DNA from: Branchiostoma floridae
Taxonomy: Eukaryota; Chordata; Leptocardii; Amphioxiformes; Branchiostomatidae
Direction of reading: 5' to 3'
NCBI RefSeq assembly: GCF_000003815.2
Contig: NC_049980.1
Coordinates: forward strand, 8,791,431-8,855,430
Length of the DNA stretch: 64,000 bases
Position numbers and translations under genes: made by a program. This document shows, piece after piece, positions 1 to 64,000 of this stretch. Each line of letters opens with the position of its first letter. Positions within the stretch are counted from its first letter, which is position 1. The notes below the pieces were generated by a model. That model had not been told where the DNA came from, searched no databases, and saw nothing but the letters and a program-made list of their open reading frames with translations.

Positions 1-149
1 TTGTGCACCAAGTCTAGGAAACAAAAATTCCGCTTTGATATCTCTTTGTCGTCATCAAAACCAATATATCCGTCCTAAATCCTGAGTAGAGCTATCAATG
101 CATATCTGTTCCCTGTAAATGTATTGTACTGTAACTCTTCTGACCTCAG

Positions 150-449
150 TCAGGCCACAGCTCTCATCAACGTCCCATTCTTCCCCGTTGGTTCTAATAG
201 CAACCACACCTCCATGACTAGATCCACACATCCCAGGCCTACTGATTGGCCTCGCCTGGCCATGACGAGGTCAACTGTAATCGCCCTTGTGTTGACCTTG
301 TCTCCTGCCATGTATGTGACAAATATGATCGCTTTAGGATTCCTTACAGGCAAGCTAGCTCCGTTTGACATGATGTCCAAAACTTGGCCTTCATTTGTGT
401 CCAGGTCAACACCTACTCGAACAGAATGGAATCGAGAGAAGCACTGGGA
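150..449 (-). other. Open reading stretch, possible gene fragment
   Basis: The minus strand is open for about 100 codons, ending in TGA at 150-152. Its composition looks protein-like, with many Asp, Val, Gly and aliphatic residues and a segment reading VRVGVDLDTNEG. The plus strand is also open for 109 codons here, so an open frame alone is weak evidence. I do not recognise a family and see no convincing splice sites. It could be a decayed gene fragment, part of a mobile element, or chance. Confidence 0.2.
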
Positions 450-477
450 ATGAATGTGACCAGGGCTAGGCTTAGGT

Positions 478-793
478 TCCAGTTGCGCTGGTGCCTGTCA
501 GGGATGTGGCCCCGGCCGGGCTCCGAAGGCATGAATTTGTCCCGGAGGACTGCCGGATACCGGTGGGTACCCCTCGGTGTTCCCCACGGGTAGGTCACGA
601 CGTCTATGTGTTGCCGGGTGCCGGGTTAATTTTGAGTCCGACTTAAATTCAAACCGGGGTCCGGTTGGGCCCCAAAATACCCCGGGAGCCGCAAGGTTTC
701 CCGCAGGGCCACGTAAGGGTCATGCCCGAAAATGCAAAGAACAAAAAACGGCCCGTGAACTGGCCGGCATGGCCAATTTTCCCAATTGACACC
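478..793. mobile_element. GC-rich palindromic element (family B)
   Basis: This GC-rich block shares phrases with blocks at 12091-12345, 28483-29035, 29470-29815 and 33797-33985. Shared features are runs such as GGCCCCGGCCGGG, a CCGGATACC-GGGGTACC segment, and an internal inverted repeat around AGTCCGACTTAAA. No protein of its own is visible, which suggests a non-autonomous DNA element. Confidence 0.55.
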
Positions 794-1217
794 TAAGCCT
801 TAGTATGTGTTCACAGCCAAGCTAGTTTTCCCCCAATCTGCCGTTGTTGAAGGAACCCATTACAAGTTGGCAAACTCGTGATCTGGCAGACGACCAAGAT
901 CCGTGACGATCAAAGCGCTGCAATGCGAACATGATGCTATTTCATCATCAGTGTTGATTTCCTTGGCTTAGTTTCAGCAGCATGGTCGAGGACTGCATGT
1001 TATCTCTTTTATGAGTTTCTAACACCACCATCAATCCGGTAATAAAAGGGCGTGCTATGCTGTCAACGTTTTCAACGAGTCGTATCTCGTTCATGTAATC
1101 ACGGGCCTTCGTCAGCATGCCGTAAGACATATTAGCCTAGCTGTCATTTCTCCCGGGCTCCTTTCACTCTAAATTGAAAAGGACTTTGTGAATGCCATCG
1201 TGAGATCACGTAGCGTA
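794..1217. other. Intergenic, nothing recognised
   Basis: Unique-looking sequence with no long open frame, no recognisable RNA gene and no obvious repeat structure. Confidence 0.5.
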
Positions 1218-1440
1218 CTAGTAATCGGCAGCGCAATCGGCAGCGTGTTGGGCTCAGGCCAAAGAGTTGCCGGGTTCGAACCCTGCCGTGTCACCGATCT
1301 TGTGCACTTGGGAAAGGCACTTTGCATGACCTCCCCCACTTCACTCAGGTAAAAATGAGTACCTAGTTTTGGCTAGGGACGTCCCTCGTATAGGACGTTA
1401 TTATATTAAGACCGTGCCATAATGGTCAACGTAATGATCG
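1218..1440 (+). mobile_element. tRNA-derived SINE, copy 1
   Basis: The head resembles a tRNA, with a good RNA polymerase III B box (GGTTCGAACCC near 1273). It continues into a conserved non-tRNA body (CTTGGGAAAGGCACTTT, then a CTCACTTCACTCAGGTAAAA-like segment and a CCTCGTATAGGAC segment). The same body follows the SINE heads at 43931 and 49492. The A-box region is degraded, so this is an old copy, not a functional tRNA gene. Confidence 0.7.
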
Positions 1441-1800
1441 TGGACACTAAAGGAAGAAAGAACCGTGTTTAGCATCTTTGGGAACTAACTAGTGATGGCA
1501 CTTCTTTTTGCACTGAACGTGCGATCGAAGCCTTCTACTAGTTCTAGCACTGATTTCTGTTCAGGGCAGCGAGTGCAAGGGGCCCAGTAGCAATACTAAT
1601 CGAATGGCATCCATGCCACTCGCATTTAATCGTTGTCATCTTGAACGATGTTATTAAATTCATATTGATATATACAACCGTATATCAATTATAACGTACT
1701 AAAAGTGCATCTGATTTGTAAATGAGGATGACATCTCCTGTTATAAATGCTCAACATTAGAAGAGTGTTGAAAAACGTTTCCCACTGTGTTGGGCTCCAG

Positions 1801-1986
1801 TCACATTTCCAACCCGGGGCCCGGCCGGGATGTTTGCGGAAATGAAAAATCAAAGCGTTTATCAAGGAATATATACGAATTATGCTCATGACTAATTATT
1901 TTACGATCAGCGTGTTCTGTTGTCTTTTATCTCCTACTTTTCGTTCCCAAAATCTGCCCGGCCGGGGTCCAGGTTTGGAAATGTGA
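1801..1986. mobile_element. Short inverted-repeat element, family A, copy 1
   Basis: A non-autonomous DNA element of about 185 bp with long terminal inverted repeats. The left end reads TCACATTTCCAACCCGGGGC and the right end is its reverse complement. The AT-rich middle carries TCAAGGAATATATACGAATTATG and CTTTTATC-CTTTTCGTTCCC. At least eight other copies occur in the window (2758, 6384, 6866, 16755, 18857, 21998, 22200, 28098), plus a half copy at 58040. Confidence 0.75.
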
Positions 1987-2144
1987 CCACAGCCTAACGT
2001 TGGCAGATATATTTCTTTTTAAGATGATATATACATACGCCACACTTATTCTCTGTAACTCATTTTTACTAGCTACGCCTTAACCACATGTGTTAGTGTA
2101 CCAATTCCCCAGATGGCCACATGTAGACCACCTATGTTGCTTTA

Positions 2145-2518
2145 AGCCAGGTTGGTTTGATTACATGGATGCCATTCATTTTCCGTCGATACCAAAAATA
2201 AAAATAAAATTTCAACCATACTGTAAATCGTACAAAGCAGTTTCAAAATAAGCATATATTGCCTGGGATTGCAAAATCAAATATCGAAAAAGTATACTAA
2301 TGTTCCAAGGTCAAAGAAGATGAGAAAGAACAAAAATGATGAAAGTGTTGTTTGGTTTACCATATTCTGTGTGTCGAGTCAAATGTTCAACCTTCCTGAC
2401 CACTTAGATTTCATAATGGAGGTAACCTTTTTCTGCCAAACTGTTTTTATTTGCACGCTCTCATCAATGTTGGGTTCCCACAAGATGTCATCCATATCAT
2501 CAAATCAACATGGCCATG
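2145..2518. mobile_element. Inverted-repeat element, family C, copy 1
   Basis: The ends are inverted: GTTTGATTACATGGATG on the left and CATCCATATCATCAAATC on the right, roughly 370 bp apart. The same ends recur at 4695-4985, 15985-16365 and 20625-21015, and an isolated right end lies near 15565. No transposase is visible. The 86-residue open frame inside is incidental. Confidence 0.6.
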
Positions 2519-2757
2519 TACAATCATAGTCCCCAGTGAAATATTTGACTTTAAGTGGAACACTCTATCACGACGAGTAATAACTATAAAGCAGGCACAA
2601 AATTGCTGACTCAAGCTCCAAGCAAAGCCGGGGAAATTGGTTCCCGTACATGCTGCAATCGGCAGACTTTCAATGTCACATATGCCATGAATGATACCTT
2701 ACAAAGGACTCTGGACGATATACATGCAATCTCTGGATTAGACCGACAAATTTGGAT

Positions 2758-2938
2758 AATACATTTACAAAACGGGGGCCCGGCCGGGCTGTTTTAGGAA
2801 GCGAAAAATAATATACCTAGAATTAAAGACAAAACATGTCCACGACTCTCCTAGGTTTTGTGAATTTTTGTGTATTTCTTTATCATATTCATCATTCCCG
2901 AAAGCTGCCCGGTCGGGCCCCGGTTTGGAAATGTGACC
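2758..2938. mobile_element. Family A element, copy 2
   Basis: GGGGGCCCGGCCGGGC on the left is matched by an inverted CCCGGTCGGGCCCCGG on the right, followed by TTTGGAAATGTGACC. The middle is AT-rich as in the other copies. Confidence 0.75.
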
Positions 2939-4024
2939 TAGGTATTAATGGTTGCCATTCATATATGCACACTCTGGTTTTAGTCCATTGTCGACGTCCC
3001 AAACAAGAACTTTCCTTCCCTTTGTCTTTGAACCTTGGGTAATGATGTCTGTAGTGGTAAGGATTCTAGGAAGCTAATATATGTCCCATATACGACTTCC
3101 ATATTCTACTTGTTACGTATAAACTCTAAGCACATGTCATTGAAATAATGAATTAATAAATTCTCACAACGTTGAAATAATGAAAATAATAAATTCTCAC
3201 AACGTAAATGTTTATCATCTTTTCATTCTTGACATTTTCTTTCCTATAAGGCTAAACCGGTCTTCTTTTCTTCAACTCTTTTGGTGTATCCAGAGAATTT
3301 CAAATACAAGATCCAGTTTGCATGGTCTAAATATATCTGAACAAAGGTGAAGGTCTATAGGGAGAGATTTCTATGGCTTATCCTTTGACCTGACCTCAGA
3401 TAATTTCTTCACGAGCTAGACAGAATCGTTACCGCAATCCTCGGCCAGGACACAGGGATCGATCGATGTCATTCATTTTATCCTTCATCCGACCTGGATT
3501 TTCGATATTGCTATTCTAGACTATTAGTAAGTATTATATTTCGGTGGAGGCCATAGACATGGTCACGTTACATTTCGATGATTAAAAGTTTGATATGCAG
3601 GGTATGAACCGTATGATAAGGACGGCCCCATTGGTTACATGAATACTTGCCAGGTGTTGTAAAAGTAAACGGTTCATTTTTTTTGTAGCAAAATGCTTCA
3701 TTTCATTTCATTTTTGAATTGAACTTTATACACCGATAATTTTGGACCAAAGCAGAATTTTGGAAAACATATTCAAGTAATTTCCATTTCGATAAACGTT
3801 GATGTTAACCCCCCCCCCCCCCATTTGAAAACTGAAATTTTTCACTATGCAGAATTTAAGTGTGATAAGGTGATACCACAACTTGAGCATATAAATCATG
3901 CTGGATGATAGAGCAAAGACTCCTCGACCACAAAATTAGGTCAAACCTTTTCTGTAAAATGGGTGCAACGAAATCAAAGCTAAATTTTTTTTTCAGGATT
4001 CGGCTCCTGTACTATTGACGTTAC
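2939..4024. other. Intergenic, AT-rich, nothing recognised
   Basis: No gene is visible. A short direct repeat of AATAAATTCTCACAACG occurs twice near 3155-3205, and a run of 14 C lies at about 3810-3824. Confidence 0.5.
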
Positions 4025-4235
4025 CTCACTTTTATTGCCTTCGCCAAGAAGGTTTTCGGTAGCGTTCGAGTGTACATGTCTGTGCGACTGTGACCACGAT
4101 AGCTCAAGAAGGCCTGAATGGATTGTCTTGATATTTTGTATGTGAGTAAATCTTGATAAGACCTTGAAATGATTAGATTTTGAGACCTCTTTTTTGGTAC
4201 TGTAGCGGAACATCGAGTTTTGATATCTCGTGTTC
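4025..4235. repeat. Dispersed repeat, family D
   Basis: The segment GAATGGATTGTCTTGATATT followed by a TATGTGAGTA-like stretch, a GATTAGA motif and GGTACTGTAGCGGAAC recurs at 7600-7790. A weaker match at 13966-14135 contains GATGGATTGGTTTCAAACTT. It is a dispersed repeat of unknown class with no coding capacity seen. Confidence 0.45.
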
Positions 4236-4694
4236 TGGATACGCTGTGGTCATGATATTTAGTGGCTAGACAGTTCGTGTGGTCAGGAAGAAGAGATTTA
4301 GATTTGGCTCCTCCAGCAGCTTTCTTAAAACTGCAGGGGTGTATCAGTTGTAGACTTTGAAACAAGGTAAGTCAAGAAGAGAGAAAGGTATTTTCATGAT
4401 GTTTGACCTGTAGGTACATTTAATAAAAACTGACGTAATGGTATGTATATTGTGCAAGCTTGGGCTTGGTCTGCAAAATCAATGAGGAAAATTTATATTT
4501 CAATTGTCCTAAATGGCAGCAACTTCATTTTGCCATCAATGCTCATTCCGACGGATTCTGTGATGTCTTTATCAGGCTTCTGATTTTGTCACGAGCAAGG
4601 CTATCATATCAAAATTAATAAAAATGTGTTTAAAGTTTAAGGCAAATACTTTATATTATAACATTTTACAAAACAAGGCTACCTCTCGTTGTAG

Positions 4695-4985
4695 CTCATG
4701 CCATGTTGATTTGATCATATGGATGACGTCCTATGGGAATCCAATAACTGATGCCAGCGTGCGCCATGAAAAAGTTTGACCTTATTTTTTGTTATTTCAC
4801 GCCTTCTTTGACCTTGGAATGTTCTTTGTCCCGTTTTCCAATATTAATCTTTGCAATCCACGGCATACATTTGTTTATTTTGAAGCTGCTTTGTACGATT
4901 TAGAGTTGTTCTATTTTTCAAAACGGCCGAAAATTGATGCGCGCTCGGATGTCATCCATATTATCAAATCAACATGGCCTCACAC
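4695..4985. mobile_element. Family C element, copy 2
   Basis: CATGTTGATTTGATCATATG on the left is inverted against CATATTATCAAATCAACATG on the right, about 290 bp apart, giving near-perfect terminal repeats. Confidence 0.65.
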
Positions 4986-5273
4986 AGGAATAAAACAATG
5001 GCACCTTGCCACCAGAGTTTCCAATACCAAGCGCGCCACCTGCAAATGAGGAAAAAGGTGACAACAAAGGCTACCGATCTAAATCAATTATCCCCAACTA
5101 TAGCCTTGTTTAAAAGCAATCGTTGAGTCAGGTCGGTGGAACCACTGTGCCGGGGAAATCAAGTCGAAGCCAAACGACATGAGACGTGTTGCTGCCAATT
5201 TACTGGCACCAATCTCGCCCCACGCTATTGGCTACCTGCCAGGACCGGTGTCGTCAAGGACAGAGTCTGTCTC

Positions 5274-5823
5274 TAAAGGCCCCTTCACACGAGAGGCGGA
5301 ATCAGCCGGAATACCGTCAGAATGATCGTGAGTATATTCCTGTGAGTATTCGTAGCGCATTCCAGAAATTCTCACTGCATTCCAGATATTTGTGCCTGTT
5401 CTTTTGGCTTGCCCGAAAGTTTTTGACATGCTCAAAACTTTCGAGGTGCATTTGAAGTGAAGAAATATCGAATGACATTCAAAGTATATTCTAACTGCAG
5501 TACGACCGCATTCTATGGTATTCCAACATTATTCGGAACATTCTGATCTCATTCGATGAAGAACCGAAACGGCAAGCCACTTTAAATCCTGTCAAAATGT
5601 GGCCAAAATAATATCTGGAATACAGTGGGAATGTCTAAGATGCACTACAAATACCCAGGAATAGACAAAGAATAGTTATTCTGACGGCATTTTGGCTCAT
5701 TCCTTCTCGTGTGAAGGGGGTATATTTGGAATTCCCGAATGTGGTAAGAATTTTGCAAATACTTCATTCTGGTTGGTCTTGCTTGATTCCTGCTAATTTG
5801 GTTTCAGTGTGAAGGCTCTATAA
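5274..5823. mobile_element. Inverted-repeat element, family E, copy 1
   Basis: It starts AAAGGCCCCTTCACACGAGA and ends in GTGTGAAGGCTCTATAA. The interior is full of ATTCC/GGAAT half repeats, and a second inverted end (CTCGTGTGAAGGGGG) lies near 5715. Copies at 26340-26877 and 29880-30477 have the same ends, length and internal order. This is typical of a non-autonomous DNA transposon. Confidence 0.7.
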
Positions 5824-6383
5824 GACAGTGTACAGTTGCTCTAGAACCGGGGTATCTAGAGATAAAGGTGATGTTACGGTGTGGATGAAAGAAATACCAT
5901 TATGAATAATTTGGTCCCAGAAAATCCAAGAAAACTTTCCATACGCTATACATCACGCATAACAAAGAGGTATGTGAATAGGGCTTGGAATTCGATTCAC
6001 TTAAGCATTAAGCATTTAGCTGGTGGATTTTATTGGAAAAACTACAAATCATTCAGTACAGATAAAGTAGGCGAGCATATTACATCTACATCCAAATGTT
6101 GCTTGTTTCGTTATCAGGCATTTGAATTGTTTCTCTCCACACCCAAGGAGCCCTAAGGGCATCATAAAACGTCTTTCTGCCAGCGACGCACTCCTATAAG
6201 TCAGCTTTACGATAGTAATATCAGGTAATGCAGCTGCGTTTAACTTCCCATTTGATTAATGCGTGTCGATATGCCCTAAATCACAGCGATTCTTTACAGA
6301 CTAAATCAGATCAGCGCTGGGTACCAAATTGCATCAGCGCTCTCTTTCTCACTGTCTCAGTTCTGAAGCAGTGATATGTCAAG
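5824..6383. other. Intergenic, nothing recognised
   Basis: A 91-codon open frame is present at 5881-6156, but its product matches nothing I know and it has no supporting splice or start context. I treat it as non-coding. Confidence 0.45.
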
Positions 6384-6568
6384 TCACATTTGCAAACCTG
6401 AGTCCGGCCGGGCAGCTTTTGGTAACGAAAAGTATGATATAAAAGACACCAAGCTACACAAGACGTAATGAGAATAGTCGTGGGCACTGATTGTGTATAT
6501 ATTTACATATACAGTTCTATATCTTGTTTCCACAATCAGCCCGGCTGAGCCCCGGTTTGGAAATATGA
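6384..6568. mobile_element. Family A element, copy 3
   Basis: TCACATTTGCAAACCTGAG and GTCCGGCCGGGCAGCTTTTG on the left, with the inverted AGCCCGGCTGAGCCCCGG and TTTGGAAATATGAC on the right. Confidence 0.7.
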
Positions 6569-6865
6569 CGTTTACAGTAGTTAGGTGAGATATGAACATT
6601 GCCAGAATAGCTGGACCGGTGACCATGACACAAGCTTCGCTCGTTCCACAGCATGTGACCATTGGAATTGTCTGATCGTCTCGCAAATGTAAAGTTTATC
6701 TACTCTCCAAGCAGAGGTTCTGGTTAGACTGTTTTCTTTTAAAGTTTTTAGGCCGCGACACATAAACGGTACAAGATGGAAGGCCCGATAAAATCGCCTA
6801 AAACGTTAGAGCCGAACCTATGCTTGGAGAGTACGCCATTGCTAGCGCATTGCATTCTAAGGCTT

Positions 6866-7052
6866 AGGTCCCACTTTCGCAAAGAGGTCTGCCTAGGACG
6901 ATTCAGGAAATGAAAAAATGAAACTGTTTACCAAGGAATATACACAAATTATGCTTCTGGCCATTTTTTTAAAAGTTCTGTTGCCTTTCTTATCATATTC
7001 TTCGTTTCCGAAAGCTACCACCCGGTCGATCCCCGGGTTGGGAATCGGGACC
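6866..7052. mobile_element. Family A element, copy 4 (diverged)
   Basis: The interior TACCAAGGAATATACACAAA and right end CTTCGTTTCCGAAAGCTACC identify it. The left terminal repeat is badly decayed, so it is older than its relatives. Confidence 0.55.
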
Positions 7053-7319
7053 TATAGGCCTGAGCTGCTCACTGCATGATAAAAGGTTAAGCATTTGGGA
7101 CTTCATTGTGAGGAAAATTCAAGTCGCCACCAGCAAGCTAAAGGACATTATATAAAGTCCTTGCTGCCGGCCAGTAACCCCACTAATTGTCCTTGATTAT
7201 ATCTAGCGACGGCGTTGTCTCTGGTAGTTTGAGAGGACGGCGATGACATTTCTCAACCCAAAGTTTTTTCCCTAGAGCAATGAGAGGGAAAACTCATTGA
7301 ACGCTAAACAGCAGTCACT

Positions 7320-7561
7320 GAAGCAACTGGGTATGATTTTGGAAACGGTCAGACGTTTTAGGTAGCAGCCACTACTAGTGACACAGGGCAGTTCTGAGGA
7401 GCAGGTTTATACCCTAACTGTGAATCTATATGTAAAGGAATTCACAGTTAGGGTATAAAACCTGCTCTGCTCTACAACCACTGCTCAGTGTCACTGACGA
7501 AATATAGTGAATGCTACGTAAAACACCTGACCGTCTCCAAAACCATATCCAGTTGCTTGAG
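7320..7561. mobile_element. Long palindromic element, family F, copy 1
   Basis: The whole unit of about 240 bp is an inverted repeat with arms of about 110 bp. The outer parts read CAACTGGGTATGATTTTGG and the inverted CCAAAACCATATCCAGTTG. The centre reads CCCTAACTGTGAAT, a short loop, then its complement. A right-arm-only copy lies at 8083-8202 and another two-armed copy in an HMG-CoA reductase intron at 54822-55031. Confidence 0.7.
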
Positions 7562-7599
7562 TAATTCCTTCGTGAAACGCGAAGGTTTGTAGTCAGTGC

Positions 7600-7790
7600 T
7601 GTTTTTATGTCAGGGGGTCGTTTGTCAGCCTGATAACTGAGGAACGCGCGGATGGATTGTTTTGATATTTGGTATGTTGGTAGGATTAGACATGACAAAG
7701 GAATGGTAGGAATTCCTTTACGACAGGGCGCTCTGGCGGCGTGTTATGGTACTGCAGCGGAACTTCCGGTTTTGCTATTTTTTGTTTGGG
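7600..7790. repeat. Dispersed repeat, family D
   Basis: The GATGGATTGTTTTGATATTT segment and GGTACTGCAGCGGAAC match the repeat at 4025-4235. Confidence 0.45.
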
Positions 7791-8082
7791 ACTTGTTTGG
7801 GTGATGATTTTTAAGTGGTAGGTAGCTGTGCAAAAGCATAGTAAGGTGTGTAAGTTTTGGCCACCTAGGGGTTTCGCAGGGGCGGTGAAATTAATTCTTG
7901 TTTTAGGTGTTGAGAAGGAATAATGCGAGAAGGGGTTGATGGATGTTTGCTATTTGGCGTGTCTTTTTACCTGGATGTCTAACCTTTATCGACGAAAACT
8001 GACTTTCTTTGGAACCCAAATTCTCTTCAGTCTGAATCGTCTTACAAAGTTTCCTATTGGACATCTGAAATTGTCTTCATTC

Positions 8083-8202
8083 ATAGTTAGAGTATAAAAG
8101 ACCTGTTTCTTCCAGATCACTTCAGTGTCACTGACGAAGGATAGTGGATTCTATCCGAAACGTCTGACCGTTTCAAAACCATATCCAGTTGCTTGAGTAA
8201 CT
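8083..8202. mobile_element. Family F element, right arm only
   Basis: CAGTGTCACTGACGAAGGAT, then CGTCTGACCGTTTCAAAACC and ATATCCAGTTGCTTGAG match the right arm of the palindrome at 7320-7561. The left arm is missing. The segment TTTTTGGCGTGTCTTTTTACC just after it is a repeat of sequence near 7955. Confidence 0.55.
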
Positions 8203-8669
8203 ACTTTTTGGCGTGTCTTTTTACCTGGATGTCTAACCTACATCGACGTGACTGAAGTTATTATCTGGTATGAGTAATGCTTTACGTTATTGTCCATGCG
8301 TGCTCTGGAGGAGTGACCCAAAAATGTCACGTCAAAGATACGTCCTCCGTCCCCGTTAGTATAGGTTATGAGTTATGATGACATACCATCAGTGATAATC
8401 AGATTGGTCAGAATCTTATTTCCTCCGAATAAATCAGCAGGGATATGGGTTCAGCCCACCACACCACGGGGCAGACACGAGTTTGGGTCATGGTGAACCA
8501 GGCAGTTGGTGATGACCTTGTTTAACCCTATTCAGACCGGGCTTTTTTGGTCATCCCTGGACCGGGGGGGGGGGGCTTTTGAGGCCCTCCACTTCTAAGT
8601 CCTCTAACTCTTGAACGACGTGCCGTGGGGCCCACCAAATTTTCAGGACATGATATCGACATAATATCT

Positions 8670-8910
8670 GACAAGTATTTGACGTTTGACGTTACGTTGA
8701 CGTAAGATGACGTAATTATGACGTCATCAATTTGATTATATTGGCCGGACCCATGAAAAAAGGGTATTCTCAGACAACTTCAAGTTATACTACAAAAATG
8801 TAACAACAAGTGCAGATAACAGAATAATAATGTTTATTACGACTTGTAATGCCAATAGCAACATCGATGACGTCATAATGACGTCAAAAAATGACGTCAT
8901 GCACATCTAA
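8670..8910. repeat. Cluster of TGACGTCA motifs
   Basis: Four perfect copies of the palindromic octamer TGACGTCA lie at about 8720, 8868, 8879 and 8892, with further TGACGT half sites at 8680-8715. No open frame or transcription unit is visible beside them, so they may be internal to a mobile element. Confidence 0.6.
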
Positions 8911-9128
8911 GATACGAGTTAGGCTCCGCCATATTATATCCACTACCTTGAATTTTTAAAACTACTTTTTTTGCAACAAATAATCACAAAGGGCAATGGA
9001 AATAGACTAAATTCATTCATTTAGATGGTTTTTGATGACAAAATACCAGGTAGTTACAAATTTTAAGCGATAATTAGCTTGTTATTCTTGATCTGGCCAT
9101 ACCGTCCGCCATCTTGGATTTTGGGCTT

Positions 9129-9445
9129 AAATTTGAACACATGCACGTACGCATAGGCAAATGCACAGACACACAGGCACACATACACAAAGAAGCAATC
9201 CACGACTACGAACATACAGATACACAGGCACGCACATACACATATACATACACAAGGAAAGACACACACACTGGTACATGTGAAGATACACACACAAACA
9301 CACACGTATACACCTTGTACCTTTTACACGTACACGTACACACACACACACACACATACACACATATACACACAAACTTACAATCACACACGCACGCACC
9401 CCCCTCTCTCTCTCTCCCTCTCTCTCTCTCTCTAGCTCTCTTTAA
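9129..9445. repeat. Imperfect CA-rich then TC-rich microsatellite
   Basis: A long imperfect (CA)n tract with ACATAC variants runs to about 9390 and passes into (TC)n at 9401-9434. The open frames over it are low-complexity artefacts. Confidence 0.9.
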
Positions 9446-10424
9446 TTTCTCTCTCTCAAAGAAAAGCAAAAGTTGTACACATCTCAGCAGACGTCACCCT
9501 AATTAATGTCTTCCCAACTTAACTTCTGGAGACGTCTCTCTGAGTGGCCTCGACTGAAGTCGGCTTGCATGTCTGATTTACAAGACGGCAATAACAACCC
9601 TTTCATAGGTCGGTGACATTCAATTTCCCTCCACCATCCCCAGTAGGGTTACTCAAACAAGTGCCCATAGCCAATAGTACGGCAGAATAATGAACGTCGG
9701 GAACTTGCCTCTCCCCCCGAAGTATCGCCATTATCCCCGCAGCTTGTCTGTTGAAGGAAGATAATTGTCATTCATCATGATGAAGAAGCTACACAACTGT
9801 TGGATCCTCGTGGCCCGAGGCGCCTTACCAAGACACTAATGGATCACAATTATGACAGATAAATCCATTTCAGCCTAGATTGAGAGAGTAATTCGCTTGA
9901 CCTATTTGAGGATTTTCGTAATTACATTTTCGTTTCTCTGAGAGGATAAATTGAATGTATGAACAAGGCAAAGGCAAAACTTTTTACCCGGCGGGTTTAA
10001 GTAATTTCGCGAGCGTCGTTGCTGTGTAACTGTAGCCTTGAAAGTTGTGTATCTGCGCAGTTTTACTAGTTTAGTCCGCTACTGCTGTCGTTGCCCTGTC
10101 TTTGGAAGCGGCCCAAATCTAAAGACTGGATTTCAGGCTAGTGTAACTGAGTACAGCGGGTATCTAACACGTACGTTGGTAGAGTCTCTACGTCCTCAAT
10201 TGGATTCGTGTTAAAAACCTTGACTTTATAATAACTCTATTTCAAATTCATGTCCGAATGCTAATTGCACGTATAGCCGGAATGTAATAAAGATGGAAAT
10301 AATGATAGGGTATAGAAAACAGTAACGGAATAAACGTGAAGCGAAATGAAAGTCGTCATTTAGTACTACTACTAACTAAAACGATTGCTATTGGGTTTGA
10401 TTTCTTTTCTGTATGCAGTGAAAG
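9446..10424. other. Intergenic, nothing recognised
   Basis: No open frame of note, RNA gene or clear repeat was recognised. Confidence 0.45.
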
Positions 10425-10787
10425 ATGAAATTGCCGACATTTTGGGAGATATATGCATTGGGTGGTGTTAGCAGAAAAAACTGTTTTGTGTGGTTCGGTA
10501 TGCTGTGCAAAGGTGGGGAAAATTTTGCTGATCAAATTGTACAATTGTACAATGAGAATATCATGCAAAAGACAGCAAAACACGCGAAGCGTAAGAAAAT
10601 TAGTTTTTTTTTATCGATAAAATTCGCTGAGCTCTCTGTCATATCGCTCGGACTAAAGGCCCCCTCTCACTTGACGTGCGGAACGCTTGCGGCATTGCTG
10701 CGTTCGTTCACTGCGTCACTGTTTTGTTATATTCTTCGATATTTTATGACTCAGATATTGCGCAATACGTAAAAGTATAACATAAAA
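10425..10787. mobile_element. Family G inverted-repeat element(s), truncated by gap
   Basis: Sequence from 10555 (GACAGCAAAACACGCGAAGC) matches the interior of the element at 36008-36249. A second unit starts at about 10657 (GGCCCCCTCTCACTTGACG) and runs through ACGTAAAAGTATAACATAAAA into the N gap. The apparent 115-codon frame across them is not a gene. Confidence 0.5.
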
Positions 10788-10887
10788 NNNNNNNNNNNNN
10801 NNNNNNNNNNNNNNNNNNNNNNNNNNNNNNNNNNNNNNNNNNNNNNNNNNNNNNNNNNNNNNNNNNNNNNNNNNNNNNNNNNNNNNN
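10788..10887. other. Assembly gap (100 N)
   Basis: Exactly 100 N, the usual placeholder for a gap of unknown size. Confidence 1.
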
Positions 10888-12090
10888 GAGTGCACCTGTA
10901 GCGACGCCACCAACGTGCCACAGTCTCAGTGAGATGCCCACTTCAAAGTGAATCCAAAGTTTTCAAAACAATTTGATGTAAACAAAATACGGCGATACGT
11001 TTCGCCAAAGGTATCCACCGTGGCAATGTTTATAGGACAGTCGCTGGTAGCAACAGGCTTTGGGAGAAATTCAATAACACCAGAGTTTGTTTCTGAAGGT
11101 TAGACATCAAGGTTAACAACAATTAAAGACCATTAGACCAGCTTGCCCGCTATGTAAAAAAAAAATTTGTAGATCCATCAGTCTCCTCCGTTGTTATTCT
11201 AGTGAAGAGACTCAATTATCTTGAACAGCCTCGGCGTTTCGATATATTGAATTGCGGTCTCAATCGTGAGAGCAAACGTGCGAGGTTTTATACACGAAAG
11301 GAATAAATCATCTGGAGCTTATGAGCTACTCGGTCAAAAGTTAAATCTCCGCTCTTCCATAAAATGTCGACAATAAACGGTGTCGCCAATCAGCGAAGCA
11401 ATTGTGAGCATTAGTGTTGACAACTCCGCGCCCCTAGTTTCCTTAATGATAGCGTCCTCCGCACGAAGTGTGCCGTAATAACAGACGCATCGTTAGCGCC
11501 TCCGCAAAACCGACAATTCTGAAGATAACGTCGCCATCCCTTCTGCTCAGCTGATGGGATCTAATGTTAAAGACTCGCTCCAGAATGGAAGTCTATGAAT
11601 ATTTTAGCAGTCAATGATTCATAATCATGAACAATCATGGAGTTCTATTCTAACCTTGATCGAGACAAATTTCATGCGTACGTTACGTAAGTGCTTGATG
11701 GTGCAGCACTAAGAGATTATCTGTGTACCTGGCAATATCATAAATGGAGAACAGTTATAGAATTTCTTTTCGTACACGAGTGCGGAGAACTTAAAACATA
11801 TGACTTATGCGGATAAAACTTCAAGGAAAATTTCGTAACAGCCATTGGTCAGTACTTGAATGATAAGGATGCTCACTTTGATGGGCCTTTCGGGGAACTG
11901 TACTCGTTTCCACCCGCTTCCCCCATTAGTACCCCACAATGTCTACAATTTGCTAGATACCGTGGCCTACAGTGTCATTTCACACACCATAAAGGTTTCT
12001 CTTTCAAGTAACCATAAGTTTCACCAACATCGACTGTTGGTGAATGTTATATTGGGCATGCTAATGCTTCCGTCCCATCTGCACCGATGC
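10888..12090. other. Intergenic, nothing recognised
   Basis: I found no convincing exon, RNA gene or terminal repeat. A 130-codon frame starting at 11860 runs into the GC-rich element that follows and does not look like a protein. Confidence 0.45.
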
Positions 12091-12345
12091 CTGTCTGTAG
12101 AGCCCCGGTCGGGCTCTGCCATAAATTTGTCCCAGTGGACAACCGGATACCACGGGGGTACCTCTCGGTGTTTTCACGACGTCTTCTTGTTGCCCGGGTT
12201 GATGTTATTTGCCAGTAAAAGAATCCAGGGGCCTGGTCGTACCCCAAAATAGCACGATGGCTACAGGGTGGCCCACGTGTGGGGCATAAGCAAAACAATC
12301 TGTAAACTACCCAGGGTGGCCTTTATTTTTCAAATCTGACATTAG
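12091..12345. mobile_element. GC-rich element, family B
   Basis: It shares AAATTTGTCCC, the CCGGATACC-GGGGTACCTCTCGGTGTT region and CACGACGTCT with the block at 478-793, in the same order. Confidence 0.6.
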
Positions 12346-13154
12346 TCTAAGCAGGAGACCGTAATCCCAGAGGTCGATTTAACACAATCTCCATCTAGCA
12401 CCTTTATTATAATCAGAAAAAAAACGCACTGTCGCACTAGCTTAATGTTACAAAATACACTTGGTGGAAGTCAGTGCTGATTTGTTTCCTTTCTCATGGT
12501 TTATTCTATTTCTCTTGATTTAGCAAGTGATCTTCTTATGAACTTTTTATCATAATTTATTGAGATTGAAATGTTCTATCTTTATTAGAGACCATTTTTA
12601 ACAAGAGACGATTACAATGACGCCTTGGCTGTGATTAGTGATAAAATCGTTTACATCATAACACGACAGTTACATAAATGCTAGCACCATCAATAAGATA
12701 TTCCACTGGTGATAATTTCATTTCTGTTCAATCTTATCTTATAGTCAATGTGTTATGTTTTACCGTTGTATCAACTTACAGTGAGGACAACGCTAGGATG
12801 AAATAGTTTACCACTTGTCTAGTTCAGTAATGTAGACTTTAGCGGAGTAGCAGTTCGGTGTTAGGTAGATGTATTCTTGCCACTGTGGAAAATGGGGCTT
12901 TTGTAGTCAGTCGATGTGTTTACTTGTTTGTTTGTTTGTTTGTTGGGTGTTTATTCAGTGTTTATCTAGATATATTCAATGACAAGCTAAAGCTGGGAAA
13001 TTGACAAAAACTCTAGATATTTCACGGTGTTTTGAGGTATCCGAAGTCTTCTTGAGCTCCACCCACTCTGATCTCACCACTTGTCAAAATTAATCAGTAG
13101 ATTCGTCAGATTTTTCCATTCAACAATTGTCTTCATGATATTAAATTGGATATT
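12346..13154. other. Intergenic, nothing recognised
   Basis: AT-rich sequence with a short (GTTT)n tract near 12925. No gene seen. Confidence 0.45.
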
Positions 13155-13290
13155 GAATGAAGATCTTTATTGTACATACATACCCACTGGGTTAAGTACA
13201 GGTCGCAACAAAAACAAAAATTGACAGATACATGAAATACTAGTATATACAATATCTACTAACACAAAAATCTACTAAGTGAATTCGATT
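13155..13290 (-). mobile_element. Dispersed repeat, likely retroelement 3' end
   Basis: CCCACTGGGTTAAGTACAGG and the following GGTCGCAACAAAA, preceded by CTTTATTG, match 37060-37200 (CCCACTGGGTTAAGTACTGG then GGTTGCAACAAAA, preceded by CCTTTATTGAACATA). The CTTTATTG start would be a polyadenylation-like signal if the element runs on the minus strand. Its class is inferred only. Confidence 0.4.
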
Positions 13291-15984
13291 TCTTCTCGCT
13301 TCTTTTTTATACTGAAAGTGTATTCAACAATAGTTTCACCCGAAGCTCTTCTACCCGTGAAACCAGCAACAGTTTATAATGACGAATCTTTTGAGTAAGA
13401 ATCACTAAAAACGTGCTCAAATATATTAGTCTCAAAACCGTGCACAACAAAACAAACCTCTACGTACAAAAAGGTTTATATTCAATGACTGAAAATCTGT
13501 GCAGAGAACGTTGACACTACAGTGACTGCCTTTATAACGTTATGTTTGACTAGACTGTGATTATGTAAAGCTGATTTGCTGTGAGAAAATGACTGATGTG
13601 TAGAAAGTCGATAAAACTGATGAATGGGTTTAATCGTCATAGATTTTCTATGATAGTGTTCGCTTCGTCATTCAAATTGATTCCATTCCTTAGTTTTATG
13701 TCTGTAATCATCACAAACTCCGAGTATTTGCAATAAAGAATGGTTTTACATCTTTCAAGGTAACATCGGCTCCATTAATTTTCCATCTTCCTGTTAGTAC
13801 GTATACCGTAAATTGAACAAACACGAAAGTGCAGAAATAATGATAATGACACCCAATGATTTCAACCTGCAATATCAACAGTATTTTCCTTCATGTGACA
13901 AATAACATACCTCCGTTAATCTCCTCGTTTTTACCCCTATAAAATATCCATGTAGGTAATATTTTCACTAGCAGTTGTATGTGTGTGTGTGTGCATCCGT
14001 GTGTCTGTCTTTATGTCTGTCAACAAGATAACTTTAAAACGGCTAGATGGATTGGTTTCAAACTTTGTGTGTTGATTGGGTGTAACAAAAGTTGGAAATG
14101 ATTAGATTTAGGCCCACAACGCGTACAATCTAGGCCTGGAAATTGCTGTACACGACCAGGACACAGTGCATTTTACTGTTGTTTCAGGGCTTTGATACTT
14201 TCGAAAATCTGCGTTTTCGTACTGTTCCCGTTGCTGTGATATTGGTCGTCATCACCAAAGCTCATGTAGTTGCCAGGATTGGCGCTATCAGGATCCATGG
14301 ATAAGTAATGGACATTTATGGCTTAACTTGGATTAGTTGATACAACCCTCGCGCCGTGCCCTCCAGTTAGTCGTGTTTACGATACGTACTCTCATAATCA
14401 GCGAAGACATGAAAGATGGACTCTGGTGGATTAATGTAATAACATCTGACCCAGATACTGGATGACAGGAACAAAAACGGTTAAATCATTCTGGGTATGC
14501 AGCCGTTCTACTTAACATCCGAGGTAAGGCCATATCGACATGGATGACACCCACGCCGTATCACTTTCCATGCGTTGCAAAAAATGCTTTCGACCATAGA
14601 GTCCATTCCAAGATACCATGAGGGTTTTTAGACAATAATTGTAATAAGTTGGAATTATTTTTGATAAAAGAATATCTAATCCCCAACAGTTATAATCTAA
14701 TAAAAATTAATATGGAATTTTGAATCTATTTGAATTCCTTTGGATACTTTGGAAACATTTTGAAAGCGACCTTACAAAAATATTTTTAATTACAATAGTT
14801 TTCAAACATCTACAGTATTCTTTCACTTTTAGAAATATTTATAAAAAATGGTAAACCTTGCCAAACGGTAGAATTAGTTTATAAAAGTTAGCCCCTTTTG
14901 TCTTCCCGGTATATTTTTAGATTTCACTGATTGGAACTGGTGGGTCCTTTTTGGCAGGCCATTGACATGGCACCCAACCATACTTTGCAAGGATGTGTGA
15001 ATTGCTTTCTTCCTAGCCCACTGACCCAATATTACAAAAAAAATGGTAGAAAATGGTAAATACTTGCAAATGCTGGTACCATTGTTTACAAACTGTTAGA
15101 AGTATTCTATTCCACATCGTGAATATTTCAAAGGTTTTACAGACCGGGGAAAATGTTAAGAAAGTTCAAATATCATTCAAAATATTTCCAAAGTATAAAA
15201 TCTCCTAGACATATAATTGAAACCAAATGAAAACATTTATAAATGATGACAATGGCAACCCTCGAGGTGACTTTGAATCGACTCTACCGTAAATCGGACA
15301 AAGAAGCTGCGAAAATACCGTAAACTGAAAAAAAAACACGAAAAACGGATACTGATGTCGTAAATACCAATTCCAAAGTCAAAGGCGAAAAAGCTGTGAA
15401 AGAACAAAAAGAACAAAATTAGTCGTTCGGTACAGTACTCAACACTTTTTCAACATTTGTTCATCCTTCCTAAGTACTTATATTTTATAAAGAAAAGGCA
15501 ATTTTTTGCCAACTATTTAGAAATTTCTTCACACGATCGCATCAGTGTTGGGGTTACCAAGGATGTCATCCATATGACTGAATTAACATGGCCCATCTTC
15601 CATAACATATCCTACCGTATCCTATCTATTTTATTTTCCATTATCCCGATACCCGCAGATTCGGAATTCGCTTTTATTCTCCTAAACTATTGCTTCTATA
15701 CATCTCCGTCATTTTTATTAGCACATATGGATATTTCTATTATAACAGATGTAATGTTTCTCAGTACCTTCATCCCGTCATATTTTCAAGGGTACATAGC
15801 ACCCATTCATTTTAACTTCTCAAGTTAGGATCATTTTAATGTTCGTTATTCTTTTAGGAATGTGGATAAAGATGACTTGTATTACCATTCGTTCTCGTTA
15901 TGTTTAACAGATGGGTGTCTACGTGAATATGAGGGGTGTTAACTTTGATCCATCCCTACTTACCTGGCTATACTAGCTGTAAAG
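13291..15984. other. Intergenic, AT-rich, nothing coding recognised
   Basis: Holds a weak family D copy at 13966-14135, with a short (GT)n tract at its start. A long AT-rich stretch follows at 14640-15240, with ends resembling an inverted repeat (GAGGGTTTTT and AACCCTCG). An isolated family C right end lies near 15565. The 123-codon frame at 15457-15828 overlaps that repeat and is not convincing. Confidence 0.45.
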
Positions 15985-16365
15985 CCATGTTTATACGATT
16001 ATATGGATAATATCCTCTGGGAACCTCAAAACTGATGCGAGCGTGCGAAGAAAAAACGTTTTGCCAAAAAATTCCTTTCATTATAAAATCTGAGTGGTTA
16101 GGAAGGTTGAACAAATGATAAAACACACAGTGTATGGTATACCGAACGATAGTTTCTTAATTTTTGTTCTTTCATATGTTCAGCTTGGAATTGACGTTGG
16201 CATTCTATGAATCGTTTTCCGATCTTATTTTTGCAATTTACTGGCTATATTTGCTCATTTTGCAGCTGCTTTGTACGATTTACGGTATGTTTGAATTTTT
16301 TAAAACGGCCTAAAATTGACACGCGTTAATGTTATCCATATAATCAAATCAACATATCTAAACTT
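15985..16365. mobile_element. Family C element, copy 3
   Basis: Begins near CCATGTTTATACGATTATAT and ends CATATAATCAAATCAACATA. The interior phrase TGATGCGAGCGTGCGAA resembles the interiors of the copies at 4695 and 20625. Confidence 0.6.
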
Positions 16366-16404
16366 GAGGTTGTTCAAAGTGTTTTGGTGCCCTCCACCTC
16401 TCCA

Positions 16405-16579
16405 CCAATCACAGGGGACGTACTGTGGTGAAGTTTGAAGTCTAGAGTAGACCACGTGACCCTGTGTGTATAAAGCATTGGTACTTCAGGCGACGTTGGC
16501 AGAGTGGGACAGCAGCTTGCTAGATTGGGTTAGGCACAGAGGAATAGAGACATCACGGACGGCAAGTAGCGAAACACAG
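16405..16579 (+). promoter_or_regulatory. Promoter-like block with possible 5' exon
   Basis: In order there are a CCAAT box (16405-16409), a palindromic E-box CACGTG (16453-16458), a TATA-like TATAAAG (16469-16475), then about 80 bp of stop-containing sequence ending CACAG before a GTACTG donor at 16580. The element order and spacing fit a polymerase II core promoter with a non-coding first exon. The downstream gene is not identified. The open frame at 21291-21782 on the same strand is one candidate. Inference only. Confidence 0.35.
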
Positions 16580-16754
16580 GTACTGTGATGTTTACTATTA
16601 CCATGCTCTTCTATCGACTTAGTCTACGTATATTTAGGTGCTGTAACGTTAGAAATATTACATTACTAGTGTGATGACATGTTACGATTAGTGCATAGAA
16701 TGTTTATTCACGCACGTTGCATAAATAGTTACATTGTACGTGTATTGTGTTCCG

Positions 16755-16942
16755 GTCTCATTTCTAACCCGGGGCCCGGCCGGCATGTTTGCGGAAACAG
16801 AAAATTAAAGTGCTAAGCAAGGATTATCTATGGTCGTGACTATTTTTTCTTACGTTCTGCGTGTTTTTTTTGTTGTTTTTTTTAATTATACTTTTAGTTC
16901 CCCTAAAAAACTGCCCTGCCGCGTCCCGGTCTGAAATCTAAC
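16755..16942. mobile_element. Family A element, copy 5
   Basis: CCCGGGGCCCGGCCGGC on the left. The right inverted end (CCCTGCCGCGTCCCGGTCTG) is partly decayed. Confidence 0.65.
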
Positions 16943-18147
16943 CGTAGCATACTAACGATTGGGATTCGTGTACCAGAAAAGGAAAATATTATGTCTCTTC
17001 TCCAACCCGTTACTATCGGTCTTCTGGTAAACCGGCTCCCTCATGTGGAGTCTGCGGTATGCAGTGGTCTAGATAGCGGTTAGAACCCACCACTTTACCG
17101 GTCCTGTTGGCGGCGGTGCTTCGGGGACGTGATCTATAACGGCAAAAAGAGTCTAGAGGCAATGAAATACGTCTTGAAAGCATGCAGCATTACCGGGCAA
17201 ATTAAAGAAGCTCTAGCCACAGGGAGATGTGCATGTCAAGACCTTCGCCATCCTCAAGTTTTCCAGGAACACTTAAGATGTAAATCTGGGCGCGATTTAA
17301 GTGCTAAGTGGTGGACAAGACCGCGATGTCGATGTATCACCACAATAGCACATCAAGGTTGTAAGACAAAAACGGCGCATTCATTGCACGTTCAAGCGAT
17401 AGAGCCACGATTAGTAAGGTGAAGTACATCTGACTATGCCGGAAAAAACGCATCAATTTTTGTATAGGCAATATCCCGAGATGAAACGGCGGCAGACTCT
17501 CGCGTCGAGGGATAAATTGTGAAGTACGGCAGGGGGTTGGAGAGGTCGCGCAGGTTATCAGCTTCGGGTTCCACACTCTGATGTTTAAACCTTTTTTGCT
17601 CACCGCGAATCGATTTCAGTTGGCGAGGGGTTTAGGAATGGAAAGCCTTGTGTGCCAAGGACAATATGTTCACTGGACTGAACCCGAAAAGCTAGGATAG
17701 TTTCGAGTGGATAGACTCGACCGATGGACTTTGATGATTAGAGACATCGTGGGCGATGGCACAAATTGCTGGCAAACCGCAACACTGAAAAAGAGATTCT
17801 TGAAATAGTTAAACTGTAATTTCCAACACCAAAATTGGACTCACCCAAATTTTCGACTGTACAGCATCAGTCTTTGTCAAGGAATGAAAAAGAGAGTTAA
17901 TACTTAAGATGCGTAACACTGTATACTAATTTGTCTTGGCCGTCTACTAAGATGATTACATGCACTTCTTTGGAGGAACTGAAGAGCTTTTGATTTGTCT
18001 GACCTAATCTAATTTGATGACGATCTAAAAGTTAGTAGGAGCGAGAATTGAATAATGGAAAACGCCTTGTACATGTCATGGTGCTTAGCTCAGCGTAATA
18101 CATACGGCAACTTAGATTTGATAGAATGTAGGGATCACTATCAGATT
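16943..18147. other. Intergenic, nothing recognised
   Basis: A 97-codon plus frame at 17129-17422 (starting from an ORF-caller GTG codon) shows no family resemblance. I treat it as non-coding. Confidence 0.45.
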
Positions 18148-18200
18148 AAACAGATAAACAAACAAACAAACAAACAAACAAACAAACAAACAAACAAAAC
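18148..18200. repeat. (AAAC)n tetranucleotide repeat
   Basis: About 12 uninterrupted AAAC units. A shorter tract of the same kind lies near 18598-18613, after an AT-rich stretch ending in ATAAGTAAATAGATAAAC, which resembles a non-LTR retroelement tail. Confidence 0.9.
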
Positions 18201-18856
18201 AGTCTATATCACATCGATCATAGCTCCTTGGCACAGGTGCAGAGAAGACACCTAAATACCTGACGTATCACATATCTTATTTTACCGTGGCCGACAAGTA
18301 CAATGGACAACACACCTATTTTGCCTGCTCAACACAGCTATTTCACCTGCTCATGAAATTGGAACTACGCAATCTTATCTTAACTCGTTACTTGATAATC
18401 TCTATTCATTATTTACCGCCACCACACTATGTATATCACTTTACTTGTATCATTTATCGAATGTTATTAATTTAAACAGTCTAGCATAGACGAGGTGGGC
18501 CGTTAGTTTAAGCTACATACGCTTCTCCTGCACCTGTCTTTATGTATTGCTTTTTGCATTATGTTTTATGTATTTTGTTGTGCACATAAGTAAATAGATA
18601 AACAAACAAACAATGCAGTGGTCAAACCAATCATATCGGGTACCATCTAGCTTACAACACAGTTCCTATGCTAGATAACAATCTCAAAAGAAGGCAATTC
18701 ACATGTACATTACTATAATCTTAGTATATTTATCATTCAACGATCGCGACTGTCACCCTTTTCAGACTGATTTGCATACATTTGTTAGGGAATACGTACC
18801 GTCACCGCCTTCACACACATTCCGTCATTAGCGGGTAAAGCCATCTAAGGCCTACA

Positions 18857-19030
18857 TCACATTTTCACACCGGGGCCCGGCCGGGCAGCTTTCGGGCACG
18901 AAAAGACAAGAAACTACACAAGACGTACAAAGAATAGTCGTGGGCATTATTTGTGTGTATTTTTTGCTTCTACATTTCTATTTTTCGTTTCCACAAACAG
19001 CCCGACCAGGTCCTGTGTTGGAAATTGACC
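18857..19030. mobile_element. Family A element, copy 6
   Basis: CACCGGGGCCCGGCCGGGC then GCTTTCGGGCACGAAAA on the left, with inverted TTTTTCGTTTCC and GCCCGACCAGG on the right. Confidence 0.7.
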
Positions 19031-20624
19031 TAAGCATAATCTGGTATGGAACAGTGCTGTGCAGAAATGTTAGCCAACTCACGTAGGCAGCAAAAAATTT
19101 AACTCCTGTAATAGATTGAAGATGAATGACTTTCGTTTCAATTGACTTGATACATTGGTTGCCTATTGTTGAATTGTCGATAATGGAAAGCTGGTGAATA
19201 CTTTATGTGTTTTACTGCACAAAGGGGAGCGGTTGGCATGGAGCCTTTAGGTCTTCTGAACATATATGTCAGGTCAAGTCTTATGACTCTACCTAATATC
19301 CCAATGGCTGTCACCTTCAAACGCTAGAGAACTGTTATCAATGACAATGGTCTTTACTGCATATCCATATACCCAGCATGCGCTGAATGCATTGAGTTCG
19401 ATAAACGTATAGGTTATATTCTTCAAGAATTCTTCAAGAATATTCTTATAGGTTATATTCTTCAAGAATGTCTCGCAAACCTGGATATCGCGATACAGGT
19501 TTAATTGACACAAAAATTGGTCAACTTCAAAATTACAAAATAGGGATACAGAGTAAATCTTAGAATTCTACGGGCCCGTATCATATAGGATAACTTGATA
19601 TCTGAAGTGTCTATACCTCAGAGTTTATTTATGCCGCAAGTTGAAGTTACACATTTGTCTCTGTGGCTGCGGATTTCCACACTTGAATAACTTTGTAACG
19701 AATACTGCAGCCTCTCCGGACGTTTATTGCACTTACCCCTGATTATACTTTAAGCCCCTCTCATCACAGTTGTTCCCTTAGGGGGTTAAGGACTGATTGA
19801 CCAGTTTACCGGCCCGTGTCATTGCTTTCGTCGCACCATTCTTTATCAATCAGTTTGATTCTATCGCCATCTGTTACCTTCGTCATAGTCTGCTCCCGTG
19901 AGCTGCTGGACACTGCAGCATAAATCATGCAAATCATGGCCTCATTTACATAATCTGTGTGGAAATGCTGCAATAGTCTTCTTTAACTAAAATACGATTT
20001 TTTTACTTTGAAAACTTGTGTTATCCGGAAGAGAAGATGATTAACTGATATGGTTTATGCAAATCAGGACCTTATTTTCATAGTGAATGAGAAACATTTA
20101 TGATACGTCATTCTAAAACGTCATCATTTGTCAAAGGGTTATGATCATGTAACTCTAGTAATATCAGGTTTGAATACCTAGCTATACTTTGATATAGGTA
20201 TATTGACGATAAGACGAGGATCTAATAGAAGACGGAGGGCGTCATAGACTTTCTACAACTTATGACCCACTGCTCACCGATTCAAGTGTCCTATCTGCAT
20301 AACGGTGACGCAGAATGACTTATACCAACACAGATGAACTTTCAATTTAAGGGAATATAAACTGCAATTGATAGAGATGGGCCAACTGTACCAAGTACAG
20401 TAAATTAACCGTGATACTGATAGTTAAGCTTTTATGTCATTACAGCTAATATCATCAGTCTATGAGCTATGAAAACAATTCTTCTCTTCCAGAGTGGTGA
20501 CAGATATCTAACGGGAACATGTAACACACAAGTCATTACAGAACAGCATTTCAAGCTTAATGAGTTTTCCAAAGCAAACAAGCACTCAAGATAAATGGTA
20601 GTATGCGTAAGGCTGTAGGGATTT
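19031..20624. other. Intergenic, nothing recognised
   Basis: No gene seen. A local duplication of ATAGGTTATATTCTTCAAGA occurs at about 19410-19470. Confidence 0.45.
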
Positions 20625-21015
20625 GATTATATGGATGACATCCTCGGCACCAAAAAGTACTGATGCAAGCGTGTGAATTAAAAGAGTTCTACCAAAAAAG
20701 TTTCCTTCATCATGAAATCTATGTAGTTAGGAAAAATGAAGTGATGACTTCACACATAGCAATGGTATACTTGACAACACGTTTTGTCATATTTATCCAT
20801 ATATTGTTCCTTTTGACTTTGGAAATATTTTTTCCCGGCTCGAAATATGTTTTCAAGTCACTACTTAGTATCTTACACATGGCAAAGCATTACTTACATC
20901 AAATTGTGTTTCGTGCTTAGCGCAAACCTCACATACAATGTATGGTTGCAAGTTTCCTACTGGAAATGGACGAAAATTGACCGTGAATGTCATCCATATG
21001 ATCAAGTAAATGCGG
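20625..21015. mobile_element. Family C element, copy 4
   Basis: TTTGATTATATGGATGACAT on the left and ATGTCATCCATATGATCAAG on the right, inverted, about 390 bp apart. Confidence 0.65.
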
Positions 21016-21290
21016 CCTAAGTAATGTTCGAAGCTACCTAGCTATAAACATACAATAACGCTGGGGAATTGCCTGTAAGTGTAACTCACTGAAACAATCA
21101 GTCAAAGCCGTTAAAAGAGAGACTTTGAATCAATATCGTGAATCGATACATTGTCATCATCACCTCAGGTGTCACTATGTCCCTCCTTCCATCTTCCCTT
21201 CCCTATCTCCTTCCCTCTCTCTCCCTCCCTCTCTCTCATTTCATCTCTCATTCTTCTCTTAACAAGCGTCATCACTTAATCCATCGTTAA

Positions 21291-21782
21291 TACTGTCTCT
21301 CGTGCTTTGTTTGTTGTACGTCCAAGTTTAGCCTTTGGAACACTGAGTCAATCAATGTAACAACGAGCATTCCCGTCGTTAATCCGTCCACGCTCCACCC
21401 GAGTGAGTCCTTTAGGATTACTTTCCAGGCTGCTTCGCTCCACGTGAAAACTGGAGTGAGTTTTAGTACGGTCGATTCGGTCCACATCCATGGCATTCAT
21501 CCCGAAACGCCCCACAAAAGTTCCGTAAAGATTGCCGTGAATTTTGATGATGGAGAATCATCGACGTGCCCATTGGGCGTGACAGGTCCCGTTCATCACA
21601 GTCTCGTCACAGAAGGTCGACTCTGTGTGATCATTAATCATAACTACACTAGACAAACCTTACATACACAACGCTTGACGGGGATGTATAGCTTCAACGT
21701 AAACGTCCTAACATCCAGAGGACTGGAACAAAGTACGGACTATGAAGTTTGGCTTACTTCAACACTCGTTAGCTTACTCTGA
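21291..21782 (+). CDS. Putative exon, extracellular beta-domain-like protein fragment
   Basis: The frame is open for about 163 codons from just after a TAA at 21288-21290 to a TGA at 21780-21782, with no in-frame ATG until well inside it. The sequence has alternating hydrophobic residues, NVTT and HNYT glycosylation-type sites, and a VNFDDGES segment. Further on come a NHNYT motif and TGMYSFNVNV. That spacing recalls PKD-type immunoglobulin-like domains (a DG turn, H.Y, then G.Y.F.V.V). This is a resemblance by eye, not a search result. A polypyrimidine-rich stretch lies upstream (21180-21320). It could be an internal or terminal exon of a larger gene, or a gene fragment. Confidence 0.3.
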   Translation, partial: YCLSCFVCCTSKFSLWNTESINVTTSIPVVNPSTLHPSESFRITFQAASLHVKTGVSFSTVDSVHIHGIHPETPHKSSVKIAVNFDDGESSTCPLGVTGPVHHSLVTEGRLCVIINHNYTRQTLHTQRLTGMYSFNVNVLTSRGLEQSTDYEVWLTSTLVSLL

Positions 21783-21997
21783 TCACACAGTTTCTCCGGA
21801 AGGTCATGTTAACGTTGCCCGTGATTTCTCAGCTCTAAACAGACATAGGTGTACGTTTTAGAATGACCTACAGGACGGAGGTTCACCTCCGATGAAGGTA
21901 TTTTTTTCCGGTTCGTAGTGTTCGCACTTCTTTAACTACGGTTCCTTTTGATGGATTTGTTTAAACGTTGGCATGTTGGTAGCTACTAAGACTAACG

Positions 21998-22183
21998 GCA
22001 CATTTCCAAACCGGGGCCCGGTCGGGCTGCTTCTGAAAACGACAAATAAGAATTCATACGTAAAGATGTACACAAATTATGCCCACGACTATTCTCTTTA
22101 CGTCGTGTGCACTTTGGGGTTGTTTATGTCATATTTTTCGTTCCCGAAAGCTGCTCGGCCGGGCCCTGATTTGGAAATGTGAC
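21998..22183. mobile_element. Family A element, copy 7
   Basis: One of the cleanest copies, with ACCGGGGCCCGGTCGGGCTG on the left and inverted CTGCTCGGCCGGGCCCTG then TTTGGAAATGTGAC on the right. Confidence 0.8.
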
Positions 22184-22199
22184 GTAGGCCTTAGGCTTA

Positions 22200-22398
22200 G
22201 GTCCCATGCACAAACCTTGGCCCGGCGCGCGGGATGCTAACGGAATGACGCGGAATCGAAAAATAAAAGTATTTGACAAGGAATATACACAAATTACCAT
22301 TCTTTTTTACGTTCTGTGTGTTTTGTTTCCTTTCCTTTCATATCATATTTTTTTGTTTTTGAAAGCTACCCGGCCGGGCCCCGGTTTGTAAATGTGAC
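22200..22398. mobile_element. Family A element, copy 8
   Basis: Lies about 15 bp after copy 7 in the same orientation. The right end CTACCCGGCCGGGCCCCGG then TTTGTAAATGTGACG is intact. The left end is more diverged. Confidence 0.7.
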
Positions 22399-23675
22399 GT
22401 AGGTCTTACACGGTGATTTCGGGCTTCGTAGCAGAATATATACAACCTCTAGTCAACTTTTCGTGTGCTTATAGAAATGTGTGTCCGAATGTTTACACTG
22501 ACCTTTGTCTCTATCGAGCTGGTTGGTCGATATCGTCCAGATGGTGCTTTCAATAACAAGATGATCTATTCTCCACTGTCCAGTTTTTGTTTTCATTTGA
22601 CCCGAAAACGCCTGTCACGAAAGTCACCAGAAATCCGGTTTGACCATGCAACTCACGAAAGCCCCCCCCCCCCCAATACCCCCCCCCCCCCTTCCGTCTC
22701 AGACCCTAATCCGGGTAGCTTTAGGAGGAGACTTGCGGGCGTCTCTTTATGTGATAATACGCTAATCGACCAATTACCTGTAGACCTTACGAAAGTCGCT
22801 GTACTTTTGTCGTGTCAATAAAGATTATCTCTGTGATATCATAATGACAGATTCGCTGTCTCTAACACATGTAGTTATAGACGTTTCTACTTCAGTTGAA
22901 AGGCTACCAGACTAGGCAGGAATGGAACAAGTTCTAGATAAGAAAGTCCATTGCCCGACGACTAACTTCAAGTAGAAAGCAACACATGTACATGTAGTAA
23001 TGGGACATACAATGATGATTTTGAACTACATCAGCCACACTCACTCACTATACATATATGTTACAATACACTAATGTACTAAGAAACATTAGATTTTATT
23101 GGATTTGACATATTCTTTTGAGGCGATGGGGGACCAATTCATCCACTTCTTATATGATATGTGGGTTCTTAAATTTTGTTCGTCATGTTGTTTTCTCATC
23201 GTCATTGGGAAAATAAGAGAGTATTTTTGACACGTTGTTAAAAATTGGTTCCTTATATCATCATAAAAAAGAAAGAAAAATAAAGGTAAAAAGGCTTTCG
23301 TTTTCACTGAATCTGGGTAATATGTACAAATCCTTTCTGACACAGGTACATGTAGTTTCATACATTGCCTCTTTTCCAATTCCAGAGAATGGGCACTAAT
23401 TATTCTACTCTGACCTGTAGCGGAGAGCTGCTCAAATCATAAACTTCGTTAAGTTATCAAACCAGTCAATGCAGGTTGTAGATTAACATATGTACGACGT
23501 TCTTCCATTGGAAAGCCTGTCAGTTTCCATTATTTCAGAGCCAATCATGATCCGCCTTACATCCACTGGAGATGCGGAAGGATGATATACTCCGGGGCAC
23601 ATTTCACACTTGTAATATATGTAGATATCATTGACGTGTGTATTCCTGTTACACAGATCTCTACGTGCTGTCGTC
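22399..23675. other. Intergenic, nothing recognised
   Basis: Contains two nearby poly-C runs at 22662-22690. No gene recognised. Confidence 0.45.
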
Positions 23676-23775
23676 NNNNNNNNNNNNNNNNNNNNNNNNN
23701 NNNNNNNNNNNNNNNNNNNNNNNNNNNNNNNNNNNNNNNNNNNNNNNNNNNNNNNNNNNNNNNNNNNNNNNNNNN
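23676..23775. other. Assembly gap (100 N)
   Basis: Exactly 100 N. Confidence 1.
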
Positions 23776-24009
23776 ATCCTCATTATGGGTTCTCATTAGC
23801 ATGTGCGTACGTTTTTGTCTATGGAGAATCACTCTCAAAGTTATCAGCATAAGTACTTAATTTTTTCTGCAAGTTTCACCCGAAACATCTTACGTTCTAC
23901 TTTATAATTAGTGTAACTTGTCTCAAACGTCCTTAAAAGCTCTTTTCGAATGAACAGTAAGTTTCTTTCGTGTTTTTTTCACCCGTAAAAAATGGTACAT
24001 GACTTTAGT

Positions 24010-24480
24010 TAGGGAGGTAAAAGGCGGTGGAAGAGTAGGCCTTGGCTCTGCCTTCTAATACCGTGCTCTTGACACAGTTGACAACAACCCACAACCCCAA
24101 CGATATAAAAAAAGGGCAATGGGTCTACCTTTAAGTTCTACAAGACTTGTCGGTACCTAAAGGATCACCGATCGCATTAGGAGTCTACGGAACCAAAAGT
24201 TCAACTTGGATAACGGATGGGAAGACCGGCCCCGGTGACATGTAGCGGTACGTCACATGTACCTAATCGCCCGGGGTTAAGTAATGGATGCCCCCTGATG
24301 CTATCAGGGCGATTAACATTTGGCGGAAATGTAGCGCCTGGGCACTGCGGTATTCGCCTCGTGAACACAAGATAGCCCGGGGTTCGGGAGGTTAATAACT
24401 AGCTATAGCTTCGGCACTGGGAAATGTCATTCATCAGGCGAATCAAGGACACCATTTGTCAAAAGGGATGGCCTTTCAAT
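24010..24480. mobile_element. Dispersed element with GGGAGGTAAAAGG end (family J)
   Basis: The first 120 bp (GGGAGGTAAAAGGCGGTGG, then a TACCGTGCTCTTGACACAGT-like stretch and CAACCC) match the repeat at 49864-49995 inside HMG-CoA reductase. GC-rich sequence with ATCGCCCGGGGTTAAGTAAT and an inverted TGATGCTATCAGGGCGATTA follows, possibly a second element. Confidence 0.45.
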
Positions 24481-24527
24481 ATGGTCCTCATGGCGGAAAG
24501 TAGCATTTCAGCAAATGTGAACTTTTC

Positions 24528-24722
24528 TGACTAAGAGTGGGTAGGAGTGAGGGAGAGAGGAAGGATGAAGAGGAAGGAGATAGGAAAGGAGAACAGGAAG
24601 GAGGGAGATAGAAATAGAGAGAAAGGTGTGAGAGGGAAGAATAGAGGGGAGATAGAGAAGGTGATGAGAGAGGGGGAAGAGAGAGGGAAAGTGAGATGAA
24701 GGAGAGTGAGAAAGAAAGCAAT
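24528..24722. repeat. AG-rich low-complexity tract
   Basis: Almost pure purine on the plus strand (GAGAGG, GGAAGGA variants). The Ser/Leu/Pro-rich minus-strand frames across it are artefacts. Confidence 0.9.
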
Positions 24723-25253
24723 AATTGAATAACATTTGCAGCACAAGGCTGAATTGTAGTTTTAACAATAGGTAAAACCTAAAGGGCATATTCTCTAAAG
24801 TAGCTGACATTATAAACATCAAAGTCATAAGACATTGATGAAAAGTGAATGTATTTCGGATTTGCCTCACTGATGGGTGTTCTGTTCTTAGTTGAACCAT
24901 TTCCACCACCATTTCCGCGCCCATCAAAGGACCACATAACGATCGTCTATGGCCGAGGGGTACCTTTTGCGTGAGTCAATAACCACATAAACCATACAGA
25001 ATGGACCTCATGAGAAAACGCGATCTCGAAGTCTGGGTATTATCATATTTCACAAGCAGTCCCCTGAGTGTTTATCCTTTGTTGTTGACTAACATTGATT
25101 TTCTGTGGGATCTTGGTGCAAACTACGAGATAGATATATGAACACACCTGGGACTATGTACAATGTACAATGATTATACTCATCACCGTAGTTAGTAAAT
25201 CTTTTATGTTGTCAAGTTTGAATCGCCCGGCAACGTTCGCTGTGAAATCTTTT

Positions 25254-25566
25254 TAGGTGGGTTCACACATGCGTATATACTCCGTATATCGTCCGTATGT
25301 GGTTTGTATGGACGTTTTAGCCTCTGCCAGGCTCCGCTGGAAAAATAGTAGAAATTTGACAGATATAGCCAGACAACATGCCAGCAGAGTTAGCTGGTCG
25401 CAAGCCATACTCTTCGGACAGCTAACTCATCTGGTATGTTATGCATCTATATCTCTCTAATGTCTTCATACTATTTCTTCACCGACCCGTGGAGCCTGGT
25501 AGAGGCTAAGAATTCCACACGGACCTCATACGGACTTCATTGTATACGGACGTGTGAACCCGGCTT
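25254..25566. mobile_element. Inverted-repeat element (family K)
   Basis: GGTGGGTTCACACATGCGTA on the left faces GGACGTGTGAACCCGGCTT on the right, with internal ATACTCCGTATATCGTCCGT inverted against CCTCATACGGACTTC. A non-autonomous DNA element by structure. Confidence 0.6.
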
Positions 25567-25664
25567 TTGCAGGCGCGAGGCAGACATTTGTGACTATGTA
25601 CGACAAGCTTTTAGGTATCGTTTCAGACTCATCTCAGCGTATTACTCAGCATATTACTGTGCGC

Positions 25665-25698
25665 ACGCACGCACGCACACACACACACGCACACACAT

Positions 25699-25750
<52 letters not shown>

Positions 25751-25855
25751 CTACGCGCGCATACAAACACACACACACACAAACACACGCACACGCACTT
25801 ACACACAGATATACGTACGCGCGCATACACACAAAGACACACGCACACACACGCC
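25665..25855. repeat. (CA)n microsatellite
   Basis: Long, partly pure (CA)n with GCGC and ACG interruptions. The His/Thr-rich open frames here are low-complexity artefacts. Confidence 0.95.
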
Positions 25856-26339
25856 GGTATTCTTGCAATTGCCGTGTAGTCATGATACTGCCATGTAGCC
25901 GTTCTACACGTCGTTAATTTTGGCCTTTTCTTGAAACAGTACTTCTTACCGACTCCCATATTTTCCAGCGTTATCTCATCCGTCTCTTATCTTAATGGAT
26001 CACTTTCCTCGCAAACAACTGGGATTCCGAGACGCGCGCCCTATACTACTTCCCGGGAACTGGCAATTTGACCGGGGAATGTAAAGTTTATTTCCACATC
26101 GTTCCCTTAAGTGTGCTTAAGGTAGGCTGTATGGCGACTAATTACACGGCGCACCGTCGGGGGTCGAGGATTTATCTCCTTTCAATTGATCGTCTGTATC
26201 GGGGTGACGAGGTTGTGGAGTCAGTGACGCAGGAGGGGGGTTATTGATCACATCTTAGCTCTGATGGGTCAGATGGCTCGATCGTTCCGCCATCTCATCC
26301 CTCATCTTCGTCAAATTGATGAAAAAAGACAGTACTTAT

Positions 26340-26877
26340 TAAGGCCATTTCACACGAGAATCGGAATGAGCCGGAAAGCAGTTTGAAAAAGATTCGTATA
26401 TTCCTGGAAATTCGTAGTGTATTCCAGTAATGCTCACTGCATTCCAGATACTTGTGCCTATTCTTATGGCCGTCCCGAATGTTTTTGTCATGCTTAAAAC
26501 TTTCGAGGTGCATTTGAGGTGGAGAAATATCGAACGGCATTCAATGTGTATTCTAACTATTTTAACTGCAGTGCGATTGAATTCTAAGGCATTCCAACAT
26601 TATTCGAAGCGTTCTGATATCACTCGATGGAGAAGCGACCGGCCACAGGAATGAACACAAATATCTGGAATGCAGTGAGAATTGCACTACGAATACCCAG
26701 GAACATACCCAAGAATTTTTATTCGGACGACATTCCGGCTCATTCCGCCTCTCGTGTGAAGAGGTATTAGGTCCATTTGGAATTCCCACCCGAATGCGGC
26801 ACGAATTTTGCAAATTCTTCATTCCGGTTGGTTCTGCTTGATTCCTGCTGATTCATTTTCAGTGTGAAGGCCCTATT
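26340..26877. mobile_element. Family E element, copy 2
   Basis: TTAAGGCCATTTCACACGAG at the left and AGTGTGAAGGCCCTATTA at the right, with the same GGAAT/ATTCC-rich interior as 5274-5823. Confidence 0.7.
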
Positions 26878-27869
26878 ACCACGGTACACTTTGCAGAACT
26901 ATGGACCAAAAGTTCAGTGTCCATCTTTCATGACAAGTTGTAAGAACTTCCATAAAAAAAGCTCTGTATTCCGCTTCTCTTTTCCATCTCCATTATGTCA
27001 CCATGAGGTCATTAGCATCCATTATTCCTAATACCTGCATTTATATCCAGAACAGCCACGCTGTGTATCAAATACAACCAGGTCTCTCAGCCGTACAGTC
27101 GGCTTTCTTGGTGCTTACATGACGCATATCCGATGACAGTACAATGAGATGATGGAAAGCCACTAACGGACGGCTTGGGCCACTTGGAAATCTACTCTGC
27201 ACTTAAAGTGATCCAAGGAGCAACATCACCGCGGGTGTTGTCTTAAAGGCTGATTTGGAAGCTTTTCTTGTAGGTTTAATATCAAGGTAATGTCCCCATG
27301 GGGGGATACCTGTTCCCAGGAGCCGCACGAGCGGGATGAAAGTGGTTTATATTGGAGAGAGGTGCCGCTTCGTGTGTGTAAGAACAGAGTCGACAACTTT
27401 GCAATTGGATCAGTTCGCCGTTAGCCAAGTATCGCATGAGTGAGTGATGATCATTTATCACAAGGCTTGCCTGTTCCGGTCCCAGGGGAACATTAGGGTA
27501 CCCGTGGGAGATCTTCAACAGGTGAGTAAGAGTGAACGGGTTAGAGTGGAGTAAGTTAGAATGGGGTGCATTTGAGGATACAGGTGACAGCGGGAGGGTT
27601 TGATTTATGGTGCTACCTTTGCTTGTGAGATTTTTTACTTGTGGATACCTCTGTGCCTGTGTAGTACGGGCACGGCAGAAAGTTGCATCGGTCCTCAGGA
27701 CTTGGCCAGGAGAATCTCAATATATCTCCATTCGTTCGCCATGAAGCTTTTTTTACTACATGATTGATTATGTACCAGTTACCCCTTTTACCGACCAAAT
27801 CTTCCAGGGCAAAAGCAACCGTGACTGTACTCAGGCAATCAGTACTAGTGCATACCAAAGACAGAAAAG
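26878..27869. other. Intergenic, nothing recognised
   Basis: Minus-strand frames of about 80 codons at 27282 and 27613 show no family resemblance. I see no reliable exon. Confidence 0.4.
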
Positions 27870-28037
27870 TGAATGAATGAATGAATGAATGAATGAACGA
27901 ACGAACGAACGAAAGAATAAATGAATGAATGAATGAATGAATGAATGAATGAATGAATGAATGAATGAATGAATGAATGAATGAATGAATGAATGAATGA
28001 ATGAATGAATGAATGAATGAATGAATGAATGAATGAT
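27870..28037. repeat. (GAAT)n tetranucleotide microsatellite
   Basis: About 40 units of GAAT, with a short internal patch of GAAC and one GAAA near 27895-27915. Long and almost pure, so likely length-polymorphic. Confidence 0.95.
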
Positions 28038-28097
28038 CTTGCCGGCTCTGCAGAACTGAGCTAAGACCAGCAGATTCTGAACGAATGCTTGTATTGG

Positions 28098-28272
28098 GTC
28101 ATATTTCCAAATCGGCGCCCGGTCGGGCAGCTTGCAGGAACGAAAAGCAGGATATAAAAGAAACGAAACACATAAACGTTAAAAAAATGCTGTGAGCATA
28201 ATTCTTGATTATTTTCTTGAGCTACACTTTTTTTCGTTCCCGCAAACACCGTAGCACAAGGGTGGTATGTGA
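28098..28272. mobile_element. Family A element, copy 9
   Basis: TCATATTTCCAAATCGGCGC at the left, with interior AATGCTGTGAGCATAATTCT and TTTTTTCGTTCCCGC. The right end is decayed (GGTATGTGAC). Confidence 0.65.
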
Positions 28273-28482
28273 CTCTAAACTTGAAAGGCAATATTTTTTG
28301 CAAAAATGTAGAATGTTTTCCCTCTAGCCTTGTGTCAAGCTATTCGCACATAATACTATATCATTAGGCTCGCCTCAAAGTAATGTGTGCGCGTGAAAAA
28401 CATTGGGGTTTTGAATAGCCCAGGTAGCCAGGTCTAGAGCATAGCTCAGCCTTTTTCGTAAACCCTTTCTGCTAATGCTAAC

Positions 28483-29035
28483 GTCACATTTGCACAAAGG
28501 GGCCCGGCCGGGTAGGTTAGGGGCTGAATTGTTGCACTTTCGGGCGGGTCCCCGTGAGACCCCCGGCGGCTGCCGGGCTATTTTGGGGCTCGGGCGGGGC
28601 CCCGGTTGATTCTAAGTCGGACATAAAATCAACCGGGGCCCGGGCAGGAAAATACGCCGAATCAAAGCCGTCAACTAACCGTGGACACATCGGCAGGGTC
28701 CCCTACAGTACCTACCCGGTACCCGCTCGGTACTCCGACGGTACTGTACGGTACAAGCCCAACCTTCTTGCATTACAAACTATTGCATCCGTTATGTCAT
28801 CCCGGAACACCGCCGGGGCCGCTGACGGGTCCCTCGGTCATCAATCAGGACAATTTGGGCCATGGTCACATTTCCACATAGGGACCCTGCCGGGTAATTT
28901 ACGGACTGTTTTTTGGCTCTTCCGGTCGGGGTCCTGCTGGTCTCCCAGCGGCTTCCGGGTTATTTTTGGTCTCGGGCGGGGCCCCGGTTGGTTTTAAGTC
29001 GGACTTAAAATGAACCGGGGTCCCGGCGGGAAAAT
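28483..29035. mobile_element. Two GC-rich elements of family B in tandem
   Basis: Two units (28483 to about 28850, and about 28860-29035) each start near GTCACATTT. Each carries a CTGCTGG/CGGCTGCCGGG-type middle and ends with a strong palindrome. The palindromes are at 28596-28642 and 28977-29022, with arms of GGGGCCCCGGTTG then TTTAAGTC and its complement. Either could form a hairpin of more than 20 bp. The 147-codon frame across them is incidental. Confidence 0.65.
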
Positions 29036-29444
29036 CATTAATGAAATATCATCAGTAAAACATTCATTTTCTACTCTTCTCAATGGAAGGTCCCACACGC
29101 ATAAGGCGCATAAAGGACTTAAAGTCGCAAGATCTAGAATGTTCTCGCATTTATAGCTTGCTCATCAGCGTATCGTAGACCCAAAAACATGGTTCGGAGC
29201 CTAACCCAACATCTTCTTCTCTGGCACTACCGTTGCGCTTGTCTCTCCTCTTCCACTACCCATGTAGCAAGAACAAGGATGAAACGGTGACGACCCGTCG
29301 CCACCCTCAGCCTGAGCTGAGCAAGCGGATTGTGCTCACCCTGTCAGTCGAAGTGCAGTGGCATTCTCCGCTTCTAGTAGTGTTAGTACCTCGTGGCACA
29401 GTTGCAAAAGTCAACGAAGACGAGCCAAACAATGCTCGAGCCGC

Positions 29445-29464
29445 CCCCCCCCCCCCCCCCCCCC
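29445..29464. repeat. Poly-C tract
   Basis: A run of about 20 C within otherwise unique sequence. Confidence 0.95.
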
Positions 29465-29469
29465 AAAGA

Positions 29470-29815
29470 AAACATGATGGCCGTGGTCCGTGGGGCGTAA
29501 GACAGGGACCATACAATTATTTACAAGGGGTGAATCGGCCGACCCACTGCCAGACCCCTACGGGGTACCCGTGGACATCCACAGGGCAGCTCACGGTTGC
29601 CTGACGAACATCGAGCAATAAAGGGTTAAAGCATACGACTATTGCACGGAAGCCACCGGAATGCCCACCGGAGCCCCCCGGGACCTCTAACGGGACGCGT
29701 GAAGAAAAAATGATTTGTGACTACGTGAGGCGATGTCTTCCCGGCTTCATAGCCCGGCCGGGGCCTACATCGGTTAGACACCGCGCGGATCCCCTATGTA
29801 ATGTGACGTAGGCCT
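29470..29815. mobile_element. GC-rich family B-like element
   Basis: GTGGTCCGTGGGGCGTA, CCCCTACGGGGTACCCGTGG, CACCGGAGCCCCCCGGGACC and a final CCCGGCCGGGGCC then ATGTGACGTAGGCC resemble the other GC-rich blocks. The boundaries are approximate. Confidence 0.45.
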
Positions 29816-29879
29816 AAGAGGAAGAAAGAAAAGAAATACACCAGCAAAAACAATTTTCTCCTTCGGGAAAACATAACTT

Positions 29880-30477
29880 AAGCCCCCTTCACACGAGAGC
29901 ACGAATGAGCCGGAATGCCGTCCGAATGAAATTTTTTATTCTATTCGTGGCAATTCCTCGCAATTCGTACTGTATTCTAAAAATTCTTACTGCATTCGAG
30001 ATATTCGTCCCCGTTCTTTTGGCTGGCTCGAAAGTTTTTGACATGTTAAAAACTGTCGAGGTGCATTCGAAGTGGAGAAATATCGAATGGCATTCGTAGT
30101 GGATTCTTAGTGTATTCTAACTATTATGACTGCATTTTGACCGCATTCTACGGCATTCTAACATTATTCGAAACATTCTTATCTCATTCGATGGAGAACC
30201 GAAACGGCAAGCCACCTCGAATCCTGCCAGAATGTGGCCGAAAGAATATTTCGAGTGCCGTAAGAATGTGTAGAATGCACTACGAATTCACAGGAATAGA
30301 CAAGAATTTTCATTCTGACGGCATTCTGGCTCATTCCTTCTCGTGTCAAGGGGATTTAAGGCCCATTTGGAATTCCCACCCGAATGGCCCCGAATGTGAC
30401 ACGAAGTTTGCAAATACTTCATTCCGGCTGATTCGGCTTGATTCCTCCTAATTCGATTTCCGTGTGAAGGCCCTATA
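29880..30477. mobile_element. Family E element, copy 3
   Basis: TTAAGCCCCCTTCACACGAG at the left and CGTGTGAAGGCCCTATAA at the right, with interior AACATTATTCGAAACATTCT as in copy 1. Confidence 0.7.
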
Positions 30478-31087
30478 ACACTGGAACAGAATAAATCGTC
30501 AGTTGGTGGCAAATCCACATTCTGTGTTAGGCACTATGATGAATACGTCTTGCATTCACAGAGTTGTATTCTAAGAAGACTGAATAATACTTGCAATTTC
30601 CTCTCAGTCTCCCTTATCAAATCTTAACTTGATGGAATCTCACAATGCTGTACAAATAGCGATGATATCGGTTGGTAGTACAATCATACGCTTCGGTGCA
30701 AGATCAGCCCATACCGTAAGCAAGACGGATGCCATGCGTAAGTACGCACACGTCTTGTAAAGTAAGATTGATAAACTAGACTGTTGAGGTGCGCGAGTGA
30801 ACCCGCCTACGCACACGGTACGAACCCGGTTTAACCTACCGATAGGACATGCGGTAAGCGGGCGGTAAGCCGGAACCAAGGGTCCGGGCTTACATCCGGA
30901 TTTACCGCAAGTCTGACCTTACAAAGACAGTTAACAAGAATTCACTGTTACAGTCTCTCCCCGAAAGATCATATACTTACTTTATCTAAAATACAAACAG
31001 GATGTCATCTCGAGTGGGTTCGTCAGTCTGAAGTGACAAGTAGAGCTGTGGCTCAGAGCAATTTGCGCTTTGCTAAGGATAAATTTG
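30478..31087. other. Intergenic, nothing recognised
   Basis: The sequence around 30785-30900 has short inverted GCGGTAAGC/TTACCGC units. No gene seen. Confidence 0.4.
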
Positions 31088-31328
31088 GTATCTCACTGCA
31101 CTTGGGACACCGGTGCGGCACTGCGGGGTTCGTTCACTGCGGCGCTGTTGTGTAATTTTCTCCATTTTTTTTATAACTTAGATATTACGTAATACGTAAA
31201 AGTATGACTTACAAGACAACAAATTACACAAAACATAAGAAATTAGTTCTTGATCTCTAGCTAGAATTCGTTGAGTATATTTCGAACCTCGCAGTGCCGC
31301 ATTGGTGCCCCAAGTGCAGTCAGATACC
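31088..31328. mobile_element. Inverted-repeat element, family G, copy 2
   Basis: The terminal repeats are about 39 bp. GGTATCTCACTGCACTTGGG continues to TGCGGCACTGCG on the left (31088-31126), and its complement lies on the right (31290-31328), differing at only a few bases. The interior ACGTAAAAGTATGACTTACA and GACAACAAATTACACAAAAC segments match the elements at 10657 and 36008. Confidence 0.75.
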
Positions 31329-31600
31329 ACCTTTCAAGTACGCCTGGGACGAAAATAATTTTCTAGTTGCTAATGTGCGAGCTTCTTCCACAACCTGGTA
31401 GATGATATCTCCACCATGCAGGTTTTTGGAATGTCGTATTTAAGTCAGCATAACGGTCTCGTGCTATCTGGCACACTGAGCCATCATATCAGCGTGTGCA
31501 TTGGATCTTGAGGATCCTGAGGATCTTTGAGTGGTGATGTTTTGTGGCGAATTATCGGGAACAGCCTTCCAAGAAAGGTACTACGGCTCGCTGGACATAA

Positions 31601-31960
31601 TTGCCTTGTTGTGTAACAAATTACCTGGTCGCATGGTTCACACGTTTCCTGATCGCATACGTTGATACTGCGTTGCGTCTGAAACTACGAACTTCAAACT
31701 CTGCAAGAACCCGCGGAAGCAAAGCATCCTTTTTGCTCCATAATCCACCTATTATTAGGAGTTCCACGCTGGGAGCTTCTTTCCTAGAACTACATCGTTA
31801 TAAGATTCCACGGACTTGCTTCCCTGTACATGTGTGCTACAATCTTTTTAAGTCAAGGGTTAACAGACATCTTTCTTCACAATACAGTATTGTAACCCAA
31901 AACGCCTGATGAGTGGCTCCTTGAGCCTTGTTTTGCGGTGAAGCCTAAGTAAGTAAAAAA
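31601..31960 (+). pseudogene. Decayed 3' end of a non-LTR retrotransposon
   Basis: The 102-codon frame ends with LFKSRVNRHLSSQ, which resembles the last residues of the reverse-transcriptase ORF of CR1/L2-type elements (an F-K-x-R-x-N-x-H-L ending). About 25 bp after the stop the sequence passes to GTGAAGCCTAAGTAAGTAAA, the kind of short tandem tail that ends such elements. No catalytic core is present, so this is a 5'-truncated remnant. The family call is by eye. Confidence 0.4.
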
Positions 31961-33013
31961 ACAACAACTGCGCATTGTACATAGGATTTCAACACCTTCA
32001 CGCAATGTTGTAGAATGTATATCTTTCTTCTTTTGGCGACCGCAAACGTTACTTCTATATTTAGGTTTTCAAAAGCGACTGAAACAACTTTGGGCGTATT
32101 CATCAGGTCAATGCGCGAATATGCAAACGTTCCCTTTTGAAATTATGAAATTGGATTTTACAGTAATTGAATGAATGCTTTCTATAAGTGATATGTTTGA
32201 TCATATTTCCACATTCATTAGACAGAATGAAGGCAGCAGGGTGACCTAGAATTCCAATGGTAGCCGTTTGGGGGTCCCATTTTGAATGGCGATGATGTCA
32301 TTGTCCAAATGCCTGTGTGTGTCCGATAGTCCTGACGACTGTTAAACCAGGGGATGATCTAATTTGAAAAGCCTCATGGCGTCAATGGTTTACAGACTAC
32401 CAAGATATAATTAATTTATAACCAGAAAGCAGATTGCTACACACAGTTATTAAAAGGCTGAATGATAATGGATTATATGTATTTACTGCCGAGTGTAGAT
32501 AGAAAAGCAATTGAAGTACAGTCGTTTGCAATTGCTATGTCAAAGAGTTGTCCTTGAAATCCGAACTGAGTGCAATTTGTTTTGGGTTTGTTTCTGTTTT
32601 GTACTCATATGAGGCTTATCAACCCTGAAATACTTCTTTTTAGCGTGTATGGGTGTCAGCGAATCTCAATCCAACGGAAGCGATCTATACCTGGAGAGCC
32701 AAAAAGTGAAATGGCCGGCACCAAGGCTTGAAATTATCTTCAGAAACTGGTTATCTACACATGCAAAAGCCTTCCACATCGGTTCCCCGAACAAAAATTA
32801 TATGTCTTGCTATTACATTGCACAGATTCTTGCTAATGGTCACATTTTGTTTTCGTAGGAGGCATTTAGACACACTCCGGGAAAGAGAACAGCCATCAGG
32901 TACAGGGGTGAAGTAGAGTGTGTAATGAAGTGAGTACATCAACTGGACAAACAACTGTAGTTGCAAACGGATCTGGTCAACGGACGAACTGAACGATGTG
33001 GACAACGCAGAGG
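31961..33013. other. Upstream region of the GnRH-receptor-like gene
   Basis: No confident exon is visible. A polypyrimidine tract ending TTTTCGTAG at about 32859 could be the 3' splice site of a 5' untranslated exon running into the first coding exon. I see no clear TATA or CCAAT arrangement. Confidence 0.35.
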
Positions 33014-33067
33014 TAGTTTCAACGAAGAAATTTGAAGACTTTAGCGGGACAGTTCAACGCCTACAAT

Positions 33068-35321
33068 ATGGTGAACGCTTCAGAAACTCAGCCGACGCTT
33101 TGTCCGTCATCGAATGTCACCAATGCGTCAACTTCGGCATGTTTCAACGTGTCAGACGTTCAGGGAAACGGACCGGGTACGAATACGACCACATTTTCCC
33201 TGCCGTACCCTCTACCAGTGTTCGACTACCCTGCAAAAGTGCGCGTCATCGTGACGTTCGTGCTGTGCTTCGCTTCACTCGTCGGCAACCTGCTGGTCTT
33301 CATCACGATGTTCCGAAATCGCGCCAGGAAGTCTCGCGTGAACTTGCTCATCATGCACCTGGCCGTGGCCGACATCTTCATGACGTTAATCGTGATGCCG
33401 CTAGATGGCGTGTGGAACTTGACGGTCCAGTGGTACGCTGGTGACGTGGCTTGCCGGATCCTGCAGTTCCTGAAGCTGTGGGCGCTGTACGCGTCTACCT
33501 TCATCCTGGTGGTCATCAGTATCGACCGTTGTATGGCCATCCTGCGTCCCCTCAGCTCGGCAAATGGCTACAAAAGGGGCAAGATCATGGTCGGCATCGC
33601 CTGGGGGGCCGGTGCGGTCCTCAGTACACCCCAGGTAGGCATTAAAAACTTAGCTGTATTGAGTCCTCTCAAGGAAGTTGTGTTCTCTTAGCTCTAGGTT
33701 TGTGGTTAGGCTAACTCAAAAAGTTACGAGTAGGAAAATGGGCGAAATTTCATTGTTTCATAATGTGTAGTTTACGCGCTGTCTTTTTGCACTTTCCGGC
33801 GTGACCCCTACATGGCCCCGTGGGACATCCGGAGGCTATCAAGCTATTTTGGGGCACGGCTGGGCCCCTGGATTTCATAAATATGTTATGCTACAAATTA
33901 TATGAATATGTTATGGACAAATTTGTGGCTTCAGATCTCGAGTCCGACCGGGACTCTACGGGCATCGGTGCAAATAGAGATAAAACTTTGATGGTGGTAG
34001 TCATGCATCTTGACTTCTCTGCATATACAGGCCGTCATCTGGCACCTGATCCACGTGCACCCGACGCCGATGGTGACCTTTATCCAGTGTTCCACGCACG
34101 GCTTCTACACCGCCGACTGGCAGGAGCAGCTGTACAACGCATGCGTGTTCTTCCTGGTCTTCATCTTCCCGCTCACCATCATGATCACGTGCTACCTCCT
34201 GATCCTGGTCAAAATCACCCGCAAGTACCGGGAACTCACAGGTCAGTAGGGTGGAGTTAGCGATGTAGTTTTCAATAAGCCCTTTCACAGAGATAAGAAC
34301 GCATGTGCGGCGACAGGAATTCAAGGTAATATGTCAAAGGGTACACGTTAGGCCCCGAAATTGTAAGCAGTCGAAGGCTTGTCTCGACCATTGCATAACA
34401 GTGTCCAGACGGGTTTTGTTTTCAATTTCGGGGCCTTACACTTTGACATATTACCGATTCATTACTTAAAATTCCTATCGCCGCACATGCATTCTAACCA
34501 CTATGAATTGGCGTATTCAAGGGTGGTGTTGGCGTATTCATTTTACAGGCTCTTTATCTGCTTGTACAAAGTAAATCTAAAAATTCCGCAGAATCACGCT
34601 CATATTTCCAGGACTATGATTGCTCTGAATTTGAGCTTTTAGCTTCGCCAAGGTTATTTTTATCCTGATTTAGGGCCAAAGGTCCCTGGATATACTTTTA
34701 AGTAGTGTGAATGAAATTAAGTTGTATGTTGTGGAAACTGAAGACATCCAATCAGTGTTGTAAGTTGTCACCACAACAAATCAGTGAGAGGTGGTAGAAG
34801 ATACCACTCGATGAAGAGCGCCAATCACTAAATCCTATCTATAGAATTTTACGAATTGAATGTCTAATCAAATTGTTTGATATCCAGATCCAACAGCCAA
34901 TCAAGACAACATACTGCGCCATTCCGGGTCTGCCCGCCTGGCCAAGGCCAAGGACAGAACCTGGCTGATGACCTTTGTCATCGTGTCGGCTTTCGTCATC
35001 AACTGGTCCCCTTATTACGTCATCTCCATCTGGTACCTGGTGGACAAGTCCATGGTGCACTACATCTCCAAGTCCGCCAGCCACACCCTCTTCATCTTCG
35101 GCCTGACCAACCCCTGCCTCGACCCGCTCATCTACGGCCTGTTCTCCATCAACTTCTCGCGAGAGTTCCGGCGGTGCTGCGGCTTCTTGAAGCGGCGGGA
35201 CCTGGCCAATGAGAGCCCGTACACCATGCTGACCGTGGTCGGTGCACACGGGGACACGGCCGGGACCAGAATGACGCCGTCAGTGTCAGCCAGTGCTCAG
35301 TTCATCAGCACACCCACCTGA
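33068..35321 (+). CDS. GnRH-receptor-like G-protein-coupled receptor
   Basis: Three coding exons: 33068-33634, 34031-34241 and 34888-35321, all with GT/AG junctions and matching phases, giving 403 aa. I start at ATG 33068 because an in-frame TAG lies at 33014 with no other ATG between. The N-terminus has five N-glycosylation-type sites (NAS, NVT, NAS, NVS, NTT). All seven membrane helices can be followed. TM1 has VGNLL and TM2 has LAVAD. The extracellular segment DGVWNLTVQWYAGDVAC is nearly diagnostic of GnRH receptors. TM3 ends ISIDRC in place of DRY, and TM7 has NPCLDPLIYG. A C-terminal tail with a CC pair follows helix 8. The tail and the Asp in both TM2 and TM7 are unlike mammalian GnRHR1. 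Ligand choice within the GnRH/AKH/corazonin-related group cannot be told from this. Confidence 0.9.
33797..33985. mobile_element. GC-rich family B fragment in GPCR intron 1
   Basis: CGTGACCCCTACATGGCCCC, then GCTATTTTGGGGCACGG and GAGTCCGACCGGGACTC recall the family B blocks. It lies wholly within the first intron. Confidence 0.4.
34301..34490. mobile_element. Foldback element in GPCR intron 2
   Basis: GCATGTGCGGCGACAGGAAT on the left is inverted against ATTCCTATCGCCGCACATGC on the right. The inner parts also pair (GGCCCCGAAATTG and CAATTTCGGGGCC; ATATGTCAAAG and CTTTGACATAT). It is a 190-bp hairpin-forming element with no coding capacity. Confidence 0.7.
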
Positions 35322-35482
35322 GACGTCTAGACCGTCAGCGTCTTTTCTGAGCCCCTTCACTTTTCTTGAATTTTAGAGCTGGCCTAGATCTTACATTCTC
35401 TTCCTCCGTTGATCGACTTTGTGGCCTTTAATTTAAGACACATCCGTCTTATAAGTACAAATTGCGAGAAGTCATTTGTTCT

Positions 35483-35488
35483 AATAAA
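35483..35488 (+). terminator. Polyadenylation signal of the GPCR gene
   Basis: AATAAA 162 bp after the stop codon, followed within 20 bp by a T-rich stretch (ACATTTGTTTGCG). Its position suits a short 3' untranslated region. Confidence 0.6.
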
Positions 35489-35517
35489 CTTTACATTTGT
35501 TTGCGTCTACATTCCAA

Positions 35518-35885
35518 GAAACAGATTCCTGTCCTTGAGAAACAGATCTCTAACTAAAATAGGTCCCTGACATTGAGAAACATATCTCTGACCTTGTGGA
35601 ACAGATCTCCGACCAAAACTGATCTCTAATCTCAGACCAGAATAGACCCTGATAAACAGATCTCTACCTTGAGAAATAGATCTCTGACTAAAACAGATCT
35701 CTGGCCTTGAGAAATAGATCTCTGACTAAAACAGATCTCTGGCCTTGAGAAATAGATCTCTGACTAAAACAGATCACTGGCCTTGAGAAATAGATCTCTG
35801 ACTAAAACAGATCTCTGGCCTTGAGAAACAGACCGTACCTCCGACCAAAATAGATCTCTAATTATCTCTGACCATATAGATCTTG
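35518..35885. repeat. Minisatellite of AGATCTCTGRCY units
   Basis: Direct repeats of about 46 bp built from two similar halves, GACTAAAACAGATCTCTGG and CCTTGAGAAATAGATCTCT, with the cleanest units at 35690-35830. It begins about 30 bp beyond the GPCR polyadenylation signal. Confidence 0.85.
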
Positions 35886-36007
35886 ACAGTAAAGTGAGCT
35901 TGAAGAAAGACACAATCACCTGTAGATTTTGAGGGACTTGTTTGGACAAAATAAGAACGATTAAAATAAAATTAAAATAACGATTTTCTTGGTTTAATCT
36001 TCCTCAT

Positions 36008-36248
36008 GCCCCCTTTCCACTAGGACGGCGATCGTGCTGCGCTCTCACTGCGACCTAAATAACATATGTGAAACCTTCGCTTTCACACTGCGTATATCAT
36101 AGAAAACGTAAAAGTGTGATTGAGAAGACAACAAAACACACAAAGTGTAACAAGATTCGTTTATTTTCGATGCCATTCGTTGAACGATGTGTCAAATTGT
36201 ATGTCGCAGCGAGAGCGCCGCGAGAGCGCCGTCCTAGTGGAAAGGGGG
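36008..36248. mobile_element. Inverted-repeat element, family G, copy 3
   Basis: The terminal repeat CCCCCTTTCCACTAGGACGGCG is matched perfectly by its complement ending at 36248. The interior ACGTAAAAGTGTGATTGAGA and GACAACAAAACACACAAAGTG segments are shared with 31088-31328. Confidence 0.8.
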
Positions 36249-36424
36249 TATTAAACAGAAGTTCTCTCGATTGGAAAGGAGTGGTATGCGTTGCCTGCTT
36301 GACTCCTTGATGGCGTCATGACAACGACTTTGTGATAAAAGGAAAGATTGGGACTAGTAGTCATTATTCACCCAATGTGAAATATAAACTTGATTCAAAT
36401 TGTGAGATTGGTGTAATACTATTT

Positions 36425-36581
36425 CACCTTTATCCGCGGGGTAACCTATATCCGTTTTAGGATATCACGTTGACGAACTGTGGTTTCAATTGTAACATTT
36501 TCAAAATATCTCAGTTTCAAACCACCACCCGTTGGTTACAAAGGTTACGAGTTTACCCCCTGGATAAAGGTGAACTAACGA
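36425..36581. mobile_element. Inverted-repeat element, family L, copy 1
   Basis: CACCTTTATCCGCGGGGTAA then CCTATATCCG on the left, and GGATAAAGGTGAACTAACG inverted on the right. It is shorter than the copies at 37776 and 42307. Confidence 0.6.
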
Positions 36582-37775
36582 TAATGATGAAGGACTTAAA
36601 AGCATGCTACAACAATATACCAGTACCAGTACGAAAAGAAAGAAAATGTATACATTTATAGCTTATCAAAGTACAACATTGTATGTGTGTGTCTTGCGGT
36701 CGTCATGCCGAACTTATATGTATGTCACTGATATATGTTATATAATGATGACTGTGTAGTTAACATATGGAGATACTGGTCTAAACACTTGACTGAGTGC
36801 GTGTTATACATGTATATATGGCTTGATAATGTTTTATGTCTATGGCGAACGATGTGGATCATGATGGGAACACTGTGTGTGGAGGACTGCCCAAAATATT
36901 CTATTTTGTCTCATCGGGCTGGTCCCAAGTATTTATTGGATAAGTAAAGAACGCTTCATCATGACAGAGAAGGAAACAAACACAGTAGCTATAGATTGAG
37001 TGTTAGAATTATTGGTACACCTTGTCTATATGTGCCTATTGTTGTATGGAACGATAATATATATGACGACCTTTATTGAACATATCCCCACTGGGTTAAG
37101 TACTGGTTGCAACAAAATGGTGGTTGACAAATACATGGAATGTCTAAAATCAATGTCAACCAATTGCAGAAGGATCATATTCTAGTAAGTGAAATGGACA
37201 ATGACTAGTATGTAAAGCCTATGGTAAGTACGTGTGAACAAAATACATGTATGTAAAACTTTATAGCCTGCGTGAAAAGCCTGAGAGTGGTAGCAAAAAC
37301 ATCAAGTCAGCGATGACCAGTTCTCTCTTAATATGTCGTCTTGGTCTTCTGTGTAATCTTTAAGAAGTACGGTGTACTAATGTAACGTAAGATATCTCTA
37401 CCGTTATAATCTACTAGATATTTTGTCAAGGATATGTCGAATCGTCGAACAGCACTTATAATAAATCGTGATGGAGCTCTGTTTACCCTGTGTGATGTGT
37501 TTCACTTCTTTTGCGTTATTTTTTGCGTTATTGCGTTATTCGGGCAATGGCATAGAGGATGCTTTAAAACCGAGCCATGGTGATTTCAAAAGCGTTTTTT
37601 TTAGGTTCACAAGAGATGAGATCAACTGCACCAGTCATTGCCCTACAAGATCCCACAACATGGAACACGACAAGGACCCATTTCACTTCACACAAACTTC
37701 TGAAGACATGCGTGGAACGTTTTAAAACAAAACACATGGTCAACAAAAGGTCAACAAAAGAAGCATAACAGGTAT
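36582..37775. other. Intergenic with one retroelement-like repeat
   Basis: A dispersed repeat at about 37060-37200 matches 13155-13290 (CCCACTGGGTTAAGTAC). Several 60 to 85-codon frames here (for example at 37468 and 37577) overlap each other on both strands and match nothing recognised. Confidence 0.4.
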
Positions 37776-38005
37776 TTAACGCTAGCTTTACCTTTATTCG
37801 CGGGGTAACCTATATCCGTTGCTTCTAAAAATAGGTTATTTTGACGATTTATCAAGACGACGAACGGTGGTTTCAAACCTGAATATTTTGAAAATGTCAA
37901 TTCAAAGCCAGCGTCTATTGATCTTGACGGTGATCTTCCGAGAGACACGGTCTTTAAAATCAACGGATATAGGTTGACCGACGGATAAAGGTGAACTAGC
38001 GTTAA
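37776..38005. mobile_element. Family L element, copy 2
   Basis: TTAACGCTAGCTTTACC then TTCGCGGGGTAACCTATATC on the left, with the inverted GGATATAGGTTGACCGACGG then GTGAACTAGCGTTAA on the right. Confidence 0.75.
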
Positions 38006-39484
38006 CTACCTGTTTACAACATAAATCACAATTTCCTGAGAGAGAATTGTCTCGTCGTACCGGGCGTCAGAGACAGACGTGGAGTCTGGGATAATTTCTG
38101 AAATCAATATGGCGGCAAGACAAAACGTCTCCGGTGGAATCCGGTCCCCTCCGGATCATACCGGTACTACCCACGTGGGACCCACGGCCAGACAAATAAA
38201 CGACTTACAGAATCAAAGTATGTTTTCTGGGGACATCCACTAATCAAAAACACAGAAAGCAATCACGAATCTTTTTGACCCCCGGTAACAGCGGGAGATC
38301 GTAAATTGTAAGAAAGATTGAGATCAGCCAATTTGGACTTAGTTGTTATCAAAACAGCTGTGGGCAAAAAGTGCTTTTCTCTAATTATTTTGCCGTCGGT
38401 ACATGACTCAAAACGAAGGATGAACTTTCGTATGGGGAATGATTTCTTGAGAAAGTTGTGCCAACAACAAACTTTCATGACGCTACATTGGGTTCCTGGG
38501 AAAGTACATATATTGCAAAACTTTTTTTTTTTGCATAGGGACAAAATGTTATACATTTGTACTGCGATTCTGATGAGGTGTTTTGTACTTTTACACGATA
38601 TATACGAGTATTATATGTGTTTTGTATAAGAGACATGTAGTCCAACATTCAAAGGAAAGTTACTTGCAAGAATTCGACAATGCTATAGAAATCTCGTTAG
38701 ATTAAAGTTTCGCAAACCTGTAAATATTTCATGCAATCTTTAGGATGTAACGTTATCTATAAGAAAACATTGAGGGTCAGAACTTTCCATGTATTACTAC
38801 TTAGGTATTCAATCGTCCCCTTTCCATGGTTATCTCTAGTATCAATAGTAGACTCTCTATGCCTTTTTTCCGTTTTTTTTTTTGCTCATAACAAACTTTT
38901 GCTGGCCTTTCCTTATTGCACTGGGTCGCTTGAACAAGAAGTACAAGCCACGAAGTGCGAAGCAGGTGCACGCTTACATGGCTCTAGTTACCAACGCCTC
39001 CTAGCGGCGACCGAGGAACAGCATCTAGCATCGTAATCTTTGGATGCCTCTCACCAGAATATGATATCACTACATTATTGATCGTCCCCTTGATTTAAGA
39101 GAGCGTAATAGGATTAGGGAGTTCTAAGCTAAGCAGTTCCGAACTTTCACAGTGTAACGTTAAATATTCTTTAGCGGGCCATGTAGTCTGACTAAGTGCC
39201 TCAACTGCGAATATTCCATAAATCATGATTTATCAACTGAACGGCCTTGGCTCTTGAACAAGGTGAGGAATTATGAGCACCCACATATTAGATATTGATT
39301 TTTTTTACAGTTGGAATATCGCGGCTTATGTAATAATTGATGACAGAACTGTGACCCCATCCTTCCACATATCGATTTGAGGTGTTTTTTCTACCAAACT
39401 AAAGTAGGGCCAAGTTTAGCACAGCAGGATATCTTACTTATTTTGTATATGTTGAGATTCAGAGGAGTGGATTATGGACTTAAG
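38006..39484. other. Intergenic, nothing recognised
   Basis: A 103-codon frame at 38318-38629 and a 101-codon frame at 38731-39036 show no family features. GGAATCCGGTCCCCTCCGGA-type short palindromes lie near 38140. Confidence 0.4.
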
Positions 39485-40150
39485 GACCATGGCAGTGGAG
39501 TACAACTAAGCTGAGAAGACCTCCATGGATTGGCCTGGTACTGTTTCGTCTATAGTGAAGAAGGCAGTGGCCTTATAGTTCACGCCTGAAAAAAAATCCA
39601 CTACAGTGGAAATTGTGTGGAATACAACTTAGCTCAGCGGGCGCCCATGTCTCGGCATGGTACTTGTAAGCACGAAGTCCACACCCTTGGAGTTCCCTAA
39701 CCCGAAAAGTTAACGGCAGTGGGATATACAACTAAGGTAAGAGGACCCATATAATGATAATTATCTCGGCCTGGTACTGGTCCGTATACAGAAACGAAGT
39801 CCACACCCTTAGAGTTCACGCCTGAAAAATCCAAGGCAGTGGAATACAACTAAAGCTGAGAGGACCTATATAACTCGGCCTTGTAATGCGCGGTCTAGAG
39901 GCACGAAGTCCACGCCTTTGGAGTGAACGCTTGAAAAGGCCAAGCAAAGAGGGTGAAAAAAGGTCCAAGGCAGTGGAATAGAACTAAAAATAAAACCCAG
40001 AGGACCCGTAATTTTGGCCTGGTGCTGGTCCATCTACAGGCACGAAATCCAGGTCCTTGGAGTTGAGGAGAAGAGTTCACTCCTAAGAAGTCCACGGCAA
40101 TGAATGCATGCAACTAAGCCGAGAGGACTCGTATGGCTTGGCTTGGTAGA
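39485..40150. repeat. Minisatellite with units of about 105-130 bp
   Basis: Six diverged units, each running GGCAGTGGAATACAACTAAG, then GAGAGGACC, CTCGGCCTGGTACTGGTC, CACGAAGTCCACACCCTTGG and AGTTCACGCCTGAAAA. Units start near 39492, 39613, 39715, 39836, 39970 and 40095. The divergence between units shows it is old. Confidence 0.85.
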
Positions 40151-40199
40151 TGTTGGTTCTGAGCCGTCATCTAATAGCGGTTATTCAATAGAAGGATCA

Positions 40200-40310
40200 T
40201 GTACCAAGTAGGTGTGGCTGACCGCTACCAGACAAGGTAGGTGTCGCTGCCACACTGCAAGCAATCACTGTAATACTGATCAGACAAGGTAGGTGTCGCT
40301 GTGACACTTA
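40200..40310. repeat. Short direct repeats
   Basis: AGACAAGGTAGGTGTCGCTG occurs twice about 55 bp apart (near 40231 and 40283), with a related AAGTAGGTGTGGCTGACC just before. Confidence 0.7.
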
Positions 40311-40738
40311 CAATTTTAGTTAGCGGAAACTACACGAATATGAAAAAGTTTTCCTTCATGAACTGGTTGGAAAAAACTACATAACGTTACATAAAAACTG
40401 GACTTGACAATTTTCAAGAAGCATGTGCATCTACTGTACTGTGGTGGTTTGCTTTTTTCAAGCTGAAAACTTAATATTCTTGCTTAGTATTAGTATTAGC
40501 CCTTATCTTTACCCCAGTGTTTAAAAAAAAAATCAAAAACATTATTTTGCTGTTTTGGTCCTTATTTGTTCTAAAAAGATCTAAGAGCCAACAAACTGAA
40601 TTGGTATGAGAGTTGGACTTTAACCTAAATACAGTAGAATACAATATACTAGAAAGATAAGCTTATTTATCTGTTTGACTTTCCTGTTTTTGCCTCCAAC
40701 TCTTAACTCTATCCTTTTCTATTGCCAACTTCATGTCA

Positions 40739-40888
40739 ACTTTACAATGATTTGGTAATTGTCCATGACTACAGCCATTAGTGGTTGTGCTATATTAACA
40801 GACACGCTGTTTTCAGATTCATCAGGTTCCTCCAGTGTGAGAAACTGGGAATCCAGTAGACCCGCCGGCATGAAGTGTCCAGTCCTCA
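40739..40888 (-). pseudogene. Tandem copy of the last gluconokinase exon end
   Basis: This segment repeats 40914-41063 at a 175-bp offset, with only about ten mismatches in about 150 bp. Read on the minus strand it keeps the frame without interruption from GHFMPAGLLDSQF through the C-terminal helix, then ends in its own TGA rather than the TAA of the gene. Its C-terminal residues differ slightly (IIVKLT against IIVELI). It has no upstream half and no clear 3' splice site, so it is probably an untranslated duplicate lying in the 3' flank or 3' UTR. Confidence 0.8.
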
Positions 40889-40907
40889 ACTCTACTCTTA
40901 AAACACT

Positions 40908-43012
40908 TTATATCAACTCCACAATGATTTGGTAAATGTCCATTACTACAGCCATCAATGGTTGTGCTATCTCAACAGACACGCTGTTTTCAGATTCATC
41001 AGGTTCCTCCAGTGTGAGAAACTGGGAGTCCAGTAGACCCGCCGGCATGAAGTGTCCAGTCCTGCTCTCCAGCCGACTCCTGACCACATCTTTACTCCCT
41101 TTCAGATATACAAAAAGGACATTTGGTCTTGGAGAGTCAGAGTGTTGATGAGGTATACGTGGAGACACACTTGAAGTGCTTGGATCCTGAGGAACTTGAC
41201 CAGTTGTCAAGACTTCTCTGTAAGACTTCTTAAGAGCAGAACAGGCGAGAACACCAGATCTCCCTTCAGATGCCCAACTGTAAAGGAAAAGGGCTTTGCT
41301 GTAGACTTGTCCTAGTGACTTACGACATAATGTTCCAGCAATATTACCAAAAAAAGGCAACAGTAACAAGGAGATAGAACTGTACCAAGGATAGCTTTCT
41401 GAGTTAGAATTGAGCTCAACACATAACATCTGCTTGGACCAGCCATTGATTATGTAAATCAATCCTAGCCAAGTCAGTCAGCCTGCTGTGAAGTCTGGTA
41501 GGACAGTGGCTAGGTTTAAACAGTTATGCATTTTCCAAGTCGACTTCGAGTTGACTCCACTGGAATTTACAGCGGAGCCAACTCAGGACTGTTAAACAGC
41601 AATTTTCCTAGGGTTGAAATGAGTAACCAATTAATCTAATCATGACTCTAGTTGCGAGGGAGAACGGCTTTTATGATTACTAGTATACTGACTATAATGT
41701 ATGCAGAAGGTATTTACACTATTCTTAGCAGCTGCAAGCTAGCAGTCTTTTATATAATACCTACCTGCAAATTAAAGTGTGCAGTTTTCTCAGCCATGGA
41801 TATCTGTCCTGGAATGAGGAAATTAGAAGTAAATGATAAAAGGATGAACAAAGTCGTCTACTATCATACAATTCATAACTTGTGCATCTTTGTAATGTGT
41901 GGGTTAACATCCTAAAATATCTAAACGGGGGTGTTTCTCACTCCTTACAATATTGTTCTCGACATGGTACCATGCACATGCCATTATCATACGTGTTTGA
42001 GTACACCTGGAGTCAATCAAAACTCCCTGTTAAGAGTAAAGTTGATTCCGAATTCCGAATATAGTAAGCACAAGATATTATGGACCCTCCTTCCCACATC
42101 CATGCCGTGTTCCGTACCTGGTTATAACCGGGATAGCGTATTCCCCCAAAGTAGCAACTTTGCGCACTTGTAGCTCACAAACCCCGGAAGTTAGGGACTT
42201 AGGCCTTGTTCAGCCGCCCGGGGTCACTTTCCGAGGTCAGCAGCCAACCCTGGCATTAATAGCATTTTATAGGGCTGAAACTCTGGCAGTTTAAGGGCAG
42301 ATATCATTAACGCTGGTTCACCTTTATCCGCGGGGTAACCTTTATTCGTTGTTATTCCAAGCAGGGTATTTAGGTACATCAAGGGAATAGGCGGTACTTC
42401 TAAACTGCAAAAATACTGAAAATATTGCAATTTGAAACCGATGTCTGTTGATGTGATGTCCCCAAATAACCCTGTTTTTAAAAGCAACGGATATAGGTTA
42501 CCAAACGGATAAAGGCGAACTAGCGTTATCAATCTTATGTAACACAACAACATTGTCTAACCTCATCTGTAAGTGGCACTCCAGCAGACATCTTCTGTTT
42601 GTTGACATCTGGGTGGAACAAATCAGCATCTGCAAACTCCCAGGACAGCTTACGGGGCAACAAAGATGTGAGTTTAAAATCATCACAACAATCAGTTAAT
42701 CCATCATAGAATGGCAAGTGACAACTGTTGTTTTGACCAGAGCGGAAGATGACTTTAAGCCTGTAAATATAATCAAGGTTACATATACCTTTTCTGCAAG
42801 CGCCTGTCCAACAGATGTTCTGTAATACAAAATAGAGGAAGTGGTCATAAAGTGCATAAGTGATAATAAAGTCCTCTGAAGTTCAACCATCGTTCGAAGC
42901 AGGTTGGTTCAATATTTCGAAAAACATTTCCCTTGCTTTATGCAGGAGATCTGTAACGAACGAATGCCACTCACTTCCCACACCCACAAACGCCCATCAA
43001 CACGACGATCAT
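40908..43012 (-). CDS. IDNK: Gluconokinase
   Basis: Five coding exons on the minus strand: 43012-42975, 42819-42789, 42648-42562, 41808-41765 and 41277-40908. All have GT/AG borders and compatible phases, giving 189 aa, the usual size for the family (human about 187). The enzyme phosphorylates D-gluconate to 6-phosphogluconate with ATP, feeding the pentose phosphate pathway. The P-loop reads GVCGCGKTS at residues 7-15, split by the first intron. The DADLFHP motif of the substrate pocket follows at 30-36, then KMSAGVPLTDEDRYPWL. The LACSALKKSYR motif starts at 77, then VYLKGS and GHFMP. Exons 2 (31 bp) and 4 (44 bp) are very short and were placed from protein motifs and splice signals. The start fits the expected short N-terminus. 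No polyadenylation signal was recognised. Confidence 0.92.
42307..42530. mobile_element. Family L element in gluconokinase intron 3
   Basis: TTAACGCTGGTTCACC then TTTATCCGCGGGGTAACC on the left, with ACGGATATAGGTTACCAAAC then GGCGAACTAGCGTT inverted on the right. It ends about 30 bp from the donor of exon 3 (42562). Confidence 0.75.
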
Positions 43013-43578
43013 CGCTTCAACAGCTCTCCTGTCAGTTCATCATGATCGTGTGATAGCCAACAGCTGATCGATCATGTGGGTTATTCAACTTCCGGGTTTC
43101 CCCACTCTTCTAAAGCATGCTGGGATTAATCGTGACGTCACCATTCGCGTTTGGGATGATGACACACATACTGGCAGACGAAACACGTACGGTAGAAAAT
43201 GTCTTAAACTGGCCGTCTAGAGAAATTTCCAAGACATCTGTATAGCATCGAAGATTCATATAAGTCAGGTTGAAGTGTCTGCACTGCTTTAAGACCATTT
43301 GCTGGTAAGTAATTGTGGGAAAACCTTGCGTTGTCAGGGATTCTAAGCGAGGGGGAGGGGGGCAACAAGTTACACAAACGTGGATTTTCATATGATGTAA
43401 TATGTTTCGATCGAGTATTTGGTGTCCAAAATCAAAGGTCTTGGATGTCTGTGTGAAATAAATGTTACTGTCAGTTAATGAGTTTAAACAGGATTGAACA
43501 AGGAAGTCGCATCATAATTTTATTTTTGATCGCTGTATGTCGGCGTCCCTTCCGTAAACTGGGAAGGTCAAGTATGAG

Positions 43579-45125
43579 CAAGGAGCTTTTATCAGTAGGA
43601 GAGAGTACGGATTAGTTTCCATTGTTCGTATGTTCGTAGCGGGCGACAAAATTTTATTAACACCAACGTGTCAAAAACCCGCATCTGCATACATTTCACC
43701 CACGCAAGCTTTTGTTTTCCATTTGTTTTGTGGTCATTTTCAAGGTGTGGCGGCCTGGGGATACAAACATTGTGTGTAGCGATCTGATTTTTGCGATTTT
43801 GTTGACGATGTTGAACAGAAGAGTAACTTCGGAATACATACAGCGGCGGCAATATTCTCTCTGACTAAGGGTGACATTTCAAAGTCATACGGCGACCGGA
43901 CAGCGCCGCCGCTCGGGTACGGGCTAAGCCTAAAGGCCGCGTAGCACAGTGGTAGTGTATTCGGCCCGTGACCGAGAGGTCGCCGGTTCGAATCCGCCTG
44001 CCGTGTTGCCGGTCTTGTGCCCTTGGGAAAGGCACTTTACACGTCTTTCCTCACTTTACTCAAGTGAAAAATGAGTCGTCCCTCGGATAGGACATTAAAT
44101 GGAGGTCCCGTGTATGGGGAGAGCCATACCCCATGCACGTTAAAGAACCCCCATACGTGCGATGGTGCGGTATGTGGACCAAAAACTTACAGTCTTGTGT
44201 ACGTCTTACGTACCGTGCTTGCAGCCCTCAGCCTAATGAGGTTAAGCACGTATAAAGAAGAAGAAGAAGAAGAAGAAGAAGAAGGCAAAATTGTCTGAGT
44301 CAAATTCTACGAAAAAAAACTGGTAATATTCCTACAATTAATGATGACTGTAAAAAACCTGACTCAATGATCACAGGTACCAAGTTTTTTTTAAGTATGC
44401 AACAGATATATTTCATAAATCGATACAAATACAAAGTTCAAATGCCTGGAGAACTCAAGACAAAAAAAGAAAACCCGATCGTAACGAAAACCATGAAAAC
44501 TATGCTCTCCCGCCTTACATTTGTACCTTCACCTCATTCCAGGCACGCTGTATCCTCTAAAAACACGGGCGGCTCGACAAAAATGAGCAAGGTTCGACCA
44601 ACAGTGAACACGCCATTTTACCGAGCACATCATCAACAGTTACAAAAAAATATCAGCTACTCTAAATGAAGAAAAACGTCATATTTTTTTAGTAGCCATC
44701 TGAAAATACATGTGACAATTCATAATTCTATCGCAAGAAAACAGACCTCGATCCGCGAAAATAGGCCTAAACTGGCCCATGTTTGTTGTACGGCGAAGAG
44801 AAACATATCAAACTGTCCGCCATTTTGCCCTCTACCCCAAGATGACGTAGTCACATACCTGCCGAGTTTTCCAAATAAGGGAATCGTCGGAAACCTGACC
44901 CACTTCGCCTCTTGCCGATCGGGCTTCGGGCTGGCTCGAGGGCTATGACGTCATGGTGTGGCTCATTAGCATAGAAACCGCGCCAACCAGCGCTACGAAC
45001 ATCTTATCAAAGGAACACCGTGACGGGCAGTAAACAAAGCGGCGCTGCGGGATTTAAGGGGGCGAAACAAAGGCGCACTGCGGCCGGGTAACTCCATACT
45101 CTCTCCTACTGATAAAAGCTCCTTG
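43579..45125. mobile_element. 1.55-kb DNA transposon with target-site duplication
   Basis: The terminal inverted repeats begin CAAGGAGCTTTTATCAGTAG and run about 30 bp, with at most one mismatch (43579-43610 against 45095-45125). GTATGAG flanks both sides directly (43572-43578 and 45126-45132), a 7-bp target duplication. No transposase is recognisable. The open frames at 43592 (-) and 44367 (+) match nothing I know. A SINE is nested inside. The element starts about 570 bp upstream of the gluconokinase start codon. Confidence 0.75.
43931..44290 (+). mobile_element. tRNA-derived SINE, copy 2 (nested)
   Basis: The best preserved SINE here. The head has a polymerase III A box (TAGCACAGTGG) and B box (GGTTCGAATCC). 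The body has CTTGGGAAAGGCACTTTACA, a CCTCACTTTACTCAAGTG-type stretch and CCCCATGCACGTTAAAGAAC. The 3' end is an (AAG)n tail at 44258-44285. The tRNA head cannot fold as a canonical tRNA over its 3' part. It sits inside the transposon at 43579-45125, so it is the younger insertion. Confidence 0.8.
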
Positions 45126-45890
45126 GTATGAGATTTGTGTACAACTCAATATAGATTAAGCTTCAATTTACTTTCAAATATCATAGCCTATGAAATATGG
45201 TGCATTTAAGTCTTTCTTAATAGTTACATTTAAGCTGACATTTCACGTGTAATTTGGTACGGGACTCAAATCCGAGTACATTGTATTGTCTTTTCAAGTT
45301 CAAAAGCAAAGAGCTCTCTTATTTCATCTGTCATCAAAATTGCCATTTCCATTTATATGCAGTACTAGTATTCGGAAGGCCTCTATGGTCAGGTTTTCGA
45401 GTTTTGGAGACTATTTATCTAGTAAAAAGTGCTATTTTTAGAGTGTGCAAATCGCAAGTTAGATTGGCAATGAATAGACATAGCTCTTTTTATAGGGATT
45501 AATTTGAAAAACAACAACAAGAAGACAAGACATTCACCAGATACAGTCTATACATGTACTTCAATCGACAGCACCCCTTTTACTTGGAGGCAAATTTGCT
45601 TGGAATTGTGTAAAGGAGAAATAAGGCTATGGTAGGTCGCAATGTACTATTTGACCACATGGCTGCTATGCCCCCTACTGATCATTATGAAAACTGCAGC
45701 TAAAATGACAACTTACTTTGGGCCTAACTGATGGATGTGGCCATTTTTTCGAAGTCCAGTGATGATTATTGCCATCTGATAAAAGGTCAGAATACATGCC
45801 TCTTTATCTGTTACACATAAGCAAATTCATTACCTATTCAAACTAGTGCATATAATGGAAATCTTTCTATGTCACCTCAGCCCATCCTTG
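45126..45890. other. Intergenic between gluconokinase and HMG-CoA reductase
   Basis: AT-rich with no exon recognised. It separates the divergently oriented genes, and their promoters are about 3 kb apart. Confidence 0.4.
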
Positions 45891-45896
45891 CCTCTG

Positions 45897-46117
45897 ATTG
45901 GTCAGTTTAGAACCTGATGATTTGGAATTGCCAATCACAGGCAAGAAGAGGGATCAGGTGGGGGTGTGACTCTGAGCTTCAATTCAGGTTAGCTATCTAT
46001 AAAAGAACCCGGTTAGGAGTTTGAGATAGGATTTAGGCTTCTAAGTTCTACTAGTCCAAGCCCCCTTGTCATATCCAGAAAATTTAGTAGAGCACTCAAA
46101 GGAGACTGTTAAATATG
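45897..46117 (+). promoter_or_regulatory. Probable HMG-CoA reductase promoter and first exon
   Basis: An inverted CCAAT box (ATTGG, 45897-45901) and a direct one (45931-45935) are followed by AGGTGGGGGTGTGA (45956-45969). Its complement, TCACACCCCCACCT, resembles a sterol regulatory element. A TATA box TATAAAAG follows at 45998-46005. A transcript starting near 46030 would have a first exon ending AAATATG at 46117, just before a GTATGT donor. In vertebrates this gene is controlled by SREBP with NF-Y at neighbouring CCAAT boxes and has an intron in its 5' UTR. The assignment here is inference from motif layout. Confidence 0.5.
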
Positions 46118-46619
46118 GTATGTGTTCTTATTCCTTGTCTTAGTACTTTTTTATGGCTTTAGAATTGTAGTTTTCTGCAATAAGAAGTTGTCAAATGAGA
46201 AATTTTGGCTTTTCTAGGTCAAATTATATTCATCACCGGTAAAAGGATGATGCAATGGGGGTAGAGTAGACTAGACTTTCATGAAGCCGTATATGTTTTA
46301 CAAAAGATTTGGAAGGTCTCTAGATTTGTCTTAAAGTTACCAGTACACCATCAAGGTTTAAAATTCATATTTGGGAACAGGTTCACCAGTGCATCTGACC
46401 AAGAAATTCAGGTGCAACCAAAAAATGTGGCTGCACAATCTAATTATTATAATTTGAAATTAATCTGTCCCTCTTCATAGCTAGAATCTGAAATTCTATG
46501 GCTAACTTTAAACTAGTGATATAAGAAGGCCATGAAGTAGAAAACAAGAAAGTAAGGTCTTGCTGTTGTAGTATGTCGAGTCTATATATAATCAAAGATT
46601 CCGGCAAAAAAAAAAGCAG

Positions 46620-46730
46620 TTGGTCCCCAGTATGTGTAAGACCAGGAGGTTATATCACGCGTGCAGCGGGGTATCAAGCCCGTCCAATCTCCTCTTCGTC
46701 TTGATATAACCTCCTTGGTAAGACTGTGGT
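46620..46730. repeat. Imperfect inverted repeat in 5' intron
   Basis: ACCAGGAGGTTATATCACG faces CTTGATATAACCTCCTTGG about 60 bp further on, forming a possible short foldback element. Confidence 0.55.
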
Positions 46731-46973
46731 TATAAGCCGTGAGTAAGTGAATATGTGTTTTTAGATGGATTGTAAATTCCCTTTCATTGATCCCAACTGC
46801 TATAAAAAGGATTTGAGATTAAAGCTTGTTTATCAATGATAGGATTAGGTTTTGATATTTTGTCATCATATTCTATAGGTTTGATGCATACTATGTGTTC
46901 TTTTGTCCTGAGTGATGTGGTCAGGCACTGGAATTGCAGTTATAGATGCCATTTATATAGCCTGGTATCCAGC

Positions 46974-47309
46974 NNNNNNNNNNNNNNNNNNNNNNNNNNN
47001 NNNNNNNNNNNNNNNNNNNNNNNNNNNNNNNNNNNNNNNNNNNNNNNNNNNNNNNNNNNNNNNNNNNNNNNNNNNNNNNNNNNNNNNNNNNNNNNNNNNN
47101 NNNNNNNNNNNNNNNNNNNNNNNNNNNNNNNNNNNNNNNNNNNNNNNNNNNNNNNNNNNNNNNNNNNNNNNNNNNNNNNNNNNNNNNNNNNNNNNNNNNN
47201 NNNNNNNNNNNNNNNNNNNNNNNNNNNNNNNNNNNNNNNNNNNNNNNNNNNNNNNNNNNNNNNNNNNNNNNNNNNNNNNNNNNNNNNNNNNNNNNNNNNN
47301 NNNNNNNNN
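46974..47309. other. Assembly gap (336 N)
   Basis: A 336-N run. The open frames called across it are artefacts. Confidence 1.
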
Positions 47310-47575
47310 AAAAAAAGGAGAAAAAAAGGGAAAGGGGAGAGGAGAAAAAAGAGGAAAAGGAAAGAGGAAGGGAAAAAAGAGGGGAAAGGGGGAGAGGGGA
47401 AGAAAAGGAGGGAGGGGGGAAAAAGGGGGAAAAAAAGGGAAAAGGAAGGAAAGAGGAGAAGAAAGAGGAAAGAGAAAAAAAAAAAAGAAAAGGGGGGAAA
47501 GAGAAAAAAAAAAAGAGGGGGAAAAAAAAAAAAAAGAGCAAAAAAAAAAAAAGAAAAAAAAAAAACAAAAAAACG
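47310..47575. repeat. Purine (AG) low-complexity tract
   Basis: Almost exclusively A and G for 265 bp. It probably caused the neighbouring gap. Confidence 0.95.
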
Positions 47576-47852
47576 GCTGGATACCAGGCTACCATTTATA
47601 CTGTTACTTCCGTAAAATATGGGGGCAGTTTTACTGTCTAAATAGAAAAGAGAAAGCATATTGTCTCCAGAAACTGTTCATTTATTAGATATGCAACCAT
47701 GAAAAGTGTGTGTTTTACATTTGGAAGTCAATGGAACAGCCTACTAGTAATTGTTGCTTGAGACCTTAACTTTACGTTATACCGCACATTAAGAAGACTT
47801 CAGGGATTCATGCTTTCAAATCTCCTTGTCGCAGGTGCTGAGTAACCTTGCC

Positions 47853-50800
47853 ATGCTGACGGGGCTGTTTAAGGCGTACGGGCGCTTCTGCGTGTCGCAC
47901 CCCTGGGAGGTGATCGTGGGGACCATCACGGCCACGATATGTCTGCTGTCCATGAACATGATCACCAACAGCGACCGTGTCTGCGGCTGGAACTACATCT
48001 GTAATGTGGACGAGGTGAGAGATAAGTTGGTCTTGTGGTTTCTGTGCATATTTGCTTACGGTCTCATTCCTGTATTACTACACAGGGCTCGAAATACTGG
48101 GTGCATGGGCACCCAAGTGCACCCAAAATTGGAGCTGTGCGCCCAATTATTTTGTATGGGTGCACAGGGTGCACCCAAATATTTTCTTGGGTTTATGTAT
48201 GTAAGATATCAAAGTATACTACATCATATTCTTGACATCTAAGTGTTAGAGATAAATAAAGATGTCTGTCATGGTACTTGTTAAAGAATTTTATAGCATT
48301 TAACTAAAATTGTTGTTAGGTTTTTCTGACATTTTATTGAAATTTCAGTGGTGATTTTTTGGGTGCACCCAATTTTTTAAGCTGGGTGCACCAGTGCACC
48401 TAATCCCAAAAATGAATTTCGAGCCCTGCTACAAAGAATCCGTGCCCAACAAATTTGGTGCCCTCAAACAAAATTTTTTCCAACAGCAATGTTTCAATGT
48501 CTGAATCAGGTATTCGATTTTTCGACCGTGGCACACTCGGCGTGCGCAGTCCCGACTATGTTCGAATTATTCTATGGAAGCCTGTGTGAATAAACTTCGA
48601 AGCTTGTGTGATACTGTACGTTTTATCATCAACCGGTCGGGAACACCCACATCGAATGTTAGTACGTCCCAGGTATGACATAATGCCATTTATTAACCAC
48701 AAGGACTTTCAAGACAAAGTTGACATTTTAATTTTGTGTTCCCTCTTAGGATATCAAAAGCAGTGACGTGATCATCATGAGCCTGACCAGGTGTATTGCT
48801 GTCATCTACATCTATATGCAGTTCCGCAACCTGAGAAAGTTTGGTTCCAAGTACATCCTCGGTAAGTTTGTTTCTGTCATCACCAAATATCTGTACCCTT
48901 GCACGTAAGGTTCATACATGTGTGTGATTGATTTAGATTCAGAAAGTGATTTGTACTGTAGCTGCGACAATGATTATTAAAGATTATGAACCATTCAAGC
49001 CAGTGTTCTAGCCAGCCAGAAATTTCTTTCCGTCCCCTGGATTTTGAATGGAAATCCTGTCGAAGGCGCAACGATCATATGGGGCTCCGGGGGTATGCTC
49101 CGCTGAAAAATGTTGAAATCTAGACCCTCTGAAATTGCTGTTTCCTTTATTTTGAGGGGCAAATTTTGCTGGTAGACTCAGCTTGGTTCTATCGATATCT
49201 TTATATCCCGTCCTTTATATTTTTGTCCGTCACAGAGGATGGAATGGGGAAAATTTGTGTCCATCCCCAGCAGCAAAATTCCGTCAAATGAGGGGTGTTG
49301 TCTAGAACACTGATTCAAGCCTACCATGGTGGTTAGCTTTTGTACAGTCAGCCATGCGGCCTTGCCCTTCAGTATTTGGGTTTTTTCCAAGACACACACG
49401 TACAAACCACAGTACAAACCACAGGCCGCTCAGTACTGTGTAAACACTACTCAATCAGGAGGTTTGTATGTTTGTACTCCAGTCAATGATTGATGGGGAC
49501 GTGTAGCATACGTGTTTGATCTTACAGCCAGAGGTCCTGGGTTCAAATCCTGTCGTGATACCAATCTTGTGCTCTTTGGAATAGGCACTTAACATGTAAA
49601 AATAAGTACCTGACTTCAGCCGATTAATGATGATGATGATGATGATGACTGGTTTATTCAACAAACAAGAACAATGACAAGTACGGGCCTCATGCCATGG
49701 CAGCCCAAAGGCTGAATTCACAGGCTTGTTAAAAATCAAAATCCTATGCGATACAAATCAACAAGCTGGATTAAAATCAAAATCTGATATACTATTTGCA
49801 TGTTATTTATTGGTCACCATGTAGTAGTAAATAGGCTCATTGTGAATGGAGCAGTGTAACTTACTGTATAAAGGGAGGTAAAAGGTAAATTGGGAGGAGA
49901 GGTTTGGCTCCACCTCCCAATACCATGCCCTAGACACAGTGGATAGCAACCCACTGTCCCTATTGCCTTGAAAAGGCTATGGGACTACCTTTACCTTAAC
50001 CTACGGCCGTGTGTTGGACGATCCCTCGATCTCGGAAGTTTTAGCATGTGCAGTTCTAGGATGTGGGACCACCCAAGGACGACTGGATGCTGTAGCCGGA
50101 CAACACATTTCTCAAAGCAAATATTTTAATTCTCTATGAATTAAACAATAATAGTAGTGTAATTTTGCTGCAGGGGGAAGGCACAAAATTTAGGGAATAA
50201 ATGACAGTTATGTTGCAAAGACTAAAGTTGATTATTTAAAGTTAACAGTATTTGGTTGTTGTGGCTAGCCCCAAAACACATTTTTGTCATCTGATTTAGA
50301 CCCTGGGACCACATGTAAAATTTATCATTTAAGTGGAGACTTTTGGATATGTTTATTGCTTTAATTTTTGGGGGGAAAATATGCAGTACACTAATCGAAA
50401 TTTGGGACAGAAAAATTAGGACATTATGAGAGTACTGATGAGAGTACTGAGGGAGGATGAATAAAAGAAAAACATTCTTCTTTCCATCAACCTGGCAACT
50501 AATAATGCAGAGGCATAGACAAATGATATTATGCCTTTTATCATAAGAGTTTTTTAGGCCACACCAATTTAATTTCTTGGTTCACGGATTCGCTCGCTCC
50601 AATTTTTTGGGAAAAAAAAATAAGCGTTATAAAATAAGCATTAAAATAAACGTTAATCAGCCTCATAACCCAAATATACTGGGTACCTACTGGCTGCAAA
50701 TTTACCCGATATTATTATTATTATTAACCAAAGATTGACCACTCTGTTCTTCCCTCTCTCTCCCCAGGCATTGCTGGAGTGTTCACCATCTTCTCCAGTT

Positions 50801-53800
50801 TTGTGTGATTGACCGCTCTTGTTCTTCCCTCTCTCCCCAGGCATTGCTGGAGTGTTCACCATCTTCTCCAGTTTTGTGTGATTGACCACTCTGTTGTTTC
50901 CTCTCCCCAGGCATTGCTGGAGTGTTCACCATCTTCTCCAGTTTTGTGTGATTGACCACTCTGTTGTTTCCTCTCCCCAGGCATTGCTGGAGTGTTCACC
51001 ATCTTCTCCAGTTTTGTGTGATTGTGTAATGACCACTCTGTTGTTTCCTCTCCCCAGGCATTGCTGGAGTGTTCACCATCTTCTCCAGTTTTGTGTTCAG
51101 CAGTGCAGTCATCCACTTCCTGGACAAGGAGATCACGGGTCTGAACGAGGCCATGCCCTTCTTCCTGCTCCTGATCGACCTCTCCAAGGCCTCGGCCCTC
51201 GCCAAGTTCGCGCTCAGCTCGTCCAGCCAGCTGGAGGTGCGGGAGAACATCGCTCGCGGCATGGCCGTGCTCGGGCCCAACTTCACCTTGGACGCGCTGG
51301 TGGAGGTTCTTGTCATTGGAGTCGGCACATTGTCAGGTATGGAATGATATCAGATACCTAAACTCAGTTAGATTTTTTTCCTTAAGTATTAGAGAATGGA
51401 GTCTTTGCTATCAATGCCCTATTTGATAAATATAATAATTACATGCAACTTTGCACAGCAAATTGCTCACTACAGTGCTCAGTTTCCTTTTGATGATATA
51501 GGTCCTCGTGTACACATTTGACAGGCAATCGGTACGAACTTGGTAAATTCGGCGTTTTCTCTAACTCTGTGGTTAATTGTGACTGTTTAACTATTTCTTG
51601 ACCTAGTATAAAATCAACTGTTAGAGTCTCACATCAATGTGGAGACTGTTAAAATGGCCCTTTGGGTGCCCTTTTATGGCTCCCTGGGACGGCCATCATA
51701 GTGCGTCTCTTGTGCATTTTTATTCCTGTCGCACTACGCTGTAGTGCACACTTACATAGCTGAATAATACTGCATAAGGTAGCCTGACTAAAATCGCACT
51801 CCTAGTACTAGTGCCTGGCCCTACAGGGGAGGGGGTCATTAACCCCAGCCAGTGAGAGATTTTGTAAACACAGGCTATGCTGCTGAATGAATAAGGATGT
51901 TTGATTGATGTTTGATTGACATATGCTGTTATATGTCAACCGTCCCCTGCAGGTGTGAGACAGCTGGAGATGATGTGCTGTTTCGGTTGCCTGTCAATCC
52001 TGGCCAACTACGTGGTGTTCATGACGCTCTTCCCAGCATGCCTCTCTCTTGTACTGGAAGTAAGTTCTTCTTTCAAAGGATTTTTTTGTCATGAGTATCA
52101 AAATTTAGTCCAGCTGAGTGTATACATTTGCAAAATGACATTCCTGTTTTTTTAACATAATATTAATCATTTTTCAAAAATGATAGCAATATAGAATGTT
52201 GTGTGCACAATGAGCAACATAAACCAGGAAACAACAATTTGCAATTTTCCCAACTAAATTGACATTACATGACAAATGGATCCCCATTTTAACTATGTTT
52301 TGCACTATAATATATTCTAGTTTGTAATGATAATAAACATAGGCTAAGAAACCATTCATTGTAGGCATTTTCTGGTTACTGTAATTACTAGAAATGGGAT
52401 GATGATACGTGTAAGTGTTAAACAGAAAGTTTTTGTTCCCCAGTTGTCCCAGGATCGGAGTAAGGGTCCGCCTGTGTGGCAGTTGAACCAGCTGGCTGAC
52501 AACATCCTGGATGAAGTGGAGGAACAAAAACCCAACCCTGTGGTACAGAGAGTCAAGCTCATCATGGTCAGTTTCTTTCAGTTTTTCTATCACTGTGTAT
52601 GTAGATGTACAAAGTTATTCTCTCTTACTGAAAACTGTACCTCAGGACCCAGTACCTAGTTTCTTTAAAAAGATGTTGCGAGGTCTCCTCCAGAATCACA
52701 GCAAGATATATAATAAGAGAAAATTTTATGATTACATCGTATATATTCAAACGCATATAATTGATATCTTCACATGTAGCTAACCGTTGTCTCACTGTCC
52801 TTATCATTGATGTTTATCAATTATGCAATCAATCATTTGTAGGCATCATCTCTTGATGATCTGCAGACATCTCTTTCAAAGAAGTTCTATGTAATAGTTA
52901 GATCCGGGAACTGCCTGGCTATGTGGATTTAGCACAGCTTTGCCATGTTGGCTTCCCGAGGGCATAGCCTGACTAAAATCACGCTCCTAGCGGCCTGCCC
53001 TACATTTGCCATCACCTAGGAGGAGAGGGGTCATTAACCCCAGCCAGTGAGAGATTGTATAAAGGCTATCCCAGGGTGATGACATCTCTTTCTAGGATGT
53101 ACAGTTCTATTTTCAGCACAGGACCTGTTGGCTCTGGTGACCCTTAGCCCTCTGTGAGTGTACATGTGGAAGACTTTCTTTATGTTGATCCTATACAACT
53201 AAAATAAACCATCTTGTCCCCCCTGTGCAGGCCCTTGGTCTGGCCCTGGTCCACGCCCACAGCTGGCTGGTTCCCTGTGAGAGGGACACGACCCTTCCCG
53301 GCTCCGACCAGCTGATGGGACTGATGGGGGCGGGCGTGGCCTCCGTACCGACCGTCCAGCAGAAGGTGGAACCCGACATGCCGCTCTGGCAGTTCTACCT
53401 CACCTCGTAAGTCACTCTGGCAGTTCTACCTCACCTCGTAAGCCACTCTGGCAGTTCTACCTCACCTCGTAAGTCACTCTGGCAGTTCTACCTCACCTCG
53501 TAAGTCACTCTGACAGTTCTACTTCACCTCGTAAGCCACTCTGGCAGTTCTACCTCACCTCGTAAGTCACTCTGGCAGTTCTACCTCACCTCGTAAGTCA
53601 CTCTGGCAGTTCTACCTCACCTCGTAAGTCACTCTGGCAGTTCTACCTCACCTCGTAAGTCACTCTGGCAGTTCTACCTCACCTCGTAAGTCACTCTGGC
53701 AGTTCTACCTCACCTCGTAAGTCACTCCAGCTCTTCAGTACCTCCATGAAAATGAAGGTTTTTACTCTGGCATGGATTGTGTCTGTGTGTTTATGTGTGT

Positions 53801-56800
53801 GTGGGTGCGTATCTGGCAGAATATCTATGGAGAACTTCTCGACAATAATGTTTGGTATGTGGATAGGTACGTGGATTGTTGACCTGACGGTTCTCCTAAT
53901 TTTGGGCCTCCTGGTGGCCAACCTTGGCACTGCAGCAAACCTTCTTTTCTGAAATCGAGAGAAATGGTTTATTGACATTGAAAACTTTCAAGCACAAAAT
54001 GGCAGAATTGTTATGACAAAAACAAACATTTACTGCACAAATTACAAATTACATGTCCTCGTTCAGGAGCCTTACACAGTAAGGTAAGGTGCTGTTTGCG
54101 AATTGAGCAGTTCTACATCTAAACTGAGAGGTTTGCGGTTGTTTTGTAGTGCATGTCTGGCAGAATACACGTTCATGCCTATTGGAATACGCGAGTGAAT
54201 GTTATTCCTGACATTTTGACTTTACAGGTGGCTGTCTATGAGCTATGACGAGATCCTAACCCTGGCCCTGGCCCTGATACTGTCTGTCAAGTACATCTTC
54301 TTCGAGAACAATGAGAACAGCATCTCCTCCCTCCCTGCCATGGAGAGGAGGAAGTCAGGGATGCAGGAATCCTCCAGGATGGAGGAGATGGAGAAGGAAG
54401 AGGAACAAGTCATCTCCATAGAGAGTACCACATGTCTATCCACTAGCACACAGACAGATCCTGATGGTGAGGTCTTGTTATGTCCTGCATTTCTAATCTC
54501 CAAGCAGATCGAACGATGCCATAAGATAGTATCAAAGCTTGCCAAGGAGTATAGCTGGCCAAAGGGAGTGAAACGGGCACTGGTTGCATACACACTCCTA
54601 GGCCAGCTTTTGATGCTATCTTATGATACCGTAGGATCTGCTTAGAGATTACTGCATTTCAGTGTGTCAAATGACTTTACTAGCCTGGGTGCCATCCTCT
54701 GTAGCAATCGCTGGCTTAATTTTTTTGCTTGCTGATATATGTTTACGCAGTGGTTACTATGCAAGATGGTACCCAGGCTTTGGCTTTTACAGTGCAGCAA
54801 CCTTTCTGCCAAAAAGCTGTTACTCAATCAACTGGATATGACTTTGGAAACGGTCAGATGTTTAAGGTAGTACATTTGTATCCACTATCTTACATCAGTG
54901 ACACTAAGGATATCTTGAAGAATATTTTCCAATCTGGAAGAATATCTTCAGATTCCAGATATCCTGTGTCACTGACAAAAGATAGTGGATACTATCTGAA
55001 ATGTTAAAATCATATCCAGTTGCTTAAATAATTGCTATTTGATGTATCTTATTACCTGGATGTCTACCTTCATCAAAACAACCTTTTGCTTTCAAAAATC
55101 TTAAGAATCTTATATAATTATCTAAATCTAATTGAAAGTAAATGCTTTGAAATTTTGCATTGTAAATGTATAGAAGTGTATTGTAAAGTTTGTATGTGTA
55201 ATTTTGTTAGATTTCCCCGAGCCAAAGACATCGTTTTTCCTGGGCGGATCTAATGTCACCTCCCCAGCTGATTCTGAAGAGGAGGAGGAGGATGATAATG
55301 ATGAGGAGAAGGAGGAAGATGACACACCCAAACCCCCCAGGTCTATCAAAGAGTGTGCAGAAATTCTCGACACCCAGGTAAGGATGTACCTGTGGTGCCA
55401 GAATTAACAGCGACAGCTTTTTGAGTTGACAACTTTTAGCTTATCTATTTAATATTGATCTTTTTGGGTGGTCTCTTCAGTTAACTTAGTAACTGATTTG
55501 CAGTCTAACTAGAGTAAACCCACTGGAAGCCTCATGGAAGCGCGGTGTGAAGACTAGCTGACTGCTATCTAACCCTGTGTCAATGACCCCAGCAGTAGTT
55601 GTATAATCAAATATCGGATACTTCTACTTATAGCCTGACTAGAATCGTGCTCCTAGCGGCTGTCCTTACAGTTGCCACCTCCTAGTAGGTCATTAACCCC
55701 AGCCAGCGAGAGATTGTGTAAACACAGGCTACTTCTACTTTGTGCCCTTCTGACTAGTTGTCAGGTTTACCTACCTAGTCCCTTGACCTCCTGGTCTTTG
55801 GGGGGACATGGTAGACTGTATACTTCTACTCTGGGCCTTCAGACTATTATAGATTATAGTTGTCAGGTTTAACCTCAGTATAAATAATCAGACCTGATTC
55901 TTTCTGTCCCCAGGGAGCGGAGACCCTGACAGATGAGGAAGTACGGCAGCTCGTTCGCAGTAAGCACATTCCCGGGTACAAGCTGGAGAGCAAGCTGGGC
56001 TCGGCTGAGCGGGGCGTGGCCGTCCGCAGGCAGATGCTGACGGAACAGTTGCACCGACAGGAGGCACTGGAGAAACTACCGTACACCAGCTATGACTACT
56101 CATTTGTAAGTACCAAACTACCCTACACCAGCTATGACTACTCATTTGTAAGTAGATGTATAATTGTTTGTTTAGAAACCAGTGCTTGAAATACCCACTT
56201 GCAAAGACAGCCTTGTTTTTCTCAGCACAACTTGATTTTAAACCCAGTTAGCACAGTGAGCAATGTAAAATTTGGAAATGCAATGCCGCTTTTACCCTAC
56301 AAGCTTAAACTTTTGTATTTATTTCTTAATAAGATAAAACATAAGTAGTTACATGTAACTGAAAGAGAAGATTGTGGCTAAGTAGCTGATTTGAAGAAAG
56401 TACATGTAATAACTTGGAAGTGGGGCAACCTGAAATGTTGATGGCACAACCTGGCTTTTGACTTGGGTTGCCACCTTGGCAACCTTGCCACCTGGGCAAC
56501 CTGGCTGAAAAAATTATTTTGGTACACTGCGGTAACAGGGTTTAGCACATAGCTCAGTGAACAGAAGGATCTTATATGTTATAAGATGTCTCAGAGACGT
56601 TTGCACATGTGTTCCACCTGATGACACATTCATGTCCCCACAGGTGACAGGTGCGTGCTGTGAGAACGTGATTGGCTACATGCCAGTACCGGTAGGCGTG
56701 GCCGGACCCTTGCTGCTGGACGGGCGGGAGTACCAGGTTCCCATGGCAACAACAGAAGGCTGTCTGGTCGCTAGCACCAACCGTGGGTGCAGAGCCATCA

Positions 56801-59800
56801 AGGTAAGGAAAAAAATACAACCTGCAGTGTTCCTCCTGTTTACTAGAGGGCATTGTGTTTCAGTGCCTGACAAGGACTTTTCTTTATAAGTGTAAGAACC
56901 ATCCAGCAAATACAAAAATCATAATAAAAGTTATTATGTCAATAGAACCATGTGAAAAAGTCAAATCAACTATGTATGGAATAGTTGATAAATATATCAA
57001 ATGAAAACGTATGACTATGAGATAATAAAAAATATATTCAACAGAAACAAAGGACTTTTCCTTACCACAAAACTATTACTATCATTCATACATCATAAAA
57101 TGGCCCCTGAAACCTTATTTTGCCAACATTTCACCTTAGATTTTTTACTCTCTTTGTCCATTTCTACTGTAGTTGTCAGGGGGAGCCAGAAGCTACATTA
57201 TCGGTGATGGAATGACCAGAGGTCCGGTGGTCAGAATGCCCAGTGCTGCCCAGGCCAGTGCGCTGAAGATCTGGCTGAGAGACATCGACAACCTGGACCT
57301 GCTGAAAGAAGCTTTCAACTCTACCAGCAGGTGATTTTTTTTTTACTAAGTGTCTGATGTTTGCAACATTCTCTGATATACTTGGTGCAGTGGAGTTGCA
57401 TACTGTAAATGTAGCTCCCCCTATGCCCTAAAATTCAGTTTAAAAATAAATTAGGGTTCTTAGTGGAAAATGTTAACTTGCACCTGATGCTCTATTATTT
57501 ATTGTTTACTTATTATATTTTATATTTTATTTATTGAAACACTTATCTCCAAGCAGATCTGTTGGTTGCAAGGTAGTCTTCAAAGGGCCGACCAAGCCTG
57601 TTGGATACTTTTTTTTCTTTATTTATTCACAATGACACAACTCATAACTGTGACCTCTTTTGATAGTAATTTTGCCCATCAGGATACTTTAGAATGCACC
57701 ATGTTAACTTAAAATTCTCTAGTAAAACTCTGTACCATGAAAGGTAGATGCCCCCTACAATACTCACAACTACATTTAACTTGCTAGATTTGGACTCCCT
57801 TTGATAAAATCCCAGCTTAAAGCCTGCTCTGGATACAACTACTTCTACTCACCACTGATAGATCCAGGATCTTCTTGGAGATTATGAAACACATGTGACT
57901 GATCAGCCTTCCCTCCCACAGATTCTGCAGGTTAGACAGCATCATGTCAGCTGTGGCAGGACGGCACATCTACATCAGGTTTAAGGCCGTGACGGGGGAC
58001 GCCATGGGCATGAACATGCTCTCCAAGGTGCCTAGTATAACCTTTTTACGTAATGCATTTCTATTTTTTGTTTCTACAAACATCCCGGCAAGGTCCGGTT
58101 TGGAAATGTGATGTTACCCTTAGGTTGCCTTTAAGAGGTCAAAGAATGATCTGAAAAATGAATGTTTACCATTGTTGAAATGATTGCTGAGTGAGGTTTG
58201 CGATCATTCTTGATCAGCACAAGTGTAAAACTAAAAGTCATCTCCTTCTCCCAGGGCACAGAGAAAGCCTTGAAAAAGCTGGAGGAGTTTTTCCCTGACA
58301 TGGAGCTGCTGAGCCTGAGTGGGAACTACTGCACAGACAAGAAGGCCACGGCCATCAACTGGCTGGAGGGGCGGGGCAAGTCTGTGGTGTCCGAGGCTGT
58401 CATCAAGGGGGAGGAGGTCAAAAAGGTGAGGGGTCAAACAAGAGAGTGAAGACAAGTCATGAAATACATCTACATGTGATAGACATGTCGTAAAACTTGT
58501 GTGCTATGCAAAAGTGTCTCTGATTTGTTGTGAGGGAAGTACTGTATTGGAAATACAAGGAAACCTTGGAAGTGATGAAGGATTGTGCTGGTAATATTGC
58601 ATGTTACATGTATACAGTCTTTTCAAAAGTCTTCCATCCACTAAAAGTACAATATGCTGATCAAGAAGCCTTTCTGCTAGCAGCCATAGCTAAGGATCTT
58701 TATAATTTGTTGTGGCCTTCCAAAATAAACATTGGTGTATTTCCAGTTATGGTCCTGAAAAACGTATTGTCGTAGGTAGGAATTTGGCCCAAGTGACCCT
58801 ACAAATACAGTTGTCTATGCAACTGTTGGTCAGCTGGAGACTCAACATTTTTTCCTAGGCCTAATGGTAGCTGTCAATCTTTTTCTGTTCTATTCATAAC
58901 TCTGACTATTCATTTTGACTGCTTGTTAGGTCCTGAAGACCTCAGTGTCTGCCCTCGTGGACTTGAACATCAGTAAGAACCTGATTGGTTCGTCCATGGC
59001 GGGAAGTATTGGGGGCTTCAACGCACACGCTGCCAACATCGTAGCTGCCATCTTTATAGCCACAGGACAGGTGGGTACTGGCAGGAATTCTGCTGTTCTT
59101 ATAATTCACGAGCTATTTTTTACCTTTTTACATTGTAGGTCAGTCTTGAACTTCACATACCTGGGTTGTGAAAACTTTGGTACAGATTCTGGATTGGATG
59201 ATAACATGGGTTATTGAATGGGATTCTGCTGTTATAGCGTGGCTGCCATAAAATAGTTTGAATACTCTTTACAATATTGTTGTGTTAACCGTTGTCAAAA
59301 ATTGGAATTATACTGAATTCAGATGTAGGAATTAATGCTGGTACAATTTTTCGTTTGAGGATGCCAAATTTTCTGAACTTCTGGTGCATTGCACATTGAA
59401 ATGTGTTACTTTTTTTCAAATGCGTATGAAATAATATAATGCATTATCATGTATTCTGCATTACCCTCAGTCCCAGCTCTCCTGCAGTTCGATGTAGCCT
59501 TTGGGTGATATTGAATACACTGTTGTATTTACCTATGTCATACCCATCTGAAGAAAAAAAAAAAACACATTTTGTTGTGAAATGTCATCTGTAGGACAGC
59601 CTTGATATGTATGTTTCTACACATTAATTACTACATTGTTGATATTCTGCATGATTCATATATGTTTTATTTTTCCCCAGGATGCTGCCCAGGTGGTTGC
59701 GAGCTCCAACTGTATGACCCTGATGGAAGCTACAGGAGAGAACGGAGAGGACTTGTACATCAGCTGCACCATGCCTTCCCTGGAGGTGGGCACTGTGGGA

Positions 59801-61319
59801 GGGGGGACCGTCCTGCCGCCACAGAGGGCCTGTCTCAAGGTACAGTAACAAGGAACAGTTTTGTCTTACATAACTAGTAAAGTCACTCCTGCTCATGGTT
59901 CCATGCCTATCAAACATCCTCAGAGCCTCATGACTGGAACGATGCTGTACGTAGCTTATGTAGGTGGCGCTTTTGTGGCGAGAAAACAATCTCAAATGTG
60001 GCTAAGTTTGTATCCCCCTCATCCCGGTTCATCACTGGGGTGGTACATGTGTTTGTAACGTTGAAGCTCTGAGGAGTATGTCTGTTGGGCATCCTAACAC
60101 AAGCAGGTCAGAGACTTAACTGGTGGTGTAAAAGCCAACTCCAATATCCTAGTATGTTCTACCAAGTTATTTTTGGATACTAATACTGCACATAGAACTG
60201 AGTTTGTAACAGAATTAACAGCAAGTTTTGGGCAAAGGGATTTGTCAGAATCTTTAGATCCTTGTTTCTTATGGATAGGAAGTCTATACTCCAAGCTAAA
60301 AGACTCTATTCCTGTGTAATTTCCACAGATGATGGGAATCGATGGCTCCCATGACTCGGAGCCAGGCATGAACGCCAGACAGCTGGCGCAGGTGGTGTGT
60401 TCCACAGTCATGGCGGGTGAGCTGTCGCTGATGTCTGCCCTGGCAGCTGGGCACCTGGTCCGCAGTCACCTCAGACACAACAGGTGAGAACACACTCAAC
60501 AATAAGCACAATCATGGTTCTGAGTACACGTGTGCAAGGACAGGAATTGTGTGTAATACTGTAAATGCAGAAACTTTCGCGTTGGTTTAATGTTCACGGT
60601 TTTCGCGGTGACCACTTAACCGCGAACTTGAAACCACTGCGAACATTTTTCCATGGCAGTAAGAGACTACAGTGCATGGTGTTACCGCGAACTTAAAACT
60701 ACTGCGAAAATCGTTTTTCCCACTGCCGCGAATTTAAATCCCTGCAAACTTAAATGCATTTACAGTGTGTCAAAGGTGTAAGCCCCTGAGACATAAACAA
60801 GGCATATCTGGTCTGTTGTGCAAAATGGAAAGGAAAGTGATCCAGTTTTAGATCACTGAAGAACTAGTCTTCCACTGGTCAGAGAGGACAGACTATGTAA
60901 AGTATTTACACGTTCATTGTACCGGGTAATTCCCCAACCTCTTTTCAACAAGCACAATGAACAGTGGACCATGGCTTAACGTCCCGTCCTTTCCAACTTT
61001 TAAGAAGATATGCTTGTGATACACCAACAATTCAGAAGCTCATGCATGATGTCATTGACATTAAAAGTGACTTGAATCACAGACCCAACTACTTGTATGG
61101 ATAACCTTCATGATACTTAATACACAATAAGACAACTTCATCATATTTGACTGAAAAAATTCCAGTCTGTATTTGGTGCTATAATTCTCTTCTCACTCGC
61201 CTTACAGGTCAAGACTCAACATGGCCCCAGAAGCACTGAAAAACGATGCGGCCTCCGAGTCGTTACCGAAACTGGCAAATGGCAGAGAACCTGGAACTTG
61301 TACTGCTAAGGCATCTTGA
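47853..61319 (+). CDS. HMGCR: 3-hydroxy-3-methylglutaryl-CoA reductase
   Basis: Seventeen coding exons: 47853-48014, 48750-48861, 51058-51336, 51953-52059, 52444-52566, 53231-53406, 54228-54466, 55211-55377, 55914-56105, 56644-56802, 57173-57330, 57922-58027, 58255-58425, 58930-59070, 59681-59839, 60329-60483, 61208-61319. All phases agree, giving 905 aa (human 888). The enzyme reduces HMG-CoA to mevalonate with two NADPH at the ER membrane, the committed step of isoprenoid and sterol synthesis. Residues 1 to about 350 form the membrane domain with the sterol-sensing domain. About 375-455 is an acidic, variable linker. The rest is the catalytic domain. Catalytic residues are present: Glu557 (TTEGC), Lys689 (TDKK), Asp765 (GQDAAQ), His864 (RSHLRHN). 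Ser870 lies in the AMPK-site context (HNRS). Lys88 and Lys249 match the human ubiquitinated lysines. The start matches the human start residue for residue in position. Three exon edges carry tandem duplications. Confidence 0.97.
48083..48428. mobile_element. hAT-like inverted-repeat element in intron
   Basis: CAGGGCTCGAAAT at the left and ATTTCGAGCCCTG at the right are perfect inverted ends. CTACA flanks both sides. Subterminal GGGTGCACCC-type palindromes are repeated at both ends. The CAGGG end recalls hAT transposons, but the expected 8-bp target duplication is not clear, only five bases. No transposase is present. Confidence 0.7.
49492..49650 (+). mobile_element. tRNA-derived SINE, copy 3 (degraded)
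   Basis: A B-box-like GGGTTCAAATCC, then CAATCTTGTGCTCTTTGGAA and TAGGCACTTAACATG match the SINE body at 1218 and 43931. A (GAT)n-type tract at 49627-49648 follows. It lies in the intron between coding exons 2 and 3 of HMG-CoA reductase. Confidence 0.6.
49864..49995. mobile_element. Dispersed element, family J
   Basis: GGGAGGTAAAAGGTAAATTG at one end, CTACCTTTACCTTAACC at the other, with CAATACCATGCCCTAGACAC and CAACCCACTGTCCC in between. It matches 24010-24130. Confidence 0.6.
50735..51110 (+). repeat. Five-copy tandem array of the exon 3 splice acceptor
   Basis: A unit of 70-77 bp contains TTGACCACTCTGTTGTTTCC then TCTCCCCAG (pyrimidine tract and acceptor) and the first 50 bp of coding exon 3. 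It occurs five times, with exon-like starts at 50768, 50841, 50911, 50981 and 51058. The copies are nearly identical. Only the last continues into the rest of the exon. In the first four, reading from the acceptor in the proper phase gives [13 protein letters not shown] and then a TGA stop. Confidence 0.95.
51780..51877. mobile_element. 100-bp TAGCCTG element, copy 1 (family M)
   Basis: TAGCCTGACTAAAATCGC at the left, then GGTCATTAACCCCAGCCAGT and GAGAGATT, ending CACAGGCTA. Two other copies lie in later introns of the same gene, at 52965 and 55631. Confidence 0.7.
52965..53068. mobile_element. Family M element, copy 2
   Basis: TAGCCTGACTAAAATCACGC at the left and GTATAAAGGCTA at the right, with the conserved GGTCATTAACCCCAGCCAGT. 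Confidence 0.7.
53376..53727 (+). repeat. Eleven-copy tandem array of the exon 6 splice donor
   Basis: A 31-bp unit (CACTCTGGCAGTTCTACCTC then ACCTCGTAAGT) repeats exactly in register. The GT of the donor falls at 53407, 53438, 53469, 53500, 53531, 53562, 53593, 53624, 53655, 53686 and 53717. Copies 2 and 5 have GTAAGC instead of GTAAGT, and copy 5 has two further changes. The first copy is the true end of coding exon 6 (residues LWQFYLTS). Using any later donor would include a TAA directly after the serine codon. Confidence 0.97.
54682..54778. mobile_element. Short inverted-repeat element in intron
   Basis: AGCCTGGGTGCCATCCT at the left and AAGATGGTACCCAGGCT at the right. The ends resemble those of the gap-spanning element at 46958-47590, so it may be a short relative. 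Confidence 0.6.
54822..55031. mobile_element. Family F palindromic element in intron
   Basis: AACTGGATATGACTTTGGAA then ACGGTCAGATGTTTAAGG at the left, inverted against the ACTATCTGAAATG-ATCATATCCAGTTGC right arm. The inner arms pair through CAGTGACAC and GTGTCACTG. Confidence 0.7.
55631..55731. mobile_element. Family M element, copy 3, with target duplication
   Basis: TAGCCTGACTAGAATCGTGC to AACACAGGCTA. CTTCTACTT occurs immediately on both sides (one extra A on the left), indicating a target-site duplication of about 9 bp. Confidence 0.75.
56073..56156 (+). repeat. Two-copy duplication of the exon 9 splice donor
   Basis: A 42-bp unit (ACTACCGTACACCAGCTATG then ACTACTCATTTGTAAGTACC) occurs twice with one clear difference, with donors at 56106 and 56148. 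The unit is 14 codons and open in frame, so the second donor would add [14 protein letters not shown] to the protein without a frameshift. Confidence 0.95.
58040..58117. mobile_element. Family A element, right half only
   Basis: CATTTCTATTTTTTGTTTCT then AACATCCCGGCAAGGTCCGG and TTTGGAAATGTGA match the right arm of family A. The left arm is missing. It begins about 12 bp from the donor of coding exon 12 (58027). Confidence 0.6.
60558..60766. mobile_element. ACTGTAAATGCA inverted-repeat element
   Basis: ACTGTAAATGCAGAAACTTT at the left and AACTTAAATGCATTTACAGT at the right. The interior is made of CGCGAACTT/AAGTTCGCG-like half repeats. It lies in the last intron of HMG-CoA reductase. Confidence 0.75.
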
Positions 61320-62040
61320 TGACAATGTTGACTTTAGATAGCCCTTTGTCAGTTGTGGCAGGTATACGTAGTTAACATCAGTGACTGAAATACTGTTATA
61401 TAATGCCAGAATACATGTAAACAGGACAACTGTATTATACCAAATGTAAATTAGGATATTTTGAATCTTGAGTCAGTAAAAAGTGAATGTCAGTCAAAGT
61501 TTTTAGCTTCTTTTTTTTTAATATCCAGAACTTCTACAAATGGAAATGGATGCTTTTGGTATACTGATCTATACTGTACATGTAATAGAAGACAGCTTTT
61601 AAGTTGATTAATGGTACACTGAATGCTTAGAAATGCAGTCTTTATGAATCAGAATATTCCATCTGCAACCTTCTTTGTACAAGGCTTTCGTTTAAAAGCT
61701 AGTATCTGGAATTTGTTGCCAAGAATTTTTTCTCAGTAGAAGTAAATATGTATATTTCTCAAGATGTTCATAATTGTAGGTATGTAAATTATGTAAAAAG
61801 CTGAGATCTGCTTCCAACGATTCTTGTAATATGAATTCTGCAGCTCGACTGAGATCACTGTTATACATTGTACATCAAGCTGCTACAATGTACATGACAA
61901 AATGTACAATGTATGACCTATTAGTACATGTTATTATTGTTCATGCAGAGGCCTGTAACAGTGTACAAATGTACAATTACTATGCTGGTAGTGTTTGTTT
62001 GATACTGCTTGTGATTTATATTGGATCAATGTTTGTAAAG
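61320..62040 (+). other. 3' untranslated region of HMG-CoA reductase
   Basis: AT-rich sequence following the stop codon without repeats or exons, as expected for a 3' UTR. I did not find an AATAAA on the plus strand, so the polyadenylation site is not defined. Confidence 0.5.
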
Positions 62041-62045
62041 AGATG

Positions 62046-63792
62046 TTTATTGTAAAACATACTGGCTTGTACTTTCTGTTTCATGACAACGTGTGTCCAT
62101 TTTCGATTTCTACACTGTAATGTTTTAAAAGCATTCCAAATAGGTTTCAATCTCACAAAGGCAATCAAAAAAGAAAAGCACAAACTTAGGACTGAATACA
62201 ATTTATTTTCCATTAGAAGTGGGGTAGAATTCAGGAAATAAGATACAAAGGAATTCATCACCCTTCCTAGCTAAATTCAAAGTTTAGAGTCAAGTAGATA
62301 TAATCTGCAAAGGCAAAAGTTTCCTTTCCACAAACTGCATAAGCAAAATCCACTCATTGTAATATACAGCATTCTCCCACCACAAATGCCATAGTCACTA
62401 AAATGCGTGTACACAAGTTAGGAACACTGATTTTGACTGCTGCAGTGTGCTTTTTGTCGAAGAATTTACAATATTCTGCGAAAAGTTAGGAGTGAGGACA
62501 TATTTACATATCACAAGGATTACATACTATACCAAGGAATGCACGCCACTGATAGTTTGCATTGATCATTACATTGCAGGTCATGTTCAGAGCACACTTA
62601 CCACTGCACACAAAAATACCTCTTGAAAAATGATACTTTCAAGAAACAACGTCCACTCTTTTCATGCATCTTCCACTTAGAACATGTACAATATGTTAAA
62701 AGGTTACTTGTATACCTTGCAGCCATGTCAATCAGCACTGACCATTTGTGGAAGTTATTATCAGCATCCATAATAATACTAGTACCATTTCATTTGATAA
62801 CAATGACTCATTGTGAACTGTACAAGAAAGGCTATTTGTACAGATACTGGTAGATACTGTCTGCACACGTACTGAAGGAAACAAATCAGTGCGAGAAGAA
62901 ATCAAGTTCTTTTCACTGTAGGAACTTAATTTTTGGCATCCTTGATAGTCTACTGAGCTGGATACCACCATTGTTAAAATAGCACGGCATTAAACACCAG
63001 TTCACTACATGGTGTGCTGTGTCCAGCAGTGGTTTGTGCACTACAGTGTCTGTGCTGATTTCTCCAAACAGGACTTAAGGATTCAGAAGCTATAAATACT
63101 TGTATCTCCTGTTATGCCAGACACAAAATGGTAACACAGCCAAAGTTGATTATCCAGGATTATCATTAGATTGTGCACTACCGCATTTCTTGTAATAAAG
63201 CGCGCACCCCAAATAATGCTATAAAAATTGAAATGTACATGTATGTCATCAATGTTTGCTAGGCCAGACATTTGCATATGTACCAGTCATCGTCTTACAG
63301 ATACAGAAGCCAATGAGTTGTATGAAGTTAACAAAACAAGGAAAAAATAAAATATAAACTTAAGCTGCTTATGAATACAGACAGCAGCAAGATATTTTAT
63401 ACAAGCAATTCTTTGCCACTAAAAATACAGGCAAACAGTGCAAGCCTACCATGCCATGCACAGACCACTGATAGGAACATGACTATTAATAATGCACTGT
63501 CTAGTCTTCATCATAAGCTCCATGCTAACCATCAGGTTCCCTAGAGAATATGTTAATTGGCTACTGGAATTGATTGATGTTGACAATTACTCAATACTCA
63601 GCTTGTACCACCAGCTGGTGAAAAAAAGCAGTGCCTGGATTTCTACAATCTGGAACAAAAAAAGTGGTCTAAAACATGATAATCATTAGCAATTTTCAAT
63701 AAGCTGTTTTAATTAGAAAGGTTCACTTCTCTCCTGACAATATCTGAGTAATGTTTTAATATCCTAGAGACAATTATCTGTGCACACTAGTT
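62046..63792 (-). other. Possible 3' UTR of a minus-strand gene
   Basis: TTTATT at 62046-62051 and at 62202-62207 are AATAAA on the minus strand. The 1.6 kb beyond them is repeat-poor and AT-rich, like a long 3' UTR leading up to the open frame that ends at 63793. Inference from layout only. Confidence 0.3.
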
Positions 63793-63943
63793 CTACAACT
63801 GCCCTTCGTCTACACTATCAACGATATGGTACTTGAAGGTTTGCCCCGATGGATTTGCATTGTTCAAGTCAAAATAGTGTAGGCTAAACCTACTGAGCAC
63901 CATGTGACACATTCTACTCATGTCTTCTTCATTTTTCATTTCA
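63793..63943 (-). CDS. Possible C-terminal exon of an unrecognised minus-strand gene
   Basis: On the minus strand about 50 codons end in TAG at 63795-63793. The sequence includes RFSLHYFDLNNANPSGQ followed by TFKYHIVDSVDEGQL at the C-terminus. It is well mixed and polar, unlike translated non-coding AT-rich DNA. A possible 3' splice site (AATCAAG) lies at 63944, or the frame could start at an ATG at 63939. I do not recognise the family. The rest of the gene would lie beyond the window. It is arranged tail-to-tail with HMG-CoA reductase. Confidence 0.3.
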
Positions 63944-64000
63944 CTTGATTATCTGAGATAAAAGAGATACACACTGGATCAGGGAAGCACAGGACAAGGT

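Follow-up and report, generated by a model that had tools for sequence, protein, structure and literature searches.

Why should one stretch of amphioxus DNA carry four tandem duplications at the edges of exons? The initial annotation proposed a process that duplicates exon borders, with selection keeping one junction, and suggested that this may be a lineage trait. In the 64,000-nt stretch analysed here (the window), all four duplications were recovered by TRF where they had been described, with differing units. Unit lengths of 31, 42 and 70-77 bp were confirmed, and the unit first given as 175 bp was found to be 177 bp. The arrays lie in two neighbouring genes. Array A belongs to a gluconokinase-like gene, recognised by its match to gluconate kinase in PDB (E 6e-17). 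The other three lie in the HMG-CoA reductase gene (HMGCR), identified by the Pfam families Sterol-sensing and HMG-CoA_red and by the HMGCR chains of PDB. The features are as follows, in window positions:

40728-41063, minus strand: array A, 177 bp x 1.9 (TRF)
40905..41063, minus strand: array A copy 1, the C-terminal coding end of the gluconokinase-like gene, ...RTGHFMPAGLLDSQF...IIVELI stop
40728..40886, minus strand: array A copy 2, a duplicate 93% identical, 3' of the stop codon
50733..51096, plus strand: array B, five units with spacings of 73, 70, 70 and 77 (TRF and unit comparison)
51058..about 51336 (51337 in the reading-frame analysis), plus strand: HMGCR sterol-sensing exon, from the fifth, outermost acceptor
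53231..53406, plus strand: HMGCR exon ending LWQFYLTS, followed by the first of the 11 array C donors
53384..53727, plus strand: array C, 31 bp x 11.1, 11 units (TRF)
55914..56105, plus strand: HMGCR exon before the first array D donor (reading frame)
56073..56154, plus strand: array D, 42 bp x 2, donors after 56105 and 56147

Arrays B, C and D, though not array A, touch splice junctions, one acceptor and two donors, all in HMGCR. Tandem repeats over intron-exon borders are known in amphioxus as 'mirages' and have been described in Adh3, globins, TnC and PGBD5 (PMC3087553, PMC3902484). Their hallmark, a unit holding both exon and intron sequence, was found in array B (39 exonic and at least 31 intronic nt), array C (23 and 8 nt) and array D (33 and 9 nt). 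Each unit of array B contains a branch-point-like sequence, a pyrimidine tract, an AG and the 39 nt with which the sterol-sensing exon opens. Reading from any of the four upstream acceptors met a stop 13 residues on; the fifth alone stayed open, and the exon read from it matched PDB 8djk_A without gaps. The array C copies are 97% identical (TRF) and each carries the donor CTC/GTAAGT or CTC/GTAAGC. Only the first of the 11 donors avoided an immediate TAA, and the LWQFYLTS exon joined to the next exon matched PDB 8djk_A gap-free at the junction. Both donors of array D were open and in frame, and the second would add 14 residues; when both copies were included, the phmmer alignments to HMGCR structures had a gap of 14 residues where the sequence is repeated.

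Reading frames and protein homology place the intact original junction of the HMGCR arrays at the copy adjoining the exon body, and show that this copy would yield the conserved product. The claim that the productive site in the two long arrays, B and C, is the outermost one held up against reading frames and HMGCR structure matches. The selection invoked to explain it is not needed, because the geometry suffices: wherever a tandem duplication crosses a border, the exon body stays joined to exactly one copy, the outermost.

Array A spans no exon-intron border. Its unit consists of the coding end, the stop codon and the 3' flank. Copy 2, which is presumably 3' UTR, kept an open reading frame with TGA at its end in a codon comparison of the copies. 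Elsewhere in the window, a 28-bp pair (40229/40281) carrying a donor-like GTAGGT was set aside, as a coding context was not evident on inspection, and the sole Rfam match in positions 40000-61000 was tRNA-like (43935-44006). The window contains assembly gaps. A search for a second HMGCR copy or haplotig found none: of 672 candidates, the 40 matches that were scored held one full-length array B region.

Kinesin gene regions were sampled elsewhere in the genome. We took 18 of 44 clusters, ranked by matches per cluster, an order that may favour mirage loci because a mirage can add matches (L022 is an example). One four-hit cluster on C11 was skipped, and the last three regions are 3 of the 11 three-hit clusters, chosen for short span. 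Exon ends were set by family matches, codon score and a splice-site rule, and by hand near the arrays of L022, L026, L032 and L038. Five border arrays were found in the 18 regions, one of them called by hand. Another was found in an SNF transporter gene, which was chosen for its duplicated-looking matches and is excluded from all rates.

L022, kinesin region: acceptor array
L026, kinesin region: donor array
L032, kinesin region: two donor arrays
L038, kinesin region: old donor case, hand-called
L037, SNF transporter gene: donor array

Compared with the DNA downstream of it, the exonic tail of L038 scored 41; none of up to 400 random chunks gave more than 34. An assembly gap lies beside an intronic array in L022. 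In a globin family search, run with the known globin mirages as a positive control, a tandem partial-exon pattern was not apparent in the list of 10 matches, an outcome that carries no weight.

The repeat background was taken from 20 stretches of 10 kb, 19 of them random in the first 8.8 Mb of C2 and one arbitrary on C1. These 200 kb of amphioxus DNA held 30 tandem arrays (period at least 25, score at least 100). The codon classifier called 61 coding-like segments there, versus 50 in reversed sequence, at a threshold of 15; exon borders in these stretches are therefore untrustworthy, and the stretches were used for repeats only. Of the 30 arrays, three (two from L016 and one from L018) had a single flank scoring above 14.2, the 95% null level, and one, in L018, had two such flanks; chance alone would put about 3 of the 60 flanks there.

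The arrays are most probably mirages, produced where ordinary local tandem duplication occurs in genes dense in exons and tolerated since one intact junction remains. A local duplication, presumably arising by slippage, repair or unequal exchange, would by chance have a unit straddling an exon border. The exon body would keep one outermost copy, so that the original junction would survive and the gene would still work. The remaining copies would be spare splice sites, whose use would bring in a premature stop for arrays B and C or 14 extra residues for array D; we infer that splicing mostly ignores them. Harmless arrays may later expand, contract and decay as any minisatellite does, and copies ranging from nearly identical (array C) to about 74-86% identical (L038 and L032) fit such continuing turnover. 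Their abundance here would follow from how common minisatellites are in the genome and how closely borders are packed in the sampled genes, where a coding border comes about every 465 bp (the collapsed kinesin sequence holds 172 in 80 kb).

The main alternative is duplication targeted at borders, in which transcribed splice junctions would be hotspots above intron DNA through pyrimidine tracts, stalled polymerase, R-loops or RNA-templated repair. With arrays collapsed to one unit, the 6 arrays of the window gave 4 border overlaps against 0.25 expected (P ~2e-5, assuming about 40 coding borders and taking the gene end of array A as a border), a post hoc value because the window was chosen for this very feature. 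The presence of three border arrays in HMGCR favours targeting, with a post hoc P of 0.002 for the trio. Base coverage in the 18 kinesin regions speaks against it: 4 of 202 borders (2.0%) lay in local duplications, versus 2.8% of intron bases, with duplications called automatically on partly hand-set exons. This gives a rough frequency of border duplication, with a fifth border (L038) if the hand-called case is added.

Simple overlap counts mislead, and the span of an array needs collapsing to one unit before enrichment is considered. Collapsed in this way, 3 of 5 TRF arrays lay on borders in 15 kinesin regions (0.97 expected, P 0.047) and 3 of 6 in all 18 (1.1 expected, P 0.07). A set of seven events, which omits a 39-bp array in L038 that passes the TRF criterion and a repeat in L035 with a 119-bp offset, gave 4-5 of 7 (1.72 expected, P 0.06 or 0.009). 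A nine-event set that takes in both gave 4-5 of 9 (2.07 expected, P 0.12 or 0.03). The unit of the older L032 array was taken as 175, though its shortest offset is 117. Seven weaker or spaced self-matches, with copies short for their spacing, lie outside both sets, and none of the seven covers a border; once they were included the excess faded (4-5 of 16, 2.8 expected, P 0.30 or 0.12).

The initial annotation was to be refuted by a lack of enrichment at exon borders over introns. Base coverage largely showed such a lack in the sampled regions, and after collapsing the excess is weak at most and hinges on the events included (1.4- to 3.1-fold, P 0.009 to 0.30). We counted the base coverage, in which borders do not stand above introns, for tolerated duplication and the collapsed excess against it, as leaning towards border targeting. 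The events are few and one is hand-called, and the joints of arrays B, C and D share 0-3 nt and have no motif in common. The data do not establish a process that aims at borders, and we consider border targeting unlikely. A shade less likely still is the broader proposition that amphioxus exon-intron junctions are true duplication hotspots, at about 2-3 times chance, so that most long genes would carry arrays of varied age, a standing stock of extra splice sites and of material from which introns could form. If the border excess is true genome-wide, one could test directly how junction arrays arise by mutation and what part they play in intron gain.

The HMGCR arrays might instead be kept as functional decoys, their spare sites diverting part of the transcripts to nonsense-mediated decay and so tuning the dose of a rate-limiting enzyme. 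Every spare site in arrays B and C gives an early stop, and the first array B acceptor copy seems to have a longer pyrimidine tract than the productive acceptor. However, kinesin and transporter genes, which have no dosage theme, show the same anatomy, and regular splicing is suggested for published mirages by Adh3 data and globin RT-PCR (PMC3087553), which makes decoys very improbable. Creation or inflation of copies by assembly, to which the gaps in the window and beside the L022 array might point, is hardly credible, as copies within the window arrays differ by substitutions and in length and, according to the PGBD5 study, comparable repeats were borne out by re-sequencing data (PMC3902484).

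The tolerated duplications seen here are new examples of a known phenomenon, not a new phenomenon. The suspicion of a lineage trait was borne out by the mirages in print and by those added from this genome, and a little-followed amphioxus observation now extends to several more genes. As described in the two reports, mirages occur on either side of the border, carry splice signals in their copies, vary in length and retain the original product (PMC3087553, PMC3902484); the globin cases are BflGb6 and BflGb9. The HMGCR arrays are likewise short tandem repeats across exon-intron borders with splice signals. Relative to the mirages described there, the genes are new (HMGCR, kinesins and an SNF transporter), HMGCR alone holds three arrays, and array A duplicates a coding end and 3' flank instead of a splice border. 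In the globin model of new introns by tandem duplication (PMC3087553), border duplication also supplies splice signals; a new intron is not evident here, unlike in that model, and the arrays are possible raw material only.

The human CBS gene offers two parallels. Its 31-bp VNTR, c.1444_1467+7(16_21), has alleles of 16 to 21 and a unit that by its formal name runs from 24 exonic bases to 7 bases into the intron (PMC2630376). Array C shares the 31-bp unit, with 23 exonic and 8 intronic nt in 11 copies, but gene and lineage differ, and we regard the shared unit length as a coincidence. How this repeat affects splicing was reportedly described by Lievers in 2001. The second parallel, CBS 844ins68, is a 68-bp duplication of the junction between intron 7 and exon 8, with splicing strongly biased to the more distal copy (PMC2630376). 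It is a single extra copy and polymorphic, and lies in another gene and lineage; array B would likewise need splicing at the distal copy.

The searched assembly has 431 contigs totalling 513 Mb, and the window lies on contig C2. TRF and repeat finding recovered all four of the tandem duplications that the initial annotation had described in the window (arrays A, B, C and D, with units of 177, 70-77, 31 and 42 bp).

Tandem arrays in the window
40728-41063, minus strand: array A, gluconokinase-like gene end
50733-51096, plus strand: array B, HMGCR
53384-53727, plus strand: array C, HMGCR
56073-56154, plus strand: array D, HMGCR

The HMGCR (HMG-CoA reductase) exons gave Pfam Sterol-sensing and HMG-CoA_red matches in 4 of the 7 pieces scanned, and the Pfam scan of the remaining 3 gave none. 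In the structure-sequence search these exons matched structures of the HMGCR catalytic domain, including the human entries 2q1l and 1dq8, as well as the membrane-domain structure 8djk. The product of the gene bearing A matched gluconate kinases of known structure, and the Pfam scan of its ORF returned no match. Since A lies in this gene and B, C and D in HMGCR, the pattern does cover neighbouring genes, two in number, with the three splice-junction arrays all within HMGCR.

Array A duplicates the final ~50 codons together with their stop and a stretch of 3' flank, and was rejected as a mirage (the published amphioxus term for tandem repeats over intron-exon borders whose copies carry splice signals) because its unit is a gene end. 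Its second copy is 93% identical, with the frame still open and a stop of its own. The five silent differences and four residue changes over 52 shared codons, stop included, are too few to decide whether this copy is constrained.

Judged against the branch-point consensus, each B unit holds a TTGAC-like candidate (ATGAC in unit 5); a pyrimidine tract and CCCCAG then lead into the exon, whose first 39 nt belong to the unit and show no differences among the five. The C unit is 23 exonic and 8 intronic nt with a CTC/GTAAGT donor, and because copies 2 and 5 have GTAAGC instead of GTAAGT in common, internal duplication of blocks is suggested. The D unit is 33 exonic and 9 intronic nt. The joints of C have three shared bases, those of D two extra bases and those of B none; comparison of the three found no common motif, and they would fit ordinary slippage or end-joining.

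A dispersed ~77-bp repeat with an ATT tail (window 50650-50727) stops a few bp short of B, whose left edge its presence may have set; it has at least 39 further genomic places at 85-88% (40 of 672 candidates scored). Another dispersed repeat, starting TAGCCTGACTA, has three copies in HMGCR introns (window 51780, 52965 and 55631). The window also contains a tRNA-like match at 43935-44006 (Rfam tRNA, 35.8 bits), possibly a tRNA-derived short element, and a minisatellite at 35517-35861 (TRF periods 17-113 bp), ~200 bp past the last GPCR ORF and perhaps within the GPCR 3' UTR.

The reading-frame check placed a TGA 13 residues on from B acceptors 1-4, with an open frame from acceptor 5 only. Each C donor from 2 onward is preceded by an in-frame TAA, donor 1 being exempt. 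The B exon from copy 5 aligned to 8djk without gaps, and the C exon, ended at donor 1 and joined to its successor, gave a gap-free junction against that structure, with gaps elsewhere in the alignment. Protein homology and reading frames agree on the productive copies in B and C, and the earlier claim that the productive site is outermost is correct on both. That position is forced by geometry, because a border-straddling duplication leaves the exon body attached to a single copy. The spare sites of B and C would bring premature stops if used, and their use would therefore reduce HMGCR output. Either donor of D leaves the reading frame intact and open; keeping both copies left a 14-residue gap against HMGCR structures at the repeated stretch, and use of donor 2 would insert 14 residues. 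Regulation of HMGCR through spare sites is speculation; published mirages argue for near-normal splicing.

Genome family searches returned exon-level matches for kinesins (at least 134), SNF transporters (at least 103), P450 (at least 119) and globins (10), with tandem partial-exon matches conspicuous by eye in two genes, a kinesin (L022) and an SNF transporter (L037). The kinesin sample took 18 of 44 clusters (93 kb).

Border arrays in kinesin regions
L022, 296-710: acceptor mirage, three copies
L026, 950-1456: donor mirage, four copies
L032, 2401-2526: donor duplication, 66 bp
L032, about 2842-3380: older donor array, three to four decayed copies

A further kinesin region, L038, holds an old donor case whose exonic tail reached a score of 41 on the downstream intron, above every score on random chunks (maximum 34). 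The SNF exon of L037 (about 295-570) has a 168-bp donor-side duplication, in frame and without a stop, predicted to insert 56 residues if donor 2 is used; its copies share an 82-nt identical run and have diverged on the intron side. Both a 28-bp repeat pair of the window (40229-40308) and the intronic stretch of the L022 unit (426, 577) contain the 10-mer GGTGTCGCTG, which has 4 places in all on both strands of the window and the scanned loci other than L001. Two randomly drawn regions contain arrays as well: L012 (173-1943) has a 51-bp unit with donor- and acceptor-like motifs that forms two inverted head-to-head arrays, of 14 and 19 copies, and L016 (5080-7654) has GC-rich arrays with 124- and 401-bp units.

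With copies in place, local tandem duplications in the 18 kinesin regions covered 4 of 202 borders (2.0%), compared with 2.8% of intron bases and 1.3% of exon bases, a control inflated because surplus mirage copies count as intron. The founding duplication is represented fairly when an array is collapsed to a single unit. Collapsed TRF arrays fell on borders in 3 of 5 cases in the first 15 regions (0.97 expected, P = 0.047; P = 0.060 conditioned on the unit not being wholly exonic) and in 3 of 6 in all 18 (1.1 expected, P = 0.07). Once gapped self-alignment was added there were 9 events, of which 2.07 were expected to overlap borders; 4 did so (P = 0.12), or 5 if the hand-called L038 is counted (P = 0.03). 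A set of 7, narrower by two intronic events, gave P = 0.06, or 0.009 with L038, and a wider set of 16 gave P = 0.30 or 0.12. Exon ends beside arrays were placed by hand. The window's own P is far smaller, the window having been selected for the pattern. The two measures disagree: with 2.0% of borders against 2.8% of intron bases and collapsed P of 0.009-0.30, the excess implied by the border-duplicating process of the initial annotation is not established. Frequent overlap is expected in exon-dense genes such as these, and there may be an excess reaching 2- or 3-fold.

Border minisatellites, which the annotation had suggested for another amphioxus locus, are published for Adh3, globins, PGBD5 and troponin C. 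The globin paper calls them "mirages", cites Adh3 along with two further amphioxus-locus reports, describes 6 units on one BflGb6 haplotype and 3 on the other, takes Adh3 data and globin RT-PCR to suggest regular splicing, and puts mirages forward as an intron source (PMC3087553). PGBD5 is a further case in a report that cites troponin C (PMC3902484). For amphioxus HMGCR, we found no earlier report of a border repeat among the titles listed from an open-licence library, where a search on this gene gave one unrelated review. Human CBS carries a 31-bp VNTR (formally c.1444 to 1467+7, 16-21 units) and a 68-bp intron/exon junction duplication whose distal site is strongly favoured (PMC2630376). 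A potato gene gained an intron through duplication across an intron-exon boundary (PMC4974935).
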